Shown here in pieces: positions 1 through 64,000 of a stretch of DNA of 64,000 nucleotides. Within the stretch, counting starts at the first letter, position 1. Every line of letters begins with the position of its first letter. Made by a program: the position numbers and the translations under genes. The notes under the pieces were generated by a model that was given only the letters and a program-made list of their open reading frames with translations, did no database searches and was not told the DNA's origin. Origin of the DNA: Comamonas koreensis. GTDB taxonomy: Bacteria > Pseudomonadota > Gammaproteobacteria > Burkholderiales > Burkholderiaceae_C. Location: contig NZ_CP043575.1 in NCBI RefSeq assembly GCF_014076495.1, positions 1,364,001 to 1,428,000 of the forward strand. Reading direction: 5' to 3'.

Positions 1-25
1 GCATAGAGAGGGGAACAGCGAGAGG

Positions 26-1042
26 TCAGCGTAAAAAACGTTTGAGGCGAAGGGTGGGCGCTTCTACCAGCTGCCAGGACAGCCAGCCGGCCAGCAAGGT
101 CAGTGTGGCCACCAGCACCAGACTGCTGGAAAAACCGAGTTCGGGCCAGAGATGGCGAACCGTTTGCTGGATGGGAAAGGCGTACAGATAAACCCCGTAC
201 GATACATCACCCCAGCCTCCTGCGTGGCGAAGCACTGGCCAGGACAGGGTGCCCACCCCCACAAGAACAGCGGGCAGAAACAGCAGCAACGCCGAATAGG
301 CAAAGCCGAAAGCCCACAATAGCCCGCCGGCAGCACAGGCAGCAGTGCAGCAAGCGAAGCGATGGCGCAGAAACCAGCCGTTGACCGTGGCGATCAGCGA
401 CCCAAAGACAAAATAGGCAGGAAACTCCCACCAGTGGGTCATGACGCCCCGCAGGTCCATGGTCATCTGGGTCAGGAACCACAGCAGGTAGGCCAGGCAG
501 CAGCAAGCCCATACCCAACGCCAGCGCAACAAGCCCAAAGTTCCGGCTGCCGCCAGTGCGGCATAGCAGCTCACCTCCATGGGAATGGTCCACAGGGAAC
601 CGTTGACGGTGTTGGGATAAGTATTGGCTGCAAAAACATCAGGCAGGTTAAAGCGAATATCAAGCAGTAGGTTGTGCAGGTAGTTCCAGGTCATGGGATG
701 GCAGAAGTACTCGCGTAGCGGCAGGGTGGTAATGCTGGGGCCCAGCACCAGCATCGCCAACAGCACCACGGTGGCTAAGGCAGGCCAGATACGCAGCGCT
801 CGCTTGGCGCAAAACGCCCACAGGCGCGGTTGGGAAAACCAGCTGATCGTCACCAGGTAGCCGCTGATGACAAAGAAAGCCATGACAGCTACGCCGCCAA
901 TCATTGCCACATTCATCCAGCTGGGCGGCACGGTAGCGGTCACCGGGTAATGGTGGCTGAACAACACGGCGAAAGCGGCCACTAGGCGCAATGCGTCAAA
1001 ATTGTTGGCCTTGTGCAGGCGCTGCGGTTCTATGCGTTCCAT
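26..1042 (-). CDS. Acyltransferase-3 family membrane protein (OafA-like)
   Basis: A 338-residue polytopic inner-membrane protein of the acyltransferase-3 family, which moves acetyl or other acyl groups onto surface polysaccharides. The N-terminal helix carries the family motif FDALRLVAAF followed by the His pair in SHHY, and about ten hydrophobic segments follow, ending with the basic tail LRLKRFL. No periplasmic SGNH domain is attached, so it is the short form. It is clearly paralogous to the protein at 9198-10205: both share the stretches MIGGV.VM.FF.ISGYLVT, NG.LWTIPME, MHWWE-like and PAYF. It lies at the 3' end of a minus-strand gtr-type surface polysaccharide cluster, so O-antigen acetylation is a reasonable inferred role. 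The ribosome binding site is weak. The donor and acceptor cannot be read from sequence. Confidence 0.9.
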   Translation of the reverse strand: MERIEPQRLHKANNFDALRLVAAFAVLFSHHYPVTATVPPSWMNVAMIGGVAVMAFFVISGYLVTISWFSQPRLWAFCAKRALRIWPALATVVLLAMLVLGPSITTLPLREYFCHPMTWNYLHNLLLDIRFNLPDVFAANTYPNTVNGSLWTIPMEVSCYAALAAAGTLGLLRWRWVWACCCLAYLLWFLTQMTMDLRGVMTHWWEFPAYFVFGSLIATVNGWFLRHRFACCTAACAAGGLLWAFGFAYSALLLFLPAVLVGVGTLSWPVLRHAGGWGDVSYGVYLYAFPIQQTVRHLWPELGFSSSLVLVATLTLLAGWLSWQLVEAPTLRLKRFLR

Positions 1043-1129
1043 ATTCTCTAGAGTTTTCTAATTGTTTCACAGCCTGCATGCCGCACGCATTGGCGTTATG
1101 GCTGCCCAGCCTGCATCAGTGCTCTTGGC

Positions 1130-1605
1130 TCTGGCGGTACAACAGCCGGGTCATGCTCAGGTAATTCACTGTCATCGCGAACAAGATGCCCGTAGCCACC
1201 TACAGAATCAGCCACAACGGGCCTTGGGGAAAGGTCCAGGCCAGCAACGAATAGACCGCAATGTTGACAGCACCGCCGCCCAGCATCAGCCCCAGATAGC
1301 GCAGGTACTCGGTCAGCAGGCTGCCGCTGGTGTTGCGTCCCGCAAAGGAGATATTGCGGTTGATCAGCCAGGTGGTAGTGGCCGCGAGCCAGAACGATAC
1401 GGCCCGTGCTGCATACACCCCCAGCACATCTCGCACGACATCAACCACAAAGGCGAGCGAGCCGGCAATCAGGAACCAGAGCACCGAGCGTTTGATCTTC
1501 GCATCACTTGCTCGGTGTGTTGGTCACAGAAGCCCAATAGCAAACTGCTTGATCTCGCGCCGCGTAAAGGTGATGGCTTACAGGCTCAAGCAGATCGGTC
1601 GCAAA
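1130..1605 (-). pseudogene. Decayed duplicate of gtrA with the tail of gtrB
   Basis: This stretch aligns closely with 3988-4480, the intact gtrA gene plus the last codons of the upstream glycosyltransferase. Three lesions are visible relative to the intact copy: four bases are missing just after the start codon (frameshift), 15 bases are missing in frame (residues VLTLL lost), and a TAT tyrosine codon has become TAG after GPLWLIL, which removes the C-terminal helix. Similarity fades near 1605, inside what would be the glycosyltransferase C-terminus. It lies as a direct repeat downstream of the AT-rich gene at 1688-3802. I read it as the remnant of an earlier gtr cassette. A residual 94-codon open frame (1200-1484) should not be annotated as a working flippase. 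Confidence 0.85.
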
Positions 1606-1687
1606 ACATAGCGCGCCATTAACAGCGGATAGCGATTTTTATCTACGCAATCATCCGGGATGCGACAGTGAGGCTGAGCTTCGGCGA

Positions 1688-3802
1688 TCACTTAGCGGCT
1701 GGCTTGCAATAAGGCAGAGAAGCAGGATTTTCCATGAGCAGCCGATCGCCTGTCTTTTGATCAACCGTAATCAGGGTCATGCAGCGGGGCATATTCCCTG
1801 AATTTCCCGGAATGGTTAGTCTAAAGCCGTTAAATACTGAGATTAAATTACCAGTGTTGATAGGCAAGTCGGCTCGAGTCATGGTCACCCATTCAATCGG
1901 CTGTGCAGGAGTAGGTTTCACCATGATTTCCATACTGCGTGATGCCAATTCACCCTGCCACCCTCCCCATCCATTGAAAACAACGGCATTAGAATATGTT
2001 TTCTCCAAATTATAGAGCCCCTGCTTTTTGAGGTCCGAGGCGTAGTTTTCAATAGCCAACGCGTTGTTCACTTTGGCAAAACGACGGTAGGGGACTTCCA
2101 GCGAATCAGCCTGCCGAAGCGATGGTTCCAACGCCGGATAGGGATTGATATGTGAATACCTATTGAAAATATAGTTGAATTCCTTTTCAGGAAGCTCAGG
2201 AAAGTGCTTTTTCCAAAAATCAAGGTGCGGTACAGGCGTAACGTGGCTCAAAGAGCGAAAGCCCAAACCATTGGCGGTAGCGCCGGGTAAATCCATGGCG
2301 ACCAAAAGGTTGTTGTTGGATTTTTCCTGCTCGCGCAGGTACTCAATAATTTTATTGTCTTTGAGATTGAATATAGGCCATGCCGACTGTAATGGATTGA
2401 ATCTGCCGAAGAACAGTGCTCCAAATATCACCGATGTCATGAGAATGGCTGTGTTGGCATGCTGTGTTTTATTTTTAACTACTAGGTATGCTACTGCAAT
2501 CATGGGTAAAAAGGCCAAATCCTCCCAGCGTTTTGGAGCGACGGAGTATTTGAAGAAGAACCAGCCACAAGCAGCAATAATAAGGATTGCCAAAAGGCGT
2601 TGCCAAGAAAAGACAATGCCTACAATGTTTGCGGTATAAAATACTAGGAGTGTGAGTATGACGCCGCTTGCAAATTGCATTCTGAGGGGCTGGACATTGT
2701 CCCATAGCAAGATTATTCCGATATTGGCCGGAATGGGTAGAAACATCCAGGCGCACTGCATAAAGAGCGCAATGCTCAGGCCTATAAAAATTTTGCGATG
2801 GGTTCCATCATTCCAAAGGCTATGGAAGTTTTTGTAGTTCAATAAGCATAAAACGGAAATGTAGTAATACATGCCTACCGTTCCGATTTCGGACATGTTC
2901 ATGCCTACAAGGTCTTTATAGCTCCAGGAGAAATTGATCGCAGGAAAGAACCAGGATAGCCAAAAACGGGTTGGCACACCTCCACCCGTTATATGTCGTC
3001 CACCAGGATACAGAGTCGCACTCGTCTCTTTGAGATAGTCATACTGGTAGAGCGCTGCGGTAGCGGCTGCAAGTGCTGCAAATATCAGAAGATAGACCAG
3101 GTTTGGAAACTTGAAGAGCTTGGGGAGCAGTAAAATCAATATGATGAGGCCAACAAAGGCCAGAGATATCTGTACTGGAGGGTAGAGATTCGTCAACAGC
3201 CAGGAGACAGCAGCGTAATAAAAAAGAGAAAGTTGCCAGATTGGCTTTATCTTCAAGAAAAAGGGGATGATGACCCAGGGGAAAAGTGCGACCAGAGGAC
3301 CTTTTTCATTCCACCAGAATTGGCTGAATCCCGTGAAGTAGAGGCCAAATGAAAGCAGTACAGCCACCTTGTCACTGGCGCCGAATTTTTTGAAGAGAAA
3401 TGCATACCCAGCAATGAATAGCGCGAAGATAGCAAACCAATGGAGTGAGTAAGCATAGGCCGGATTGACAAACCCATACAGCCACATGGTGGGTTTGAAA
3501 ATGATGCCCCAATCTGCAATGGGTAAACCGTAGTTGATGCGCAGGTCTTCCTCGTACAACGATGTTTTGTTGTAGCGTTCGAAATTATTATTAACTGTTG
3601 CCTGGGTCAAAGGGGTGACCACGGCCCATTCATCACTGCGTACTTGTCTAGATTGTCCAAAATCAGGTTTAATCTCTTCATAGCCAAGATGGTATTTCAA
3701 AAAATAGCCATAGGCGGAAGGAGACCAAGTTTTGCCAACGTACACAATGCCAGCCAGCAGGAAAATTAATACTAGTAGATATCTAAATCGTATGGTTTTC
3801 AT
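1688..3802 (-). CDS. GtrC-like large membrane protein, probable GT-C glycosyltransferase
   Basis: A 704-residue membrane protein with roughly 11-13 hydrophobic segments. The N-terminus is a single helix followed by a periplasmic-looking loop with DEWAVVTP, a motif seen in large gtr-cluster membrane proteins; a soluble C-terminal region of about 200 residues follows the last helix. The chosen ATG has GGAG upstream; an in-frame start 48 bases further upstream lacks such a site. It is the third gene after gtrB and gtrA, the position of the serotype-specific glucosyltransferase (GtrC) in phage-type gtr cassettes, so transfer of a lipid-linked sugar onto O-antigen at the periplasmic face is inferred. 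Base composition is visibly AT-richer than its neighbours and it uses many A/T-ending codons, which suggests acquisition from another source. The precise sugar is unknown. Confidence 0.75.
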   Translation of the reverse strand: MKTIRFRYLLVLIFLLAGIVYVGKTWSPSAYGYFLKYHLGYEEIKPDFGQSRQVRSDEWAVVTPLTQATVNNNFERYNKTSLYEEDLRINYGLPIADWGIIFKPTMWLYGFVNPAYAYSLHWFAIFALFIAGYAFLFKKFGASDKVAVLLSFGLYFTGFSQFWWNEKGPLVALFPWVIIPFFLKIKPIWQLSLFYYAAVSWLLTNLYPPVQISLAFVGLIILILLLPKLFKFPNLVYLLIFAALAAATAALYQYDYLKETSATLYPGGRHITGGGVPTRFWLSWFFPAINFSWSYKDLVGMNMSEIGTVGMYYYISVLCLLNYKNFHSLWNDGTHRKIFIGLSIALFMQCAWMFLPIPANIGIILLWDNVQPLRMQFASGVILTLLVFYTANIVGIVFSWQRLLAILIIAACGWFFFKYSVAPKRWEDLAFLPMIAVAYLVVKNKTQHANTAILMTSVIFGALFFGRFNPLQSAWPIFNLKDNKIIEYLREQEKSNNNLLVAMDLPGATANGLGFRSLSHVTPVPHLDFWKKHFPELPEKEFNYIFNRYSHINPYPALEPSLRQADSLEVPYRRFAKVNNALAIENYASDLKKQGLYNLEKTYSNAVVFNGWGGWQGELASRSMEIMVKPTPAQPIEWVTMTRADLPINTGNLISVFNGFRLTIPGNSGNMPRCMTLITVDQKTGDRLLMENPASLPYCKPAAK

Positions 3803-3970
3803 TTTATGCTCCAGTTTTCTGCTAGATCGATAGATGTGGTCTAGGGGCATGAGCCCTAGGTCACCCCGTATTCCATATCGAGGACTATCTGCACCTTGAC
3901 AATGGATGCAGCCAAGTGCGGTATATATTCATGCCGCAGTGGGCATGAAAAATTGCAGTGCCGATACGGC

Positions 3971-4378
3971 TCAGTTTTCCGTACGCTGGCGGTACAACAA
4001 CCGGGTCATGCTCAGGTAATTCACCGTCATTGCGACCAAGGTTCCCGCAGCCACATACAGCATCAGCCACAGCGGGCCTTGGGGAAAGATCCAGGCCAGC
4101 AACGAGTACACCGCCAAGTTGACTGCGCCCCCGCCCAGCATCAGGCCCAGATAGCGCAGGTACTCGGTCAGCAGGCTCCCGGAGGCGCTGCGTCCCGCAA
4201 AGGAGATATTGCGGTTGATCAGCCAGGTGGTGGTGGCCGCGAGCCAGAACGATACGGCCCGTGCTGCATACACCCCCAGCACATCTCGCAGCAAGGTCAA
4301 CACCACGACATCAACGACAAAGGCGAGCGAGCCGGCAATCAGGAACCAGAGCACCGAGCGCTTGATCTTGAACCGCAT
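3971..4378 (-). CDS. GtrA family flippase-like protein
   Basis: A 135-residue protein with four predicted transmembrane helices and the GtrA signature: SLAFVVDVVVL in helix 1, FWLAATTTWLINRNISF around helix 2, LLTEYLRYL before helix 3 and the final NYLSMTRLLYR. GtrA proteins are thought to help flip undecaprenyl-phosphate-linked sugars across the inner membrane. Its ATG shares one base with the TGA of the upstream glycosyltransferase gene (TGATG), so the two are translationally coupled. A longer open frame extends upstream to 4753 but runs antiparallel in register through the glycosyltransferase and is not used. A mutated duplicate of this gene lies at 1130-1605. Confidence 0.9.
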   Translation of the reverse strand: MRFKIKRSVLWFLIAGSLAFVVDVVVLTLLRDVLGVYAARAVSFWLAATTTWLINRNISFAGRSASGSLLTEYLRYLGLMLGGGAVNLAVYSLLAWIFPQGPLWLMLYVAAGTLVAMTVNYLSMTRLLYRQRTEN

Positions 4379-5352
4379 CACTTGCTCGGTGTGTTGGCCA
4401 CAGAAGCCAAATAAGCAATCTGCTTGATCTCGCGCCGCGTCAAGGTAATGGCTTGCAAGATCAGTCCGGTCACAAAGGACACACCGCCGCAAACCACCAT
4501 GGCGGACACCAGGCCCAAGGTCGGGAAGCGTCGCACCATGCCCGTGTGGCTGTACTCCATCACGATGGGGATGGCCAATGCAATGGCTACCACCGCGAGG
4601 ACGGCGCCTAGCCAGCCAAAAAACTGCAAAGGCTTTTCGCTGACCACCAGACGGCCAATGGTCTTGAGGATGCGCCAGCCGTCGCGGTAGGTGGACAGCT
4701 TGCTGGCCGAGCCCTCGGGCCGGGCGCCGTAAGGCGTATCGACCTCGGTGCAAGGCATGCGCAGCTCCAGCGCATGGACATTGAGCTCGGTCTCGATCTC
4801 GAAGCCCTGCGAATGTGCAGGAAAGGATTTGACATAGCGCCGCGAAAACACCCGGTAGCCCGAGAGCATGTCGCGAAAGCTGCCACCAAAGATCTGCTGC
4901 ACCGTGCCGGTGAGCAGCTTGTTGCCCCAGCGATGGCCGGGACGGTAGGTGATGCCGGTGTCGCCGGGCTCGGGCTCAGCCTCGACGCGCGCACCCACCA
5001 CCATGTCCAGCTGCTGGTCAATCAGCATGTCGATGAGCTTGCGGGCCGATGGTGCGTGGTAGGTGGCATCGCCATCGGCCATCACATAGATATCGGCATC
5101 CACATCGGCAAACATGCGGCGCACGACATTGCCTTTGCCCTTGAGATGGACATTGCGCAGATGTGCGCCCACTTCAACAGCGATCTCTGCGGTGCGGTCC
5201 GTCGAGAGGTTGTTGAAGATGTAGATCTCCGCCTCCGGCAACGCTTGCCGAAAGCCTTCCACCACCGGGCGCACCGTCAGCTCTTCGTTGTGGCAAGGGA
5301 GGATGACGGCGATACGCTGGTTGCGGTAAAGGCGGGATGGAAATTCGGTCAT
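4378..5352 (-). CDS. GtrB-like polyprenyl-phosphate glycosyltransferase (GT2)
   Basis: A 324-residue family-2 glycosyltransferase of the DPM1/GtrB type. The GT-A fold begins at RIAVILPCHNEE (about residue 14), has FNNLSTDRTAE, the metal- and nucleotide-binding DGD in VMADGDATYH (about 92), and SGYRVFSRRYV followed by FEIETELN in the acceptor region. Two C-terminal transmembrane helices (about 235-260 and 275-300) anchor it in the inner membrane. Such enzymes load a sugar from a nucleotide donor onto undecaprenyl phosphate on the cytoplasmic side, providing the substrate for GtrA and the GtrC-like protein encoded just downstream. It is the first gene of the minus-strand gtr set, with 243 bases of upstream non-coding DNA that probably contain the promoter. 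The sugar donor is not determinable here. Confidence 0.9.
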   Translation of the reverse strand: MTEFPSRLYRNQRIAVILPCHNEELTVRPVVEGFRQALPEAEIYIFNNLSTDRTAEIAVEVGAHLRNVHLKGKGNVVRRMFADVDADIYVMADGDATYHAPSARKLIDMLIDQQLDMVVGARVEAEPEPGDTGITYRPGHRWGNKLLTGTVQQIFGGSFRDMLSGYRVFSRRYVKSFPAHSQGFEIETELNVHALELRMPCTEVDTPYGARPEGSASKLSTYRDGWRILKTIGRLVVSEKPLQFFGWLGAVLAVVAIALAIPIVMEYSHTGMVRRFPTLGLVSAMVVCGGVSFVTGLILQAITLTRREIKQIAYLASVANTPSK

Positions 5353-5595
5353 GTCAGAAATTATTTTTAATCATTCACACGGCTGCCGCATTGTGCCTGA
5401 GCCAGAAAGTTAACCTGCAAAGCCTGCTCCAGAAAATGGCAGGGAGTAAGGAGGGAAAACGGCCATGGGGCAAAGGCGTCGTGCATGTTATTGCTGGATC
5501 AATGCATTTAATCAATATCATCTTTCGATATGCCAATGCGTGTTTGGCTCCAAGCCTCACAAACGCCAAAGAGATGCAGTACTGCCCTCCCTTAG

Positions 5596-7311
5596 CTAAG
5601 GCCTCAAACGATACAGGCTGACCTCGTCATCGACCAGCATTAATTCAAAATATTGCAGAAATGCAGATTGCTGCGCCACAGTCGGCGCCCGACCTGTGTG
5701 TATTACCAAGGCAGTGAAGCCCTCAGACTTGAGTTTATGATGCAGCAGCTGGGCACCGAGGTGTTGGTAGTCGCGGTAGCGCCACGGTCCAAACACATCG
5801 CCCCAGGTGGGGCGCGGTGCATAGTAGAGGCTGTCTTCCAGGTTCATCTGGTACAGCTTGGCCTCAGGGTGTTCTTTCAGGTAGCGCCAGATCTGGTAGC
5901 CGGCAACTTGCTGCTGCAGGACGGTATCGCGTGCGCCCGGAGTCGAAGCGATCAAAGGCCAGGATTTGGCGATGCTGCGTGCGCCCATGAACCCCAACGC
6001 CAGTACAAGCAGTCCTACCAACATGGTCGCCAGTGCCCGATACAGCTTGGCAGGCAGTTGCCGCAGTAGCTGAATGCATACCGCAGCCGACAGCAAACTG
6101 AGCAGGGGATAGGCGGGCAACAAGTAGCGCGGGTAGCGCGAGCTCAGCAGCCAGACCAACGCCATATAGGCCGCCACCAGCCAGGCAGCGCGCAGCGCCG
6201 GAACGCGTCGCAGAGACGGCAGCAGCGGTGCGGCCAAGGCTGGCCACAGTGCCCAATGCGGCCAAGCCGCATGGTTGCGCAGGTCCTGCAGCTGCCAAAG
6301 GTAGTCGCCCAGATTCCAATCCGTAAAGCCAAGCAGGCGCCCGCCGAGCGGGTTGAAGGGATCGCCTGTGAGCAAGGCGTTGCGGGCATACCAGTACAGA
6401 CATGGCAGCGCAAAGCACAGGGCTGTAACCAGCCAGGTGTCCCATTCGCTGCGGATGCGCCAGCCAGGGCCTTGCATGCGGTGGCGCCACAGCAGCGCAG
6501 CACCAAACAGCGGCAGCAGCCCCAGCACCTGGTATTTGCTGCCAGCGGCTACGCCTAGCAGAAATGCCGCCAGCCATACTGCTCGTCGGCCAGCGGGCCG
6601 GATGCTGACCTGCATGGCGGTGAAAGCAGCGGTCAAAAACATGGCCACGGCCATGTCCACATAGGCGGCGCTGTAGTGGCTGCGGCTGGTGACCAGCCAG
6701 GTCACGGTGGCAAGAGCAGCTGCGGCGCCAGCAGGCGCAGGCAGGTATTGCATAGCCAGCCGGTAGAGCAACCAGCCTGTTACCCAGCCAGTGCTCGCAT
6801 GGATCAGCTGGGGCAGCACATCGTTGCCCAACACCAGCGCGGCGGCAAACAGCAGGTCAAAGTTGTAGGGGAACCAGGGGTAGCGCAGCCATTCGTGCAC
6901 ACCCAGATGTCCGGTCAACGCCCACTCCCGCGCATGGGGCAGGTGGTACATCAGCGCATCCCAGGCCAGGGGCGGGCGCAGCGGGGCGAACAAGGTTGGC
7001 AACGTGGCCAGCAGCAAGAGCAGCAGCGGCCATCCCGGTGCAAGCCGGGGCCAGGCCATCTGACAGATTTGCAGCGCAGCAGCCACCAGCCCGCAGCCGA
7101 TGACGAGCAGCACCGATGCGGTGTTGAGCAAGCCTGCAATGGCCAGCCCTTGCAGCGCACAAATGACCAAACCCATACCCAGCGCGATGCGCAAAGGCTG
7201 CCGTGTGGGCAGATCGGAGGCGGGCCAGAGCAGGGTGCCAAGTCCCCAGCAAGCAGTTATGAAAACCAGCAGCTGCGCGTACTGGCCAAGGACAAAGCCG
7301 ATCAGCGCCAT
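5596..7311 (-). CDS. GT-C (PMT/ArnT-like) membrane glycosyltransferase
   Basis: A 571-residue protein with about 12 transmembrane helices and a soluble C-terminal region from about residue 470. The first large periplasmic loop contains PLAWDALMYHLPHAREW, resembling the catalytic loop of protein mannosyltransferase/ArnT-type GT-C enzymes where an acidic residue follows Trp, and SRSHYSAAYVDMA matches the second conserved region of that superfamily. It probably transfers a sugar from a polyprenyl-phosphate donor at the periplasmic face. It is transcribed in the same direction as the gtr genes but separated from gtrB by 243 bases, so it may form its own unit. Family assignment is from motif pattern and topology only; substrate unknown. 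Confidence 0.7.
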   Translation of the reverse strand: MALIGFVLGQYAQLLVFITACWGLGTLLWPASDLPTRQPLRIALGMGLVICALQGLAIAGLLNTASVLLVIGCGLVAAALQICQMAWPRLAPGWPLLLLLLATLPTLFAPLRPPLAWDALMYHLPHAREWALTGHLGVHEWLRYPWFPYNFDLLFAAALVLGNDVLPQLIHASTGWVTGWLLYRLAMQYLPAPAGAAAALATVTWLVTSRSHYSAAYVDMAVAMFLTAAFTAMQVSIRPAGRRAVWLAAFLLGVAAGSKYQVLGLLPLFGAALLWRHRMQGPGWRIRSEWDTWLVTALCFALPCLYWYARNALLTGDPFNPLGGRLLGFTDWNLGDYLWQLQDLRNHAAWPHWALWPALAAPLLPSLRRVPALRAAWLVAAYMALVWLLSSRYPRYLLPAYPLLSLLSAAVCIQLLRQLPAKLYRALATMLVGLLVLALGFMGARSIAKSWPLIASTPGARDTVLQQQVAGYQIWRYLKEHPEAKLYQMNLEDSLYYAPRPTWGDVFGPWRYRDYQHLGAQLLHHKLKSEGFTALVIHTGRAPTVAQQSAFLQYFELMLVDDEVSLYRLRP

Positions 7312-7448
7312 CCTGATCGGGGCAGGCTTCTCGTCACCCGTCGGCCACCCTCCAAGGCCTGCAAGTCGCTATGCCGGGTGACATAGGCTTGCAAAGGCAG
7401 TTGGGGGCTGGCGTGGCGGTAGGCCATCGGTATCTGGTACCGGCGCGA

Positions 7449-9074
7449 TCAGGAGGTCTGCAATTCCAACCCCGCATGCTCGCGCAGCGGATGGAAGTGG
7501 ATCTTCGGAAAACGCTCTTGCGCCAGGCGCACGTCATACGGGCTGGTGCACAGATACGCCAGGGTATTGGCGGCATCATGCGCCAGGCGCAGCGGGTAGG
7601 CGTGTTCAAACTCCCGCAGCTCGGCGGGGGTGTCGGCGGTGATCCAGCGGGCGCCGGTGTACTGGCAGCCTTCCAGGCGGACTTCGCAGTCGTACTCGGT
7701 CTTCAGGCGGTGCTGCACCACTTCAAACTGCAGCTGGCCCACGGCGCCCAGCAGCATATTGCCGCCGGCATCGGGCTTGAAGACCTGGATGGCGCCTTCT
7801 TCGCCCAGCTGCATCAGGCCTTGCTGCAGCTGCTTGGTGCGCAGCGGGTTCTTCAGCACCACGGTCATGAACATTTCTGGCGCGAAGAATGGCAGGCCGG
7901 TGAACTGCAGGTTGGGCCCATCGGTGATGGTGTCGCCCAGCTGCACGCCGCCGTGCGTGGTAAAGCCGATGATGTCGCCGGCATAGGCCTCGTCCACGGC
8001 TTCGCGGCGCTGGCTCATGAAGGTCACCACGCTGGTGGGGCGCAGTTCCTTGGCGGTGCGCTGCACCTTCATCTTCATGCCGGGGGTGTACTTGCCCGAG
8101 GCCACGCGCACAAAGGCGATGCGGTCGCGGTGGTTGCTGTCCATATTGGCCTGCACCTTGAACACCACGCCCGAGAAGCTGCTGTCTTCCGGATGGATGG
8201 TTTTTTCTTCGCGATTGCGGTTGACCTCGGTGTAGGCGATGCGCGGGCCGGGCGGTGGCGACATGTCCACCACCGCGTCCAGGACTTCCATCACACCGAA
8301 GTTGTTCACACCGGAGCCGAAGAACACGGGGGTCAGCTTGCCGGCCAGGAAATCTGCATGGTTCCATTCGGCAGAGGCGCCCTGGGCGAGTTCCATCGAG
8401 TCGAGCGCATCGTCAAAGGCCTGGCCAAAGCGGCTGCGCAGCTTGTCGGCCTCGCTCAGCGGGATGACTTCAAAGTCCTTGGGGCCGCGGTCGCTGCCTG
8501 GCGCGAACACGGTCATGCTTTGGGTCAGCAGGTTGATGATGCCGCCAAAGCTCTTGCCTTGGCCGACGGGCCAGGTGATGGGGCAGCAGGGCATGCCCAG
8601 CTCGCGCTCGACCTCGTCCATGATGTCCAGCGGATCGCGCACTTCGCGGTCCATCTTGTTGACGAAGGTGATGATGGGCGTATCGCGCTGGCGGCAGACC
8701 TCGATCAGGCGGCGGGTCTGCGATTCCACACCGTTGGCCGCATCGATCACCATCAGCGCCGAGTCCACGGCGGTGAGCACCCGGTAGGTGTCTTCCGAGA
8801 AGTCCTTGTGGCCGGGGGTGTCGAGCAGGTTGATGACATGGTCGCGGTAGCTCATCTGCATTACCGACGAGGCCACCGAAATACCACGCTGCTTTTCAAT
8901 CTCCATCCAGTCCGAGGTCGCGTGGCGCGAGGCCTTGCGGCCCTTCACCGCTCCTGCGATCTGGATCGCACCGGAGAACAGCAGCAGCTTTTCGGTCAGG
9001 GTGGTCTTACCCGCGTCCGGGTGGGAGATGATCGCAAAGGTGCGGCGGCGTTGGGTTTCGGGAGCGTAGGACAC
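7449..9074 (-). CDS. prfC: Peptide chain release factor 3
   Basis: RF3 is a translational GTPase that recycles RF1 and RF2 from the ribosome after termination. The 541-residue product begins with the family N-terminus SYAPETQRRRTFAIISHPDAGKTT, containing the P-loop, and has the switch II motif DTPGHKDF, the NKMD guanine-specificity motif (TFVNKMDRE) and the RF3 C-terminal domain ending in FPKIHFHPLREHAG. I choose a GTG start at 9074 because homologues start at the residue before SYA; an ATG 51 bases upstream would add a non-conserved Pro/Leu-rich leader. It is a housekeeping gene sitting between two surface-polysaccharide genes. Confidence 0.95.
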   Translation of the reverse strand: MSYAPETQRRRTFAIISHPDAGKTTLTEKLLLFSGAIQIAGAVKGRKASRHATSDWMEIEKQRGISVASSVMQMSYRDHVINLLDTPGHKDFSEDTYRVLTAVDSALMVIDAANGVESQTRRLIEVCRQRDTPIITFVNKMDREVRDPLDIMDEVERELGMPCCPITWPVGQGKSFGGIINLLTQSMTVFAPGSDRGPKDFEVIPLSEADKLRSRFGQAFDDALDSMELAQGASAEWNHADFLAGKLTPVFFGSGVNNFGVMEVLDAVVDMSPPPGPRIAYTEVNRNREEKTIHPEDSSFSGVVFKVQANMDSNHRDRIAFVRVASGKYTPGMKMKVQRTAKELRPTSVVTFMSQRREAVDEAYAGDIIGFTTHGGVQLGDTITDGPNLQFTGLPFFAPEMFMTVVLKNPLRTKQLQQGLMQLGEEGAIQVFKPDAGGNMLLGAVGQLQFEVVQHRLKTEYDCEVRLEGCQYTGARWITADTPAELREFEHAYPLRLAHDAANTLAYLCTSPYDVRLAQERFPKIHFHPLREHAGLELQTS

Positions 9075-9197
9075 AGTACGGAAGAGCAAAGGGCGCAGAC
9101 CCGGGACTGGGCTGCCAAAAAACAAAGCCAGCAGGTGCTGGCTGGGACTGCGGGCATTTTAACGGAAAGCGTTTTACCCGGGCTTGGGCGGGCCGGG

Positions 9198-10205
9198 CTA
9201 CAGATAGCGCTTCAGGCGCAACGCGGGCGACTCGATCAAATGCCACAGCGCATAGCCCAGCAGCATGGACAGCAGCATCGACAGCCCCATGCTGGCATAG
9301 AAGTCCATGCCCGGCCAGACGGCAAACACCGCCTGCGCGATCGGGCAGCCTGAGAGGTAGACCCCGTAGGAGGGATCACCCAGGCGGCTGACCCCGCCTG
9401 AAAAGCTGGAACTGCAGCTGCCCAGAAAGATCAGCAAAGCCGGCAGCACCACCAGGCCCGACGTATGCTGTAAGCCCGTCAGCCAGAAAAACAGGGCCAC
9501 CGGAATCAACCCGAACGTGATGGCCGCGCCATGGGCCAAAAAGCGATCCCGGTGCAGCGCGATCAGCGCGCCGCAGGCAAAGTAGGCCGGGTACTCCCAC
9601 CAATGCATCATCGTGCCAGTGAAGTCGGCGTTGTAGCGCGCAATGAACAGCAGGATGTAGGCCAGCAGCACCAGGCTGGCCAGCCAGCGGTAGCGGAAAA
9701 CGCCCACCAAGCCGGCTACCGCCAAGGCGGCATAGCACATGGTCTCCATAGGTATGGTCCACAGCGGACCATTCATCAAGGTGTTCAGCGGGTTGCTGGA
9801 AAACACCTCGGGCAGGTTGACGTAGGCGCGGTAGAGCAGCAGGTTCTTGAAGTACTCCAGGGTCTGGCCATGGGTCAAAAACGTGCGCGCAGGTAAATCG
9901 GTAAATGCCAGGCCAAACACGTAGATGTTAAGCACCACCGCAGCAATCATGCCGGGCCACAGACGCAGCAGGCGCTTGGCGCAGAACTTGAACACATGCG
10001 GCTCACGCAGCCAGCTGGTGGTCACCAGGTAGCCACTGATCGTGAAAAACGTCATCACCGACACGCCACCAATCATGCCCACATTCATCCAGGCAGGGCC
10101 GTCACGGCCGCTGATGTAGTAGTGGTGGCAAAAGATCACACCCAGCGCCGCGCAGATTCGAAGAATGTCAAAAGAGTTGCTGCGATGGGGCATGGAAGGC
10201 TGCAT
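9198..10205 (-). CDS. Acyltransferase-3 family membrane protein, paralogue of the 26-1042 product
   Basis: A 335-residue acyltransferase-3 protein with about ten transmembrane helices. The motif FDILRICAAL and the catalytic-type His pair CHHY are in the first helix, followed by MIGGVSVMTFFTISGYLVT, NGPLWTIPMETMCYAAL and the basic tail LRLKRYL. Similarity with the product of 26-1042 runs the full length, so one is a duplicate or both came with surface-polysaccharide cassettes. A second in-frame ATG 12 bases downstream is an alternative start. It is divergent from the kdp operon, with 227 bases between. Likely role: acylation of O-antigen or exopolysaccharide; the acceptor is unknown. Confidence 0.88.
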   Translation of the reverse strand: MQPSMPHRSNSFDILRICAALGVIFCHHYYISGRDGPAWMNVGMIGGVSVMTFFTISGYLVTTSWLREPHVFKFCAKRLLRLWPGMIAAVVLNIYVFGLAFTDLPARTFLTHGQTLEYFKNLLLYRAYVNLPEVFSSNPLNTLMNGPLWTIPMETMCYAALAVAGLVGVFRYRWLASLVLLAYILLFIARYNADFTGTMMHWWEYPAYFACGALIALHRDRFLAHGAAITFGLIPVALFFWLTGLQHTSGLVVLPALLIFLGSCSSSFSGGVSRLGDPSYGVYLSGCPIAQAVFAVWPGMDFYASMGLSMLLSMLLGYALWHLIESPALRLKRYL

Positions 10206-10278
10206 AGGTAGGGGGCGGATGTGAGCGCGGCACCACTATACATGGCCCTGGCGGGTCCCCATTGCCTTTGCGCAACAC

Positions 10279-10298
10279 CATCTTGATGCCATCTTGAT
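10279..10298 (+). promoter_or_regulatory. Candidate KdpE operator: tandem 9-bp direct repeat
   Basis: Two perfect copies of CATCTTGAT begin at 10279 and 10290, an 11-base period, i.e. one helical turn. OmpR/PhoB-class regulators such as KdpE bind head-to-tail half-sites with this spacing. The repeat lies about 135 bases upstream of kdpF, in the region where the operon promoter must be. The link to KdpE is inference. Confidence 0.4.
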
Positions 10299-10432
10299 AT
10301 CCCCCCGCGCATTCTCAGCGCCTGCTTGATGCGCGCAAACCTACATTGGCTCCACTGCAGGCGTTTTGCCTGTGCAACACCACGCTGCGCGGGGCCGCAT
10401 TGGGCGGCCTGGCGGCGCAAGAGGAGAGAGCG

Positions 10433-10528
10433 ATGTTGTTCCATGGAGTGGAGGTGCTGGCCGCGCTGGTCAGTGCTGCGCTGTTTGTCTATCTGGGGTA
10501 CGCGCTGTTGCGGCCCGAAAAGTTCTGA
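10433..10528 (+). CDS. kdpF: KdpF, small subunit of the Kdp potassium pump
   Basis: A 31-residue single-pass membrane peptide ending YLGYALLRPEKF, which matches the KdpF pattern of a helix followed by YAL..PE.F. KdpF stabilises the KdpABC complex in the inner membrane. A strong ribosome binding site (GAGGAGAG) precedes the ATG. It is the first gene of the kdp operon; 17 bases separate it from the next small gene. The short length means recognition rests on the C-terminal motif and position. Confidence 0.85.
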   Translation: MLFHGVEVLAALVSAALFVYLGYALLRPEKF

Positions 10529-10545
10529 AAAAAGGGGAGAGGGCC

Positions 10546-10638
10546 ATGTACATGCTGCAAGACCTCGTATTTGTCGGGCTCACGCTGGCCTGCTTTGTCG
10601 GCCTGCTGGGCTTTGTTCGCGCCTTGGTGCGCATCTGA
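10546..10638 (+). CDS. Small single-pass membrane peptide in the kdp operon
   Basis: A 30-residue peptide beginning MYMLQDLVFVGLTLACF and ending RALVRI, preceded by an AGGGGAGAGGG ribosome binding site. It has one hydrophobic helix and a basic tail. It sits between kdpF and kdpA with 12 bases to the kdpA start, so it is co-transcribed. Its pattern (QDLVFVGLT then a helix) recalls a small unnamed membrane peptide found beside kdpF in other bacteria. It may be a second accessory peptide of the pump; function is not established. Confidence 0.65.
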   Translation: MYMLQDLVFVGLTLACFVGLLGFVRALVRI

Positions 10639-10650
10639 GCGGGGGCTGAC

Positions 10651-12360
10651 ATGGGTTTAGTCTGGATCGAATATGCCGCCTTTGTGGCGGTGCTGGTGCT
10701 GCTCACCATCCCTATGGGATGGTGGCTGGCACGCTGCTTTACCAGCGCGCACGACAGCCGGCTGGAGCGCTGGACCTACGCCGCCATGGGCGTGGATCCG
10801 CAAGAGCGCATGGGCTGGCAGCGCTATGGCGCGGTGCTGGTGATGAGCAATGGCCTGCTGATGCTGCTGGGCTACCTGCTGTTGCGGCTGCAGGGCAGCC
10901 TGCCGCTCAATCCGCTGCAGAACGCTGCGCAGACGCCGGATCTGGCGTTCAATACCGCAGCCTCCTTCATCACCAACACCAACTGGCAGGCCTATGCGGG
11001 CGAGAGCAGCCTGAGCAATGCCACGCAGATGGTCGTGATCACCGGCCTGATGTTTGCAGGCTCCGCCGCCGGCCTGGCTGCGGCTGCCGGCTTTGTGCGC
11101 GGGCTGGCCCGCGCGGGCAGCCAGGACATTGGCAACTACTGGGTGGATTTTGTGCGCATGCTCTGGCGTGTGCTGCTGCCGCTGTCACTGCTGCTGGCGC
11201 TGGTCTATGTCTGGCAGGGCGTGCCGCAGACCCTGGGCACCGAGGTGTTGGCCCATACCATCGATGGCGGCCGCACGCAGCAGCTGCTGATGGGGCCGGT
11301 CGCGAGTCTGGAGAGCATCAAGCACCTGGGGACGAACGGGGGCGGATTTTTCAGCATGAATGCGGCCCATCCTTTTGAGAACCCCACGCCGCTCACCAAT
11401 ATGCTGCACATCCTGGCGATGCTGCTGATCCCGGCGGGCATGACCTATGCGCTGGGATCGATGCTGCTCAAGCGCCGCCAGGGCTGGGTGTTCTTTGGCG
11501 CCAGCCTGATCATCTTCCTGGGCTTTCTGGCGCTGGTCTGGACAGGCGAGCAAAACGGCAGCGCCCTGCTGGCCCGCGCCGGTGCCGACCAGCAGTGGAG
11601 CACCACGCAAGCGGGCGGCAATATGGAGGGCAAGGAGCTGCGCTTTGGCATTACCGATACCGCCTTGTTTGTCACCACCACCACGGCGGCCACCACCGGC
11701 TCGGTCAATGCCATGCATGACTCGCTCACGCCGCTGGGCAGCATCACACCGCTGGCGCTGATGATGCTCAACTGCGTGTTTGGCGGCGATGGCGTTGGCC
11801 TCATCAACCTGCTGCAGTACGCCATCCTGACGGTGTTCCTGGCCGGCATGATGATCGGGCGCACGCCAGAGTTCCTGGGCAAGAAGATCGAGGTGCGCGA
11901 GATGAAGCTGGTGATGCTGTCGGTGCTGGCGCACCCGGCCTGCCTTTTGGGCTGGACGGCGCTGGCCATGCTCTGGCCGGGCGCGGCCGACAGCCTGAAC
12001 AACCGGGGCCCGCATGGCTTTTCGGAAATTCTCTACGCCTATGCCTCGGCCACCGCCAACAACGGCTCGGCCTTTGCCGGCCTCAATGCCAACACGCCCT
12101 TCTTCAACACCACCTTGGGCCTGGCAATGCTGATGGGGCGCTACCTGACCCTGCTGCCGCTGCTGGCTGTCGCCGGCAGCATGGCCAGCAAGGCCAGTGT
12201 GCCCGCCGGAGCCGGCACCTTCCCCACCGCCACGCCGCTGTTCACCGGATTGCTGGTGTTTGTGGTGCTGGTGGTCGGCGGGCTCACCTTTTTGCCAGCG
12301 CTGGCGCTGGGGCCGGTGGTCGAACACCTGCAGATGCTGGCTGGGCAGCTCTACCCCTGA
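10651..12360 (+). CDS. kdpA: KdpA, potassium-translocating subunit
   Basis: A 569-residue channel-like subunit of the high-affinity K+-ATPase. The four pore-loop regions of the family are visible: [11 protein letters not shown] (about residue 110), [21 protein letters not shown] (about 225), [16 protein letters not shown] (about 345) and [13 protein letters not shown] (about 470); their backbone and side chains form the K+ selectivity filter. Length is close to that of E. coli KdpA (557). Start ATG follows GCGGGGG. It is followed, unusually, by kdpC rather than kdpB, after 80 bases that carry a good ribosome binding site. Confidence 0.97.
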
Positions 12361-12440
12361 GCCCCCTCTCTTTGACCTGATATCCCAACTGATTTGACGC
12401 GAACCGGGGCACGGCCAGGCCGTGCCCGCAGGAGAAAAAC

Positions 12441-13151
12441 ATGACAAGCCTTGATTCCGATAAACGCCTGCCTACGCCCAGCGCGCAGCAGGCCGCCGCC
12501 CCCGCCGACGCAGGCTGGGGCCGCACTTTTGGCCGCACTTTGGGCAGCAGTGCCCGCGCCGCCGTGCTGGTGCTGCTGCTGTGCGGCGTGGCATACCCGC
12601 TGGCCACGACCGGCGTCGCCCAGGCGCTGCTGCCCCATGCCGCCAATGGCTCGCTGGTGCTGCGCGATGGGCAGATCGTGGGCTCGGCCCTGATCGGCCA
12701 GTACTTTGACAGCGCCCGCTACTTCCATGGCCGGCCCAGCGCCACGACGGCGCCCGATCCCAATCAGGAGGGTGCCAGCATCGCTGCGCCCTATAACGCG
12801 GGCCTGTCTGGCGCCAGCAACCAGGGCGCCAGCAGCCAGGGGCTGGCCGATAGCGTGGCCGAACGTGTGGCGCAGTACCGCACGACCAATGGCCTGGCTG
12901 CCGATGCCGCCGTGCCGGTCGATGCGGTAACCGCCTCGGCATCGGGCCTGGATCCGCATATCTCGGTGGCCAATGCCAACTTGCAACTGGCCCGTGTGGC
13001 GCGCGAGCGGCAGTTGCCCCCCGCCCAGGTGCAGCAGTTGCTGGACCAGGCCACGCAGCAGCGCACCGGCTACTTGCTCGGTGAGCCGCGCGTGAACGTC
13101 CTGGCGCTCAATATGGCGCTCGATGCGCCGCCAACCCGGAGCCAACCATGA
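12441..13151 (+). CDS. kdpC: KdpC, periplasmic-facing subunit of the Kdp pump
   Basis: A 236-residue protein with one N-terminal transmembrane helix (about 33-55, preceded by a long Ala/Pro-rich cytoplasmic leader) and the KdpC domain: [20 protein letters not shown], the Ser/Gly/Asn-rich [30 protein letters not shown] and the C-terminal [16 protein letters not shown]. The leader makes it longer than E. coli KdpC (190). KdpC binds KdpA and KdpB and supports K+ affinity. AGGAG lies upstream of the start. Its TGA overlaps the kdpB ATG by four bases (ATGA). Position before kdpB rather than after it is atypical. Confidence 0.95.
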
Positions 13152-15235
13152 ACACGAAAAAACTGACGGCCTCGGCCGGACTGGGTGATCTGGCGCTGCT
13201 GCAGGCCGCCGCCTGGGATGCGCTGCGCAAGCTCTCGCCCCGCCTGCAATGGACCAATCCGGTGATGTTTGTGGTCTACCTGGGCGCCTGGCTCACCAGT
13301 CTGCTGTGGCTGCAGAATCTGCTGACGGCACAGGGCAACAGCGGGTTTACGTTGGCCATTGCCGGTTGGCTCTGGTTCACCGTGCTGTTTGCCAACTTTG
13401 CCGAGGCGCTGGCCGAAGGGCGCAGCCGCGCGCAAGCGGCCAGCCTGCGCGGCATGAAGCGCGACACCGTCGCCAAGGTGCTGCAGCAAGCGCAGCATGG
13501 TGCCGCCTGGACGGCCCAGCCCGCCAGCAGCCTGACCAAGGGCACGTTCTTGCTGGTGGAAGCGGGCGATGTGATTGCGCTCGATGGCACCGTGGTCGAA
13601 GGCGTGGCCTCGGTCGATGAGAGTGCCATCACCGGCGAATCGGCCCCGGTGGTGCGCGAGGCCGGTGGCGATTTCTCGTCGGTGACCGGTGGCACGCGTG
13701 TGCTGTCCGACTGGCTGGTGGTCGAGGTCACGGTGAACCCGGGCGAGTCGTTTCTGGACCGCATGATCTCGATGGTCGAATCGGCCAAGCGCCAGAAGAC
13801 GCCCAACGAGCTGGCACTGGGCATCCTGCTGGTGGGGCTCACCTTGGTGTTCCTGATGGTCATCGTCACGCTCTGGCCGTTCTCGGTGTTTGCCGTGGCG
13901 CAATCGGGCAGTGGCAGCGCCGTCAGCGTGGCCGTGTTGGTGGCGCTGCTGGTCTGCCTCATCCCCACCACCATCGGCGGCCTGCTGTCTGCGATTGGCG
14001 TGGCCGGCATGGGGCGCATGATGCAGGCCAATGTGATTGCCACCTCGGGCCGCGCGGTGGAGGCCGCCGGTGACGTGGATGTGCTGCTGCTGGACAAAAC
14101 TGGCACCATCACCTTGGGCAACCGCCAGGCGAGCGAATTTTTACCAGCGCCTGGCGTGAGCGCCACGCAGCTAGCCGAGGCCGCCCAGCTCTCGTCACTG
14201 GCCGACGACACCCCGGAAGGCCGCAGTGTGGTGGCGCTGGCCCAGGAGCGCCATGGGCTGAGCCCCGCGGCTCTCGATCCCGCCCAGGCCCAGCCGGTGC
14301 CCTTTACCGCCCAGACCCGCATGAGCGGCCTGGACATCGCCACAGCCCAAGGCCCGCGCAGCCTGCGCAAGGGCGCGGCCGATGCGCTGCGCCGCCATGT
14401 CGAGGCGCTGAGCGGGCAGTTTCCGCAGGCGGTGCAGCTGGCGGTGGAGAGCGTCTCGCGCAAGGGCAGCACGCCGCTGGTCGTCGCCGATGGCGCGCGG
14501 GTGCTCGGCGTGATCGAGCTCAAGGATGTCGTCAAACCCGGCATGCGCGAGCGCTTTGCGCAGCTGCGCCGCATGGGCATCCAGACCGTGATGGTGACCG
14601 GCGACAACCCGCTGACCGCTGCTGCCATTGCCGCCGAGGCGGGGGTGGACGACTACCTGGCCGAGGCCCGGCCCGAGGACAAACTGCAGCTGATCCGCAG
14701 CCACCAGGCCGCTGGCCGCCTGGTGGCCATGACGGGAGACGGCACCAACGATGCGCCCGCGCTGGCCCAGGCCGATGTGGCGGTCGCGATGAACAGCGGC
14801 ACGCAGGCCGCCAAGGAAGCTGCCAACATGGTCGACCTGGACAGCAACCCCACCAAGCTCATCGAGGTGGTGGAGACCGGCAAGCAGATGCTGATGACGC
14901 GCGGCGCGCTCACCACCTTCAGCATTGCCAACGATGTGGCCAAGTACTTTGCGATCATCCCGGCTGCCTTTGTCGCCACCTACCCGCAGCTGGCCTCGCT
15001 CAACATCATGGGCTTGCACAGCGCCGATTCAGCGATTCTGAGCGCTGTCATCTTCAACGCGCTGATCATCATCGCGCTGGTGCCGCTGGCCTTGCGTGGC
15101 GTGCGCTACCGGGCGGTGGGCGCGGCTGCGTTGCTGCGCCGCAATCTGCTGGTCTATGGTCTGGGTGGCCTGCTGGTGCCGTTTGCCGGCATCAAGCTGA
15201 TCGACATGCTGCTGACCGCCACTGGCTTGGTCTAA
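13148..15235 (+). CDS. kdpB: KdpB, P-type ATPase subunit
   Basis: A 695-residue P-type ATPase that drives K+ uptake through KdpA. The phosphorylated aspartate lies in [10 protein letters not shown] (about residue 316), the actuator loop has [11 protein letters not shown], the nucleotide-binding domain has the KGAADA region, and the hinge motif [20 protein letters not shown] is intact, as is the KdpB-specific [22 protein letters not shown]. Start overlaps the kdpC stop. Five bases separate its stop from an upstream TTG alternative start of kdpD. All catalytic residues appear present, so the pump should be functional despite the A-C-B gene order. Confidence 0.97.
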
Positions 15236-15260
15236 GGGCTTGGCCCACAATAGCGCCACC

Positions 15261-17951
15261 ATGCCCAACCCCAGCAACACCCCCAGCGTACCTGCAGCCA
15301 GGCCCGACCCGGACGCGCTGGTCGCCCAGCTCAAGGCCGACCAGCAGCAAGCGGCCCGGGGCAAGCTGCGCATCTACTTTGGCTCCAATGCCGGGGTGGG
15401 CAAGACCTATGCGATGCTGGCAGCGGCGCAGCGCGAGCGCCAGGCCGGCCGCCAGGTGCTGGTGGGCCTGGTGGAGACCCATGGCCGGGCCGAGACCGTG
15501 CAGCAGCTCCATGGCCTGGAGCTGCTGCCGCGCCGCCTGTTGCCCCACCAGGGCCGCCAGCGTGAGGCCTTTGACCTGGATGCCGCGCTGGCGCGCCACC
15601 CGCAGGTGCTGCTGCTCGACGAGCTGGCCCACAGCAATGCGCCCGGCTCGCGCCACCCCAAGCGCTGGCAGGATGTGCAGGAGCTGCTCGATGCCGGCAT
15701 CGATGTCTGGACCACGCTCAATGTGCAGCATCTGGAGAGCCTCAACGATGTGGTGGGCGGCATTGTCGGCATCCAGGTGCATGAGACCGTGCCCGACCAC
15801 ATCTTTGACGATGCCAGCGAGGTCATCGTCGTTGACCTGCCGCCCGAGGAACTGCTCAAGCGCCTCAAGGCCGGCAAGATCTACCCGCTAGAGCAGGCCG
15901 AGCGGGCCTCGCACCATTTCTTCCGCCTGGGCAATTTGCTGGCCCTGCGCGAGCTGGCGCTGCGCCGTACGGCCGACCGGGTCGATGAGGACATGCGCGA
16001 CTACCGGCGCGAGCGCTCCATCGGCGATGTCTGGCCCACGCGCGAGCGCCTGCTGGTTGCAGTAGGCGGTCAGGCGGGGGACGACGCGCTTGTGCGCCAG
16101 GTAGCGCGCCTGGCCCGGCGGCTGGAGGCCGACTGGATGGTGGTCTATGTGGATGCGCCCGCGCGCCAGCACCGCTCGGCGCAGTCGCAGCAGGCCGTGC
16201 TCAAAACCTTGGCGCTGGCCGCGCGCCTGGGGGCCGATACCGCAACGATACCCGGCGCCCAGGTCGCCGCGGCGCTGGTCGATTTTGCGCGCGAGCGCAA
16301 TGCCAGCCACCTGGTGCTCGCCCGCGTGCCGCCAACGGCGATGCGCTGGTGGCCCTGGGCGCCGTCGGGCCTGCCCGAGCAGATTGCGCGGCTGGACCCG
16401 GGCCTGGACGTGCTGCTGCTGTCCGTGCCCCGGCCGCGCAACCGGCCAGAACCCGCGCCGGCGCGCGAGGCGCCCTGGCCCTGGCGCGGCTACCTGGGCG
16501 CCAGCCTGGCCTGCGGCGCGGCGGCGCTGCTGGCGCAAGCTTTGCTGCAGGTGTTTGACCCGGCCAATGTGGTGATGCTGTTTTTGCTGGTGGTCGTGCT
16601 GTCGGCCTTGCGCTGGGGCCGGGGGCCGGGCGCCTGGGCGGCGCTCTTGTCGGTGCTGCTGTTTGATTTTTGCTTTGTGCCGCCGCGCAACTCCTTCGGC
16701 GTGAACGACACGCAGTACATCTTCACCTTCTGCCTGATGCTGGGCGTGGCCCTGGTCTGCGGCCAGCTGATGGCCAGGCTGCGCCATGAGGCGCGGGTGG
16801 CGGCCGAGCGCGAGCGGCGCGCGGGCGCGCTGGCGCGCCTGGCCCGTGATCTGTCGGGGGCGCTCACACAGGCGCAGGTGGTGCAGACGGCGCTGACGAC
16901 GGTCTCGGGCGTGTTCGATGCGCGCACCGGCCTGCTACTGCCCGATGCACAAGAGCAGCTGTATGTGGCGCCCGGTAGCGAGGCGGCGATTGATGCCAGC
17001 GTGGGCCGCTGGAGCATGGAGCACAGCCAGATGGCGGGCCGGGGTACGGACACCCTGGCCGCGTCGGACGCGCTGTATGTGCCGCTGATGGCGCCGGTGC
17101 GGGCGCGCGGCGTGCTGGTGCTGCAGCTGCGCACACCCGAGCGCTTGCGCGTGCCCGAGGAGCGGCGCCTGCTGGATGCCTGCGCCAGCCAGATTGCGCT
17201 GGCGCTAGAGCGCGTGCATTTTGTCGAGGTGGCCCAGCAGACCCAGGTGGCGATGGAGGGCGAGCGCATGCGCAACACCTTGCTGTCGTCGGTATCGCAT
17301 GATTTGCGCACGCCGCTCACCAGTATCCTGGGCGCCGCCCAGGCCGGCCTGCCGCATGCGCCGCCGGGCCCGGCGCAAGACATGCTGCTGCAGATTCGCA
17401 ACCAGGCCCAGGCCTTGCAGCAGCTGGTGGACAACCTGCTGGCCATGGCCCGGCTGCAGCAGGACGGTGTGCACCTGCAGCGCGCCTGGATCCCTGTCGA
17501 TGAGCTGGTGGGCAGTGCCTTGCGCCAGCTCGGCGGCCGCCTGGCCGATCACCCGGTGCAGCTGCAGCTGCCGGCCGACTTACCGCTGCTGTGGATCGAT
17601 GCGGCGATGATGGAGCGGGTGCTCGTCAACCTGCTGGACAACGCCAGCAAATACACCCCCGTGGGCACCGCCGTGCGGGTGACGGCGCAGGTCGAGCGCG
17701 ACCAGCTGCTCTTGCGCGTGCAGGACAGCGGGCCGGGACTGCCCGCGCACCTAGCGCCCGAGCAGCTGTTTGCTCCTTTCAGCCGGGGCCATGCCGAGTC
17801 CAGCATCTCCGGCATTGGCCTGGGCCTGGCACTGGCCCAGCGCATTGTGCAGGCCCATGGTGGCCATCTGGATGCCGCTGCGTCCGAGCCTGGGCCGGGG
17901 GCCGTGTTCAGCGTGGCGCTGCCGGTGTTGCCTCAGCCGGCGCTGGATTGA
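15261..17951 (+). CDS. kdpD: KdpD, turgor/K+ sensor histidine kinase
   Basis: An 896-residue sensor kinase that phosphorylates KdpE. In order: the KdpD N-terminal domain with Walker A GSNAGVGKT (about 33) and the LLDELAHSNAPGSRHPKRWQD segment, a universal-stress-like domain (about 250-375), four clustered transmembrane helices (about 400-500), a GAF-like region, HisKA with the phospho-acceptor in SSVSHDLRTPLTS (about 680), and an HATPase with NLLDNASKYTP, DSGPGLP and GIGLGLALAQ. A TTG at 15240 is an alternative start nearer a ribosome binding site. The 3' end overlaps the convergent cobF gene by 44 bases. Its partner kdpE is not adjacent but lies about 7.6 kb away, beyond the cobalamin block. 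Confidence 0.96.
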   Translation: MPNPSNTPSVPAARPDPDALVAQLKADQQQAARGKLRIYFGSNAGVGKTYAMLAAAQRERQAGRQVLVGLVETHGRAETVQQLHGLELLPRRLLPHQGRQREAFDLDAALARHPQVLLLDELAHSNAPGSRHPKRWQDVQELLDAGIDVWTTLNVQHLESLNDVVGGIVGIQVHETVPDHIFDDASEVIVVDLPPEELLKRLKAGKIYPLEQAERASHHFFRLGNLLALRELALRRTADRVDEDMRDYRRERSIGDVWPTRERLLVAVGGQAGDDALVRQVARLARRLEADWMVVYVDAPARQHRSAQSQQAVLKTLALAARLGADTATIPGAQVAAALVDFARERNASHLVLARVPPTAMRWWPWAPSGLPEQIARLDPGLDVLLLSVPRPRNRPEPAPAREAPWPWRGYLGASLACGAAALLAQALLQVFDPANVVMLFLLVVVLSALRWGRGPGAWAALLSVLLFDFCFVPPRNSFGVNDTQYIFTFCLMLGVALVCGQLMARLRHEARVAAERERRAGALARLARDLSGALTQAQVVQTALTTVSGVFDARTGLLLPDAQEQLYVAPGSEAAIDASVGRWSMEHSQMAGRGTDTLAASDALYVPLMAPVRARGVLVLQLRTPERLRVPEERRLLDACASQIALALERVHFVEVAQQTQVAMEGERMRNTLLSSVSHDLRTPLTSILGAAQAGLPHAPPGPAQDMLLQIRNQAQALQQLVDNLLAMARLQQDGVHLQRAWIPVDELVGSALRQLGGRLADHPVQLQLPADLPLLWIDAAMMERVLVNLLDNASKYTPVGTAVRVTAQVERDQLLLRVQDSGPGLPAHLAPEQLFAPFSRGHAESSISGIGLGLALAQRIVQAHGGHLDAAASEPGPGAVFSVALPVLPQPALD

Positions 17952-18756
17952 TGGGTATGCGGCGCAGCAAGTAGATATCCATGATCCAGCCATGCTGGGC
18001 GCGTGCTGCGGCGCGGGCGGCCACAATGCGCTCGGCCGCCTCGGCCAGCGGGCCATGCGCCAGGCACTGCTGGGCCATGCCCAGGTAGGCGCCCCACCAA
18101 ATGTAGACATCGCGGGCCTGCGCCGCCGGCAGGCTGCGAAAGCTGCACTGGCCGTCCAGCATCACCACCAGCGTGTCCACGCCGGCCGGCCAGCCTTGCT
18201 CGCGCAGCTGGCGGCCGGTGGTGACGGTAAAGGGCTGGCCAATGTCATTAACGGCGATCGCGTGCGCGGCGGTGAGCGCCTGCATCGAGGTGATGCCGGC
18301 GATGACCGTGACTTGCAGCGGTGCCGGCTGCATGCGCGCGGCAATGCGCAAGGTGCTGTCGTAGAGCGATGGATCGCCCCAGACCAGCAGGGCCACCTGC
18401 AGCACGCCGTTACTCGCACGCGGCTTCAAGCCGCTCTCCAGCGCCTGCGCAATCGCGGCCTGCCAGCGCAGGGTGATGGCCGCATGCCATTCGTCGACCT
18501 GGTTCAGGTAGTCATCGCCCTGGCTGCGGCGCTCGGGCATGTCAAAGCCAGCGGTCTGCGGCGCGGGCTGCTGCAGCACGGCATCGCAGAGCGACTGGCG
18601 CAGGGCCGCCAGCTCGGCCTTGTCCTCGCCCTTGTGGGGCAGCAGCAGCAGGTCGGCAGCATTCATCGCGGCGATGGCCTGGCGCGTCAGGTGGTCGGGG
18701 TTGCCGGTGCCAATGCCGATCAGGCTCAGCGCGACCGGCGGCAAGCTGCTGCTCAT
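17908..18756 (-). CDS. cobF: Precorrin-6A synthase (deacetylating)
   Basis: CobF is the C1-methyltransferase of the aerobic cobalamin pathway; it methylates precorrin-5 at C1 with loss of the acetyl group to give precorrin-6A. The 282-residue product has the SAM-binding tetrapyrrole methylase start [17 protein letters not shown], the [10 protein letters not shown] loop and [11 protein letters not shown], and is longer than the other Cob methylases, as expected for CobF. Its presence marks the aerobic route, since the anaerobic pathway uses CbiD instead. ATG overlaps the cobM stop by four bases. It is the last gene of the minus-strand cob operon and overlaps the kdpD 3' end by 44 bases. Confidence 0.93.
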
Positions 18757-19601
18757 GCCTGGCCTTCAGCGCTGATTGGGTTTGAGGTGAGCGGCCGGTC
18801 GGTGGCGGTATCCACCGCAGCGGCGGGCGCCGGAAAGCGCGGCTCCGTGCCCTGGGGCCGGTAGCGGCGGTCGTAGTCGGTGGCGTAGAGGCGGCTTTCG
18901 CCAAAGTCCTCGGCGCTGATGCTGCGGCCCACCAGGATGATGGCGGTGCGCTCCATGCTGGTGGCCACCGCCTGGGCCAGTTGGCCCACGGTGGTACGCA
19001 CAACGGTTTCATCGGGCCAGCTGGCGCGCCAGACGATGGCAGCCGGGCAGTCGGCGCCATAGTGCGGCAGCAGCTCGCTTTGCACTTTCTCGGCCACATG
19101 GATGGACAAATGGATCGCCAGCACCGCGCCCGTGGCGGCAAAGGCGGCCAACTGCTCGCCCTCGGGCATCGCAGTGGCGCGGCCGGAGGTACGCGTCAGC
19201 ACCACCGACTGGCACAGGCCTGGCAAGGTCAATTCGGCGCCCAGGGTGGCGGCAGCCGCCGCAAACGAGGGCACGCCCGGCGTCACGCTGTAGGCAATGC
19301 CCAGCGCGCGCAGGCGGCGCAGCTGCTCGCCCATGGCCGACCAGACCGACAGGTCGCCCGAATGCAGGCGTGCCACATCCTGGCCCTGCGCATCGGCGGC
19401 GCGGATCTCTTCGACGATCTCGTCCAGGCTCATCGATGCGGTGTTGACGATGCGCGCGCCCGGCGGGCAATGGGCCAGCAGCTCGCGCGGGATCAGCGAG
19501 CCCGCATACAGGCAGACGGGGCAACTGGCCATCCGATCGCGGCCGCGCACGGTGATCAGGTCGGCAGCGCCGGGGCCGGCGCCGATGAAATGCACGGTCA
19601 T
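18753..19601 (-). CDS. cobM: Precorrin-4 C11-methyltransferase
   Basis: A 282-residue tetrapyrrole methylase that methylates precorrin-4 at C11 to form precorrin-5. It shows [18 protein letters not shown] at the N-terminus, the family-specific [42 protein letters not shown] and LTRTSGRA; these are typical of CobM/CbiF. The C-terminus includes [17 protein letters not shown] and a 30-residue Pro/Ala tail. It overlaps cobE upstream and cobF downstream by four bases each (ATGA), indicating translational coupling. Confidence 0.95.
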
Positions 19602-20077
19602 GCAGTAACTCCTTGGGTTTGTGGATCAGCCGGGCGCAGGCCCGCTGCCAGACAACAATAGGGGGGGCTGCCACGCTCGCGCAGCGCGGCGGCCAGGGTG
19701 GCACTGCCATCGCCGGCGACCAGGCGGGCCAGCAGCAAGCGGGGCGCTGGTGCGGCCGCAGACAGGGCCACGGCCTCGGCCACGCTGCCGGTGCCGTAAC
19801 GCGCCAAGAGGCGCGGCGACTGCGTGACCACCGGCTGCGCGGGCAGGGCCTCTTGCGCCACCGCCACCATCGCCACCGCAAAAGGCAACTGCGCGGCCCA
19901 TTGCTGCAGCGCGGGCCGCTGCTCCTTGCCTTGCAGCACCGCCACCGCGCAAAACTCGGCCAGCGCGGGCTGCTGCTGCTGGGCCTGCAGCCACAGCGCC
20001 TGCAGGTCGGCGGCCTGGGCCTGCGCCCGCAAACCCAGCCCCAGCACCACACAGCGGTGGGGCGCTGCTTGCGTCAT
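19598..20077 (-). CDS. cobE: CobE/CbiG C-terminal-like cobalamin biosynthesis protein
   Basis: A 159-residue protein resembling CobE and the C-terminal domain of CbiG: a start with [12 protein letters not shown], a central [22 protein letters not shown] resembling the TGSPSVAEAAAL pattern of the family, and a late LRERG segment. CobE is found in aerobic cobalamin clusters, but its exact reaction is not settled; it is thought to assist intermediates along the corrin pathway. The ATG at 20077 overlaps the cobL stop by four bases, which decides the start over one five codons upstream. It in turn overlaps cobM. Confidence 0.8.
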
Positions 20078-21267
20078 ACCTGCCAGCTCCACTGCACCAG
20101 CGGGCGCGCCGCCTTCCAGCTGCGCATGCGGCCCAGCGCTGCCGCGCTGGACAGCTCCAGCTGCAGCAGCTGGCCGCCCAGCTCGCCATGCAGCTGCACC
20201 AACAGCGCCTGGGTTTCCAGGGTCACGGCATTCACCACCAGGCGGCAGCCTGGCGGCATGTGGGCGCGCAATGCCGCAAACAGCGCCGCATCAAAACCGC
20301 CGCCGACAAACACCGCTTGCGGCGCCGGCAGGTCTTGCAAAGCTTCTGGCGCCAGGCCGTGCACCACCTGCATGCGGGCCTGCAGGCCAAAGCGCTCGGC
20401 GTTGCTGCGGATATTGGCCACGCGCGTGGCATGCTGCTCAATGCTGGTGGCCAGGCCACCGGCCAGGCACCATTCGACGGCGACCGAGCCGGAGCCGCCG
20501 CCAATGTCCCAGAGCCGCTCCCCGCGCCGGGGGGCCAGCGTGGCCAGGGTCAGCGCACGCGCAGGCGCCTTGGTGATCTGGCCGTCGTGGGCATACCAGT
20601 CGTCGGGCCTGCCGGGCACCGCTGGCAGCGCAGCGCCGCCTTGGGCGATCAAGGCCACGGTCACCGGCGCCTGCGCCGGGTCGGCCTGCAGCGCAGCGGC
20701 GGCCGCATCGGCGCGCAGCATGCGGCAGCGCTCGCGCGGGCCGCCCACCGCTTCCATCACCCACAAGGGGCTTTGGCCCCAGCCTTCGTGGCTGAGCCAA
20801 TCGGCCAACTGCACGACGGCCGCGCCATCGCGCAGCAAGGTGATCAGCTGGCGGCCAGGGGCCAGGCGGGGCAGCAGCTGCGCAATCGGGCTGGCATGCA
20901 GACCCAGGCAGTCGCAGGCTTCCAGCCGCCAGCCCAGGCGGGCGGCAACCAGTGAAAATGTCGAGGGCTGGGCATGGCAGCGCCATTCCTCAGGCGACAA
21001 GTGCGCCGCCAGGCTGCCGCCCACGCCATACCAGAAGGGGTCGCCCGAGGCGAGCACCACCACCGGCCGGCCGCGCGCGGCCAGCACCGGGGCCACATCA
21101 AAAGGCTGGGGCCAGGGGCGGCCGCGCGCATCGATGGCGGCTAGCTGCAGATGGCGGGGGCCACCAAATACCAGCTCGGCCTGGTCCAATGCGTCTTTGG
21201 CTGCAGCGCTCAGGCCTGACAATCCATCCTCGTTCAACCCTATCAATGTCAACCACGGATCAGCCAT
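20074..21267 (-). CDS. cobL: Precorrin-6Y C5,15-methyltransferase (decarboxylating)
   Basis: A 397-residue fusion of CbiE-like and CbiT-like domains. The N-terminal part starts WLTLIGLNEDG and has LASGDPFWYGVGG; the C-terminal part is a Rossmann methylase with LWDIGGGSGSVAVEW, followed by the FVGGGF loop. CobL methylates reduced precorrin-6 at C5 and C15 and removes the C12 acetate carboxyl, giving precorrin-8. The ATG is fixed by homology and AGGAG about 12 bases upstream. Its start codon overlaps, on the opposite strand, the start codon of cobK: both ATGs lie in the same CATG palindrome. An upstream extension of the frame to 21699 is the antisense of cobK. Confidence 0.94.
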   Translation of the reverse strand: MADPWLTLIGLNEDGLSGLSAAAKDALDQAELVFGGPRHLQLAAIDARGRPWPQPFDVAPVLAARGRPVVVLASGDPFWYGVGGSLAAHLSPEEWRCHAQPSTFSLVAARLGWRLEACDCLGLHASPIAQLLPRLAPGRQLITLLRDGAAVVQLADWLSHEGWGQSPLWVMEAVGGPRERCRMLRADAAAAALQADPAQAPVTVALIAQGGAALPAVPGRPDDWYAHDGQITKAPARALTLATLAPRRGERLWDIGGGSGSVAVEWCLAGGLATSIEQHATRVANIRSNAERFGLQARMQVVHGLAPEALQDLPAPQAVFVGGGFDAALFAALRAHMPPGCRLVVNAVTLETQALLVQLHGELGGQLLQLELSSAAALGRMRSWKAARPLVQWSWQV

Positions 21268-22024
21268 GACGCATGTTCTCCTGCTGGGCGGCACCAGCGG
21301 CGCCAGCGAGTTGGCCCAGGCCCTGCACCAGGCGGGTGTGCGCGCCTGCTTCTCGTATGCCGGCGTCACCCAGCAACCCCTGGCCCAGCCCCTGCCCACG
21401 CGCAGCGGCGGCTTTGGCGGGCCCGAAGGCCTGGCCGCCTTTATCCGCGCCCAGGGCATCAGCCATGTGCTGGATGCCACCCACCCCTTTGCCGCGCAGA
21501 TGAGCCGCCATGCCTGCGCGGCCTGCGCCGCCACCGGCACGCCCTTGCTGGCGCTGGAGCGCGCGCCCTGGCAGGCGCAGCCCGGCGACCGCTGGACGGA
21601 AGTGGCCAGCATGGCCGATGCCGCCAGCGCGCTGCCCCAGGCGCCCAGCCGGGTGTTTCTGGCCGTGGGGCGCAAACAGCTCGATGCCTTTGCCCCCAAC
21701 CCGCAGCACCACTACCTGCTGCGCCTGGTTGATGCACCTGTGCCCGGCAGCTTGCCGCTGCCCCGGCACACCGTGGTGCTGGGCCGGGGCCCTTTTGGCA
21801 TGCAGGACGACCTGGCCTTGCTGCAGCAGCAGCGCATCGCCTGGCTGGTGGCCAAGAATGCCGGTGGCGCCGCCACGCGCGGCAAGATCGATGCCGCCCG
21901 TGCGCTGGGCTTGCCGGTCGTAATGGTGCAGCGCCCGGTGCTGCCCTTGCGGCCGCGCACGGAAAGCGTTGCGGATGTGCTGCATTGGCTGCGTCATGGC
22001 GCGTTGCCATCCACTGCGCCGTAG
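21266..22024 (+). CDS. cobK: Precorrin-6A reductase
   Basis: A 252-residue NAD(P)H-dependent reductase that converts precorrin-6A to precorrin-6B. It has the N-terminal LLLGGTSGASELAQAL, the conserved VLDATHPFAAQMS at about residue 70, VFLAVGRKQL, VLGRGPF and the C-terminal AKNAGGAATRGKIDAARALGLPVVMV. It is the only cob gene on the plus strand. Its start codon overlaps the cobL start codon and its 3' end overlaps the cobJ 3' end by 31 bases, so it is exactly fitted in reverse into the operon. Its promoter must lie within cobL, or it is expressed from an unseen distant promoter. A much longer open frame reaching back to 19613 is antisense to cobE and cobL and is spurious. Confidence 0.94.
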   Translation: MTHVLLLGGTSGASELAQALHQAGVRACFSYAGVTQQPLAQPLPTRSGGFGGPEGLAAFIRAQGISHVLDATHPFAAQMSRHACAACAATGTPLLALERAPWQAQPGDRWTEVASMADAASALPQAPSRVFLAVGRKQLDAFAPNPQHHYLLRLVDAPVPGSLPLPRHTVVLGRGPFGMQDDLALLQQQRIAWLVAKNAGGAATRGKIDAARALGLPVVMVQRPVLPLRPRTESVADVLHWLRHGALPSTAP

Positions 22025-22797
22025 TAGCGCGGCGTGTAGGTGTAGCGGCCCACGCGGCGGGTGAGGCGGTTGCCCACCAGCACGACGGTGCGCATGTCGG
22101 CCATCTCGGGCTGGGCATCGGCCAGGCTGCAGACCTGCAGCGATTCCTCGGGCGTGGAGACGGCGCGGGCAAAAATCAGCAGACGCTCGGGCTCGCAATG
22201 CTGGCGCAGCAAGGCCAACAGGCGGTTGAATCCTTCGGGCCGGCTGTGCGAGCGCGGGTTGTAGAAGGCCATCGCAAAATCGGCTTTTGCCGCCAGTTCC
22301 ACCCGGCGGGCAATCACCGGCCAAGGCTTGAGGTTGTCCGACAGGTTGATGCAGCAAAAATCATGGCCCAGCGGCGCGCCTGCGCGGGCGGCAGCGGCGA
22401 GCATCGCGGTAACGCCAGGCAAGACCTGCACGTCCAGTGCCAGCCAGTCCTGCGCTTGTGGTCCCTCAGCGCTTTCGATGGCTTCAAACACCGCCGATGC
22501 CATTGCGAACACGCCCGGGTCACCAGACGACACCACCACGACCTGCCGGCCTTGGGCGGCCAACTCCAGCGCCTGCCGGGCGCGGTCGAGCTCCACCCGG
22601 TTGTCCGAGGCGAGCCATTGCGGCTCGCGGCTGCCAGCGGCTGCGCTCTGCGCCACCAAGGCCTGCGCCCGCGCCACGTAGGGGAAGTAGCCCACGACAT
22701 CGTCGGCGGCCAGCAAGGCCTGCAGCACCGCAGGCGTGATCTGGTCCAGGTCGCCCGGGCCCAGGCCGGCAATGGTCAGTTGGCCGCTGCTTACCAT
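21994..22797 (-). CDS. cobJ: Precorrin-3B C17-methyltransferase
   Basis: A 267-residue tetrapyrrole methylase that methylates precorrin-3B at C17 and completes ring contraction to precorrin-4. Motifs: LTIAGLGPGDLDQITP, GYFPYV, VVVSSGDPGVFAMAS, VLPGVTAMLAAAARAGAPLGHDFC, INLSDNLKPWPVI and FYNPRS, all characteristic of CobJ/CbiH. I use the ATG at 22797, seven bases inside the cobI gene, rather than an upstream in-frame start that adds a Pro/Gly-rich leader. No sirohaem-like CobJ extension is fused. The stop overlaps the 3' end of the opposing cobK gene. Confidence 0.94.
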   Translation of the reverse strand: MVSSGQLTIAGLGPGDLDQITPAVLQALLAADDVVGYFPYVARAQALVAQSAAAGSREPQWLASDNRVELDRARQALELAAQGRQVVVVSSGDPGVFAMASAVFEAIESAEGPQAQDWLALDVQVLPGVTAMLAAAARAGAPLGHDFCCINLSDNLKPWPVIARRVELAAKADFAMAFYNPRSHSRPEGFNRLLALLRQHCEPERLLIFARAVSTPEESLQVCSLADAQPEMADMRTVVLVGNRLTRRVGRYTYTPRYYGAVDGNAP

Positions 22798-23552
22798 GCG
22801 GCCTCCGGGCGGCGGCCCTGGCCGTGCACCAGCACGATCGCGAAATAGGGGCAAACCTCGTCGCCCACGTCACTGAGGCGGGCGACCTGCTGCTGGTCGG
22901 TGGTGCCGTTTTGCACCAGCCAGGCGGCGTCGGCGCGGCCCGCGCGGGCGAGCGCGCGGCGGATGCGCGGCAGGTTGCGGCCCACCTTCATCACCACCAG
23001 CGCATCGGCCGTGTCCATGCGGCGCACCAGCTCGTCTTCGGACAAGGTGCCGGTCATGACGCTCAGCACATCGTCGCCCCAGGTGATGGGCTCACCGGTG
23101 GCATGCCAGCAGCCCACCATGCCGGGGATGCCGGGCACCACCTGCAGGTCCACATCGCCGCGCGCACGCAGCCGGGTGTAGAGGTGCATGAAGGAGCCGT
23201 AGAGGAAGGGATCACCCTCGCAGAGCACGATGACCTGTTCCTGCCGGGCCAGTTCGGCCAGGCGCAGGCACCAGTCGTCGTAAAACTGCGCCAGCTGCTG
23301 CACATAGGCGGGGCTGTCCACCGGGATTTCGGTGGTCACCGGGTACTCCATCGGGTACTCGGCGGCCTGGCCGCTGAGCATGCCTTCGACCAGCTGGCGC
23401 GCCTTGCCGGGCCGGCCTTTTTTGCGGAAAAAGGCCACATGACGGGCGCCGCGCACCAGGCGGTCGGCCTTGATGCTCATCAGTTCGGGATCGCCCGGGC
23501 CCAGGCCCACGCAGATGATGCCCGTTGTGGCGACGCTGGTCTTATTCAACAT
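22791..23552 (-). CDS. cobI: Precorrin-2 C20-methyltransferase
   Basis: A 253-residue SAM-dependent methylase that turns precorrin-2 into precorrin-3A, the committed step toward corrins rather than sirohaem. It shows ICVGLGPGDPELMSIKADR, the CobI-typical AFFRKKGRPGKAR and VLCEGDPFLYGSFMHLYTRL, and VVPGIPGMVGCW. The ATG at 23552 overlaps the end of cobH by 11 bases; an in-frame ATG five codons upstream is possible. It overlaps cobJ at its 3' end. Confidence 0.94.
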   Translation of the reverse strand: MLNKTSVATTGIICVGLGPGDPELMSIKADRLVRGARHVAFFRKKGRPGKARQLVEGMLSGQAAEYPMEYPVTTEIPVDSPAYVQQLAQFYDDWCLRLAELARQEQVIVLCEGDPFLYGSFMHLYTRLRARGDVDLQVVPGIPGMVGCWHATGEPITWGDDVLSVMTGTLSEDELVRRMDTADALVVMKVGRNLPRIRRALARAGRADAAWLVQNGTTDQQQVARLSDVGDEVCPYFAIVLVHGQGRRPEAAW

Positions 23553-24171
23553 GGCTGGCCATGGCATTGACGGCGGCCACGGTCATCGCCGAGCCGCCCA
23601 GGCGCCCGCGCACGATCATCGCCGGCACCGGCAGGTCCTGCATCAGCGCCTCTTTGGACTCGGCCGCGCCGATAAAGCCGACCGGGAAGCCGATGATGGC
23701 CGCAGGGCGGGGGCAGCTCGGGTCCTGCAGCATGTTGAGCAGGTGAAAGAGGGCGGTCGGCGCATTGCCGATGGCCACCACGGCACCGGCCAGGTGCGGG
23801 CGCCACAGCTCCAGCGCCGCAGCGCTGCGGGTATTGTTCATTTGCTGCGCCAGCTCGGCCACAGCGGGCTCGTGCAAGGTGCAGATCACCGGGTTGCCGG
23901 CGGGCAGGCGCGAGCGGGTAATGCCTTCGCTGACCATGCGCACATCGCAGAGCACGGGCGCGCCGGCCTCCAGCGCGCGCTGGCCTGCCGCGACTGCGCC
24001 GGCGGAAAACTGCACATGCGCGGCCAGCTCGACCATGCCGGCGGCATGGATCATGCGCACCGCCACGCGCTCCTCACCGGGGGTGAAGCGCTGCAGATCG
24101 GCCTCGCGGCGGATCGTGGCGAAGGACTGCCGGTAGATCTCGGCGCCATTGGTTTCGTAGGTATGAACCAT
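23542..24171 (-). CDS. cobH: Precorrin-8X methylmutase
   Basis: A 209-residue mutase that moves the methyl group from C11 to C12, turning precorrin-8 into hydrogenobyrinate, the last ring-level step of the aerobic pathway. Conserved segments include EIYRQSFATIRREADL, the catalytic-His region RMIHAAGMVE (His near residue 42), CDVRMVSEGITRSRLP, AIGNAPTALFHLL and GFPVGFIGAAESKEAL. Start and cobG stop share a base in TAATG. The 3' end is embedded in the start of cobI. Confidence 0.95.
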   Translation of the reverse strand: MVHTYETNGAEIYRQSFATIRREADLQRFTPGEERVAVRMIHAAGMVELAAHVQFSAGAVAAGQRALEAGAPVLCDVRMVSEGITRSRLPAGNPVICTLHEPAVAELAQQMNNTRSAAALELWRPHLAGAVVAIGNAPTALFHLLNMLQDPSCPRPAAIIGFPVGFIGAAESKEALMQDLPVPAMIVRGRLGGSAMTVAAVNAMASHVE

Positions 24172-25436
24172 TACATTTCTTCAAACAACAGCCCGGGATT
24201 GTCGCGCAGACTGCGCGCGCTCCAGCGGGAATCGGGGACGGCCTGGGCCGTGGCATGGCGGCCGCGCCCATAGACGGGCCCATCGCCGCCCGCTTGGGCC
24301 ACCAAGGTGACAGTGGCGGGCAGCTGGCGTGCGCAGCCTTTGCTGCAGCCCGAGACATGCAGGTGCGCGCCCTCGGGCACATGGGGGGCCAGGGCGAGCG
24401 CTAGATCCTGCGTAGGCGCCAGGGCTTGGCGGCAACCGGGCGCGCCGCTGCAGGCCGAGACGCGCAGCCGCGCATCTTGCGCGTCGCAGATCCAGTGGTC
24501 GCGGTCGGTCAAGCCCGCCCCTGGCATGCCCTGGGGCGCAAGGCCTTCGACCAGCAGCATGCGCCAGGGTGTGAGCCGCAGGCCCGTGATGCCGCTGCGC
24601 GCCAGGCGCGCCAGCGCACTGGCAGCAACCCGGCCCAGCGGCGCGGCCACCAACAGGCCAAGACCGCACTGCCAGCCCGGTTTTGGCTGGCTCGGTGCGG
24701 GCAGGTATGGGGGCGCTTCATGCAGGCCAGCGGGCAGCGCCAGCGGTGGCAGCGCGCCTGTATGGGCTTGGGCCTGGCGCAGCAGCTGGGGCAGGCGGCC
24801 GGGGTGTTCGCCGGCTGCACGCCGCGCGCGCGCCTGCGCCACACACCAGCGGGCCAGTGCCAGGGCCGCTTGCACGCTGAGGATGGCGTTGTCTGCCCGC
24901 CAGGCGATGGGGTAGCCGGGCACCTGCAGCAGCCAGCCTTGGGCGCCATCGCGAACCAATTGCACATCCGCCGCGACCTCGGCCAGGCCGCCATGGCGGC
25001 CGCTGGCCAGCGAGACGCCAAATTTGGCAGGCAGGCCTTCCAGCGCGGTATCGGCCAGCAGCGCCTGCTGCAAGGCCTCGGCCAGTGCGAGTACGCCGTC
25101 ACCGGGCTGGCACAGCGGGTCGATGACCAGGTTGCGCAGCTGCTCCTGGCGGGCATCGCCATCGAGCAGGCCCTGCGCGGCCAGCGCCGCCAGCAGCGCG
25201 CCATGCCCCGCAGGGGCGACGCCGCGCAGCTGGATATTGGCGCGGCTGGTCAGCTCCAGCAGGCCGGCGCCATGCTCGCTGGCCAGCTCGGCCAAGCGCA
25301 GCGCCTGCCCGGCCGACAGCCTGCCCAGCGGTGGGCGCACCCGCACCACCAGCCCATCGCCAGAGGCCATGGGCTGCCAGGCGCCAGGGCACCAGCCTTG
25401 GGTCTGTGGAAGGGGGGAGGGTGGGATGGCAAACAT
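24171..25436 (-). CDS. cobG: Precorrin-3B synthase (CobG, oxygen-dependent)
   Basis: CobG uses O2 and a sirohaem-like Fe4S4 centre to hydroxylate precorrin-3A, forming precorrin-3B. The 421-residue product belongs to the nitrite/sulfite reductase fold: ferredoxin-like half-domains with LTSRANIQLRGV and, near the C-terminus, the cluster cysteines as CSGAPGC (C-x5-C) and CSKGC (C-x3-C). I place the start at the ATG at 25436, before FAIPPSPLPQ, since the open frame further upstream is antisense to kdpE. It is the first gene of the cob operon and diverges from kdpE across 112 bases. No cobalamin riboswitch was recognised in that gap. Confidence 0.92.
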   Translation of the reverse strand: MFAIPPSPLPQTQGWCPGAWQPMASGDGLVVRVRPPLGRLSAGQALRLAELASEHGAGLLELTSRANIQLRGVAPAGHGALLAALAAQGLLDGDARQEQLRNLVIDPLCQPGDGVLALAEALQQALLADTALEGLPAKFGVSLASGRHGGLAEVAADVQLVRDGAQGWLLQVPGYPIAWRADNAILSVQAALALARWCVAQARARRAAGEHPGRLPQLLRQAQAHTGALPPLALPAGLHEAPPYLPAPSQPKPGWQCGLGLLVAAPLGRVAASALARLARSGITGLRLTPWRMLLVEGLAPQGMPGAGLTDRDHWICDAQDARLRVSACSGAPGCRQALAPTQDLALALAPHVPEGAHLHVSGCSKGCARQLPATVTLVAQAGGDGPVYGRGRHATAQAVPDSRWSARSLRDNPGLLFEEM

Positions 25437-25548
25437 GGAGCAGGCGGCAGCGCAGTCGCAATGCCGGGGTGCTGAAGTGTAGCGAAGTGCCCGCTTGCTG
25501 CCGGCCAGCAGGCACAAACCACCCCGGTTTTTTGTCACAATCGGGCGC

Positions 25549-26253
25549 ATGACGCTTGCTGCCCCCCGCATCCTCTTGGTGGACGATGATCCGCATATCC
25601 GCCGCTTTGTGCGTCTGGCCATGGAGGACGAAGGCTGGCAGGTCTTTGAGGCCGACAGCGCAAGGCGTGGCCTGATTGAGGCGGCCAGCCGCCAGCCCGA
25701 TGCGCTGGTGCTGGACCTGGGCCTGCCCGATGCCGATGGCAAGACGCTGATCACCGAGCTGCGCGGCTGGAGCGGCCTGCCGGTGCTGGTGCTCTCGGCC
25801 CGCGACCAGGAGGACGAGAAAGTGGCGGCGCTCGATGCGGGCGCGGATGACTACCTGAGCAAGCCCTTTGGCGTGCCCGAGCTGCTGGCGCGCCTGCGCG
25901 TGATGCTGCGCCGCAGCCAGCGCAGTGGCGGCGAGCAGCCCGGCAGCACGGTGCACTTTGGCGATGTGGAGGTGGACCTGGCAACGCACGAGGTGCGCCA
26001 GGCGGGCGCTGCCGTACACCTGACGCCGATCGAGTTCCGGCTGCTGGCGGCGCTGATCGCCGGCCAGGGCCGGGTGCTGACGCACCGCCAGCTGTTGCTG
26101 CAGGTCTGGGGGCCGGAGTACCTGGACCGGCCGCACTACCTGCGCGTGCACATGGCCAACCTGCGCCAGAAGATCGAGGCCGAGCCGGCCCAGCCCCGGC
26201 ACCTGCTTACCGAGCTGCAAGTGGGCTACCGTCTGGTGGGGTTACAGGGCTGA
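25549..26253 (+). CDS. kdpE: KdpE, response regulator of the kdp operon
   Basis: A 234-residue OmpR-class regulator. Receiver domain: acidic pocket VDDD near residue 12, phospho-acceptor Asp in [11 protein letters not shown] (about 55), conserved Lys in DDYLSKPFG (about 106). C-terminal winged helix: [42 protein letters not shown] and [12 protein letters not shown], closely resembling E. coli KdpE. It is separated from kdpD by the cobalamin block on the opposite strand, so it needs its own promoter in 25437-25548 or reads from within cobG. Its target is probably the tandem repeat upstream of kdpF. Confidence 0.94.
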
Positions 26254-26259
26254 TGCCCT

Positions 26260-26265
26260 TATAAT
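26260..26265 (+). promoter_or_regulatory. Sigma-70 minus-10 box of ahcY
   Basis: A perfect TATAAT seven bases after the kdpE stop. The predicted transcription start, about seven bases downstream, falls just before the first base-paired element of the SAH riboswitch, which supports the call. No strong minus-35 hexamer is seen; the region 17 bases upstream lies in the kdpE coding end. Confidence 0.6.
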
Positions 26266-26275
26266 CGCGTTCCAT

Positions 26276-26366
26276 CCGAGGAGCGTTGCAGCGTTTCCCA
26301 GTCTGGCCAGGCGCCAGACCTCCATGGGGCGTGAGGCTCGGATTTCATCTCGCAACGACGCTCACC
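26276..26366 (+). ncRNA. S-adenosylhomocysteine (SAH) riboswitch
   Basis: Matches the SAH riboswitch consensus found before ahcY in beta- and gammaproteobacteria. P1 pairs CCGAG at 26276-26280 with CTCGG at 26337-26341; the internal hairpin pairs GTCTGG (26301-26306) with CCAGAC (26314-26319); the pseudoknot pairs GAGCG (26281-26285) with CGCTC (26359-26363). The pseudoknot's 3' strand can instead form a hairpin, CTCACC (26361-26366) with GGTGAG (26381-26386), so ligand binding and this hairpin appear mutually exclusive. SAH should turn on ahcY, which removes it. Family assignment is from consensus recall. Confidence 0.9.
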
Positions 26367-26443
26367 CACGCTTTCTGTGCGGTGAGATGGTTCTTCCCTT
26401 CTTCCGCGGAACGTGGTTTTTCATTCAATTTTTGGAGAAAACC

Positions 26444-27874
26444 ATGAACGCTGCTGTTCGCTTCAATCCCGCTGACTCCGCGATTACCGATATTTCCCTG
26501 GCCGCTTGGGGCCGCAAGGAAATCAAGATCGCCGAAACCGAAATGCCTGGCCTGATGGCCGTGCGTGAAGAGTTCGCCGCTGCCCAGCCCTTGAAGGGCG
26601 CGCGCATCACCGGCTCGCTGCACATGACCATCCAGACCGCCGTGCTGATCGAGACGCTGACGGCGCTGGGCGCCCAAGTGCGCTGGGCCTCGTGCAACAT
26701 CTTCTCGACCCAGGACCACGCAGCAGCGGCCATCGCCGAGACCGGCGTGCCCGTGTACGCGATCAAGGGCGAGTCGCTCAAGGACTACTGGGACTACACC
26801 CACGCGATCTTTGAATTCGGCGCCAAGGGCACCGAAGGCGAAGGCCCGAACATGATCCTGGACGACGGCGGCGATGCCACCATGCTGATGCACCTGGGCA
26901 AGAAGGCCGAGAAGGACATCTCCGTGCTGGCCAACCCCGGCAGCGAAGAAGAGAAGATCGTGTTTGCCGCGATCAAGGCCAAGCTGGCCGTCGATCCGAC
27001 CTGGTACAGCCGCAAGTCGGCCCAGATCCTGGGCGTGACCGAAGAGACCACTACTGGCGTGCACCGCCTGAACGAAATGTCGGCCAACGGCTCGCTGCTG
27101 TTCCGCGCGATCAACGTCAACGACTCGGTGACCAAGTCCAAGTTCGACAACCTCTACGGCTGCCGCGAATCGCTGGTGGACGGCATCAAGCGCGCCACCG
27201 ATGTGATGATCGCCGGCAAAGTGGCCGTGGTCGCTGGCTACGGTGACGTGGGCAAGGGCTGCGCCCAGGCGCTGACTGCGCTGCGCGCGCAAGTCTGGGT
27301 GACCGAGATCGACCCGATCAATGCCCTGCAAGCGGCGATGGAAGGCTACAAGGTCGTGACCATGGAGTACGCCGCTGACAAGTGCGATATCTTCGTGACT
27401 ACCACTGGCAACAAGGACATCATCCGCCACGAGCACATGGTCGCGATGAAGGACGAGGCCATCGTCTGCAACATCGGCCACTTCGACAACGAAATCGATG
27501 TCGCATCGATCGAAAAGTACGAGTGGGAAGAGATCAAGCCGCAAGTCGACCACATCACCTTCCCCGATGGCAAGAAGATCATCCTGCTGGCCAAGGGCCG
27601 CCTGGTGAACCTGGGTTGCGCCACCGGCCACCCCAGCTTTGTGATGTCCAACTCCTTTGCCAACCAGACGCTGGCGCAGATCGAGCTGTTCACCCGCCCC
27701 GACGCCTACGAAGTGGGCAAGGTCTATGTGCTGCCCAAAGTGCTGGACGAGAAGGTCGCACGCCTGCACCTGAAGAAGGTCGGCGCCCAGCTGACCGAGC
27801 TGACCCAGGCGCAAGCGGACTACATCGGCGTGAAGAAGGAAGGCCCTTACAAGCCTGAAACCTACCGTTATTAA
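26444..27874 (+). CDS. ahcY: Adenosylhomocysteinase (SAH hydrolase)
   Basis: Cytoplasmic NAD+-dependent enzyme that splits S-adenosylhomocysteine into adenosine and homocysteine, relieving product inhibition of methyltransferases. The 476-residue protein has [31 protein letters not shown], the NAD-binding [24 protein letters not shown] and the C-terminal [13 protein letters not shown] ending typical of the bacterial-type enzyme with the extra internal segment. GGAGAAAACC precedes the ATG at 26444; an upstream frame through the riboswitch is ignored. Regulated by the riboswitch and the TATAAT promoter upstream. A perfect 8-bp inverted repeat (27890-27927) lies in the gap before tlyA but has no T-run. 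Confidence 0.97.
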
Positions 27875-28008
27875 ATTGAGCGGTAATCCCAGCGCCTGGT
27901 GACACCGTTGTGTGCCGCTAGGCGCTGCAGCCCTGTTGGGCATTTGTTGTGAAGACGGGCTGCTCCGCTTGGGCGGGCCAGCCGGTCGTTTTGATTGAAG
28001 GAACGCGC

Positions 28009-29220
28009 ATGCGCGCAGATGTGTTTTTGGTGGAAACGGGCCTGGCGTCGACCCGCTCGCAGGCGCAGCGCCTGATTGCTGCGGGTGTGCAATGGCGCAC
28101 CACCTCGCTGGCCCCCTGGATCAAGGTGGCCAAGAACGGGGACGAGATTCCAGCAGGCGCCCAGGTGGAGCTGCTCGATGACTCGGAAGCCAAGTACATC
28201 TCGCGCGGCGGCTTGAAGCTCGAAGGCGCGCTGGTGGCGACCGGCCTGGTGGTCCGGGACCTGCGCTGCCTGGACGTGGGCCAGAGCACCGGTGGCTTTA
28301 CCGACTGCCTGCTGCAGGCCGGTGCCCAGCAGGTGATCGGTGTCGATGTCGGCACGGGCCAGCTGCACGAGCGCCTGCGCGCCGATGCGCGCGTGGTCTG
28401 TGTCGAGGGCTTCAATGCCCGCGCGCTGACGCCCGAGTCCTTGCAGGCGGCCTGCGATCTGGCTTTGACCGAGATCGTCTTGGAAGAAGAGGACAACGAC
28501 ACCCAGCCGGTGGCCCCTTATGCCTGGATGCGCAATGGCGGCCAGATCGATGAGGAATACGACGACAGCCAGGACGCCAAAGAGCAGGAGATCGAGGACT
28601 TCAAGGCAGAGCGCAATGCCAAGCAGCGCGCCAAGGCAGAAGGCACGGCTCCGGTCGAGCGCCGCCGCCGCGCCGGCACCGAGAACGTCGATATCCGCCC
28701 CGAGTTTGACTTTGTCACCGGCGATCTGTCCTTTATCTCGCTGACCCTCGTGCTGCCAGCGGTGGTGAGCGTGCTCAAGCCCGGCGGCCAGCTGCTGATG
28801 CTGGTCAAGCCCCAGTTCGAGCTGCAGCCCGGCCAGATAGGCAAGGGCGGCATTGTGCGCGACAAGGCCTTGTACGCCGAGGTGGAACAGCGCATCCGCG
28901 CCTGCCTCGCCGAGCTGGGCCTGGAGGTCAAGCAATGGCTGGATTCGGTCATCGATGGCGGTGACGGCAACCATGAGTTCTTTGTGCATGCCCAGCAAGG
29001 CGCCGTGGTGAAGCTGCCTGCGCCTGCGGCAGCCGATGCCAGCGATGAGGCCCCTGCCGCGCCTGCCGCGCCAGCGAAGAAGGCCGCAGCCAAGCGCCCA
29101 TCGCGGGCCGATATGCGTGCCAAGCGCGATCTGCAGGAGCTGTATGTGGACCCAGAAGCGGCCAGCTTTGGCCAGCCCGGCCCGGCACGCAGCAAGCAGA
29201 AAAAACGCAACGAGCGCTGA
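28009..29220 (+). CDS. TlyA family rRNA 2'-O-methyltransferase with acidic insert
   Basis: A 403-residue S4-domain RNA methyltransferase. Residues 1-60 form the S4 RNA-binding domain (RADVFLVETGLASTRSQAQ), followed by YISRGGLKLEGAL and the SAM motif LDVGQSTGGFTD (88-99). TlyA enzymes 2'-O-methylate 16S/23S rRNA cytidines. Compared with usual TlyA proteins (about 270 residues) there are two additions: a charged, Asp/Glu/Lys-rich insert at about 153-232, placed just before the conserved FVTGDLSFISLTLVLPA, and a Lys/Ala-rich tail of about 60 residues. GAAGGA precedes the ATG. Its place between ahcY and metF ties it to methyl-group metabolism; product SAH would feed AhcY. Confidence 0.85.
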   Translation: MRADVFLVETGLASTRSQAQRLIAAGVQWRTTSLAPWIKVAKNGDEIPAGAQVELLDDSEAKYISRGGLKLEGALVATGLVVRDLRCLDVGQSTGGFTDCLLQAGAQQVIGVDVGTGQLHERLRADARVVCVEGFNARALTPESLQAACDLALTEIVLEEEDNDTQPVAPYAWMRNGGQIDEEYDDSQDAKEQEIEDFKAERNAKQRAKAEGTAPVERRRRAGTENVDIRPEFDFVTGDLSFISLTLVLPAVVSVLKPGGQLLMLVKPQFELQPGQIGKGGIVRDKALYAEVEQRIRACLAELGLEVKQWLDSVIDGGDGNHEFFVHAQQGAVVKLPAPAAADASDEAPAAPAAPAKKAAAKRPSRADMRAKRDLQELYVDPEAASFGQPGPARSKQKKRNER

Positions 29221-29244
29221 GTATTGACGACCTGGAAGACGGCC

Positions 29245-30072
29245 ATGACCTTTCCCATCAGTTTTGAATTTTTCCCGCCCAAGACGCCCGAAGGCGCTGA
29301 CAAGCTGCGCGTGGTGCGCCAGGCGCTGTATGCGCGCAAGCCCCAGTTCTGCTCGGTGACCTATGGGGCCGGCGGCTCCACGCAAGAGGGCACCTTTGGC
29401 GTGGTCAAGGCCATCCTTGATGAGGGCGTGGATGCGGCATCGCACTTCTCCTGCGTGGGCGCGACCAAGCAGACCGTGCGTGCGCAGCTGCAGCAGCTCA
29501 AGGACATGGGCGTCAAGCGCCTGGTGGCCTTGCGCGGCGACTTGCCCAGTGGCTATGGCCTGGGTGGCGAGTTTCACTACGCCAGCGATCTGGTGACGTT
29601 TATCCGCGACGAATTCGGCCAGGATTTCCACATCGAAGTGGCCGCCTACCCGGAGATGCACCCGCAGGCGCGCAACCCTGAAGCGGACCTGCAGGCCTTT
29701 CTGGCCAAGGTGAAAGCCGGTGCCGATTCGGCCATCACGCAGTACTTCTTCAACGCCGATGCCTTTTGCAGATTTCAAGAAGATTTACAAAAACGCGGGG
29801 TAGACCTGCCGGTCATCCCGGGTATTATGCCGATCACCGGATCGACGCAGCTGATGCGCTTTTCGGATGCCTGCGGTGCCGAGATCCCGCGCTGGATTCG
29901 TCTGCGACTGCAAGGCTATGGAGATGATGTTGCCAGCATCCGCGCCTTTGGCCTGGATGTGGTGACCCAGATGTGCGAGGACCTGCGCCGCCGTGGTGCC
30001 GTCGGCCTGCACTTCTACACCATGAACCAAAGCGCAGCCACACTGGCGATCTGCGACCGGCTGGGGCTGTAG
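29245..30072 (+). CDS. metF: 5,10-methylenetetrahydrofolate reductase
   Basis: A 275-residue FAD enzyme of the TIM-barrel MTHFR family, reducing 5,10-methylene-THF to 5-methyl-THF for methionine synthesis. Conserved segments are SFEFFPPKT with the catalytic Glu, SVTYGAGGST, LVALRGDLP, AAYPEMHP, GADSAITQYFF and VIPGIMPITG. The ATG at 29245 has GGAAG upstream; a TTG seven codons upstream is less likely. Only 24 bases separate it from tlyA, so ahcY, tlyA and metF probably form one methyl-cycle transcription unit. Confidence 0.96.
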   Translation: MTFPISFEFFPPKTPEGADKLRVVRQALYARKPQFCSVTYGAGGSTQEGTFGVVKAILDEGVDAASHFSCVGATKQTVRAQLQQLKDMGVKRLVALRGDLPSGYGLGGEFHYASDLVTFIRDEFGQDFHIEVAAYPEMHPQARNPEADLQAFLAKVKAGADSAITQYFFNADAFCRFQEDLQKRGVDLPVIPGIMPITGSTQLMRFSDACGAEIPRWIRLRLQGYGDDVASIRAFGLDVVTQMCEDLRRRGAVGLHFYTMNQSAATLAICDRLGL

Positions 30073-30142
30073 CCAACAGCGCTGTGGTCTTGCAGCGCGG
30101 TGGCCCCGAATGTGCCGAACGCGGAAAGACCAGGAGTTGCTG

Positions 30143-31006
30143 TTGCCCTCATCCACACGATCGCGATGCCGAGGCTGGCTGGCCGCTGTCAGCCTGGCCG
30201 CGCTCGCCGGTGGCTGCGTGCATGTGCCCAGCGACAGCGACGGCGCTGCGCCCGATGGCACGGCGCCCGATGGCGTGACGCAGAGCACAGCGCAGGGCCC
30301 TGTGCATCCCGAAGCCGCATTCACAGCCCCCGAGCGCTCGGCCGCCGAGTCGGCCATCACCTCCACCGCGCCTGAAGAGCTGGCCGCGCTGTCCGGTGAG
30401 CGCCGTGGCCTGGGCCTGGTGCTGCCGCCGTCGGCGCCGCTCAGCAGCATCGATGGGCTCTCGCGCCCTTGGGATGTGCCCGATATTCCTCCCGCCCTCA
30501 AGCAAGACCCTTACCGCTCGGCCGACCAGCAAGGCATGGCCTCCTGGTATGGCGGCCAGTTCCATGGCCGCAAGACGGCCAATGGCGAGCGCTTTGACAA
30601 GGAAGGCCTGACGGCAGCCCACAAGACCCTGCCTTTTGGCACCCAGGTCTGCGTGCGCAGCATGGTCACCGGCAAGGCCGTGGTGGTGCGCATCAATGAC
30701 CGGGGCCCTTATGCCGGCGACCGCATCATCGACCTGAGCCAGGGCGCGGCCCAGGAGCTGGGCATGCTGGGCCTGGGCATCAAGCCGGTGGAGCTGTGGA
30801 CCCTGGACGACGATGACGACGACTGCCCCTCATTTGTGCTGGCCGGGCGGCGCGGCAGCGGGGCACTGGCCGGTGATGCCGCGCCCCGCAGTCACCAGGC
30901 GGCCAAGGCCGCGGCACACCCTGGCCGCGTGCGGGCCGTGGTACCCGCCACCAAGGCCCGGGCCAAGCCTGCCAAGGCCGCACCCGCAGCACGGCGCAAA
31001 AAGTAA
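30143..31006 (+). CDS. RlpA-like septal ring lipoprotein
   Basis: A lipoprotein with an RlpA-type double-psi beta-barrel domain. The signal peptide ends in the lipobox LAGGC; after a Ser/Ala/Pro-rich linker the DPBB domain starts at GMASWYGGQFHGRKTANGE and continues through AAHKTLPFGTQVCV, VVRINDRGPYAGDRIIDLSQGAA and the closing PVELW. RlpA proteins act on denuded peptidoglycan glycan strands at the septum. There is no C-terminal SPOR domain; the tail is a basic Ala/Lys-rich segment ending RRKK. CAGGAG followed by six bases supports a TTG start at 30143; an in-frame ATG at 30110 is the alternative. A terminator follows. Confidence 0.82.
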   Translation: MPSSTRSRCRGWLAAVSLAALAGGCVHVPSDSDGAAPDGTAPDGVTQSTAQGPVHPEAAFTAPERSAAESAITSTAPEELAALSGERRGLGLVLPPSAPLSSIDGLSRPWDVPDIPPALKQDPYRSADQQGMASWYGGQFHGRKTANGERFDKEGLTAAHKTLPFGTQVCVRSMVTGKAVVVRINDRGPYAGDRIIDLSQGAAQELGMLGLGIKPVELWTLDDDDDDCPSFVLAGRRGSGALAGDAAPRSHQAAKAAAHPGRVRAVVPATKARAKPAKAAPAARRKK

Positions 31007-31025
31007 AACCGCAGCACACAAAAGC

Positions 31026-31065
31026 AAAAACGCAGGCCCATCTTTGTCGATGGCCTGCGTTTTTC
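31026..31065. terminator. Bidirectional rho-independent terminator
   Basis: A stem pairing CGCAGGCC with GGCCTGCG, flanked by AAAAA on the left and TTTTT on the right, so it can work in both directions. It lies between the convergent rlpA-like gene and rlmJ. Confidence 0.85.
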
Positions 31066-31111
31066 TGTCCGGGGTTGACCCGGGCGGCGGTGTCTTTCCC
31101 GCCTGCGCTGC

Positions 31112-31999
31112 TTACTTGCCGCCGCTCTCCAGCACATAGCCGGCATTGCTGTCCTGCTGCAGCAGCTCGGCCATCTGGGGCAGGGCCACCTTGAGCTGGT
31201 CCTTCAGGGTGAACGGCGGGTTGATCAGGAACATGCCGCTGGCGGGCAGACCGGGGCGCTTTTCTTCGCCCTGGCGCATGGCGGTGGTGATCTTGCTGTT
31301 CTTGACCGTCAGCTCGGCATTGAGCCAGCTCTTGCCAAACTTGTTGGCCAGGGTCTTGAGGCGGCGCGGCAGGTCATGGGCTTCCTGGCGCGGAATGATC
31401 GGGTACCAGACCGCATAGGTGCCGGTGGGAAAGCGCTGCATGCTGTCGGCTACCATGTCGAGCACACGGCCGTAGTCGGTCTTCATCTCGTAGCTGGGGT
31501 CGCACAACAAAAAGGCGCGGCGCGATGGCGGGGGCAGAAATTTCTTCACGCCCTCAAAGCCGTCTTCCAGCAGCACCTGGACCTGGCGGCCGGCCTTCAG
31601 CTGCGCGATATTGCCACTCAGCGAGCGGCAGTCGGTGGGGTGCAGCTCGAACAGCTTGAGCTTGTCGCGGTCGCCCAGCAGGCGCTGCGCGATAAAGGGC
31701 GAGCCCGGGTAGACCTTGTAGGTGTTGCTGGTGTTGAAGGCTTTGACCATGTCCACATAGTCCTGCAGCATGGGGCACAGGTCCTTGGCACCTTCGAGGC
31801 GGCGAATGCCCTCGTCGGCCTCGGCGCTGGTGGTGGCGTAGTCGCCGTCCAGGCGGTACAGACCCGCCCCGGCATGGGTGTCCAGTGCAACCAATGCCGC
31901 CTCTTTTTGCGTCATGTATTGCAGGGAGGCAATCAGGATGGTGTGCTTGAGCACATCGGCGTGATTGCCGGCATGGAAGGCGTGGCGGTAACTGAACAT
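31112..31999 (-). CDS. rlmJ: 23S rRNA (adenine2030-N6)-methyltransferase
   Basis: A 295-residue SAM-dependent methyltransferase that modifies A2030 in 23S rRNA. The start MFSYRHAFHAGNHADVLKH is diagnostic for RlmJ; the SAM-binding DTHAGAGLY and the catalytic DPSYE (a variant of the N6-adenine DPPY motif, with Ser in the third place as in RlmJ-like proteins) are present, and TAMRQGEEKRPGLPASGMFLINPPF closes the fold. It is a single gene on the minus strand, divergent from the rplM promoter region. Confidence 0.93.
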   Translation of the reverse strand: MFSYRHAFHAGNHADVLKHTILIASLQYMTQKEAALVALDTHAGAGLYRLDGDYATTSAEADEGIRRLEGAKDLCPMLQDYVDMVKAFNTSNTYKVYPGSPFIAQRLLGDRDKLKLFELHPTDCRSLSGNIAQLKAGRQVQVLLEDGFEGVKKFLPPPSRRAFLLCDPSYEMKTDYGRVLDMVADSMQRFPTGTYAVWYPIIPRQEAHDLPRRLKTLANKFGKSWLNAELTVKNSKITTAMRQGEEKRPGLPASGMFLINPPFTLKDQLKVALPQMAELLQQDSNAGYVLESGGK

Positions 32000-32125
32000 A
32001 GGGCGCCAATGGTAGCGACAAGCGCTGTGCTACGGCGCCAAAGGGGCATGCAGCAGCTGCTACAAGCCCCAAAAACACCGAAAAAATGCCTGAACCGAGT
32101 CCATTGGCGGGAAGTAAGGAGGCAC

Positions 32126-32154
32126 TTTACGTCTTGCCGAAAAACTTTTATAAT
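32126..32154 (+). promoter_or_regulatory. Promoter of rplM-rpsI
   Basis: A perfect TATAAT at 32149-32154 with TTTACG at 32126-32131, 17 bases apart. The transcript would start near 32161 and carry a leader of about 170 bases before rplM, long enough for autoregulation by a ribosomal protein as described for L13 in E. coli. No specific leader structure was resolved. Confidence 0.7.
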
Positions 32155-32331
32155 GGAGAGCTTCGCAGCGATTTTTATGAATCCCGCGGCGAGGACTTTG
32201 TGTGCAGTGCTTACGCGCCGCATGTGAGGGAGTACCGCCTAAGAGGCTTCCTGCGTGACGAGAGTTGCGTCTAGAAGAAGCACCGACCGCGGAAAAGGAT
32301 TCGCCAAACCCTCTATTGAAAGAGAAAACTC

Positions 32332-32760
32332 ATGTCTACATTCAGCGCAAAACCCGCTGAGGTGCAACACGAGTGGTTTGTGATTGACGCCACCGATAAG
32401 GTGCTCGGACGTGTCGCCAGCGAAGTGGCACTCCGTCTGCGCGGCAAACACAAAGCCATTTACACACCTCACGTTGACACCGGTGACTACATCGTCATCA
32501 TCAACGCCTCCAAGATCAAGGTCACTGGTACCAAGAACACGGACAAGGTGTACTACCGTCATTCGGGCTTCCCAGGCGGCATCACTGCCACCAACTTCCG
32601 CGACATGCAAGTGAAGTTCCCTGGCCGTGCTCTCGAAAAGGCTGTCAAGGGCATGCTGCCCAAGGGTCCTCTGGGCTACGCCATGATCAAGAAGCTGAAG
32701 GTCTACGGTGGTGATGAGCATCCTCACACCGCCCAACAGCCTAAAGTGCTGGAAATCTAA
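32332..32760 (+). CDS. rplM: 50S ribosomal protein L13
   Basis: A 142-residue large-subunit protein needed early in 50S assembly. The sequence MSTFSAKP is followed by [54 protein letters not shown] and the end [18 protein letters not shown], all typical L13. AAAGAGAAAACTC precedes the start. It is the first gene of a two-gene operon with rpsI, 11 bases downstream. Confidence 0.98.
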
Positions 32761-32771
32761 GGAGTCCCGAG

Positions 32772-33164
32772 ATGATTGGTGATTGGAACAATGGCACCGG
32801 CCGTCGCAAATCCAGCGTCGCCCGTGTGTTTCTGAAGAAGGGCTCCGGCAAGATTGTTGTGAATGGCAAGGACATTCAACAATACTTCGGCCGCGAAACC
32901 TCGATCATGATTGCAAAGCAGCCTCTGGTGCTGACCGGCAATGTCGAAACCTTCGACATCCAGGTCAACGTGCACGGCGGCGGTGAATCCGGCCAAGCCG
33001 GTGCCACCCGCCACGGCATCACCCGCGCTCTGATCGATTACGATGCAGCACTGAAGTCGCAACTGAGCCAAGCTGGCTTCGTGACCCGTGACGCACGTGA
33101 AGTCGAGCGTAAGAAGGTCGGTCTGCACTCTGCACGCCGCGCAAAGCAGTTCTCCAAGCGTTAA
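32772..33164 (+). CDS. rpsI: 30S ribosomal protein S9
   Basis: A 130-residue small-subunit protein whose C-terminal tail contacts P-site tRNA. It has [38 protein letters not shown] and the conserved ending [24 protein letters not shown] precedes the ATG, overlapping the end of rplM's trailer. A strong terminator follows. Confidence 0.98.
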
Positions 33165-33183
33165 TTGCTGGCTACTTGCCAAG

Positions 33184-33208
33184 AACCGCCCCTCGGGGCG
33201 GTTTTTTT
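33184..33208 (+). terminator. Rho-independent terminator of rplM-rpsI
   Basis: A GC-rich stem AACCGCCCC / GGGGCGGTT with a small loop followed by a run of seven T, 20 bases after the rpsI stop. Confidence 0.92.
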
Positions 33209-33336
33209 ATGGCTGCTCGCTACGGCTTGGCTATTCCCACACTGCAATTGGCGTCACCCCGCTCGCAGGCTGCGAGAAACATGCGATTGGAGTACCATCC
33301 TTTGCAGTACATCAAATAAGACAGGAGTCGTCTCCC

Positions 33337-33702
33337 ATGAGCGAAGTTGCTGAAAACACCATGACGGAAATGCCCACCCCGATTGTCTTTACCGACAGTG
33401 CAGCGGCGAAGGTGGCCGATCTGATTGCCGAAGAAGGCAATCCGGATCTGAAGCTGCGCGTGTTCGTGCAAGGCGGCGGCTGCTCGGGCTTCCAGTATGG
33501 CTTTACCTTTGACGAGATTGCCAACGACGACGACACGACCATGACCAAGAATGGCGTGTCGCTGCTGATCGATGCGATGAGCTACCAGTACCTGCTGGGC
33601 GCCGAGATCGATTACAAGGAAGACCTGCAGGGCGCGCAGTTCGTGATCAAGAATCCGAACGCCACGACCACCTGCGGTTGCGGATCGAGCTTCTCGGTAT
33701 AA
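33337..33702 (+). CDS. erpA: Iron-sulfur cluster insertion protein ErpA
   Basis: A 121-residue A-type Fe-S carrier that delivers clusters to apoproteins. The three ligand cysteines are present as [11 protein letters not shown] and TTCGCGSSF, and [25 protein letters not shown] is typical of ErpA. CAGGAG precedes the ATG. An upstream in-frame extension reaches into rpsI and is not used. The single gene is bounded by a terminator on each side. Confidence 0.95.
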
Positions 33703-33765
33703 GCCGCGCAGTCTGTGATGGAAGGCATTGCTCCTGTGCTTGCCTTCTGGCCCACCACCTTGCCA

Positions 33766-33797
33766 CAAGCCGCTGTTGACCAGCGGCTTTTGTTTTG
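33766..33797 (+). terminator. Terminator of erpA, abutting the next start codon
   Basis: Stem AAGCCGCTG / CAGCGGCTT with a five-base loop followed by TTGTTTTG. It ends three bases before the ATG of the MdtD-like gene. Confidence 0.8.
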
Positions 33798-33800
33798 TCC

Positions 33801-35225
33801 ATGTCCGCTGAACTGACCCCCCGCCCCGTTGCGCCCCACAAGGAGCGCCTGCTCTGGCTGGTGGCGATTGCCTTTTTTCTGCAGTCGCTCGACGCCACGA
33901 TCCTGAACATTGCGCTGCCGGCCATGGCCCATTCGCTGGGCCAAAGCCCGCTGAAGATGCAGTCGGTGATCGTCGCCTACTCGCTGACCACGGCGATGCT
34001 GATTCCTGCATCGGGCTGGATCGCCGACCGCTTTGGCACGCGCCGCGTCTTCATGTGGGCGATTGCGCTGTTTGTACTGGGCTCGGTGCTGTGCGCGCTC
34101 TCGCCCAGCCTGGGCTTTTTGATTGCCGCGCGCGTGGTGCAAGGCGTGGGTGGGGCGATGATGCTGCCCGTGGGGCGCCTGGCGGTGCTGCGCAGCCACC
34201 CCAAGGGCGATTTCATCCGCGCGATGAGCTTTATCGCGATTCCTGGCCAGATCGGCCCCTTGCTGGGCCCGACCCTGGGCGGCTGGCTGGTGGAGGTCGC
34301 GACCTGGAACTGGATCTTCTGGATCAATGTGCCCGTGGGCCTCTTTGGCGTCTGGGCCGCGCGCCGCTGGATGCCCGAGACCACCTGGTCGGTGCCGCGC
34401 AAGTTCGATGGCCTGGGCTATGCGCTGCTGTCGCTTGGCATGGTGGCCATTTCAGTGGCCCTCGATGGCATGTCCGGCATGGGCCTGGGCATGGCGATGG
34501 TGGTGGTGCTGATGGTGTTTGGCCTGGCCAGCCTGGCGAGCTACTGGATGCATGCGCTGCGCGTGCCCGAGCCGCTGTTTCCGCCGATGCTGTTCCGCGT
34601 GCGCTCGCTGCGCGTGGGCCTGCTGGGCAATCTGTTTGCCCGCTTTGGCACGGGGGCTGCGCCATTTCTGATTCCGCTGCTGCTGCAGGTGGGCCTGGGC
34701 ATGGCACCGATGAACGCCGGCATGATGATGCTGGCCACCGTCATGGGCAGCATGCTGGTCAAGCGCTTTGCGGTGCAGACGGTGCAGCACTTTGGCTACC
34801 GCCGCGTGCTGCAGGTCAACTCGGTGATGGTCGCCATCATGCTGGCGAGCTTTGCATTGACCAGCGCCCAGCAGCCGCCCTGGTTGCTGCTGCTGCAGCT
34901 GTTTGTATTTGGCGGCTTCAACTCCATGCAGTTCTCGGCGATGAACTCGGTCACCTTGAAAGACCTGGACGGCGAATTTGCCAGCAGTGGCAACAGCCTC
35001 TTGTCGATGGTGCAGATGCTGGCCATGGGCATTGGTGTGGCGCTGGCTGGCGCGCTGCTGTCGGGCTATGCCGATCGCTGGATCACCGACCCGGACAAGT
35101 CGCTGCGCGCCATCCACGCCACCTTTTTGACCGTGGCTTTGATGACCTTGGCCGCTACCTTGGTGTTCAGCCAGCTCGACAAGGATGAGCCGGTCAAGCC
35201 GGCGCCCGATGGCGGGGATGCTTGA
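33801..35225 (+). CDS. MdtD-like MFS multidrug exporter
   Basis: A 474-residue major facilitator protein of the 14-helix DHA2 type. It resembles E. coli MdtD along its length: FFLQSLDATILNIALPAMA in helix 1, ASGWIADRFGTRRVF (motif A), RVVQGVGGAMMLPVGRL, IPGQIGPLLGPTLGGWLVE (motif C region), TLKDLDGEFASSGNSLLSMVQ. It likely exports drugs or metabolites by proton antiport. No ribosome binding site lies upstream because the erpA terminator occupies that place; a TTG two codons earlier is an alternative. It converges with anmK, 18 bases away. Confidence 0.85.
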   Translation: MSAELTPRPVAPHKERLLWLVAIAFFLQSLDATILNIALPAMAHSLGQSPLKMQSVIVAYSLTTAMLIPASGWIADRFGTRRVFMWAIALFVLGSVLCALSPSLGFLIAARVVQGVGGAMMLPVGRLAVLRSHPKGDFIRAMSFIAIPGQIGPLLGPTLGGWLVEVATWNWIFWINVPVGLFGVWAARRWMPETTWSVPRKFDGLGYALLSLGMVAISVALDGMSGMGLGMAMVVVLMVFGLASLASYWMHALRVPEPLFPPMLFRVRSLRVGLLGNLFARFGTGAAPFLIPLLLQVGLGMAPMNAGMMMLATVMGSMLVKRFAVQTVQHFGYRRVLQVNSVMVAIMLASFALTSAQQPPWLLLLQLFVFGGFNSMQFSAMNSVTLKDLDGEFASSGNSLLSMVQMLAMGIGVALAGALLSGYADRWITDPDKSLRAIHATFLTVALMTLAATLVFSQLDKDEPVKPAPDGGDA

Positions 35226-35243
35226 GCGTCAATCCTTAGCCGC

Positions 35244-36365
35244 TCAACGCGGGTAGATTGCGCCCAGCACCCGGGGCCCGCGTGCACCGGTCACCGCCGG
35301 CAGATTGCCCGGCAGGCGCTGCCAGCACTGGCGGGCCAGCCAGGCAAAGGCGCTGGCCTCGACCTGCTGCGGGGGCAGGCCATGTGCGGCCGAACTGTCC
35401 ACCGCGATGCCGGGCAGCAGATCGGCCAGGCGTTGCAGCAGGTGCTGGTTGAGCGCGCCGCCGCCGCAGACGATCAAGGTCTGGCCCTCGGCTGCGCCAT
35501 GGCGCTGCATGTCCTGCGCAATGGCCAGCGCGGTGAAGGCGGTCAGGCTGGCCTGCACATCGGCAGGGGCAGCACCGGGCGCATGGCGCTCGAGCAACGG
35601 GGCCAGCCAGGCGGGGTTGAACAGGTCGCGCCCGGTGCTCTTGGGCGGTGGCAGCTGGAAAAAAGGCTCTTCCATGAAGGCTGCTAGCAAATCTGGAATC
35701 ACCTGGCCACTGGCCGCCCAGTGGCCGCCATCGTCATAGGGATTGCCGGTGTTCAGCTGGCACCAGTGGTCCATCAGCGCATTGCCCGGGCCGCAGTCCC
35801 AGCCGCGGATGTCATCGCCGTCGAGGCGGCTGATGTTGGAGATGCCGCCGATATTGAGCACCCAGCGCAGACCGCCTGCCGCGTCGCCATTGCCAAACAC
35901 GCTGTGGTGAAAGGCGGGCACCAGCGGCGCGCCCTGGCCGCCAGCGGCCACATCGCGGCTGCGGAAATCGGCCACCACGGCAATGCCGCTCAGCTCGGCC
36001 AGCAGCGCAGGGTTGTTGAGCTGCAAGGTATAGCCAGTACCATCCCAGAGGCCGGGCTGGTGGCGCACAGTCTGGCCGTGGGCGCCAATGGCCGTGATGT
36101 CGCTCGGCTGCAAGCCACTGCGCGCCAGCAGCCGATCGACCACCTGCGCATAGCTGCGTGCCAGCGCGTTGCCCGCGAGTGCTGCGCGGTGCAGCTCCTG
36201 CTCGCCAGCGCTGTTGAGCGCCAGCAGCTCGGCCCGCAGCTCGGGGGCAAAGCCGGTGCTGGCGTACTGCAGCACCTCCATGCGGCCGTCCTGCCACTGG
36301 GCAATCACCCCATCCACCCCGTCCAGCGAGGTGCCGGACATCAGGCCCATAAAGCGTTCAGTCAT
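35244..36365 (-). CDS. anmK: Anhydro-N-acetylmuramic acid kinase
   Basis: A 373-residue kinase that hydrolyses and phosphorylates 1,6-anhydro-MurNAc during peptidoglycan recycling, giving MurNAc-6-phosphate. Motifs: GLMSGTSLDGVDGV at the N-terminus (phosphate-binding), AIGAHGQTVRHQP, VADFRSRDVAAGGQGAPLVPAFH, LNIGGISNIS, GWDCGPGNALMD and VCGGGALN. I use the ATG at 36365, which is followed directly by TERFMGLMSGTS, with GAAG upstream. It lies downstream of an M23 peptidoglycan peptidase on the same strand, a wall-turnover grouping common in betaproteobacteria. Confidence 0.95.
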   Translation of the reverse strand: MTERFMGLMSGTSLDGVDGVIAQWQDGRMEVLQYASTGFAPELRAELLALNSAGEQELHRAALAGNALARSYAQVVDRLLARSGLQPSDITAIGAHGQTVRHQPGLWDGTGYTLQLNNPALLAELSGIAVVADFRSRDVAAGGQGAPLVPAFHHSVFGNGDAAGGLRWVLNIGGISNISRLDGDDIRGWDCGPGNALMDHWCQLNTGNPYDDGGHWAASGQVIPDLLAAFMEEPFFQLPPPKSTGRDLFNPAWLAPLLERHAPGAAPADVQASLTAFTALAIAQDMQRHGAAEGQTLIVCGGGALNQHLLQRLADLLPGIAVDSSAAHGLPPQQVEASAFAWLARQCWQRLPGNLPAVTGARGPRVLGAIYPR

Positions 36366-36388
36366 TGTCTTCAAGGTTGCAAAAGCAA

Positions 36389-36420
36389 AGGCCCCAACAA
36401 TACCAAGATTGTGGGGGCCT
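36389..36420 (-). terminator. Probable terminator between M23 peptidase gene and anmK
   Basis: Read on the minus strand, AGGCCCC.ACAAT pairs with ATTGT.GGGGCCT, followed by TTGCTTTT. It would end the peptidase transcript and partly isolate anmK. Confidence 0.6.
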
Positions 36421-36475
36421 GGGGGCGGTGGCAGCAGTTGTTACGTGCTGCTTACCGGCGGACGGGCGTAGCAGC

Positions 36476-37945
36476 TTACTGGTTGGCGCTGGTCTCGAGC
36501 ATCAGCATCTGGTCGTTCAGCGCCAGGCGCATGCTGTTGGCCAGGTTGTCAAACTTGGCGCGGGCCTGGCGGCTGATCGGTTTGCTGGTTTCGCTCTCGG
36601 CGACCATGGCCAGCGGGTCACGCTGCTCCCCAGCGACGCGGAACTCAAAATGCAGGTGCGGTCCGGTGGCCCAGCCGGTCTGGCCGACGGCACCGATCTC
36701 GTCGCCCTTGCCCACGCGCGCGCCTTGCTTGACGGCGATGCGGCTCAAATGGGCGTAGACGGTTTCGTGCTTGTTGCCGTGGTCGATGTAGATCACATTG
36801 CCGTAGCCGTTTTGCACGCCGGCAAAGGTGACCAGGCCATCGCCCACGGTGCGCACGGGCGTGCCTTGCGGGGCAGCCAGGTCGGTGCCCTTGTGGGCCG
36901 ACCAGGTCTTGTGGATGGGGTGCACGCGCATCGCAAAGGCGCTGGAGACGCGGGTGTATTTGACCGGCGAGCCGATGTAGCTGCGCTCGCCGCTTTCGCC
37001 GGCGAAGTTGTAGTAGGCGCCCTTGTCCTTGGGCGAGTCCTGGAACCACAGCGCCTCATGGGTCTTGCCGTTGTTGCGGAACTCGGCGCTCAGCAGGCGG
37101 CCGGTGCCCAGCACCTCGCCATCGGCTTCCAGCGTTTCGTAGACCAGCGAGAAGCGGTCACCGGCGCGCAGCGCACGGCGGAAATCGATCTTGTCGGCAA
37201 ACACCTCGACCATCTGGTTCGAGACGTTGTCGGGCAGGCTGGCTGCATCGGTGGCCGCATACAGCGAGCTGCGGATGATGCCGCCCGACAGGCGCGTGCC
37301 ATGGGTCAGCGGCAGGAATTCGGTCAGGGTGTCGAACTTGCCATCGGCCTTGCGGATGCTAAAGCGCTGGAACACATCGCTGCTGTCACCGGCCCAGCGC
37401 ACCGTGAGGGTGGTCAGCTCATGGCTTTGGGTGGTCTCGGCGGTGATCTGGCGGCCGGCCTTGCCAATGATGGCGCTGCGCGCCTTGGCATTGCTGCGGA
37501 TGAAGGCCGCTGCAGCCGGGTCCGCCACGCCCAGGCGGCGCAGTAGGGATTCGGGCGTGTCGTTGCTGCGCACCTCGTCGGTGCGGTACAAAGAAAAACC
37601 TGGTCCGTCGACCAGGTCTGCGATCGAAATGTCCGAAGCCAGCGACTCGACGGGGTATTCCACGGTCTGCACAGGCATGTCGGACGGATTGGGGCCCAGC
37701 TCAGCCACGGCAAAAGCGGCGCCGCCACCGGTCATCAACATGACGGCGAGGGCAGCAGCGAGACGCTTGGGGTGTGTTTGGGCGGTATTGACCAGCTGGC
37801 GAATGACGAGGCTGCCAGCGGTGATGAATCCGTTGTTCAATGTTCCATCCCGGTTATGGATGGCCGTCTTGCCGGCTGCGTAGTCGGAGCCAAAACAAAC
37901 CGCGTCTGCAGGCGCGGTAAGGTGTTTTTTAACAAGATGGCACAA
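36476..37945 (-). CDS. M23 family peptidoglycan endopeptidase
   Basis: A 489-residue cell-wall hydrolase. One N-terminal transmembrane or signal-anchor helix lies at about residues 62-80, followed by a long periplasmic region with a LysM/OapA-like segment (SLLRRLGVADPAAAAFI) and the C-terminal LytM domain. Zn ligands are visible as HKGTDLAAPQGTPV (H and D) and HLHFEFRV (HxH), with YIDHGNKHETVYAHLS between them. It probably cuts peptide cross-links. It is divergent from tyrS and upstream of anmK. The exact start is unsure because the first 40 residues are weakly conserved. Confidence 0.88.
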   Translation of the reverse strand: MCHLVKKHLTAPADAVCFGSDYAAGKTAIHNRDGTLNNGFITAGSLVIRQLVNTAQTHPKRLAAALAVMLMTGGGAAFAVAELGPNPSDMPVQTVEYPVESLASDISIADLVDGPGFSLYRTDEVRSNDTPESLLRRLGVADPAAAAFIRSNAKARSAIIGKAGRQITAETTQSHELTTLTVRWAGDSSDVFQRFSIRKADGKFDTLTEFLPLTHGTRLSGGIIRSSLYAATDAASLPDNVSNQMVEVFADKIDFRRALRAGDRFSLVYETLEADGEVLGTGRLLSAEFRNNGKTHEALWFQDSPKDKGAYYNFAGESGERSYIGSPVKYTRVSSAFAMRVHPIHKTWSAHKGTDLAAPQGTPVRTVGDGLVTFAGVQNGYGNVIYIDHGNKHETVYAHLSRIAVKQGARVGKGDEIGAVGQTGWATGPHLHFEFRVAGEQRDPLAMVAESETSKPISRQARAKFDNLANSMRLALNDQMLMLETSANQ

Positions 37946-38086
37946 AAAAATTCATGAACAGCGTTCGCGGGTCTGGATGAAGTCCCCTTGGGACATCGTC
38001 TGACAGACGCGGCTAGAATAAAACGCTGCAACGCAAGGGACGCAGTATAACGCCCTCGGCTTTGCTGGCAACCTGAGAAACCCCAT

Positions 38087-39319
38087 ATGAATCAATCGAC
38101 TGTTACAACTTACCCTGTTACCGACCGTGTGCAAGAGGCTTTGCAGGTAAGTCTGCGTGGGGTGGATGAGCTGCTGCCACAGGAGGAATGGGTCAAAAAA
38201 CTGGCCAAATCCGAGGCGACGGGTGTGCCCCTGCGCATCAAGCTGGGCCTGGATCCCACGGCCCCGGACATCCACATTGGCCACACCGTGGTGCTCAACA
38301 AGATGCGCCAGTTGCAGGACCTGGGCCATACCGTGATCTTCCTGATCGGCGATTTCACCACCCTGATTGGCGACCCCTCGGGCCGCAACAGCACCCGGCC
38401 GCCGCTGACGGCTGCGCAGATCCAGGTGAACGCTGAGACCTACCGCGAGCAGGCCTACAAGGTGCTCGACCCGAGCAAGACCGAGCTGCGCTACAACAGC
38501 GAGTGGTGCGACAAGCTGGGCGCGCGCGGCATGATCGAGCTGTCGGCCAAGTACACCGTCGCGCGCATGATGGAGCGCAACGACTTCCACACCCGTTTCA
38601 ACGAAGGCAGCTCCATCAGCCTGCACGAGTTCCTCTACCCGCTGCTGCAGGGCTATGACTCGGTGGCGCTCAAGAGCGACCTGGAGCTGGGCGGCACCGA
38701 CCAGAAGTTCAACCTGATGATGGGCCGCCACCTGCAGGCCGAATATGGCCAGGAATCGCAGTGCGTGCTCACCATGCCGCTCTTGGTGGGCCTGGACGGC
38801 GTGCACAAGATGTCCAAGTCCAAGAACAACTACATCGGCATCACCGAAGACGCCAACACCATGTTTGCCAAGGTGCTGTCGATCTCGGACGACCTGATGT
38901 GGGACTGGTTCACGTTGCTGTCCTTCATGGGCCTGCCCGAAATCGCCGCGCTCAAGTTGGAGATCGAAGGCGGCCGCAACCCCAAGGACGCCAAGGTGCT
39001 GCTGGCCAAGGAAATCACTGCGCGCTTCCACAGCGCGGCTGCAGCCGATGCGGCCGAGCAGGATTTCATCAACCGCAGCAAGGGCGGAATTCCGGACGAC
39101 ATCCCCGAAGTGGCGCTCAGCGGCGCGCCGCTGGGCATTGGCGCGCTGCTCAAGCAGGCCAACCTGGCACCATCGACCAGCGAAGCCAACCGCCTGATCG
39201 ACGGCGGCGGTGTGCGTGTGGATGGCGTGGTGATCGAAGACAAGGGCCTGAAGCTGCCTGCCGGCACCTTTGTCGTGCAAGTGGGCAAGCGCAAGTTTGC
39301 CCGCGTGACCTTGGCCTAA
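38087..39319 (+). CDS. tyrS: Tyrosyl-tRNA synthetase
   Basis: A 410-residue class I aminoacyl-tRNA synthetase of the TyrRS type with the HIGH motif ([11 protein letters not shown], about residue 62), the GSDQ-like GGTDQKFN, the KMSKS loop ([12 protein letters not shown], about 240) and a C-terminal S4 RNA-binding domain ([17 protein letters not shown]). It charges tRNA-Tyr in the cytoplasm. It starts a plus-strand transcript divergent from the M23 gene and is closed by a strong terminator. Confidence 0.97.
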
Positions 39320-39386
39320 AGCTACCGCCGTTCCCGCCTAAAGCTGGCTTTACCGGGCTGGTCTGGCCAAGCTGGCTGATCGATCA

Positions 39387-39424
39387 AAGAGCCGCTCCCC
39401 TTCGTTGGGGAGCGGCTCTTTTTT
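39387..39424 (+). terminator. Rho-independent terminator of tyrS
   Basis: Stem AAGAGCCGCTCCCC / GGGGAGCGGCTCTT around a TTCGTT loop, running into six T. Very stable. Confidence 0.93.
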
Positions 39425-39580
39425 CTGAACGCCTCTTTTTGACAGCTGCTGCCACGCGCCAGCCCGCAAGGAAGACCTGGACCCTGGGAGGCTGACGACC
39501 AGCACCAGCCGCTGAGCAGCCGGGTGTACGGGTGCGCGGGCCGCGCGCTGGATCGCTTTGAACCAGGCGGGCCTGCAGCC

Positions 39581-40564
39581 TTACTGCAGCTCAATCTTGG
39601 CCTGGGTCGCAATGCGCTTCCACAGCGCAATCTCATCGGCCTGGAACTGGCGCATCTGCGCCGGGCCGCCGCTCATCGCCGTGGCGCCCAGGTTGGCATA
39701 GAACTGCTGGGTTTCGGGCTCGGTCGCAATCTGCATGAACCAGCCCGCCAGCTTGGCGCTGGTGTCCGCCGGCGTCTTGCTGTTGACCATCGCGCCCACC
39801 CAGGTGTAGGCCTCGATGCCCGGCAGGCCCGCTTCGCGGGCGGTGGGCACGTTGGGCAGGGCGGCCACGCGGCTGTCGGAGGCGACGGCCAGGCCCGTCA
39901 GCCGCCCGGCCTTGATCAGCTCCTGCACCGAGGTGGCCTCGGCAAAGGCGTAGTCCACCGTGTGGCCGGCCACGGCGGTGGCCACTTCGCCCGCGCCCTT
40001 GAAGGGCACATGCACGGTCTGCACCTTGGCCACATCGTTGAACAGCTCACCCATCAGCTGGTAGCCGGCCGAGCCCGCGCCAAAGTTGATCTTGCCCGGG
40101 CTGGCCTGGGCCTTGGCCACCAAATCCTTGAGCTGCCTGGTATCGGCATCCCCCGGCGCCACGACAATGGCCGGCGCGCGCATCATCATCGTCAGCGGCG
40201 CAAAGTCCTTTTGCGGGTCATAGGGCAGCTCCTTGAACAGCGCCGTGTTCACCGCCAAGGTGGAGTTGCTGCCAATAAAGACGGTGTAGCCATCGGCCGG
40301 AGCAGACAAGGCCTGCTTGACCGCAATAAAGCCATTGCCGCCGGGCCGGTTCTCCACCACCACCGGCTGGCCGCTGAGCTGCTGCAGCTTTTTGGCGTAG
40401 TAGCGCGCCGACGTATCGGTGCCGCTGCCCGGCCCAAAGGGCACGATGAATTTGATGGGCTTGCTGGGAAAGTCCTGGGCCTGCAGCGCCGGGCTGGCGG
40501 CGCCCGCGAGCAGCGCCGCACACAGCGCCAGCGCCTGCCGGCGGCCAAAGCGAGGGTTGAACAT
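39581..40564 (-). CDS. Bug-family tripartite tricarboxylate binding protein
   Basis: A 327-residue periplasmic solute-binding protein of the TctC/Bug family, abundant in Comamonadaceae and Burkholderiales. A twin-arginine-like or Sec signal (FGRRQALALCAALLAGAASPALQAQ) is followed by FPSKPIKFIVPFGPGSGTD, VVENRPGGNGFIA, the LPYDPQKDFAPL motif and INFGAGSAGYQLMGE. No TctA/TctB membrane partners are adjacent, as is usual for orphan Bug proteins. The ligand is unknown (carboxylates, amino acids and nicotinate are known for the family). A divergent or nearby LysR gene lies 156 bases upstream on the same strand. Confidence 0.92.
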   Translation of the reverse strand: MFNPRFGRRQALALCAALLAGAASPALQAQDFPSKPIKFIVPFGPGSGTDTSARYYAKKLQQLSGQPVVVENRPGGNGFIAVKQALSAPADGYTVFIGSNSTLAVNTALFKELPYDPQKDFAPLTMMMRAPAIVVAPGDADTRQLKDLVAKAQASPGKINFGAGSAGYQLMGELFNDVAKVQTVHVPFKGAGEVATAVAGHTVDYAFAEATSVQELIKAGRLTGLAVASDSRVAALPNVPTAREAGLPGIEAYTWVGAMVNSKTPADTSAKLAGWFMQIATEPETQQFYANLGATAMSGGPAQMRQFQADEIALWKRIATQAKIELQ

Positions 40565-40720
40565 GGCTGTCTCCTTGTGTCGTTATCGATGGCGGCCTGC
40601 GGGTGTGGAGCGCGCAGGCCGCCGCTTTGACTGTAGGGAGGGGGCTCAGGCTTGTCTAATAGTGAATTGGCCGGGGCTGAGAGGACAGGCGTATCAGCGT
40701 GCGTGTGATTCAAGCGGCAA

Positions 40721-41695
40721 TCAGCTGCCGGTGGTATCCCCGATGGCGGTGCGGGTAGCGGCGGCCTGCAGCTGCAGCCAGGCGCAAAAGGCCGTCACTT
40801 CGGGGCGCTGCTGGCTGCGCGGGCCGATCAGCAGCCAGTAGGCCAGCGGCGAATCCATGCGGTACTCGGGCAGCACTTCGACCAGATCGCCATTGGCCAG
40901 CGCATCGGCCACCAGCGGCATGCGTGCCAGCGCCAGGCCCTGGCCGGTCAGGGCGGCCTGCGCGATCTGGTGCGCGTAGTTGAGGTAGAGCCAGCGTTTG
41001 GGCTGCAGATTGCCGCAGCCGTGCAGCTCCAGCCAGCGCTCCCAGGTCAGCCAGTCCAGGTGCTGCAGGCGGTGGGCGTCACCTGCCTCGATCAAGGTGT
41101 GGCGGGCCACATCGGCGGGCTGGTGGATGCGCGGGTGGCTTTGCAGCAACCAGGGGCTGGCAACGACGGCCAGTTGCTCGCCAAACAAACGCTGGGCGCC
41201 GTTGCTGGCATGCTGGGGCAGGCTGTAGCGCAGCGCCAGGTCCACATCCGATGTTTCGAGGTCAAGCACGTTGTCGGTGGCATCGATGCGGATGTCGATC
41301 TCAGGGTTGTCGCGCTGGAAGGCCTCCATGCGCGGGATCAGCCACATCGAGGCAAAGCTGGCCCAGGTGGTGATGGCCACACTCTTGCGGCCGCTGGTCT
41401 GGCGAATCAGGCGCACGGCAGAGTCGATGCGCTCGATGGCCGGCGACACGGCGCGCTGCAGCTGGGCGCCGGCGCTGGTTAGCTCCACCGCGCGGGTATG
41501 GCGCAAAAACAGCGCAATGCCGACCTCGTCTTCCAGCGCCTGGATCTGGCGGCTGACGGCCGACTGGGTCAACGCCAACTCCTCGGCGGCGGCGCGAAAG
41601 TTCAGGTAGCGAGCTACCGCCAGAAAAGCACGCAGATGGCCCACGGCGATGGGCCGGGTGCGGAGCAGGGAAGGCGGCAGAGGCAGGTCTGGCAT
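40721..41695 (-). CDS. LysR family transcriptional regulator (GcvA-like)
   Basis: A 324-residue LysR regulator. The N-terminal winged helix reads LRAFLAVARYLNFRAAAEELALTQSAVSRQIQALEDEVG, with helix-turn-helix at about 35-55; the C-terminal periplasmic-binding-fold effector domain starts at SVAITTWASFASMWLIPRM, resembling the GcvA subgroup. I place the start at the ATG at 41695; the frame open further upstream covers the promoter region. It diverges from a DUF2917 gene, a pairing often seen in Comamonadaceae, and an inverted pair of identical-core 13-bp sites lies between them, so it probably regulates that gene and itself. Confidence 0.88.
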   Translation of the reverse strand: MPDLPLPPSLLRTRPIAVGHLRAFLAVARYLNFRAAAEELALTQSAVSRQIQALEDEVGIALFLRHTRAVELTSAGAQLQRAVSPAIERIDSAVRLIRQTSGRKSVAITTWASFASMWLIPRMEAFQRDNPEIDIRIDATDNVLDLETSDVDLALRYSLPQHASNGAQRLFGEQLAVVASPWLLQSHPRIHQPADVARHTLIEAGDAHRLQHLDWLTWERWLELHGCGNLQPKRWLYLNYAHQIAQAALTGQGLALARMPLVADALANGDLVEVLPEYRMDSPLAYWLLIGPRSQQRPEVTAFCAWLQLQAAATRTAIGDTTGS

Positions 41696-41824
41696 GGTGG
41701 AGGCACTGTAGCAAGAAGTACACACTGCGCCAGGGTGTATCCCCGAGGCAGGCCAACCATCATGCTCCTGCTTCGATAGCTGCCGCTGGCTTGGTGTGGC
41801 CTTGGAGCTGCGGAAAGCCAAAAA

Positions 41825-41930
41825 CCTAGGGTAAACCATTAATGCTGTGGCTGCATCGATCGGCCCTCTTTTATTCATTGGACGCAGGCGCCGCCAAGGC
41901 GCAAGATACGCATATCGGGTAAACCCTAGG
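41825..41930. promoter_or_regulatory. Inverted pair of CCTAGGGTAAACC sites
   Basis: CCTAGGGTAAACC at 41825-41837 and GGTAAACCCTAGG at 41918-41930 are inverted copies differing only in the orientation of the central GTAAAC/GTTTAC core. They lie about 93 bases apart in the gap between the LysR regulator and the DUF2917 gene. They are good candidates for the regulator's binding sites. Nothing else notable is seen in the 272-base gap. Confidence 0.5.
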
Positions 41931-41967
41931 ATCGCAACGACACCAGGGCCCTGCAAAGGAAATCACC

Positions 41968-42390
41968 ATGGCAATGTCTGCATCTCATGTTCTGTCTGCT
42001 GGCTCCATCGCTGCGCGCCCTGCGCGTGCCAGCCGCGCTGCCTCGGCCGCTGCCGAGATGCGCATTCTGCCCACCGGCAAGGCCGTCAGCTTTGTGCCCC
42101 AGCGCGACGTCGTGCTGCGCATCTCCGAAGGCACCGCCTGGGTCACCCTGGGTCTGGGGCTGAGCAATGAAGCCAGCCTGCAAGCCGGTGACCTGGTGCT
42201 GCACGCCGGTCACACGGTCGTGCTCAAGGCCGGCCAATCGGTCGTTATCGAGAGCAAGCGCCAGGACGCGCTGGTCTACCACTTCCCCAAGAACCAGGGC
42301 GGCCAGCCCAACCTGGATGAGCAGCCCGCACGCTGGTTCACGCGCTTCCAATGGGGTAAGACCGACGGCAGCATGCTCTACAACATATAG
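41968..42390 (+). CDS. DUF2917 domain-containing protein
   Basis: A 140-residue protein whose central part (about 30-110) matches DUF2917: RILPTGKAVSFVPQRDVVLRISEGTAWVTLG, LQAGDLVLHAGHTVVLKAGQSVVIES. It resembles a small cupin-like beta fold and has no signal peptide or membrane segment. AAGGAAATCACC precedes the ATG; a second ATG lies two codons downstream. It diverges from a LysR regulator and probably is its target. Function of the domain is not known. Confidence 0.8.
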   Translation: MAMSASHVLSAGSIAARPARASRAASAAAEMRILPTGKAVSFVPQRDVVLRISEGTAWVTLGLGLSNEASLQAGDLVLHAGHTVVLKAGQSVVIESKRQDALVYHFPKNQGGQPNLDEQPARWFTRFQWGKTDGSMLYNI

Positions 42391-42664
42391 AGTGACTGAC
42401 ACAGCCCTTGATACGTCGTTGTCCAGCCTTGTCGTACGTTTGTACTGCCTGCGGCTGAACGCCTCGTCTCAACCGCAAACCTTCGGTTTGCTGGGCTGTC
42501 TAAGTCCCTCATTCGAACACTTGCCCACAACAGTCTGCCTTGCGCAGGCTTTTTTTTGCCCAAAGACAGTGGCTGCTGCGGAAGCTGAAAGCCTGTAGAG
42601 CGCGCGATAATCACAGGGTTTTGTCTATTAGAGGCGGTGCCCGGCGCCGCCTCGCTGATTCACC

Positions 42665-44083
42665 ATGACCGCTCCACTCGACATCATCATCATGGCCGCT
42701 GGCAAGGGCACGCGCATGAAAAGCCGCCACCCCAAGGTGTTGCAGAAGCTGGCCGGGCGCGCGCTGCTGCAGCATGTGCTCGATACCGCTGCCCAGCTGC
42801 AGGCCCGCTCGGCGGTGGTGATCACCGGCCATGGTGCTGACCAGGTGGAGGCGGCCATCGGCCAGAGCAGCGCCGGCATCAGCCAGCTGGCCTTTGCGCG
42901 CCAGGAGCCGCAGCTGGGCACGGGCCACGCGGTGCAGCAGGCGGTGCCGTTGCTGGCCGATGAGGGCATGGCGATTGTGCTGTCCGGCGATGTGCCGCTG
43001 ACGCAGGCGGACACCTTGCAAGGCCTGCTCAATGCCGCGGGCAGCGACCGCATGGCCCTGCTCACCGTCAACATGCCCGACCCCACAGGCTATGGCCGCA
43101 TTGTGCGCAATGCCGAGGGCACGGTGCAGCGCATCGTCGAGCAAAAGGATGCGAATGCGGACGAGCGTGCGATCACAGAGGTTTACAGCGGCATCATGGC
43201 CGTGCCGCTGCGCTGGCTCAAGCCCTGGCTGGCCCAGCTGAACAACCACAACGCCCAGGGCGAGTACTACCTGACCGACGTTGTGGCGATGGCCGTTGCC
43301 GACGGCGTGGCGGTGGAAGGCCATTGCATTGCCGATGTGCTGCAGGTGGCCGGCATCAACAGCCCCCAGCAGCTGGCCGAGCTGGAGCGTGCCCACCAGA
43401 TGCGCCAGGCCCAGGCGCTGATGGCCCAGGGTGTGCGCATGGCCGACCCGGCCCGTTTTGACCTGCGCGACGATGCGCGCGGCGGCAAGGCGCAGCTCAT
43501 CTGCGGCCAGGATGTCGAGATCGATGTGGGCTGCATCTTTGGCGGCCAGGTGCGCATTGGTGACGGCGCGCGCATTGGCGCCTACTGCCATATCAGCAAT
43601 GCCGAGATCGCGGCCGATGCGGTGATCCACCCGTTTACGCATATCGACGGCGAGGCTACGGGCGCCCAGGTGGGCGAGGGCGCGCTGGTCGGGCCCTTTG
43701 CCCGCCTGCGCCCGGGTGCCCAACTGGGCAAGCAGGTGCACATCGGCAATTTTGTCGAGGTCAAGAACTCGCGCCTGGCCGATGGTGCCAAGGCCAACCA
43801 CCTGGCCTACCTGGGTGATGCCGAGGTGGGCGAGCGGGTCAACTACGGCGCGGGCAGCATCACCGCCAACTATGACGGCGCCAACAAGCACCGCACCGTG
43901 ATCGAGGCCGATGTGCATGTGGGCAGCAACTGTGTGCTGGTGGCCCCGGTCACCATTGGCGCCGGTGGCACCGTGGGCGGCGGCTCCACGATCACCAAGA
44001 GCACACCGCCGGGCGCCTTGAGCGTGGCGCGCGGCAAGCAGGTCAGCATTGCCAATTGGGAGCGGCCGCAGAAGAAGTCTTGA
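42665..44083 (+). CDS. glmU: Bifunctional UDP-GlcNAc pyrophosphorylase / GlcN-1-P acetyltransferase
   Basis: A 472-residue enzyme making UDP-GlcNAc for peptidoglycan and LPS. The N-terminal nucleotidyltransferase domain starts IIIMAAGKGTRMKSRHPKVL and has the uridine-binding and metal regions (QLGTGHAVQQA, LSGDVPLT, EVYSGIMAV); the C-terminal half is a left-handed beta-helix of hexapeptide repeats with GPFARLRPGAQLG, HIGNFVEVKNS and the catalytic NYDGANKHRT. The preceding 274 bases hold only a weak hairpin with a T8 run (about 42537-42557). glmS, the other enzyme of this pathway, lies 2.1 kb downstream. Confidence 0.97.
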   Translation: MTAPLDIIIMAAGKGTRMKSRHPKVLQKLAGRALLQHVLDTAAQLQARSAVVITGHGADQVEAAIGQSSAGISQLAFARQEPQLGTGHAVQQAVPLLADEGMAIVLSGDVPLTQADTLQGLLNAAGSDRMALLTVNMPDPTGYGRIVRNAEGTVQRIVEQKDANADERAITEVYSGIMAVPLRWLKPWLAQLNNHNAQGEYYLTDVVAMAVADGVAVEGHCIADVLQVAGINSPQQLAELERAHQMRQAQALMAQGVRMADPARFDLRDDARGGKAQLICGQDVEIDVGCIFGGQVRIGDGARIGAYCHISNAEIAADAVIHPFTHIDGEATGAQVGEGALVGPFARLRPGAQLGKQVHIGNFVEVKNSRLADGAKANHLAYLGDAEVGERVNYGAGSITANYDGANKHRTVIEADVHVGSNCVLVAPVTIGAGGTVGGGSTITKSTPPGALSVARGKQVSIANWERPQKKS

Positions 44084-44170
44084 GCCCCAGTGCGCCTGAG
44101 CATGTCCGCACAGGCGTCTGGCGTGGACCCGGGTTCCACTATGCCCGGCGCTATGGGATGAGGGCTGCGG

Positions 44171-45274
44171 TCAAGCGCCTGCGGCTGCTCCAGGGCCAGG
44201 CATGCTGGCCAGCTCAGCCAGGTGCGCGGCCGAGATCGGTTCCAGCTCGGCATAGCTGCCGTACATGCGCGGGGCGCCCCGGGCCTGTTCCAATGCCGCT
44301 TCGGCCTGCACGATCCAGTCGTCCACCGACTGGTGGTATTTGGCCAGGCTGGCAATGCCGATGCTGACGCTGATCTGCACATCGGGCCAGTCGCGCAGAC
44401 GGCGGTTGAGCGCCTGGCTGTGGATGCGGTCGGCAATCTGGTTGGCGATGTCCAGGTTCACACCCGACAGCAGCACGGCAAACGAGTCGCCGCCAAAGCG
44501 GCAGGTGGCATCGCCCGGGCGCACGCAGGTGCGCAAGGTGTTGGCCACGGCAATGATGACCTCATCGCCAGCGGTCTCGCCATGGCGGCTGTTGAGCTCG
44601 CGGAAGTTATCTACATCCACGACGATCAGGAACGCCGGAATGTCTTTTTGCTTGGCATAGGCGAACAAGCGGGTCGCCAGATCCTGCCAGTACATGCGGC
44701 CAAAAAAGCCGGTCATCGCATCGACGCGGCGCATCACCATCAGCATCTGTTCTTTGTGGGCCAGGCTGCGCAGCAGGTGGCCGGTGGCAATGCCTTGCAT
44801 GGCCAAATACAGGGCGACGGCCAGCAGGCTGCCGACAATGGTGTAGGTGCTGGTGTGGTGCTGGACCTCGAACGAGGTGAGCAGACCGGTGACGGCCAGG
44901 CCTGCAATGGCGCCGACCACGGCCAGCATGGCATGGCGAACGCTTTGCATGGCGTAGGTGCAGTGCACCAGCACCATCAGCATGATGGCACTGGTCAGCA
45001 GGTGGAAATGCACCAGCGCCACCCAGACGCCAATGACCAGGCCGTCGACAAAGCTGAGGATGACATCGTTGACGTCCGACCCACCGGTGCGCCGGGTGCG
45101 CCAGCGGGCCAGCAGGGGCCAGGCCAGCAGCGGCAGCGCCACGGCCAGCCCGACGGGCCAGGAGGCATTGCGCTGCCACAGTGCGCCTGCGGCAGCGAGC
45201 GCACAGGACGCCAGGAAAACAATGCGGCCCCAGTCACTGCGCTGCTGGGTGCTGTCCATTTTGATATGCACCAT
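44171..45274 (-). CDS. MASE2-like membrane diguanylate cyclase with GGDSF motif
   Basis: A 367-residue protein with about five N-terminal transmembrane helices (about 17-165) resembling the MASE2 sensor of E. coli DgcC (VIGVWVALVHFHLLTSAIMLMVL), followed by a GGDEF domain (about 180-340). The metal-binding Asp lies in VVDVDNFRELN (D220). The signature reads GGDSF at 261-265, with Ser replacing the usual fourth-position acidic residue, so cyclase activity is uncertain; it may have low activity or act as a GTP or c-di-GMP sensing protein. No I-site RxxD is seen five residues upstream (RPGDATC). Monocistronic on the minus strand, convergent with glmU. Confidence 0.88.
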   Translation of the reverse strand: MVHIKMDSTQQRSDWGRIVFLASCALAAAGALWQRNASWPVGLAVALPLLAWPLLARWRTRRTGGSDVNDVILSFVDGLVIGVWVALVHFHLLTSAIMLMVLVHCTYAMQSVRHAMLAVVGAIAGLAVTGLLTSFEVQHHTSTYTIVGSLLAVALYLAMQGIATGHLLRSLAHKEQMLMVMRRVDAMTGFFGRMYWQDLATRLFAYAKQKDIPAFLIVVDVDNFRELNSRHGETAGDEVIIAVANTLRTCVRPGDATCRFGGDSFAVLLSGVNLDIANQIADRIHSQALNRRLRDWPDVQISVSIGIASLAKYHQSVDDWIVQAEAALEQARGAPRMYGSYAELEPISAAHLAELASMPGPGAAAGA

Positions 45275-45577
45275 GTATTGCCTCTCTTACCCAGTGAGTC
45301 ACAGTCTGCGCAGGATGGCCTCGCAATGTTACTGTTTGATACTCACGGTGCAAGTATGAGGCCGGACTATCGCCAAGACAAGCCAGTCCGGGCTTATTAC
45401 ATTTGTTGAATGTTTTCGTCCACAACGACCGCCTGAGAGTGGTCATGCACATCGCGGCCATGCATCGTGGCTGCAGCGGGCCGGGTGGCAAGGCTGTGGC
45501 GCAATGCCCGTTTTTACCAAGCGGGTAATCGCAGGGCTCCAGAGGGCGCCGGAGCCGCAAACTACGCGGTAATGGTG
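45275..45577. other. Intergenic region upstream of the GGDEF gene
   Basis: About 300 bases between the start of the cyclase gene and the 3' end of the Lrp gene, both on the minus strand. It probably contains the cyclase promoter. I see no clear terminator, riboswitch or repeat; short C/G runs near 45530-45560 could form a weak hairpin. Confidence 0.5.
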
Positions 45578-46099
45578 TTAGCCGTGGTGCGACAGGTGCG
45601 GCCCCTTGGGCAAGGGGATGCGGGTGATGAACTTGCTGCGCTTGGTGGCGAAGTAGGTTTTTACATTGCGCACATTGCTCTGCGAGGTGAAGAGCTTTTG
45701 CGTCAGCGCCAGGTAGCCGGGCATGTCATGGGCGTAGACCACCAGCACAAAGTCCGGCCCCGGGCTGACCCGCCAGCATTGCTGCACCTGGTCGTTCTGC
45801 ACCACGGCGGCCTCAAAGGCATCGAGCTCTTCGGCGCCCTGGCGATCCAGGCTGACCTCCACCAGCGCGAACAGGCCAAAGCCCTGCACCTTGGCCAGCA
45901 CATCGTGTGAGAGCAGGGCCACCTCGGCGGCGATCAGGCCCATCTCGCGCAGGCGCTTGATGCGCCGCAGGCAGGTGGGGGGCGAGACATGCACTTTGTC
46001 GGCCAGCGCGTGGTTGCTCACCGAGGCATCCTTCTGCAAGGCATCGAGCAGCTGCAGGTCGATGATATCCAGTGTGAAATCATTCAAATTCTCATTCAT
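45578..46099 (-). CDS. Lrp/AsnC family transcriptional regulator
   Basis: A 173-residue feast/famine regulator. The N-terminal helix-turn-helix reads [40 protein letters not shown], and the C-terminal RAM domain (about 85-150) contains the Gly/Asp-rich [20 protein letters not shown] ligand-binding turn. Such proteins form octamers that wrap DNA in response to amino acids. It diverges from glmS across an AT-rich 124-base region with a long inverted repeat that overlaps its own start codon, suggesting autoregulation and possible control of glmS. Confidence 0.9.
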
Positions 46100-46149
46100 T
46101 TTGAAATTTTATTTCAATAGATATTTAATAAGAAATATTATTTCAAAAT
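46098..46149. promoter_or_regulatory. Long inverted repeat between the Lrp gene and glmS
   Basis: ATTTTGAAAT at 46098-46107 and ATTTCAAAAT at 46140-46149 form a perfect 10-bp inverted repeat with a 32-base AT-rich spacer; a third half-site (ATTTCAA) lies at 46111-46117. The left arm overlaps the Lrp start codon. Lrp-type proteins bind such spaced AT-rich dyads. Confidence 0.55.
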
Positions 46150-46223
46150 CTCGCAAAAATGGAAAGAAAATAAAATGCTTACCTGTCTACACTGCAGCCA
46201 TTGTTGATCAAGGAGTGAACACT

Positions 46224-48113
46224 ATGTGCGGCATTGTTGGTGCAGTCTCTACGCGCAATATCGTCCCGGTGCTGGTGCAAGGTCTGCAGCGGCTGGAGTA
46301 CCGCGGTTATGACTCCTGCGGCGTGGCCGTGCATGAGGCGAGCCTTGATGGCCGCCAGCCGGCAGGCCTGCGCCGCGCCCGCAGCACGGCCCGCGTGGCT
46401 GAACTGATGGAGCAGGTGGCCAGCGAGCAGGTGCAGGGCGCCACCGGCATCGCCCATACGCGCTGGGCCACGCATGGTGCGCCCGCCGTGCACAACGCCC
46501 ACCCGCATTTCAGCGCAGGCCCGGGCGTGGCCGATGTGCAGGCCGTCGGCCGCGTGGCCCTGGTGCACAACGGCATCATCGAGAACCACGAAGCGCTGCG
46601 CGCCGAGCTGCAGGCCAAGGGCTACCAGTTCCTGAGCCAGACCGATACCGAAGTGATTGCACACCTGGTGGACAGCCACTACGACGGTGACCTGTTCACG
46701 GCCTTGCAGCAGGCCATCAAGTCCCTGCGCGGCGCCTATGCGATTGCTGTCATGCACAAGGACGAGCCCCACCGCGTGGTCGGCGCCCGGGCTGGCTCGC
46801 CGCTGATCCTGGGCGTGGGCAACAACGAGAACTTCCTGGCCAGCGATGCAATGGCGCTGGCCGGCGTGACCGACCAGATCGTCTACCTGGCCGAAGGCGA
46901 TATGGTCGACCTGCAGATTGGCCGCTACTGGGTGGTGGACCACAACGGCAAGACACTGGAGGCGGCCGACCGCCCCGTCAAGACCGTGCATGCGCACAGC
47001 GGCGCGGTGGAGCTGGGCCCCTACCGCCACTACATGCAAAAAGAGATCTTCGAGCAGCCGCGCGCGATTGCCGATACGCTCGAAGGCGTGCAAAGGGTGG
47101 TGCCCGAGCTGTTTGATGGCGTGGAGGGCGATGCCGCCTGGCGCGTGTTCAAGGAGATCGACGAGGTGCTGATCCTGGCCTGCGGCACCAGCTACTACAG
47201 CGGCTGCACCGCCAAGTACTGGATCGAAGGCCTGGCGGGCATCCGCTGCAATGTGGAAGTGGCCAGCGAATACCGCTACCGCAAGAGCGTGCCCAACCCC
47301 CGGGCGCTGGTCGTCACCATCAGCCAATCGGGCGAGACGGCCGATACGCTGGCAGCACTGCGCCATGCCCAGGGCCTGGGCATGACCAACACTCTGACCA
47401 TCTGCAATGTGGCCACCAGCGCCATGGTGCGCGAGTGCAAGCTGAGCTACATCACCCGTGCGGGCATGGAGATCGGCGTGGCCTCAACCAAAGCCTTTAC
47501 CACCCAGCTGGCGGGCCTGTTCCTGCTGACGCTGGCCCTGGGACAAAGCAAGGGCTACATCACCGAAGCGCAGTCCGACGCCTACCTGGAAAAAATGCGC
47601 CACCTGCCGCTGGCCTTGCAAGCCGTGCTGGCGCTCGAACCCCAGGTGGTGAGCTGGGCCGAGGACTTTGCGCGCAAGGAAAACGCGCTCTTCCTGGGCC
47701 GTGGCATCCACTACCCGATCGCGCTGGAAGGCGCGCTCAAGCTCAAGGAAATCAGCTACATCCACGCCGAGGCCTACCCGGCCGGCGAGCTCAAGCACGG
47801 CCCGCTGGCGCTGGTGGACAGCGAGATGCCCGTCGTCACTGTCGCCCCCAACGACGAGCTGCTGGAAAAGCTGAAAAGCAATATGCAGGAAGTGCGCGCG
47901 CGCGGCGGCGTGCTCTATGTGCTGGCCGATGCCCACACCAATATCGAGAATGCCGAAGGCATGCACGTGATCCGCATGCCAGAGCACTACGGCGTGCTCA
48001 GCCCCATCCTGCATGTGGTGCCGCTGCAGCTGCTGTCCTACCACACGGCCGTGGCACGCGGCACCGATGTGGACAAGCCGCGCAATCTGGCCAAGTCGGT
48101 CACGGTGGAGTAA
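46224..48113 (+). CDS. glmS: Glutamine--fructose-6-phosphate transaminase (isomerizing)
   Basis: A 629-residue enzyme making glucosamine-6-phosphate, the entry step for UDP-GlcNAc. The N-terminal glutaminase uses Cys2, exposed after Met removal (MCGIVGAVS), with [11 protein letters not shown] and [13 protein letters not shown]. Two SIS domains follow: [45 protein letters not shown] and, in the second, [39 protein letters not shown]; it ends [27 protein letters not shown] precedes the ATG. A 321-bp repeat element begins at the base after its stop codon. Confidence 0.97.
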
Positions 48114-48434
48114 GAACCTGTTCAAAGTCTCCTCGCGTCGCGACAGTGTCTTTGCGAGATGGGATGCTAGGGGGGCGCCCAGCCGCGCAATACCGCAGCA
48201 ATAGCCCAGCTATTGCGAGGATTTGCAACGACGCAGACCGCCCCTGCCCGGGTGGCCCTCGCCGGGCGCCCCTTCCCGGGCAGCGCAAAGCCACTGTCCC
48301 TGCGGGTTGGAGTGAAATCGGGCGATTTCTGCGCGCTGGCCCTTGCTTGCACCCCGGTGCAAGCGGCGGATCAGCCCTTTGAACTCATCCCGATTGCACT
48401 CCAACGCGGCTGCGTAGAGCCATTGAACAGGTTC
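48114..48434 (+). repeat. 321-bp interspersed element, copy A
   Basis: Bounded by GAACCTGTTC at the left and GAACAGGTTC at the right, which are imperfect terminal inverted repeats. A copy of the same length lies inverted at 52168-52488, similar over the whole length by eye at well over 80 percent. Inside are nested inverted repeats: AGTGTCTTTGCG with CGCAAAGCCACT, TTGGAGTG with CACTCCAA, and TGCACCCCGGTGCA, so the RNA or single strand would fold into a branched structure. No real gene is inside; open frames through it (for example 48210-48470 on the minus strand) appear in both copies only because the element repeats. It may be a MITE-like or REP-like element. Confidence 0.85.
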
Positions 48435-48481
48435 TAAGACATGCCTGCATGGTTTGCTCAGCGCACCCAAGGAGGCCTGGT

Positions 48482-48772
48482 TTGACGGAACCGCTGAACC
48501 TGATCGTCACGCTGCAGCCGCGCGCGGGCTGTTTGCCGGATGTCGTCTCGACGCTCACGACGCTGGCGCAGGCCAGCCGGCAAGAAGCTGGCTGCCTGCG
48601 CTACGACGTGGCGGTGGGCAAGGAGCTGGTCTATCTCTTTGAGGCATGGACCGACCGCCAGGCTTTGGCTGCGCATGAGAAGGAGGCGCACTTTGTGCTG
48701 GGCGTCGCTGCGCTGAACCGCTTGTGTGAATCCCAAAGGGTGGAATTTGTCGAGTGGCAGGGGCCAGGCTAG
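48482..48772 (+). CDS. Putative quinol monooxygenase (ABM domain)
   Basis: A 96-residue ferredoxin-like fold protein of the antibiotic biosynthesis monooxygenase/YgiN group: LIVTLQPRAGCLPDVVSTLTTLAQASRQEAGCLRYDV, then LVYLFEAWTDRQALAAHEKEAHF. These dimeric proteins act on quinones or haem-like substrates without obvious cofactors. AAGGAGG with a six-base gap supports the TTG start at 48482; an upstream in-frame ATG at 48449 is possible. It lies just after repeat copy A and converges with a lactate-permease-like gene. Confidence 0.8.
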   Translation: MTEPLNLIVTLQPRAGCLPDVVSTLTTLAQASRQEAGCLRYDVAVGKELVYLFEAWTDRQALAAHEKEAHFVLGVAALNRLCESQRVEFVEWQGPG

Positions 48773-48825
48773 CCGGCCTCGGTACCCATCTCCCTGGCTA
48801 CTGAAACGGCTGCACCGGGCCGGTG

Positions 48826-50292
48826 CTAGCTGTGCCAGGTACTGAGCCAGGCAAAACAGGTCATCACCGCGAATGCCGTCAGCGCAAACGGCAGCAGGAA
48901 CAGGTAGACCGACCGCTCCTCTGAAGCCCCATGACTGAGCCTGGCCGCAATCGACATGCGCACCGGTGAGAAAAAGCCCAGCGCGAGCCCGGACACATGC
49001 ACCACCGCGCCCGTGGCCAGCAGGCTGATGCCGGCCTGCGACGCGAGCGTGGACAGCGGTGGCAGCAGCAGGCTGTTGCCAGCGTTTCCGGTGTTGGCAA
49101 TGATGCCCAGCGCGCCAGCCAGTGCAGGGGTGAGCATCACCGCATCCCGCCCCCACGCGGCAAAGAGGCCATTGGCCAGGCCTTGGGCGATGCCCGATTT
49201 ATTGAGCATTTCCGCCATCATCGCAAAGAGAAGTACTGTCCACACAGCCTGCTTGCCGGTGGACCAGGAGGCTGCGACCTCGGCCTTGAGCGTATGCGTG
49301 CGCTTGCGCAAAGCCGCCGTCAACAGCGCGGCCACCAGGAACCACAGGCCGGAATGCATCAGCGGCAGCAAGGTGGGCAGGTCGGGAAAGGGCCGGAACC
49401 ATAGCAGCGTCGACAGGCATTCCCTGAGGCTGGGTAGGAGCCTGGTCGCGGCCAGCCATCCAATGATCAAGCCATAGGGCAGGCAGGCGATGGCACGTTG
49501 GCGAACTTGCTGCCCATCGGGGCGCTCATCCACCAGGTAGCGAAGAATGATGAGCGGGCTGAAGGCGGCAAGCAGTGCGGTCTCCGGACCCAGCAAGTAG
49601 GTGCAGGCAACGAGGCTCACCAGGCTTGCCGCCACCCAGAGCAACTCCCACGCGCACTCGCGGAGCGACATGTGCTCTTTGCCTTGGTGCAAAGTGACCC
49701 AGAACAGGGTGAGCCACAGCAGCATCAAGGTCGCGACAGGAACGGCTGAATACAGGGCCAGGTCCGTGGGCGACACCCGCAGGTAGGCTGCACCCAGCAG
49801 CGTGCCGCTGCTCATTGCACCCCAGGGAATGAAGGTCTGGCTGAGCAAGGCAAACACCATCAGGTGGCGAGGCGCCAGGGCCAGGTGGCGCAGCATCATC
49901 ACCGTGCCCACCATTCCGACGCCAAACCCAGTCGCAGACTCGGCAAAAGGGCCGACCAAAAAGCAGGCAAAGAAAAGCCTTCTGCGGCGCGCATGGGGGT
50001 CGAGACCCGCAGAGGGAGCGTCAGCGCCGCCGAGCGCATGTTTGCTGGACGCAACGCGCCAAAAAAGCAGGCCGCCCAGAATATAGGGCGCGATGGTCCC
50101 GCCAATCCAGGCCCCCCGCATGAGCGACTCACCGAGCTTGTCGATGGAAAACGGAATGGGTCCGCTGAAAAACGCAATGGGCACCGTCAGCGCCAGACCC
50201 AGCAGCGCTGCCCGGGTCGCGTTCCACTTCAGAAAGGCAATGGCCAGCGCCACCACCAAGGTAGGCGTCGCCCAAAGCAGGTAGCTATGCAT
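48826..50292 (-). CDS. LctP-family (L-lactate permease-like) transporter
   Basis: A 488-residue polytopic protein with 12-14 helices. The family signature GPFAESATGFGVGMVGTVMMLRHL is intact, and the C-terminal half has the related GIIANTGNAGNSLLLPPL. LctP proteins import L-lactate, D-lactate or glycolate. It is shorter than E. coli LctP (551) and diverges in detail, so another small carboxylate is possible. The first in-frame codons are GTG ATG; I use the ATG. It lies in the accessory segment between the two 321-bp repeats and has no adjacent lactate dehydrogenase. Confidence 0.78.
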   Translation of the reverse strand: MHSYLLWATPTLVVALAIAFLKWNATRAALLGLALTVPIAFFSGPIPFSIDKLGESLMRGAWIGGTIAPYILGGLLFWRVASSKHALGGADAPSAGLDPHARRRRLFFACFLVGPFAESATGFGVGMVGTVMMLRHLALAPRHLMVFALLSQTFIPWGAMSSGTLLGAAYLRVSPTDLALYSAVPVATLMLLWLTLFWVTLHQGKEHMSLRECAWELLWVAASLVSLVACTYLLGPETALLAAFSPLIILRYLVDERPDGQQVRQRAIACLPYGLIIGWLAATRLLPSLRECLSTLLWFRPFPDLPTLLPLMHSGLWFLVAALLTAALRKRTHTLKAEVAASWSTGKQAVWTVLLFAMMAEMLNKSGIAQGLANGLFAAWGRDAVMLTPALAGALGIIANTGNAGNSLLLPPLSTLASQAGISLLATGAVVHVSGLALGFFSPVRMSIAARLSHGASEERSVYLFLLPFALTAFAVMTCFAWLSTWHS

Positions 50293-50413
50293 CACCGCGC
50301 TGTTGCTGTGGGGCGGCTGGCTGCAAACGCAGCGCTTTTAGGGTCATGCCTGGCATAGAAAAGATGTCGTTATTTATTACAACGATTCTCCGACCTTCCA
50401 GGGGTTTGCCCAG

Positions 50414-50614
50414 TCACCTTGGCTGCTCACGTCTGTTGAGAAGCCGGTCAGAGCGCACGGCGATAAAGCGCCAGTTCTGCATGTTATAGGGCGACGGGGC
50501 ACGCGTTGCCTGTGCGATCAAGGCCTGGATGCGGGCCTCACCGAGCGGCGGGCCATCGACATAACGGTGGACGGAGACGCGGCTTTCAATGGCTTGTTGT
50601 ACGGGATTGGTCAT
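50414..50614 (-). pseudogene. Truncated nitroreductase remnant
   Basis: The first 50 or so residues match the N-terminus of an FMN-dependent nitroreductase: VQQAIESRVSVHRYVDGPPL, then APSPYNMQNWRFIAVRSD, which contains the FMN-contacting R/S and N/W residues. The reading frame then turns into unrelated LLNRREQPR and stops; the remaining two thirds of the protein are absent, and no trace is seen in 50296-50413. A deletion remnant, not a working enzyme. Confidence 0.8.
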
Positions 50615-50659
50615 GGTCAGGTTGAGTGGCTAAGGGGTGAAAAAACGGGCAGGTCGGCA

Positions 50660-51532
50660 TCAGCGAGAAGGCGCCGCCGTCCACTGCACGGCCAGCACGC
50701 TGACCAGCACCACCACCAGGCCGGCCAGCGCCATGCCGGTCATCGATTGGCCCAGCAGCGCCCAGCCCAGCACGACGGCGGTGAGGGGGCTGAGCAGGCC
50801 CAGCGATGCGACGGCCACGGTGGGTAAACGTGCAATGCCGCGAAACCACAGCGCATAGGCCAGCAGCGCGCCTGCCAGGCACAGATAGGCATAGGCCAGC
50901 CCTTGTACAGCTCTGAGCGACGGCAGCGGTGCATCCAGCCACCAGGCCAGCGGCGCAAGCATCAGGCCGCCCAGCAGCAGCTGCCAGCCGGTGAGCGCCA
51001 TCACCGGCAAGTCCAACTGCCAGCGGCGCGTGAGCCAGACCCCGCTGGCCATGCAGGCGGCGCCCAAGAAGGCCGCGGCAATGCCGATGGGCTCGAACAC
51101 CGTTTGCGGCGATACCAGCAGCAGCGCCATGCCCAGCACCCCGGCCACGGCCGCCGCCAAGGTGCTGCGGGCGGGGGATTTGCCGTCGGCCCACCAGGCC
51201 AGCGCCATCACCATCAGCGGCTGGATGGCGCCCAGCACGGCGGCCAGGCCACCGGGCAGGCGGTAGGCCGCCACAAACAGCAGCGCCTGGAAGGCGCCGA
51301 TATTGAGCGCACTCAGGATCAGCAGGCGCAGCCAGTGCTGCTGCGCGGGCAGCCGGCGCATGGCCAGTACCAGCAGCAGGCCAGCGGGCAGCACCCGGAT
51401 CAGCGCGGCGGTGAAAGGGCGGTGGGGTGGCAGCAGCTCCGAGGTCACGATATAGGTGGAGCCCCAGACCATAGGGGCCAGCGCGGTGAGGGCGATGTCT
51501 TGCCAGCGGGACGGGCGTGGGAGGGCTTGCAT
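50660..51532 (-). CDS. EamA/DMT family transporter
   Basis: A 290-residue protein with ten predicted helices in two EamA repeats, resembling RhaT/YdcZ-type metabolite exporters: APMVWGSTYIVTSELLPPHRPFTAALIRVLPAGLLL in the first repeat and LCLAGALLAYALWFRGIARLPTVAVASLGLLSPLTAVVLGW in the second. Likely an exporter of amino acids or related metabolites. The ATG at 51532 is preferred over an upstream TTG. It diverges from a MarR regulator over 64 bases carrying a perfect palindrome, so it is probably repressed by it. Confidence 0.88.
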   Translation of the reverse strand: MQALPRPSRWQDIALTALAPMVWGSTYIVTSELLPPHRPFTAALIRVLPAGLLLVLAMRRLPAQQHWLRLLILSALNIGAFQALLFVAAYRLPGGLAAVLGAIQPLMVMALAWWADGKSPARSTLAAAVAGVLGMALLLVSPQTVFEPIGIAAAFLGAACMASGVWLTRRWQLDLPVMALTGWQLLLGGLMLAPLAWWLDAPLPSLRAVQGLAYAYLCLAGALLAYALWFRGIARLPTVAVASLGLLSPLTAVVLGWALLGQSMTGMALAGLVVVLVSVLAVQWTAAPSR

Positions 51533-51579
51533 AGGTTTTATCTTCAAATCAAGATAAAATGAATGCTAACCTTTAAATA

Positions 51580-51593
51580 TCTTGATATCAAGA
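51580..51593. promoter_or_regulatory. Palindromic MarR operator candidate
   Basis: TCTTGATATCAAGA is a perfect 14-bp palindrome three bases before the MarR ATG; a related half-site, ATCAAGATA, lies at 51548-51556 near the EamA start. Binding at both would repress both divergent genes. Confidence 0.6.
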
Positions 51594-51596
51594 CAA

Positions 51597-52142
51597 ATGC
51601 CAAAAAAACCTTTGTCCTCTGCGGGTGATGCCGTGGACGCGATCCTGGCGCAATGGGCGCGCGAGCGGCCCGATCTGGATGCCAGCCCGATGGGTCCGAT
51701 TGGCCGCATCAAGCGCTGTTCCGCACTGATCGAGCAAAGTCTGGATGTGAACTTTGCGCAGTTCGGCCTGAGCTTTTGGGAGTTCGATATGCTGGCCGCG
51801 CTGCGGCGCTCGGGCGCGCCTTACCGGCTCAGCCCCACCGAGCTGTTTTCCACCCTGATGGTGACCTCGGGCACCATGACCCACCGGCTCAAGCGCCTGG
51901 AAGCCAATGGCTGGATCGAGCGGGTGCCCCATGCGCAAGATGCGCGCAGCATGCTGGTGCAGCTGACCAAGCCCGGCCTCAAGCTCATTGATGCCGCCGT
52001 TACCGCCCATGTGGACAAGGAACGTGCGCTGCTGCAGCCCTTGCCCGCAGCAAGCCTGGCGGCGCTCAATACGCATCTGTCGGCGTTGCTGGCGGTGCTG
52101 GAAGGCGGCGCAGGCAGCTCAGAGGATGAGCAGGGCAGTTGA
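51597..52142 (+). CDS. MarR family transcriptional regulator
   Basis: A 181-residue winged-helix repressor. The MarR fold is seen in FGLSFWEFDMLAALRRSGAPYRLSPTELFSTLMVTSGTMTHRLKRLEANGWIERVPHAQDARSMLVQLTKPG, where the recognition helix is followed by the wing DARS. Long flanking helices provide the dimer interface. It probably senses a small phenolic or drug-like ligand and controls the divergent EamA exporter. There is little space for a ribosome binding site, since the palindromic operator almost touches the ATG. It lies just inside repeat copy B. Confidence 0.88.
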   Translation: MPKKPLSSAGDAVDAILAQWARERPDLDASPMGPIGRIKRCSALIEQSLDVNFAQFGLSFWEFDMLAALRRSGAPYRLSPTELFSTLMVTSGTMTHRLKRLEANGWIERVPHAQDARSMLVQLTKPGLKLIDAAVTAHVDKERALLQPLPAASLAALNTHLSALLAVLEGGAGSSEDEQGS

Positions 52143-52167
52143 TGCGTTGTTGAGGGGGCAGTGTTTA

Positions 52168-52488
52168 GAACCTGTTCAAAGTCTCTACGCAGCCGCGTTG
52201 GAGTGCAATCGGGATGAGTTCGAAGGGATGGAACGCAGCTTGCACCGGGGTGCAAGCAAGGGCCAGCGTGAAGAAATTGCCCGATTTCACTCCAACCCGT
52301 AGGGACAGTGGCTTTGTGGGCGGCCGGCAAGGGGTGCCCGACTAGGGCCGCCCGGGCAGGGGCGGTCTGCGGCGTTGCAGTGCTTGCCAATAGCGGGCTA
52401 TTGGCTGCGCACTGCGCGGCTAAGCGCCCCCCTCGCATCCCATCCCGCAAAGACACTGTCGCGGCGCGAGGAGACATTGAACAGGTTC
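52168..52488 (-). repeat. 321-bp interspersed element, copy B (inverted)
   Basis: Reverse-orientation copy of 48114-48434, with the same length and the same terminal GAACCTGTTC and GAACAGGTTC. Read on the minus strand it follows copy A base by base with scattered substitutions and small compensating changes in the stems. It starts 25 bases after the MarR stop. Together with copy A it brackets 3.7 kb holding the monooxygenase, permease, nitroreductase remnant, EamA and MarR genes; recombination between inverted copies could flip this segment. Confidence 0.85.
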
Positions 52489-52538
52489 TTGGATCAACGG
52501 ACTTTAAATCCGCTGGTCTAGGCTGCCTCCTAGACGTC

Positions 52539-53060
52539 TCAGATCGCTGTGCTGCTGGTGGTCGGGGCGCCCGCCAGCCGCTCATACAAGGTATAGCTGC
52601 GGTAGGACTTGTGCGGCCCACGCACCTGGTGCTCGATGACAAAGCCGCCGCTGCGCAGGAACGCGTAACTGCTGTCATAGCGGTCCGCAATACACAGGTG
52701 CGAGCTGCTGGCGCTCAGCTGCCCGTCCTGGTCGACGGCAGGATGCAGCCGGTGAAAAAGGCGCTGCTGCTGGGCATCGAAATAGATGCACAAATGGGCC
52801 CCTTGCTGGCTGAAGAAATAGCTGCCGCTGGCGCGAAACGAGCCGCCGCTTTGCAGCACCATCTGGCCGCTCTCGGTGTAGTGGGCCGCGCTCGCCCCTT
52901 CGGGCGTGAAGCGCGCCTGGCCCTGCACGGTGCCAATGGGGTTGCGGGTCACCAGATCTTGCAGGCTGCGGGAAAAACGCCATTCGCCTTGCAGCGCGGC
53001 AAGCAGGTGTTCTGCCACCCAGGGGAGGGGGTGCTCGGTAGTCATTGCGGTGTTTTCCAT
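52539..53060 (-). CDS. DUF6314 family protein
   Basis: A 173-residue soluble protein with the pattern of DUF6314: LQGEWRFSRSLQDL, GQARFTPEGASAAHYTESGQMVLQSGGSFRASGSYFFSQ, FHRLHPAV, HLCIADRYDSSYAF, HQVRGPHKSYRSYTLYER. The spaced aromatic and charged residues suggest a small lipocalin-like barrel. Function is unknown. A second ATG five codons downstream (with GGAAAA upstream) could be the true start. It is a single gene on the minus strand between repeat copy B and the next plus-strand gene. Confidence 0.7.
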   Translation of the reverse strand: MENTAMTTEHPLPWVAEHLLAALQGEWRFSRSLQDLVTRNPIGTVQGQARFTPEGASAAHYTESGQMVLQSGGSFRASGSYFFSQQGAHLCIYFDAQQQRLFHRLHPAVDQDGQLSASSSHLCIADRYDSSYAFLRSGGFVIEHQVRGPHKSYRSYTLYERLAGAPTTSSTAI

Positions 53061-53406
53061 AGGCGGAGCATCTGTGTTGCAGACCCTCTCAGCGCCTGAC
53101 GCCCTTGTGCCGAGGTGCCGTGGGCAGCGGCAGATTTTGCCAGGGTTTTCTCGCCCGCCCTATCGCCGCCAACGGCTTGGAGCCGCCCGTTTGGGCGGTA
53201 GGTGAAATCTGACCATGTGTCCGTCCTGCCACCCACAGCCTGCGCGGTTGGGGCTGCTGATAATTCATTCACGCCATTGAGGCCAGCAACGCAGCCATTG
53301 TGGCGGTATTGCATGAATGACATGCCAGGAGACTATTTTTTTGCGCTTCATTGATAGGCCCAAAAAATAGTCAGCTCTTTCACCATAACGATCCAAGGAA
53401 AAAACC
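53061..53406. other. Non-coding region with an 11-bp perfect inverted repeat
   Basis: About 345 bases between divergent genes. The main feature is GACTATTTTTT at 53331-53341 and AAAAAATAGTC at 53362-53372, a perfect 11-bp inverted repeat with a 20-base loop, 35 bases upstream of the next ATG. It could be an operator or a leader hairpin of the downstream gene. Nothing else was recognised. Confidence 0.55.
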
Positions 53407-53973
53407 ATGAAGCTCCAACCTACCATCGCCGCCCTGTGTGCAGCCGCTTTCTTCTCCGGTGGCGTTTTCGCCATGACCTCTGCCGAGCAAAAGGTCGAGA
53501 AGGACCGCATTGAAGCCGAGCACAAGGCGGCCAGCGACCAGTGCAAGCCCATGAAGGGCAATGCCAAGGATGTCTGCAAGAAGCAGGCTGATGGCCAAAA
53601 GAAGGTTGCCATGGCTGACCTGAAGCACCGTGCAGAACCTACCGAAAGCCACCGCCACGACCTGGCCAAGGCCAAGGCAGATGCCGAGTACGACGTGGCC
53701 AAGGAAAAGTGCGACGACGCCACGGGCAACACCAAGGACGTCTGCCAGAAGGAAGCCAAGGCAGCCCATGTGAAGGCTTTGGAAGCCGCCAAGGTCGCTG
53801 AGGTGAGCGCCAAGCCATCGTCCAATCCATCGGATGTGGCCGATGCGCGCAAGGACGCTGCCGACAAGTCGCGTGAAGCCGACTACAAGGCTGCCAAGGA
53901 GCGCTGCGATGCCATGGCCGGTGATGCCAAGGATGCCTGCGTGACCGATGCCAAGCGCAAATTTGGCCAGTAA
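53407..53973 (+). CDS. Secreted Lys/Ala-rich protein with three Cys-pair repeats
   Basis: A 188-residue exported protein: signal peptide with cleavage near FSGGVFA, then a very charged, helical sequence. Three repeats carry a cysteine pair about ten residues apart: CKPMKGNAKDVC, CDDATGNTKDVC and CDAMAGDAKDAC, each followed by Lys-rich sequence. The pattern C..(M/A).G(N/D)(A/T)KD(V/A)C suggests helical hairpins closed by disulfides in the periplasm. Related proteins are found in Burkholderiales as cell-envelope or stress-induced proteins, but function is not known. AAGGAAAAAACC precedes the ATG and a terminator follows. Confidence 0.72.
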   Translation: MKLQPTIAALCAAAFFSGGVFAMTSAEQKVEKDRIEAEHKAASDQCKPMKGNAKDVCKKQADGQKKVAMADLKHRAEPTESHRHDLAKAKADAEYDVAKEKCDDATGNTKDVCQKEAKAAHVKALEAAKVAEVSAKPSSNPSDVADARKDAADKSREADYKAAKERCDAMAGDAKDACVTDAKRKFGQ

Positions 53974-54008
53974 TTTGCGTTGATGCTGCGCCTGCGAAGG
54001 CGTTGTCA

Positions 54009-54056
54009 CCAGCCCCTGATGCACCATCTGCGATGGCCATCAGGGGCTGGTTTTGT
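54009..54056 (+). terminator. Rho-independent terminator
   Basis: Stem CCAGCCCCTGATG / CATCAGGGGCTGG followed by TTTTG, 36 bases after the stop of the secreted Cys-repeat protein gene. Confidence 0.88.
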
Positions 54057-54177
54057 GCGGTGATAGCAAGTGCCTGCTATCGCTGCCAGGCTCTGGAGCA
54101 GAAAAAAGACCTCAGCCGGCACTCACCCGCCGAGGCAAGCAGTACATTGCATACATATTGACAGTGAAAGTGCAGCC

Positions 54178-54585
54178 ATGCCTTCTTTTCTCCGATCCCT
54201 TCTCTACACCAGCAGGCTGGCTGCCGGCTATGGACCCACCGAGGTGGGGCGCATCGTCAAGCAGGCACGTGAGATGAATGCCATCCATGGCATCACCGGC
54301 GTGCTGGTGTTTGATGGCGACTGGTTTGCACAGTATGTGGAGGGCGCGCCCGAGGCCATGCTGGTGCTGGAATCCCATCTGCAGGCAGACCCCCGGCATT
54401 CCGATTTCCGGGTCATCGATTCGGGGCTGTCCGGCCCCGAGCGGCGCTTTCCCAACTGGGTGATGGGTTATGCGGATGGCGATATCGACAGCACCGGTTT
54501 GAACATCTCGGCGCTGGCCCAGGCAGATACCTATGAGGCGCTGGAGCGCTTTGCCCAAGCGGTCAAGACCTTGGATATTCTCTGA
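54178..54585 (+). CDS. BLUF-domain blue-light photoreceptor
   Basis: A 135-residue stand-alone BLUF protein that should bind FAD and sense blue light. The key residues are in register with AppA: Tyr10 (SLLYTSR), Asn34 (REMNAIHGITG), Gln52 (WFAQYVEG) and Trp94 (FPNWVMGY); RH near DPRHSDFRVI is also conserved. The C-terminal 35 residues form the usual capping helices. No output domain is fused, so signalling must go through a partner protein. The ATG at 54178 has only a weak ribosome binding site; an upstream frame is rejected. Neighbours do not reveal the partner. Confidence 0.92.
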   Translation: MPSFLRSLLYTSRLAAGYGPTEVGRIVKQAREMNAIHGITGVLVFDGDWFAQYVEGAPEAMLVLESHLQADPRHSDFRVIDSGLSGPERRFPNWVMGYADGDIDSTGLNISALAQADTYEALERFAQAVKTLDIL

Positions 54586-54669
54586 CCGGAAGGCCTAGCC
54601 GCCCTCGCTGATGGCGAGCGCGCTCGATGGTGGTGGCGGACCCTTGGCCAGCAAGATGCCCCAGGCCCA

Positions 54670-55506
54670 TCACCGTGCGCTGACCCTGTTTTTGCGGATG
54701 CGCATGCAGGCCGACAGGCCCTGCGGTTCGCGGCTGTGCAGCAACAGCACGCCGCCATGCGCCTGCGCAATGGCATCGACAATGCTCAGGCCCAGGCCGT
54801 GGCCACCCGTATTCTGGTTGCGTGATGCGTCCCCGCGCTCAAAAGGCTGGCGCATGCGCTCGAGCTGCGCGGGCGCATGCCCGGGCCCCGGTCCTCCACG
54901 CAGACCTGGGCAAGGTCCTCATCTTCATCGAGCACCAAGCTGGCGCTGCCGGCATAGCGCAGCGCGTTGTCGATCAGGTTGTCCAGCGCGCGTCGCAGGC
55001 TCAGAGGCTGGCCCATCACCGGCGCGCGGATGTGGCCGCGGATATCGACGGGCTGGCCTAGCTCCTGCCGGTCCTGGCAGATGCTGCGGGCCAGTGCATC
55101 CAGGTCAATCTGCTGCAGTGGGCCCTGGTGCTCCCGCGCCTGGATAAAGGCCAAGGTGCTGTCGATCAGGCCTTCCATGCAGCTCAAGTCGCCGCGCAGC
55201 TTTTGCTTGCCATTGTCCAGGTCGGCGCTGTCCAGCAGCTCCAGGCGCAGCCGCATGCGCGTGATGGGCGTGCGCAGATCATGCGATACGGCGGCCAGAA
55301 AATGCGTGCGCTCGGTCAGGTTGGCGGCAATGCGCTGCTGCATGCGGTTCAAGGCATGCGCGGCCTGGCGTACTTCGCGTGGGCCGTCCTCGTCCATGCG
55401 CGGCGCGGCGACCACATCGCGCTCCAGCGCCTGCGCGGCCTGGCCCATGCGCAGCAGTGGGGTCACCACCCAGCGCACCGCCAGCAGCACCAGCAACACC
55501 ACCACC
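54670..55506 (-). pseudogene. Broken sensor histidine kinase
   Basis: A two-component sensor with both ends damaged. What remains: the second transmembrane helix (VVVLLVLLAVRWVVTPLL), a HAMP region, HisKA with AAVSHDLRTPITRMRLRL, and an HATPase with NLIDNALRYAG and EDRGPGM. A one-base deletion near 54871 shifts the frame; the correct continuation, RMRQPFERGDASRN then GGHGLGLSIVDAIAQAHGG, is in another frame and ends at 54670. The 5' part (first helix, periplasmic sensor) is missing from 55507 onward, where a TonB receptor begins abruptly on the other strand. EnvZ/RstB-like in type. Confidence 0.85.
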
Positions 55507-56655
55507 AAGTACCTGCAGTGGACGCTCAACGGCCCCTTTGAGGCGCTGGGCCGGCGCCACCAGTTCATGATGGGCGCGAACTACAACGACAACACATCGA
55601 CCGCCTATGGCCTGGACTGCTTCAACAGCGCCGGCCAGTCGGTGGCCTGCATGAACGGCATCAGCAACGGCTTTGCGATCGGTGACTGGCGCGAATTTAT
55701 CCGCACGGGCCAGGGCATTGGCGAAGTGACCACCGCCCGCAACGGCAAGGACACCGTCACGCGCATCAAGACCTATGGCAGCTATGCGGCCACGCGCCTG
55801 AGCATCACCGATCCGCTGTCGGTCATCGTCGGCGCGCGCCTGAGCTGGCAGCGCAACTTCTCCAACGGCGTCGTAACCTCGGGCTTCAGACACCAGGTCA
55901 CGCCCTACCTGGGCGCCGTCTATGACCTGAATCGCAACTACTCGCTCTACGCCAGCTACACCGATGTGTTCGAAGCCCAGTCGCAGCGCCGCGTCGATGG
56001 CACGTATCTCGATCCCAAGTCCGGCACCGCGATGGAAGTGGGCGTCAAGGGCGAATGGCTCGATGGCCAGTTCGATGGCTCGCTGGCGGTGTTCCGCAAC
56101 CAGCAAAAGGATGTGGCAACGATTGCGCGTGATGCCAACGGCGACCCGCTCTACGTGACCGGCGACGAGGGCGTGACCACCTATCTCAACGGCGCATCGG
56201 GCGTGACCACCAAGGGCTTTGAGCTGGAATTCTCCGGCCGCATCACGCCAAGCTGGAACGTCTATGGCGGCTACACCTATCTGTCGGTGAACAACCCCAA
56301 CGCCACCGGCGCAGAGGATGATCCCAAGCACCTGCTGCGCCTGAACACCAGCTACCGCCTGCCCGGCAGCTGGAACAAGCTTACCCTGGGCACGGGCCTC
56401 ACGGCACAGAGCAAGATGCACCAGGTCGCCACCGGCACCAGCCACCCGACCGAAGGCGCCAATGTCAATATCGACCTGAAGGCCTACACCTTGTTCCATG
56501 CGATGGCGCGCTATGAGATCAACAAGGACCTGGTCGCCACCCTGAACATCTCCAACCTGTTCGACAAGACCTACTACCGCCAGTACGGCTTCTACTCGGG
56601 CGCCATCTATGGCGAGCCCCGGACCGTGCGTCTGAACCTGAAGGCCACCTTCTAA
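55507..56655 (+). pseudogene. 5'-truncated TonB-dependent siderophore receptor
   Basis: The C-terminal half of an outer-membrane ferric-siderophore receptor (FhuE/FpvA-like): about 380 residues of beta-barrel, including FMMGANYNDNTST, a Cys pair in the DCFNSAGQSVACMNG loop, PYLGAVYDLNRNYSLYASYTDVFEAQS, KGFELEFSGRITPSWNVYGGYTYL and the terminal barrel strand ending NLKATF. Signal peptide, TonB box and plug domain are absent. The open frame continues upstream to 54967 but that part is antisense to the histidine kinase. The break with the kinase is sharp at about 55506. A terminator follows. Confidence 0.87.
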
Positions 56656-56722
56656 ACCAAGGACCGCGTTCCTAAGGCAGATCCGCAAAGATCTGCCATG
56701 CTGCAGCCCACTCTGCAGCCCT

Positions 56723-56769
56723 GGACTTTGCAGTGCCAGCCTGTGCTGGCGGTGCAGAGTCCTTTTTTT
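56723..56769 (+). terminator. Rho-independent terminator of the receptor remnant
   Basis: Stem built from GGACT, TGCA and TGCCAG on the left pairing with GCTGGC, TGCA and AGTCC on the right, followed by seven T. Confidence 0.85.
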
Positions 56770-56782
56770 GTGGCCGTCTGCG

Positions 56783-57268
56783 CTATCGCTGCTGGAGCTC
56801 GTCCGCGATGCGCTGGCACCAGGCCTGGGCCTCTGCCTGCAGGCCAAAGCTGCTCAGGTGCATGGCGCGCTCGCCCCGTACACGCAGGCGCACGACATAG
56901 TAGGGCCCATCTTCGGCACTGCGCTCCAGCACGCTGGGCGGCTCGATATCAGCATAGGGAATGGCACGCGGGGGCCGTGGCAGGCGGCCATGGCGCACCA
57001 GGCAGTGCTGGCGCTGGTCAAAATGCAGCCGCAGGCAGCGCCCGCATGCCAGGCAAAGAAAGAACACCCCCAGCACCACCGGCGCCGTGATGCAGGCGGC
57101 CAGCAGCAGCAGTTGCCACCAGGGCAGGCCCCAGTGGCCATGCTGGACAAAGGGTACCGGGATGAGAAACATCGCCAGGCCCATCACCGCGACAAACAGC
57201 CGCATCGGCCAGCTGATGTGCTCCTCGTAACGGAGGCCATCGGCGCTGTCGCGGAATCCATGGGTCAT
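56783..57268 (-). CDS. Hypothetical two-helix membrane protein
   Basis: A 161-residue protein with two adjacent transmembrane helices (about 22-42 and 50-75), a Cys-rich turn (FFLCLACGRCLRLHF) and a soluble C-terminal region of about 80 residues with a beta-strand pattern (VVRLRVRGERAMHLSSFGLQAEAQAWCQRIADEL), reminiscent of small PH-like or DUF2244-type membrane proteins. I cannot name the family with confidence. The ATG at 57268 was chosen over a longer frame with an unlikely Pro/Arg-rich leader. It is transcribed alone on the minus strand. Confidence 0.65.
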   Translation of the reverse strand: MTHGFRDSADGLRYEEHISWPMRLFVAVMGLAMFLIPVPFVQHGHWGLPWWQLLLLAACITAPVVLGVFFLCLACGRCLRLHFDQRQHCLVRHGRLPRPPRAIPYADIEPPSVLERSAEDGPYYVVRLRVRGERAMHLSSFGLQAEAQAWCQRIADELQQR

Positions 57269-57408
57269 GTCATGCCTTTTGCGCGGGGCGCGGATGGGGC
57301 GCTGAAGTGGAGAACCCACGAGCGGGGTCGCCAGGGAGCTGCACAGATTGGATCTGGATTCTACGGGGCGGCTTGGTATGGTGGGAAGAGCGAACACGCC
57401 CCATGCAC

Positions 57409-57449
57409 AAAGTCCCGGGCCTGCATGCGATTGCAGGCCCGGGACTTTT
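57409..57449. terminator. Strong perfect hairpin, probable terminator
   Basis: AAAGTCCCGGGCCTGCA pairs perfectly with TGCAGGCCCGGGACTTT across a short loop. It lies 26 bases past the stop of the DUF3224 gene (minus strand). Only a short T-run is present on either side. Confidence 0.75.
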
Positions 57450-57475
57450 CAGTCGTCGAAGGTGCTGGGGGCTCG

Positions 57476-57877
57476 TCAAGCCTCAGGCAGCTGGTACACA
57501 AAGCGGTAGGAATGCTGGCCGTTGTCGATCGTGATCTGCATGCTGCCGCGCAGGCCCTGCAGTGCATCGGTGGCCGAATCGGGTACGACGCTGATGCTTT
57601 GCGTGGACTCGCCCTGCGCCATGCTGGCGCTGTGCTGCAGCACAAAGGTGCCGCTGCGGCCATGCAGGCTGCCTTGCACGTGCTCCATCGCCACATAACC
57701 GGCCGAGCCGGCGGTCGTGCTGCGGAACGACAGCATTTCGCCCTGGCTGGTCGCCTGCAGGTCGCCGCTGAATTGTTTGTCCAGCGAGAACCGGCCCAGG
57801 CCGGTGGCCTCGGCAACCGGGCTCAGGCCTTCGGGTTGCAGCTTGATGTCAAAGCGTCCGGTGGCGATGTGGTCCAT
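57476..57877 (-). CDS. DUF3224 domain-containing protein
   Basis: A 133-residue cytoplasmic protein that matches DUF3224 over its full length: ATGRFDIKLQPE, GRFSLDKQFSGDLQATSQGEMLSF, GSAGYVAMEHVQGSLHGRSGTFVLQHSASM, ISVVPDSATDALQGLRGSMQITIDNGQHSYRFVYQLP. The fold resembles allene oxide cyclase-like small barrels. Function is not known. It is a single gene with about 150 bases upstream, which also contain a long GC hairpin (57977-58008: CGGGGCA with TGCCCCG and inner CCCGTC/GGACGG) that may end the sigma/anti-sigma transcript. Confidence 0.88.
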   Translation of the reverse strand: MDHIATGRFDIKLQPEGLSPVAEATGLGRFSLDKQFSGDLQATSQGEMLSFRSTTAGSAGYVAMEHVQGSLHGRSGTFVLQHSASMAQGESTQSISVVPDSATDALQGLRGSMQITIDNGQHSYRFVYQLPEA

Positions 57878-58024
57878 GGCAGTGTCCTGGCAAAAATGGC
57901 ATTTTCATCTATCACTGTATTTATGTACAGTCATGGGTCGTGATCGTGATCTCCATGGTGATGAGGCTGTGCGCTTCGGGGCAACCCGTCGTTGGGACGG
58001 TGCCCCGGCGATCCTGTCCGGGCC

Positions 58025-58240
58025 TTAGTTCTCCGAGGAGGGCTTGGCGGGCGGGTTCGGTGGCGTTTGCAGATGATCGCTGTAGCCCTTGAGCATGTCT
58101 TGCAGCGCCTGGTCATTGCGCGTAAAGGCGCGGCAGCGAAAGCAGATCATGCGGTGCTGCCAGGCGGCGATTTTGCCGGCCGTGCCGGCCTCTTCCATTT
58201 GCCCGGTGGTAAGTTGAAAAATGTATTCACGGCATTTCAT
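58025..58240 (-). CDS. Zinc-finger anti-sigma factor
   Basis: A 71-residue soluble protein with the ZAS motif HxxxCxxC at His29, Cys33 and Cys36 (WQHRMICFRC), plus Cys3 near the N-terminus, which can complete a zinc site. Such small cytoplasmic anti-sigma factors release their sigma partner when the zinc centre is oxidised or displaced by metals. The ATG overlaps the stop of the ECF sigma gene by four bases, so the two are made together. It ends the bufferin-type operon. Its pairing with sigma and the buf genes resembles the Neisseria RpoE/MseR arrangement, from memory. Confidence 0.83.
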   Translation of the reverse strand: MKCREYIFQLTTGQMEEAGTAGKIAAWQHRMICFRCRAFTRNDQALQDMLKGYSDHLQTPPNPPAKPSSEN

Positions 58241-58806
58241 GAAGCAGTCTCTTTGTCAAACCAGTTTTGGTGCAGGCACAGCTGCAGCTGCTTGCGCGCG
58301 CGGCTCATGCACTGCCAGTAATCGGCCTTGGTGATGCCCAAGGTGCTGCAAATCTCCTCGGCCTCGCATTCCAGAAACTCCTTCATGGAAAACACCCGCG
58401 CTGGCTTGGCCGGCAGCTTGTGCACACACAGGTCGACGACGATGAAGAACTGGTCGTTTTGCAGCTGCTGCTGGGGGTTGACCCAGGTAGTGGGCGCAAC
58501 GCCCTCAACCCAATGGCCCCGCTTGTCAAACAGGACTTGGTCGAGGTCGTCCTGGAAAGCCTCGTCATAGCTCACGGGCGCGCGGTATTTCTGTCGCAGC
58601 CGGTCGCTGATCTTGTTGCGCAAAATGCCAAACAGGTAGCTCTTGGCCTGGGCGGCGTCAAAGCTGCTGCGGTCCAGCTGCAGCAGCGCCGCCAAGGTAT
58701 CTTGCACGGCATCCTCAGCCTCTTCACGCGAGGGCAGGTGCAGCATTGCAAAGCGCAGCATGGCGCTGCGCCATTGGACGGTGATCTCTGCTGCGATGGT
58801 GTGCAT
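58237..58806 (-). CDS. ECF RNA polymerase sigma factor
   Basis: A 189-residue extracytoplasmic-function sigma factor. Region 2 reads MLRFAMLHLPSREEAEDAVQDTLAALLQ...AKSYLFGILRNKISDRLRQK; region 4 reads RVFSMKEFLECEAEEICSTLGITKADYWQCMSRARKQLQLCL. A region of about 50 residues between them contains VNPQQQLQNDQFF. It is followed by its anti-sigma factor (ATGA overlap) and preceded by doxX, 12 bases away. It probably directs transcription of the bufferin operon in response to metal or redox stress; this is inferred from context. Confidence 0.9.
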   Translation of the reverse strand: MHTIAAEITVQWRSAMLRFAMLHLPSREEAEDAVQDTLAALLQLDRSSFDAAQAKSYLFGILRNKISDRLRQKYRAPVSYDEAFQDDLDQVLFDKRGHWVEGVAPTTWVNPQQQLQNDQFFIVVDLCVHKLPAKPARVFSMKEFLECEAEEICSTLGITKADYWQCMSRARKQLQLCLHQNWFDKETAS

Positions 58807-58818
58807 ACACTCCTTTGC

Positions 58819-59283
58819 TTATCGATGGCAACAACGGTCCAGGGACCAGCGGCCCGGCCCCTGGCTGACAATGGCGACCAGCATGATGCCCAGCATCAAG
58901 GGCACCTTGAAGCCCAGGCCGTCATCGCTGTCGATCTGGTTCCAACCGGCCCAGCCCAGGTCGAAATGCACGCTGTACACCGCCACATAGGTGATGAAGA
59001 TCAGCCCCAGCGCGGCAATGCGCGATGCCAGCCCGATGATCAGCGCCACGCCCAGCACCAGCTCGGCAAGCCCTGCAATGCCCCAGTTGAGGCTGGCAGG
59101 CAGCCAGCTCACCGGAATGGGAAAGTCCAGGCCTGCAAACCAGGCCGGTGCCTCCCAGCCCGATGACAGTTTACGAAAACCCGCCAGCACAAACTCCTGC
59201 CCCACCCACAGGCGCAGCAGCAGCAGACCCAGGCCATCAATCTTCTCGCGTGCTTTCACGTGCAATGAATTCAAGGAATGCAT
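58819..59283 (-). CDS. DoxX family membrane protein
   Basis: A 154-residue protein with four transmembrane helices and DoxX features: LLLLRLWVGQEFVLAGFRKLSSGWEAPAWFAGL in helix 1 and the following loop, NWGIAGLAELVLGVALIIGLASRIAALGL in helices 2-3, and a final helix at PLMLGIMLVAIV. DoxX proteins are regular members of bufferin and gig-type metal-stress operons. Its start lies 47 bases inside bufC; a GTG eight codons later (before KAREKIDGL) is an alternative. The molecular role is not known; a redox function at the membrane is proposed for the family. Confidence 0.87.
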   Translation of the reverse strand: MHSLNSLHVKAREKIDGLGLLLLRLWVGQEFVLAGFRKLSSGWEAPAWFAGLDFPIPVSWLPASLNWGIAGLAELVLGVALIIGLASRIAALGLIFITYVAVYSVHFDLGWAGWNQIDSDDGLGFKVPLMLGIMLVAIVSQGPGRWSLDRCCHR

Positions 59284-59518
59284 CTTTCATATCTCCATAG
59301 TAGGGCGAGCTCCAGCGCGAGTCGCGCACAAAGGCGGTGATCAATTCCCGCCAGGCCTCGTCGCCCAGTTGCTCGCGCAGTTCCGGAAAATGCGCCTCCA
59401 CCATCTGGCTGGCGCCCAGGTGGACCAGGTGGCGGTAGGCACGCATGCCGTTGTCGCTGTAACCCGCAGGCACCTGGTCGGACAGACCTCTTACATAGTC
59501 GTAGAAGTGCGCAGACAT
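59237..59518 (-). CDS. bufC: Short BufC/HvfC-type partner protein (DUF2063)
   Basis: A 93-residue protein matching only the N-terminal DUF2063 domain of BufC/HvfC proteins: FYDYVRGLSDQVPAGYSDNGMRAYRHLVHLGASQMVEAHFPELREQLGDEAWRELITAFVRDSRWSSPYYGDM. Standard BufC is about 250 residues and carries a second, peptide-binding domain that is absent here; the coding region instead runs into doxX. BufC partners work with the MNIO enzyme to modify the precursor. The ATG lies 28 bases inside bufB. Truncation or a natural short form cannot be told apart from sequence alone. Confidence 0.8.
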   Translation of the reverse strand: MSAHFYDYVRGLSDQVPAGYSDNGMRAYRHLVHLGASQMVEAHFPELREQLGDEAWRELITAFVRDSRWSSPYYGDMKDAFLEFIARESTRED

Positions 59519-60273
59519 GCCAGCTCCTGGTTGATGACCTCCATACCGGGGACATCGTTGTCCCATTCCAGCAGCACGGGGGTGCCATGGCGCTCGGCAA
59601 GGCTGCGTGCGAGCTGCTGGGTGTGTGCTTCCACCGGCTGGCTGTGCGTGTCCATGAACAGGTCAAAGCGCGCATCGAACTCATGGCCCGCCACATGCAT
59701 GTAGCTCACGCGGCCCATGTCCAGGCCTTGCACGAATTCGCTCGGGCTGGGGCCGCCATGGTTCTTGTGGTTGACCGACAGGTTGTTCAGGTCCAGCAGC
59801 AGATGGCAGTCCGCCTGGTCGAGGACCATGCCGAGAAAATCCGCTTCGGGCATCGCGCCCACATTGGTGTACCAGGTCGTGTTCTCGACCGCGATGCGCA
59901 TGCCCAATGCATCTTGCACGACGCGGATGCGGTCGGCCACCCGGCGCGCATGTGACTCGGTAAAAGGCACGGCAAACAGGTCATAGAGCTGGAAGCTGTC
60001 GCCGCTGGCGGCCAGGTGGTCGGAGTACAGCGGGGTGCCCAGGTCATCAATCAGCTGGCGCAGATCGCGCAGAAAGGACCTGTCCAGTGGTGCGGCGCCG
60101 CCCAGATTGAGGGCCACGCCATGCAGGTTGACCGGGCGTCCCGAGTCGATCAGCGCCTGCAGCGGCGCCAGATCCCGGCGCACCCAGTTCTCGGGTGCGA
60201 CCTCAAAGAAGTCGGCATGCACGGCGGACATGTCCCAGTCGAGCATTTCACGTCGAAAGCCAAGGCCAATCAT
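59491..60273 (-). CDS. bufB: MNIO-family enzyme BufB (DUF692), multinuclear iron oxidase
   Basis: A 260-residue TIM-barrel enzyme of the MNIO (DUF692) family that uses two or three iron ions and O2 to rework cysteines in peptide precursors. Metal-ligand motifs are in place: NLHGVALNLG (His51), YSDHLA (Asp85, His86), AVENTTWY (Glu130), LLLDLNNLSVNHKNHG (Asp161, Asn163-164, His169), YMHVAGHE (His193, His197), MDTHSQPV (Asp208, His210) and LLEWDND (Glu236). It is closest in pattern to BufB of bufferin operons; MbnB-type and TglH-type relatives lack this neighbourhood. It overlaps bufC and follows a small exported protein gene. Likely cytoplasmic. Confidence 0.92.
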   Translation of the reverse strand: MIGLGFRREMLDWDMSAVHADFFEVAPENWVRRDLAPLQALIDSGRPVNLHGVALNLGGAAPLDRSFLRDLRQLIDDLGTPLYSDHLAASGDSFQLYDLFAVPFTESHARRVADRIRVVQDALGMRIAVENTTWYTNVGAMPEADFLGMVLDQADCHLLLDLNNLSVNHKNHGGPSPSEFVQGLDMGRVSYMHVAGHEFDARFDLFMDTHSQPVEAHTQQLARSLAERHGTPVLLEWDNDVPGMEVINQELACLRTSTTM

Positions 60274-60331
60274 GTGGTGTCCTCATTTCTGTGGAGGCAC
60301 GAGTTGGCGCTTGGCCAACCCGCATCCAACG

Positions 60332-60667
60332 TTACTCTCCAAAGCTGTCACCCTGTGGCAAGGTGCCGGCCATGCGGGCCTGGGAAGCGGCCTCGATGAC
60401 CTGGGCACGGCTCAAGCCCATGCCGGGTTGCTGGGTTTTGAACTGCGGCGCATCAAAATTGCCGTCGAAACGCAACGTGCCGTCCATGCGGGCCTGGGTG
60501 AACTGCATCCGGACCTGGTCGCGGCTGAGGCTGCTGTTGGAGGGGGCATAAGCCGGGTAGTCCGAGCCGTTGCCCACGGGGGCGGTGCTCATGGCCTGGG
60601 CGCTGCCGGCAAAGGCCAGGCTGGCGGCCAGAAGAAGACGGGTAGTGATCTTGGTAGTGGTCGACAT
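60332..60667 (-). CDS. Small exported Cys-free protein in the bufferin operon
   Basis: A 111-residue protein with a clear Sec signal peptide (TRLLLAASLAFAGSAQA, cleavage near residue 25). The mature part has two related blocks, SLSRDQVRMQFTQARMDGTL and LSRAQVIEAASQARMAGTL, resembling the SR.QV.AEL..AR..G pattern of small DUF4148-type periplasmic proteins of Burkholderiales. It has no cysteine, so it is not an obvious BufB substrate. AAGGG lies upstream of the ATG. It sits between the precursor gene (78 bases) and bufB (58 bases) on the same strand and is probably co-transcribed. Its role is unknown. Confidence 0.75.
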   Translation of the reverse strand: MSTTTKITTRLLLAASLAFAGSAQAMSTAPVGNGSDYPAYAPSNSSLSRDQVRMQFTQARMDGTLRFDGNFDAPQFKTQQPGMGLSRAQVIEAASQARMAGTLPQGDSFGE

Positions 60668-60745
60668 GGTTGGAACCCTTTCTGTGGTGGGGGCGGGTGA
60701 GCGTGGAGGCTCACCCTGGTGTTGTGTGGTGTGTTACGGAGTGGG

Positions 60746-60973
60746 TCAGTGGGTACCCGCGCCATCCTTCTTGGAGCAGCCGCCGTCCTTCTTGGAGCAA
60801 CCGCCGTCCTTCTTCGAGCAGCCGCCATCCTTCTTGGAGCAGTTGGCGTCCTTGGTGCTCGATTCCTTCTTGCCGCAGCTGCCTGCGCCGCATTTGCTGT
60901 CCTGGCTGCCAGCGGCCCAGGCGGAGGTGGCGAGGACAGCGGCGGCCAAGGTGGTGAGGGTCTTGATGTTCAT
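60746..60973 (-). CDS. bufA: Bufferin-type RiPP precursor with CSKKDGG repeats
   Basis: A 75-residue precursor. A Sec-type signal (MNIKTLTTLAAAVLATSAWA) serves as export signal and leader. The mature part has six cysteines: KCGAGSCG, similar to the KCGEGKCG motif of BufA proteins, then four tandem heptads (N/G)CSKKDG. In this family BufB/BufC convert cysteines into sulfur heterocycles that bind copper in the periplasm. The heptads are encoded by four 21-bp DNA repeats. AGGA precedes the ATG; an upstream in-frame ATG at 61024 is unlikely. It is the first gene of the operon. An AT-rich stretch (61048-61080) upstream may be the promoter. Confidence 0.85.
   Translation of the reverse strand: MNIKTLTTLAAAVLATSAWAAGSQDSKCGAGSCGKKESSTKDANCSKKDGGCSKKDGGCSKKDGGCSKKDGAGTH
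60765..60848 (+). repeat. Four tandem 21-bp repeats inside bufA
   Basis: Units start at 60765, 60786, 60807 and 60828, each beginning TCCTTCTT followed by GAGCAG-type sequence, with a few base changes. On the minus strand each encodes one CSKKDG(G) heptad. The last unit departs from the others at its 3' end (GTTGGCG), where the peptide reads ANCSKKDG. Confidence 0.9.
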
Positions 60974-61370
60974 GGTGTCGTTCCTGTGATGAAAGGTTGA
61001 AAGTGCACAGCACAGCGCTGCCACGTTGATGAAGTCGTTCGACCTGATCGATTCCTGACATATTTTTGAAAATATTTATCGAGACCGCCAAAAAAAGCAG
61101 GCGCAAGGCTGCGCCCGCCCTGCCAAAGTGGCCAGGGTGTGGATGTTTTCAGGGAGAGTGAGTGCTGCTGGTGCTGCGGGCTAGCAACTAGCTAGTGGCT
61201 GCAGAGCTCGCGCCCATGGCATGGAAGCGGATAGCGATGAGGCACAAGGCGTTTTTTGGAAGGCGAGCCGTAGTCATGGCCAAGGCTGACCATGCAGCGG
61301 GTCAGCAGGGCCGGCGTTCAGACTGTAGCGGGGCGCATGGCAGAGGGCGCCTGGGGCAGACCCGAGAGCG
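60974..61370. other. Non-coding region upstream of bufA, with tetR terminator
   Basis: About 400 bases between the tetR stop and bufA start, both minus strand. On the minus strand GGCGCAG and TTGCGCC pair near 61099-61115 and run into seven T (61090-61096), a terminator for tetR. Next comes an AT-rich stretch (AAATATTTTCAAAAATAT) and the candidate bufA promoter. I could not identify a firm ECF promoter motif. Confidence 0.55.
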
Positions 61371-61994
61371 TCAGGGCTGCAGCTGCGGATCGAGCTGCAG
61401 CTGCAGCAGCGCGCCGGCGATCAGCGCATGCATGCCCTGGGCCAGATCACCTTCCATCTCGGCGGTCTCAGCCTCGTAGCTGGTGGGCACCACGCTCTCC
61501 TGGCGCGCGGCCGAGTACACCGAATCGGCAGCGGCCAGGCCGTGGAAGGCGATGGTCGCCAGCAGCCAGCGCGACTGCTCTTTGCCAATGCGGTAGGCCT
61601 GCGCCACTTCTTCCTGGTGGGTATCGATCTTCTCGAGCATCGCCGGGGTGGCGACCAGCCTGCGGATCACATAGGGCGTCACGCCCGGGTAGGTCTTGGC
61701 GAACTGGCGCACCGAATCGCTGAAGCGGACCAGGTAGTTCTGCAGGCCCTCTTGTTCGCCCACCTTGGGCAGAGAAAACTCCCAGCGCCGAAAAATCTCC
61801 TCGGCCACCATGTGCTTGAGCTCGGCCAGGCTGGGCACATGCTTGTACAGCGCCATATGCGTCACGCCCAGCGTGCTGGCCACGCCCACAAAGGTGATGT
61901 TGGGCAAGCCCATCTCGATACCTGCATCGGCGATGCGCTCTTGCGTGATCAGGCGCGGGCGCCCGCGCGGGGCTGCTTTTTTCTCAGGGTCCAT
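61371..61994 (-). CDS. TetR/AcrR family transcriptional regulator
   Basis: A 207-residue regulator. The N-terminal helix-turn-helix reads RPRLITQERIADAGIEMGLPNITFVGVASTLGVTHMALYKHVPSLAELKHMV, with the Tyr-Lys-His anchor of TetR proteins; the all-helical C-terminal region (about 70-200) is the ligand-binding and dimerisation domain. GGAGAGAAC directly before the ATG at 61994 decides this start over one 11 codons upstream. A dyad operator candidate (62068-62090) lies 74 bases upstream. The divergent gene it probably controlled is now the broken TonB receptor at 62118. Confidence 0.9.
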   Translation of the reverse strand: MDPEKKAAPRGRPRLITQERIADAGIEMGLPNITFVGVASTLGVTHMALYKHVPSLAELKHMVAEEIFRRWEFSLPKVGEQEGLQNYLVRFSDSVRQFAKTYPGVTPYVIRRLVATPAMLEKIDTHQEEVAQAYRIGKEQSRWLLATIAFHGLAAADSVYSAARQESVVPTSYEAETAEMEGDLAQGMHALIAGALLQLQLDPQLQP

Positions 61995-62067
61995 GTTCTC
62001 TCCAGGTGCCAGGCCATTGTCAGCCAAACCGCTGCTGCGATAGCTGTAAAAGATGTACGGTAATTTA

Positions 62068-62090
62068 TTAGTTTAGTATTATTAAACTAA
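62068..62090. promoter_or_regulatory. TetR operator candidate (inverted repeat)
   Basis: TTAGTTTA at 62068-62075 and TAAACTAA at 62083-62090 form a perfect 8-bp inverted repeat with a seven-base spacer, in an AT-rich intergenic stretch. Size and place fit a TetR-dimer site. Confidence 0.65.
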
Positions 62091-62117
62091 CTATTGTTCC
62101 TATTGCGTTTCGCGTTG

Positions 62118-63039
62118 GGGCGGGCTGTCTATCGTGTGCCCGGCGCCGACTGGACCACCAACCTCTACAACCCGGTATGGGGCCCGGCTGCCGACTTTGT
62201 CGCGCCCCACATCGATGGCGCAAGACCGCGTGCAGCTCACCTTGGGCGTGCGCCGCCAGCAGGTGGTCAGCGACAGCTACAACATCACCTCGGGCGCGCG
62301 TACCTCGCGCTATGACGAAAGCGCCACCTCGCCCGCCGCTGCGCTGCTGGTCAAGGCCAGCGACAACCTCTCGCTCTACGCCAACTACATCGAAGGACTG
62401 AGCCAGGGCGCCACCGCACCGATGACCGCCGCCAACGCCGGCGAAGTGTTTGCGCCCTGCAAGAGCAAGCAAAAGGAGATGGGCCTGAAGCTCGACCTGG
62501 GCGACTTCGCCCACACCGTCAGCGTGTTTGAGATCACCCGGCCCAGCAGCTATACCGACCCTGTGACCAACGTCTTCTCGTTCGGCGGTGAGCAGCGCAA
62601 CCGAGGCATTGAGTGGAGCTTCTTCGGCAGCGCCATGCACGGCCTGCGCCTGATGGGCGGCGTGGCCTACACTGCCCCGAAGCTGACGCAAACCGCTGGT
62701 GGCGTCAACCAAGGCAAGCTCGCCACCGGCACCCCCAAGTGGCAAGGCAAGCTGGGTGCGGAGTGGGATGTTCCTGGCGTGCAAGGCCTGGCCCTCAGCG
62801 CCAACGCCACCGCCGTGTCCCGCCAGTACATCAGCGCCGACAACAGCCTCTGGGCCGCCGGCCGCACCACCTATGACCTGGGCGCCCGCTACATCACCAA
62901 GGTGGCCGACAAACCAGTCACCTTGCGGGCATCTGTTCTGAACGCGACCAACAAGTCGTACTGGGGCATGCCCCAGCTGTCCAGCCTGGCGCTGGGCGCG
63001 CCGCGTACGTTTGCGCTGTCGGCGTCGGTGGATTTTTAA
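62118..63039 (+). pseudogene. 5'-truncated, frameshifted TonB-dependent siderophore receptor
   Basis: Remnant of a ferric-siderophore receptor beta-barrel. The first part (YRVPGADWTTNLYNPVWGPA, from about 62130) is in one frame, and after a break near 62218 the sequence continues in another with DRVQLTLGVRRQQVVSDSYN, then LSLYANYIEGLSQGATAP, FSFGGEQRNRGIEWSFFG, KWQGKLGAEWDVPGVQGL and the terminal strand ending ALSASVDF. Signal peptide, TonB box and plug are missing and several barrel residues are lost at the frame change. It is a different receptor from the one at 55507-56655. The tetR operator lies directly upstream. Confidence 0.85.
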
Positions 63040-63095
63040 TTAAGTTAGTAGCTAGCCCGCTGCAGCGCTTGCCGCTGCGGTGGGTGATGTGAGTG

Positions 63096-63140
63096 AGCCC
63101 AGATTGCTGCTGCCGTTGGCAGGGGGCGTCTGGGCTTTTT
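63096..63140 (+). terminator. Rho-independent terminator after receptor remnant
   Basis: AGCCCAGA pairs with TCTGGGCT around an inner GC-rich loop and is followed by five T. Confidence 0.8.
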
Positions 63141-63489
63141 GTTGGGTTGGCCCGGTTTGAAGCGCGCAGATGCCGTCAACGCGAGGCACTGTGCAGACGC
63201 AAAAAAACATGCCCTCAGCATGTGTGTAGATAGAGAGAGATCAGGGGAGGGTAGACAGAAGGTCTGGTGGTGCTGGCTTGCCAAACATTGGCAGGGCAGA
63301 GCAAAGGCGTTTTCAGAGACTGGATCGCTGCGCTGCAATGGCGCTATCGAAGCCGGTGTTCATCGCAAAAAAATGCGTGGCTAGTGTGAACCATTGGCTG
63401 GCAAAAACGACTTCCGGACAGTTCCGGTCAGTCGCCCCACGATGAACCTTGGAGTAGCCGCAATTGCTACGCCATGGGTGCAGTATATG

Positions 63490-63510
63490 ATCAATTGAGA
63501 ATCATTCGCA
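63490..63510. promoter_or_regulatory. Orphan Fur-box-like sequence
   Basis: ATTGAGAATCATTCGCAA fits the proteobacterial Fur consensus (AATGATAATCATT core GAGAATCATT). No gene starts downstream of it; the nearest gene on the right is convergent. It may be left over from a deleted iron-uptake gene. Confidence 0.5.
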
Positions 63511-63719
63511 AATAAGCTTTGGGGTTGTGGGGGGATTGGGGTGGGGTGCAGAGAGCCGATGAATCGTAAACGGCAATTCTTGGAGTTCGGGTTGGCGGAG
63601 GCCGGGAGATCTTCAAAGGGGTAGACGTTGCATCGAAGTTGGTATCGAGCTTCTGATGGCAGTGCTCAGCCATTGATCGCTGTTTTAGGCTGGATGCGGT
63701 CTATCAATTTGACTAGGCG

Positions 63720-63986
63720 TTATGGCCGCCATCGGGTGGTCGGCAGTCTTGCATCTCCGCCATACATGCGCCCTCGATTCATGTCCTCACTTGCTGGCGC
63801 ATTAGACCGCTTGGCCACCCATGCCATATACAAGATTCCCAGAATGCAAAGAATCAGCGCCGGCCAGCCAACAACAAACACTCCCAAGACCCCTTCAAAG
63901 AAAAACAGCAGACAGATCCATAGCTGTGTAGGCCTGAACCGTCGCAGCGCTTGTTGGTGCATGCGAGCATCATCCTGCTCATCCAC
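63720..63986 (-). CDS. Small two-helix membrane protein of unknown function
   Basis: An 88-residue protein with a basic N-terminus (MHQQALRRFRPTQ), one long or two short hydrophobic segments (ICLLFFFEGVLGVFVVGWPALILCILGILYMAWVA, about 24-58) and a polar C-terminus. GGAG precedes the ATG at 63986, 14 bases from the window end. I do not recognise the family. The gene on its 5' side is outside the window. Confidence 0.55.
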   Translation of the reverse strand: MDEQDDARMHQQALRRFRPTQLWICLLFFFEGVLGVFVVGWPALILCILGILYMAWVAKRSNAPASEDMNRGRMYGGDARLPTTRWRP

Positions 63987-64000
63987 TCCGGAACCAGAGG

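Follow-up and report, generated by a model that had tools for sequence, protein, structure and literature searches.

A captophorin-type operon of Comamonas belongs to a lineage with short, DUF2063-only MNIO partners

According to PMC13419390, thiooxazole-making MNIO enzymes have a partner in which a DUF2063 domain is joined to an RRE, either full or partial. An operon in a 64,000-nucleotide stretch of the Comamonas koreensis genome (the window) raises the question of what such an enzyme makes, and how, when its partner consists of the DUF2063 domain alone. We consider it probable that the operon is induced by stress, that its product is a captophorin-like (5-thiooxazole) peptide that derives from Cys and binds metal in the periplasm, and that its lineage has lost the RRE. 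The operon is of a known kind and its lineage is a separate one; new here are the RRE-less partner, a clade-specific precursor, and an active-site signature, all three of which the original prediction missed.

Gene content and regulation

The original prediction placed in one minus-strand run of seven genes a Sec-exported Cys-rich precursor, an MNIO, a DUF2063 protein, DoxX, and an ECF/ZAS pair, an operon of the bufferin/oxazolin (“captophorin”) type. This reading is borne out: all seven genes are found (Table 1), and the operon is not a chance arrangement because the same layout recurs in relatives. Two of the features by which a captophorin operon is recognized, an MNIO of the HvfB/BufB/FonB group with the invariant residues and a signal-bearing Cys-rich precursor beside it, are present.

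Table 1. Features of the operon, in window coordinates
Feature	Length	Position	Strand	Particulars
Seven-gene run		58025-60973	minus	Comamonas genome; includes ECF sigma and MseR-like ZAS anti-sigma genes
Small ZAS anti-sigma factor	71 aa	58025..58240	minus	C3, H29, C33, C36; NF052368 E 3e-5
ECF sigma factor	189 aa	58237..58806	minus	TIGR02943 182 bits, cut-off 162.2
DoxX/HvfX-family membrane protein	154 aa	58819..59283	minus	PF07681 E 1e-15; NF050144 HvfX
DUF2063-only partner	93 aa	59237..59518	minus	PF09836 E 3.5e-14; overlaps ends of MNIO and DoxX genes
MNIO (HvfB-like)	260 aa	59491..60273	minus	PF05114 E 4.4e-70; EWDN at presumed catalytic Asp
Exported Cys-free DUF4148 protein	111 aa	60332..60667	minus	PF13663 E 1.6e-10, 41.7 vs 27 bits
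Precursor, 6 Cys	75 aa	60746..60973	minus	Signal peptide, KCGAGSCGKKE block, four CSKKDG[GA] heptads
Tandem array in precursor gene	21-bp unit, 4.5 copies	60760-60853		86% matches
Predicted ECF promoter		61034..61059	minus	GTCAGGAAT-N13-CGAC; -35 61059-61051, -10 61037-61034

In all 100 MNIOs compared, E24, H51, H86, E130, D161, N163, H193, D208, H210, E236, and D238 are, among others, invariant, and the window enzyme keeps every invariant residue. The predicted intactness of its metal ligands thus holds for the residues themselves, some of which are putative ligands by analogy with the MNIO literature. The window genome encodes one MNIO and one DUF2063 protein. HvfB is the nearest model for the MNIO, which falls below the curated NCBIfam cut-offs for HvfB (235.6 against 360 bits) and BufB (198.1 against 310 bits); the partner likewise misses that for HvfC (62.6 against 142 bits), and the DoxX protein passes that for HvfX (NF050144, 88.3 against 80 bits). 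The precursor, whose signal peptide was judged by inspection of the sequence, matches no Pfam or NCBIfam family at E<=0.1, DUF2282 included. The more specific assignment fails: this is not a DUF2282 bufferin or a gig operon.

The exported Cys-free protein, originally taken as a distinguishing mark, does not serve as one: a DUF4148 gene adjoins the MNIO gene in the window and in four loci of Comamonas, and in none of the clade's 18 other loci. Five DUF4148 matches occur in the window genome, and among the papers listed for DUF4148 with copper none concerns such a role. The protein is probably a Comamonas-only insertion rather than a core component, and as a functional partner it is unsupported outside Comamonas.

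The anti-sigma factor matches NF052368 only below that model's cut-off. Its predicted HxxxCxxC motif is present, together with a further Cys, spaced as in RsrA and as reported for MseR (C4, H30, C34, C37), and the ECF gene adjoins, as for a ZAS anti-sigma factor of the MseR/RsrA type, which the protein putatively is. The predicted promoter resembles the one reported for Neisseria sigmaE (-35 GTMAGBWTT, -10 CGTCTAAH, spacer 12-13). A GTCAGG-N15/16-CGAC pattern lies upstream of the precursor in 17 of the 22 loci of the clade defined below and tracks the ECF gene, being found at 16/16 loci with that gene and 1/6 without. The ECF gene is absent from 6 of the 22 clade loci and DoxX from 4 of the 22 wide clade loci, so neither is universal, and both absences count against the explanation that we prefer. 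A further point against it is that, genome-wide, the strict promoter pattern shows no enrichment (8 matches, vs 22 for the reversed control): of the eight, six fall within long frames, one belongs to the operon, and the last (L114), 9 bp ahead of an epimerase-like gene, looks like chance; a wider regulon is not claimed. Nor is the sigma/anti-sigma pair a novelty, as it is already reported in Neisseria NMB2140-2145 and occurs in four Neisseria-like loci.

The DUF2063-only partner as a lineage trait

The original prediction of a DUF2063 partner stands as to the domain, which here corresponds to no more than the N-terminal half of an ordinary HvfC; the RRE half, to which peptide recognition is ascribed, is absent. 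The 93-aa protein aligns to residues 23-92 of the 249 of 3DEE, its structure model is all-helical (pLDDT 89.4), and it has DUF2063 only, where a PME1 partner has DUF2063 plus RRE. Measured from profile start to stop, the partner is 90-101 aa in 22 of 100 MNIO loci, the window included, and 209-299 aa (63 loci) or 224-313 aa (15 loci) in the other 78. Stop-to-stop frame length was not used, because frames of 160-436 aa enclose several clade partners that are themselves ~90 aa long. Fifteen CKG-type and other partners escaped a profile made from short partners and were all recovered, at full length, with a profile made from long ones. The 22 short-partner loci form one clade with support of 100/100.

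In a sample independent of similarity, 200 genomes of the order gave 134 DUF2063 matches, of which 130 were measured from domain start to stop; the remaining four are the window partner (another short one), two at contig ends, and one weak match. One of the 130 is shorter than 150 aa, one has 170 aa, and 128 have at least 220 aa; the sole protein under 150 aa comes from G371, a member of the short-partner clade. A database search that admitted only proteins of 51-163 aa gave 161 relatives of the short partner, with 120 at 82-95 aa among the matches listed.

RRE profiles of two types, A2 (built mostly from EGKCG-type partners) and A3 (from CKG-type partners), found no match anywhere in the window genome, and A3 found none in six of the nine other clade genomes. 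These six hold only clade-type DUF2063 proteins (one, G093, is 55% complete). The other three, G259, G371, and G625, also carry ordinary full-length DUF2063-RRE partners, which might act in trans; A3 found these, whereas A2 missed those of G371 and G625 and was marginal for G259 (E 0.013, 0.021). An RRE diverged beyond both profiles would escape such detection, and the match of an RRE-part profile to 62 of its own 63 training loci carries no weight. From these comparisons of sequence, the RRE-less DUF2063 partner is a lineage trait.

Precursor and comparison with known systems

The predicted repeat-based core was found: the 21-bp tandem array encodes the CSKKDG[GA] heptad. The EGKCG motif is absent from the window precursor, which has one KCG followed by the heptads. 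Clade precursors share C[SA]KK[DE] heptads, with a CGAG[ST]CGKK-like block in 19/22 loci, and each of 53/53 precursor homologues has three to seven C[SAG]KK copies. Among the MNIO and RiPP papers listed for it, none contains the CSKK motif; such precursors may stand unnamed in the supplementary tables of PMC12452194 and PMC13097082, and a minor short-partner class may be visible in Fig. 6b of PMC12452194.

With oxazolin (HvfABCX, Haemophilus) and fontiphorin (FonABC) the operon shares a Sec-signal Cys-repeat precursor, an HvfB-like MNIO, and a DUF2063 partner, and with hvf also HvfX/DoxX; most clade operons differ in having ECF and ZAS genes. Where EGKCG captophorins have EGKCG repeats, the clade has heptads of the CSKK type together with a single CGAG[ST]CGKK-like block; its partner lacks the RRE half, and its active site reads EWD(N/H), against ERDF in most EGKCG enzymes. 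Neisseria NMB2140-2145 (gonophorin, ngo; sigmaE and MseR) is reported to combine the same MNIO, DUF2063, DoxX, ECF, and ZAS genes in one operon. However, in Neisseria the partner has its full length (3DEE, with both DUF2063 and RRE) and the precursor is of the EGKCG type, neither of which is true of the clade, and the four Neisseria-like loci place DoxX upstream of the MNIO, unlike the window. Bufferins 1 and 2 and gig operons share the core of precursor, MNIO, DUF2063 protein, and DoxX, with an ECF gene in some Buf1 operons. The window precursor differs from those of Bufferin 1 and gig in giving no DUF2282 match; as judged without a Buf2 profile, it shows no 6/12-Cys resemblance to Bufferin 2; and Buf1 operons are described as using NrsF (PMC12452194) where the window has a small ZAS protein. 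The short PME-type 2 partners, DUF2063-like alone, are also helical and lack a full RRE, but according to PMC12452194 they accompany signal-less precursors and have no Pfam DUF2063 signature, whereas the window pairs a Pfam-DUF2063 protein with a signal-peptide precursor.

Proposed mechanism and alternatives

What the sequence itself records is the gene content, the invariant MNIO residues, the DUF2063-only partner, the clade signature, and a conserved candidate ECF-type promoter. Most likely, thiooxazoles would form from the Cys residues with no RRE involved, and copper would be bound by the product after export; both the chemistry and the metal we infer. Under stress, the ZAS anti-sigma factor would release the ECF sigma factor, which would then transcribe its own operon. 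In the cytoplasm, the MNIO with its bound DUF2063 domain would oxidize the Cys residues of the CGAGSCG block and CSKK heptads to 5-thiooxazoles, with loss of 4 H per Cys; cofactor activation would come from the DUF2063 domain alone, and the conserved signal peptide and/or CGAG[ST]CGKK block would be recognized without an RRE. Sec would export the peptide, assisted by DoxX/HvfX, and the peptide would sequester copper or a similar soft metal. Counting against this explanation, signal peptides of the CKG type are conserved nearly as well (47% vs 50%), and three clade genomes also have full-length partners.

A different Cys product on the C-S-K-K sites, with the change of Arg to Trp marking altered chemistry, is an unlikely alternative. 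The Ser that follows Cys and the Trp for Arg beside the presumed catalytic Asp could point to another modification. EWD(N/H) is common to the clade MNIOs, with W237 in 22/22 loci and in all 120 database homologues among the matches listed, vs Arg in 47/47 EGKCG and 12/12 CKG MNIOs, and W237 abuts the residue aligned with FonB Asp249, whose neighbor Phe250 affects specificity. Against this, neither E236 nor D238 varies, 5-thiooxazole was still formed by the reported FonB variants at Phe250, and Trp also occurs in 4 of the 78 other MNIOs, all four with full-length partners, a distribution by which W237 also fails to mark the absence of an RRE.

It seems less likely still that this is an ordinary oxazolin/EGKCG-type captophorin operon with unchanged mechanism, the role of the RRE being filled by a diverged domain, a full-length partner elsewhere, or the MNIO surface. 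The HvfB-like MNIO, the KCG-like first motif of the precursor, the regulatory module shared with Neisseria, and the full-length partners of three clade genomes would all fit. The RRE-profile results and the six genomes with only clade-type DUF2063 proteins argue otherwise, as does the concerted change of partner, precursor, and EWD motif across the clade. An F..L..GY segment, present in 39/54 precursors with long partners and 0/22 of the clade, points the same way, yet 15/54 also lack it, which leaves no more than a hint that its loss goes with that of the RRE. An unmodified precursor, acting as a small metallothionein-like periplasmic scavenger while the MNIO has its substrate elsewhere, is very improbable. 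The exported peptide is rich in Cys and Lys, and PMC12452194 deems unmodified precursors possible for MNIO-less genomes; however, the clade MNIO genes have a CSKK precursor gene immediately upstream, or one gene away in Comamonas, with the DUF4148 gene between.

The preferred thiooxazole reading bears on what the RRE half contributes. In its favor, PMC13419390 reports that the active diiron state requires HvfC and that little modification of HvfA occurs once its signal is removed. PMC12452194 suggests that PME1 partners accompany Sec-signal precursors, perhaps by masking the signal peptide; and PMC12710340 calls the recognition sequence of DUF2063-linked RREs ambiguous. It could equally well hold or fail that the clade forms a class of MNIO RiPPs exported by Sec and independent of an RRE, in which DUF2063 alone activates the iron cluster, the signal peptide and/or CGAG[ST]CGKK block is read directly by the MNIO paired with DUF2063, the two jobs proposed for HvfC are separated, and the EWD(N/H) site is adapted to C-S-K-K heptads. 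With signal-peptide precursors and the DUF2063 half alone, substrate binding and cofactor activation would become separable by test in a smaller enzyme pair, and the clade would offer a ready-made test of the role of the RRE half.

The DUF2063-only partner and its operon

As the original prediction had it, one minus-strand run holds seven genes, all of which were located: those for the precursor, a DUF4148 protein, the MNIO (DUF692-type) enzyme, its DUF2063 partner, DoxX, an ECF sigma factor and a ZAS anti-sigma factor. Ends and starts of neighbouring genes overlap from MNIO through the partner to DoxX, and again between sigma and anti-sigma. The precursor consists of MNIKTLTTLAAAVLATSAWA-AGSQDSKCGAGSCGKKESSTKDAN and, after it, four C-S-K-K-D-G-[GA] repeats, and the closest named relatives of the MNIO come from Comamonas (a Comamonas sp. 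protein at 97% and C. koreensis at 90%).

Features in and around the operon (window coordinates)
Feature	Position	Strand	Remarks
Seven-gene run	58025-60973	minus	precursor to anti-sigma gene
Predicted ECF promoter motif	61034-61059		60 bp ahead of precursor start codon
DUF3224 gene	57476-57877	minus	PF11528, E 8e-41; 147 bp 3' of anti-sigma gene
TetR-like regulator gene	61371-62027	minus	upstream; NCBIfam matches weak

The predicted DUF2063 partner stood only in part: the domain is present, but the RRE half, which together with DUF2063 makes up a normal HvfC/BufC protein, reported to be mostly 250-260 residues long (PMC12452194), is absent. The gene product has 93 aa, the PF09836 match spans nearly all of it, and it aligns solely with residues 23-92 of the full-length gonococcal partner 3DEE (249 residues). 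Because the DoxX start precedes the partner stop codon, there is no space for an RRE remnant. An AlphaFold2 model, built from 92 residues (first Met omitted) and a 41-row alignment, has five helices and no strands (pLDDT 89.4). Foldseek returned no match to this model at E 0.001; the top two matches, weak at E 0.8-0.9, were 3DEE (probability 0.97) and MbnC in 7DZ9 (0.66). One short-partner protein carries the NCBI name HvfC/BufC family peptide modification chaperone.

The extra secreted protein does not set the operon apart as had been proposed: outside the window, the operon's DUF4148 copy occurs in four Comamonas loci, while the 18 remaining clade loci have none. The window's genome has five DUF4148 matches. 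We treat it as a putative lineage-specific passenger.

Partner length and the RRE across genomes

The short partner is a lineage trait. Among 100 distinct MNIO loci, window included, picked by similarity to the window MNIO (30 + 12 + 29 + 29), partners measured from profile start to stop have 90-101 aa in 22 loci; 63 loci have partners of 209-299 aa, and the other 15, measured with a better profile, of 224-313 aa. When a tree was built from all 100 MNIOs, the 22 short-partner loci made up one side of a single branch (support 100/100), which was recovered in 100% of 200 bootstrap trees. Across 200 genomes from the order to which the window belongs, a similarity-independent DUF2063 family search gave 134 matches, spread over 95 genomes; four of the matches lay outside the measurement (the window, two at contig ends and one below the family cut-off). 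When the remaining 130 were sized from domain start to stop, one had 88 residues, one 170 and 128 at least 220 (median 250); the sole 88-residue protein comes from a clade member, G371. A protein database search yielded 161 relatives of the short partner, from named sources that include Comamonas, Aquabacterium and Methylophilus, and the best 120 of the 161 have 82-95 aa; as it admits 51-163 aa only, this search demonstrates that short partners are common and says nothing on the absence of long ones.

Clade MNIOs were found in 8 of 299 family genomes (at least 57% identity in G000, G137, G241, G263, G086, G057 and G259; 45% in G093) and in 3 of 399 order genomes (the window's, G371 and G625). 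The family sample also held the three other sampled genomes of the window's genus, which gave no MNIO match at E 1e-20. In the class sample (369 genomes), where loci were examined in 30 of the 68 genomes with a match, the window alone exceeded 50% identity. Genome G137 carries two clade operons (L120 and L116), of which one includes genes for the ECF factor and the anti-sigma factor and the other has neither. Locus L122 (G259:C1:113000-125500) encodes two CSKK precursors, one 5' of the MNIO gene and one past an anti-sigma gene; its 12.5 kb yielded no protein related to the ECF factor of the window.

Help in trans from an RRE encoded elsewhere is possible in some clade relatives, since G259, G371 and G625 (three of the nine other clade genomes) encode ordinary full-length partners in addition to the short one. 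It is unsupported for the window's genome, because that genome has a single DUF2063 protein, beside a single MNIO, and neither RRE profile (A2, from EGKCG-type partners; A3, mainly from CKG-type partners) matched it at E<=0.1. A2 matched its own type in 3/3 genomes (G412, G496 and G583) and missed G371 and G625; A3 matched G259, G371, G625, G311 and G321, all with full partners. A3 found nothing in the other six clade genomes (G137, G241, G263, G086, G057 and the 55% complete G093), whose DUF2063 proteins are clade-type only, nor did A2 in the first five of these.

Precursor, enzyme and promoter

Judged by sequence, precursor and enzyme are altered together in the clade. All 53 database precursors contain 3-7 C[SAG]KK units, and CGA..C[GSA]KK occurs in 52 of them and in 19 of the 22 fetched clade loci, with variants in L007, L009 and L045. 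The F..L..GY segment is found in 0/22 clade precursors versus 39/54 precursors with long partners. MNIO position 237 is Trp in 22/22 clade loci and in 120/120 database homologues among the matches listed, whereas the 47 EGKCG-type and 12 CKG-type enzymes all have Arg; Trp also occurs at this position in 4/78 non-clade MNIOs. Of the 120 homologues among the matches listed, 116 have Asn at position 239 and the other 4 have His. D238 and N239 probably correspond to Asp249, the proposed base, and Phe250, a specificity residue, of FonB (PMC13097082), and the tail past D238 has a median of 22 residues in the clade versus 33. In three loci (L017, L021 and L028), an EWDD-motif MNIO is accompanied by a frame of ~480 aa and by a partner of full length, and these enzymes perhaps act on a large protein.

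The proposed ECF sigma and small anti-sigma pair was borne out in the window, and both genes recur in 15 of 22 wide loci fetched (DoxX in 18); of the pair, L122 has the anti-sigma gene only. GTCAGG-N15/16-CGAC lies 5' of the precursor in 17/22 clade loci, against a mean of 0.01 loci and a maximum of 1 in 500 single-base shuffles. The motif is present in 16/16 loci with an ECF gene versus 1/6 without (Fisher p 2e-4), and with near-copies removed in 9/9 versus 1/6 (p 0.002), related species being non-independent. It is similar to the promoter of Neisseria sigmaE, and the window anti-sigma factor has the Cys/His spacing of the anti-sigma factor MseR (PMC2893595). Four Neisseria-like loci, presumably of Neisseriaceae, combine DoxX, MNIO, full-length partner, sigma and MseR-like genes. 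In meningococci, sigmaE expression is reported to be unchanged by oxidative stimuli (PMC2893595).

Recognition and standing of the clade

In Haemophilus, activity and the mixed-valent diiron state reportedly both require HvfC, and removal of the signal sequence leaves the precursor with hardly any modification (PMC13419390). If the roles of HvfC are divided such that DUF2063 serves the cofactor and the RRE recognition, the clade would have retained the cofactor role and lost the recognition role. Identity over the first 26 residues of the signal peptide is 50% in the clade (at an MNIO identity of 60-72%), 36% in EGKCG loci and 47% in CKG loci, which have full-length partners. The likeness among clade signal peptides is compatible with their being read directly, but is no proof of it.

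PME-type 1 partners are described as full-length chimaeras of narrow size range, and short partners as PME-type 2, linked to signal-less precursors (PMC12452194). The clade differs from the former, as reported there, in its short DUF2063-only partner and from the latter in its signal-peptide precursors. In the part of the open-access literature covered, we found no account of a DUF2063-only PME1 with signal-peptide precursors. This predicted pairing is a variant within the known MNIO RiPP kind.
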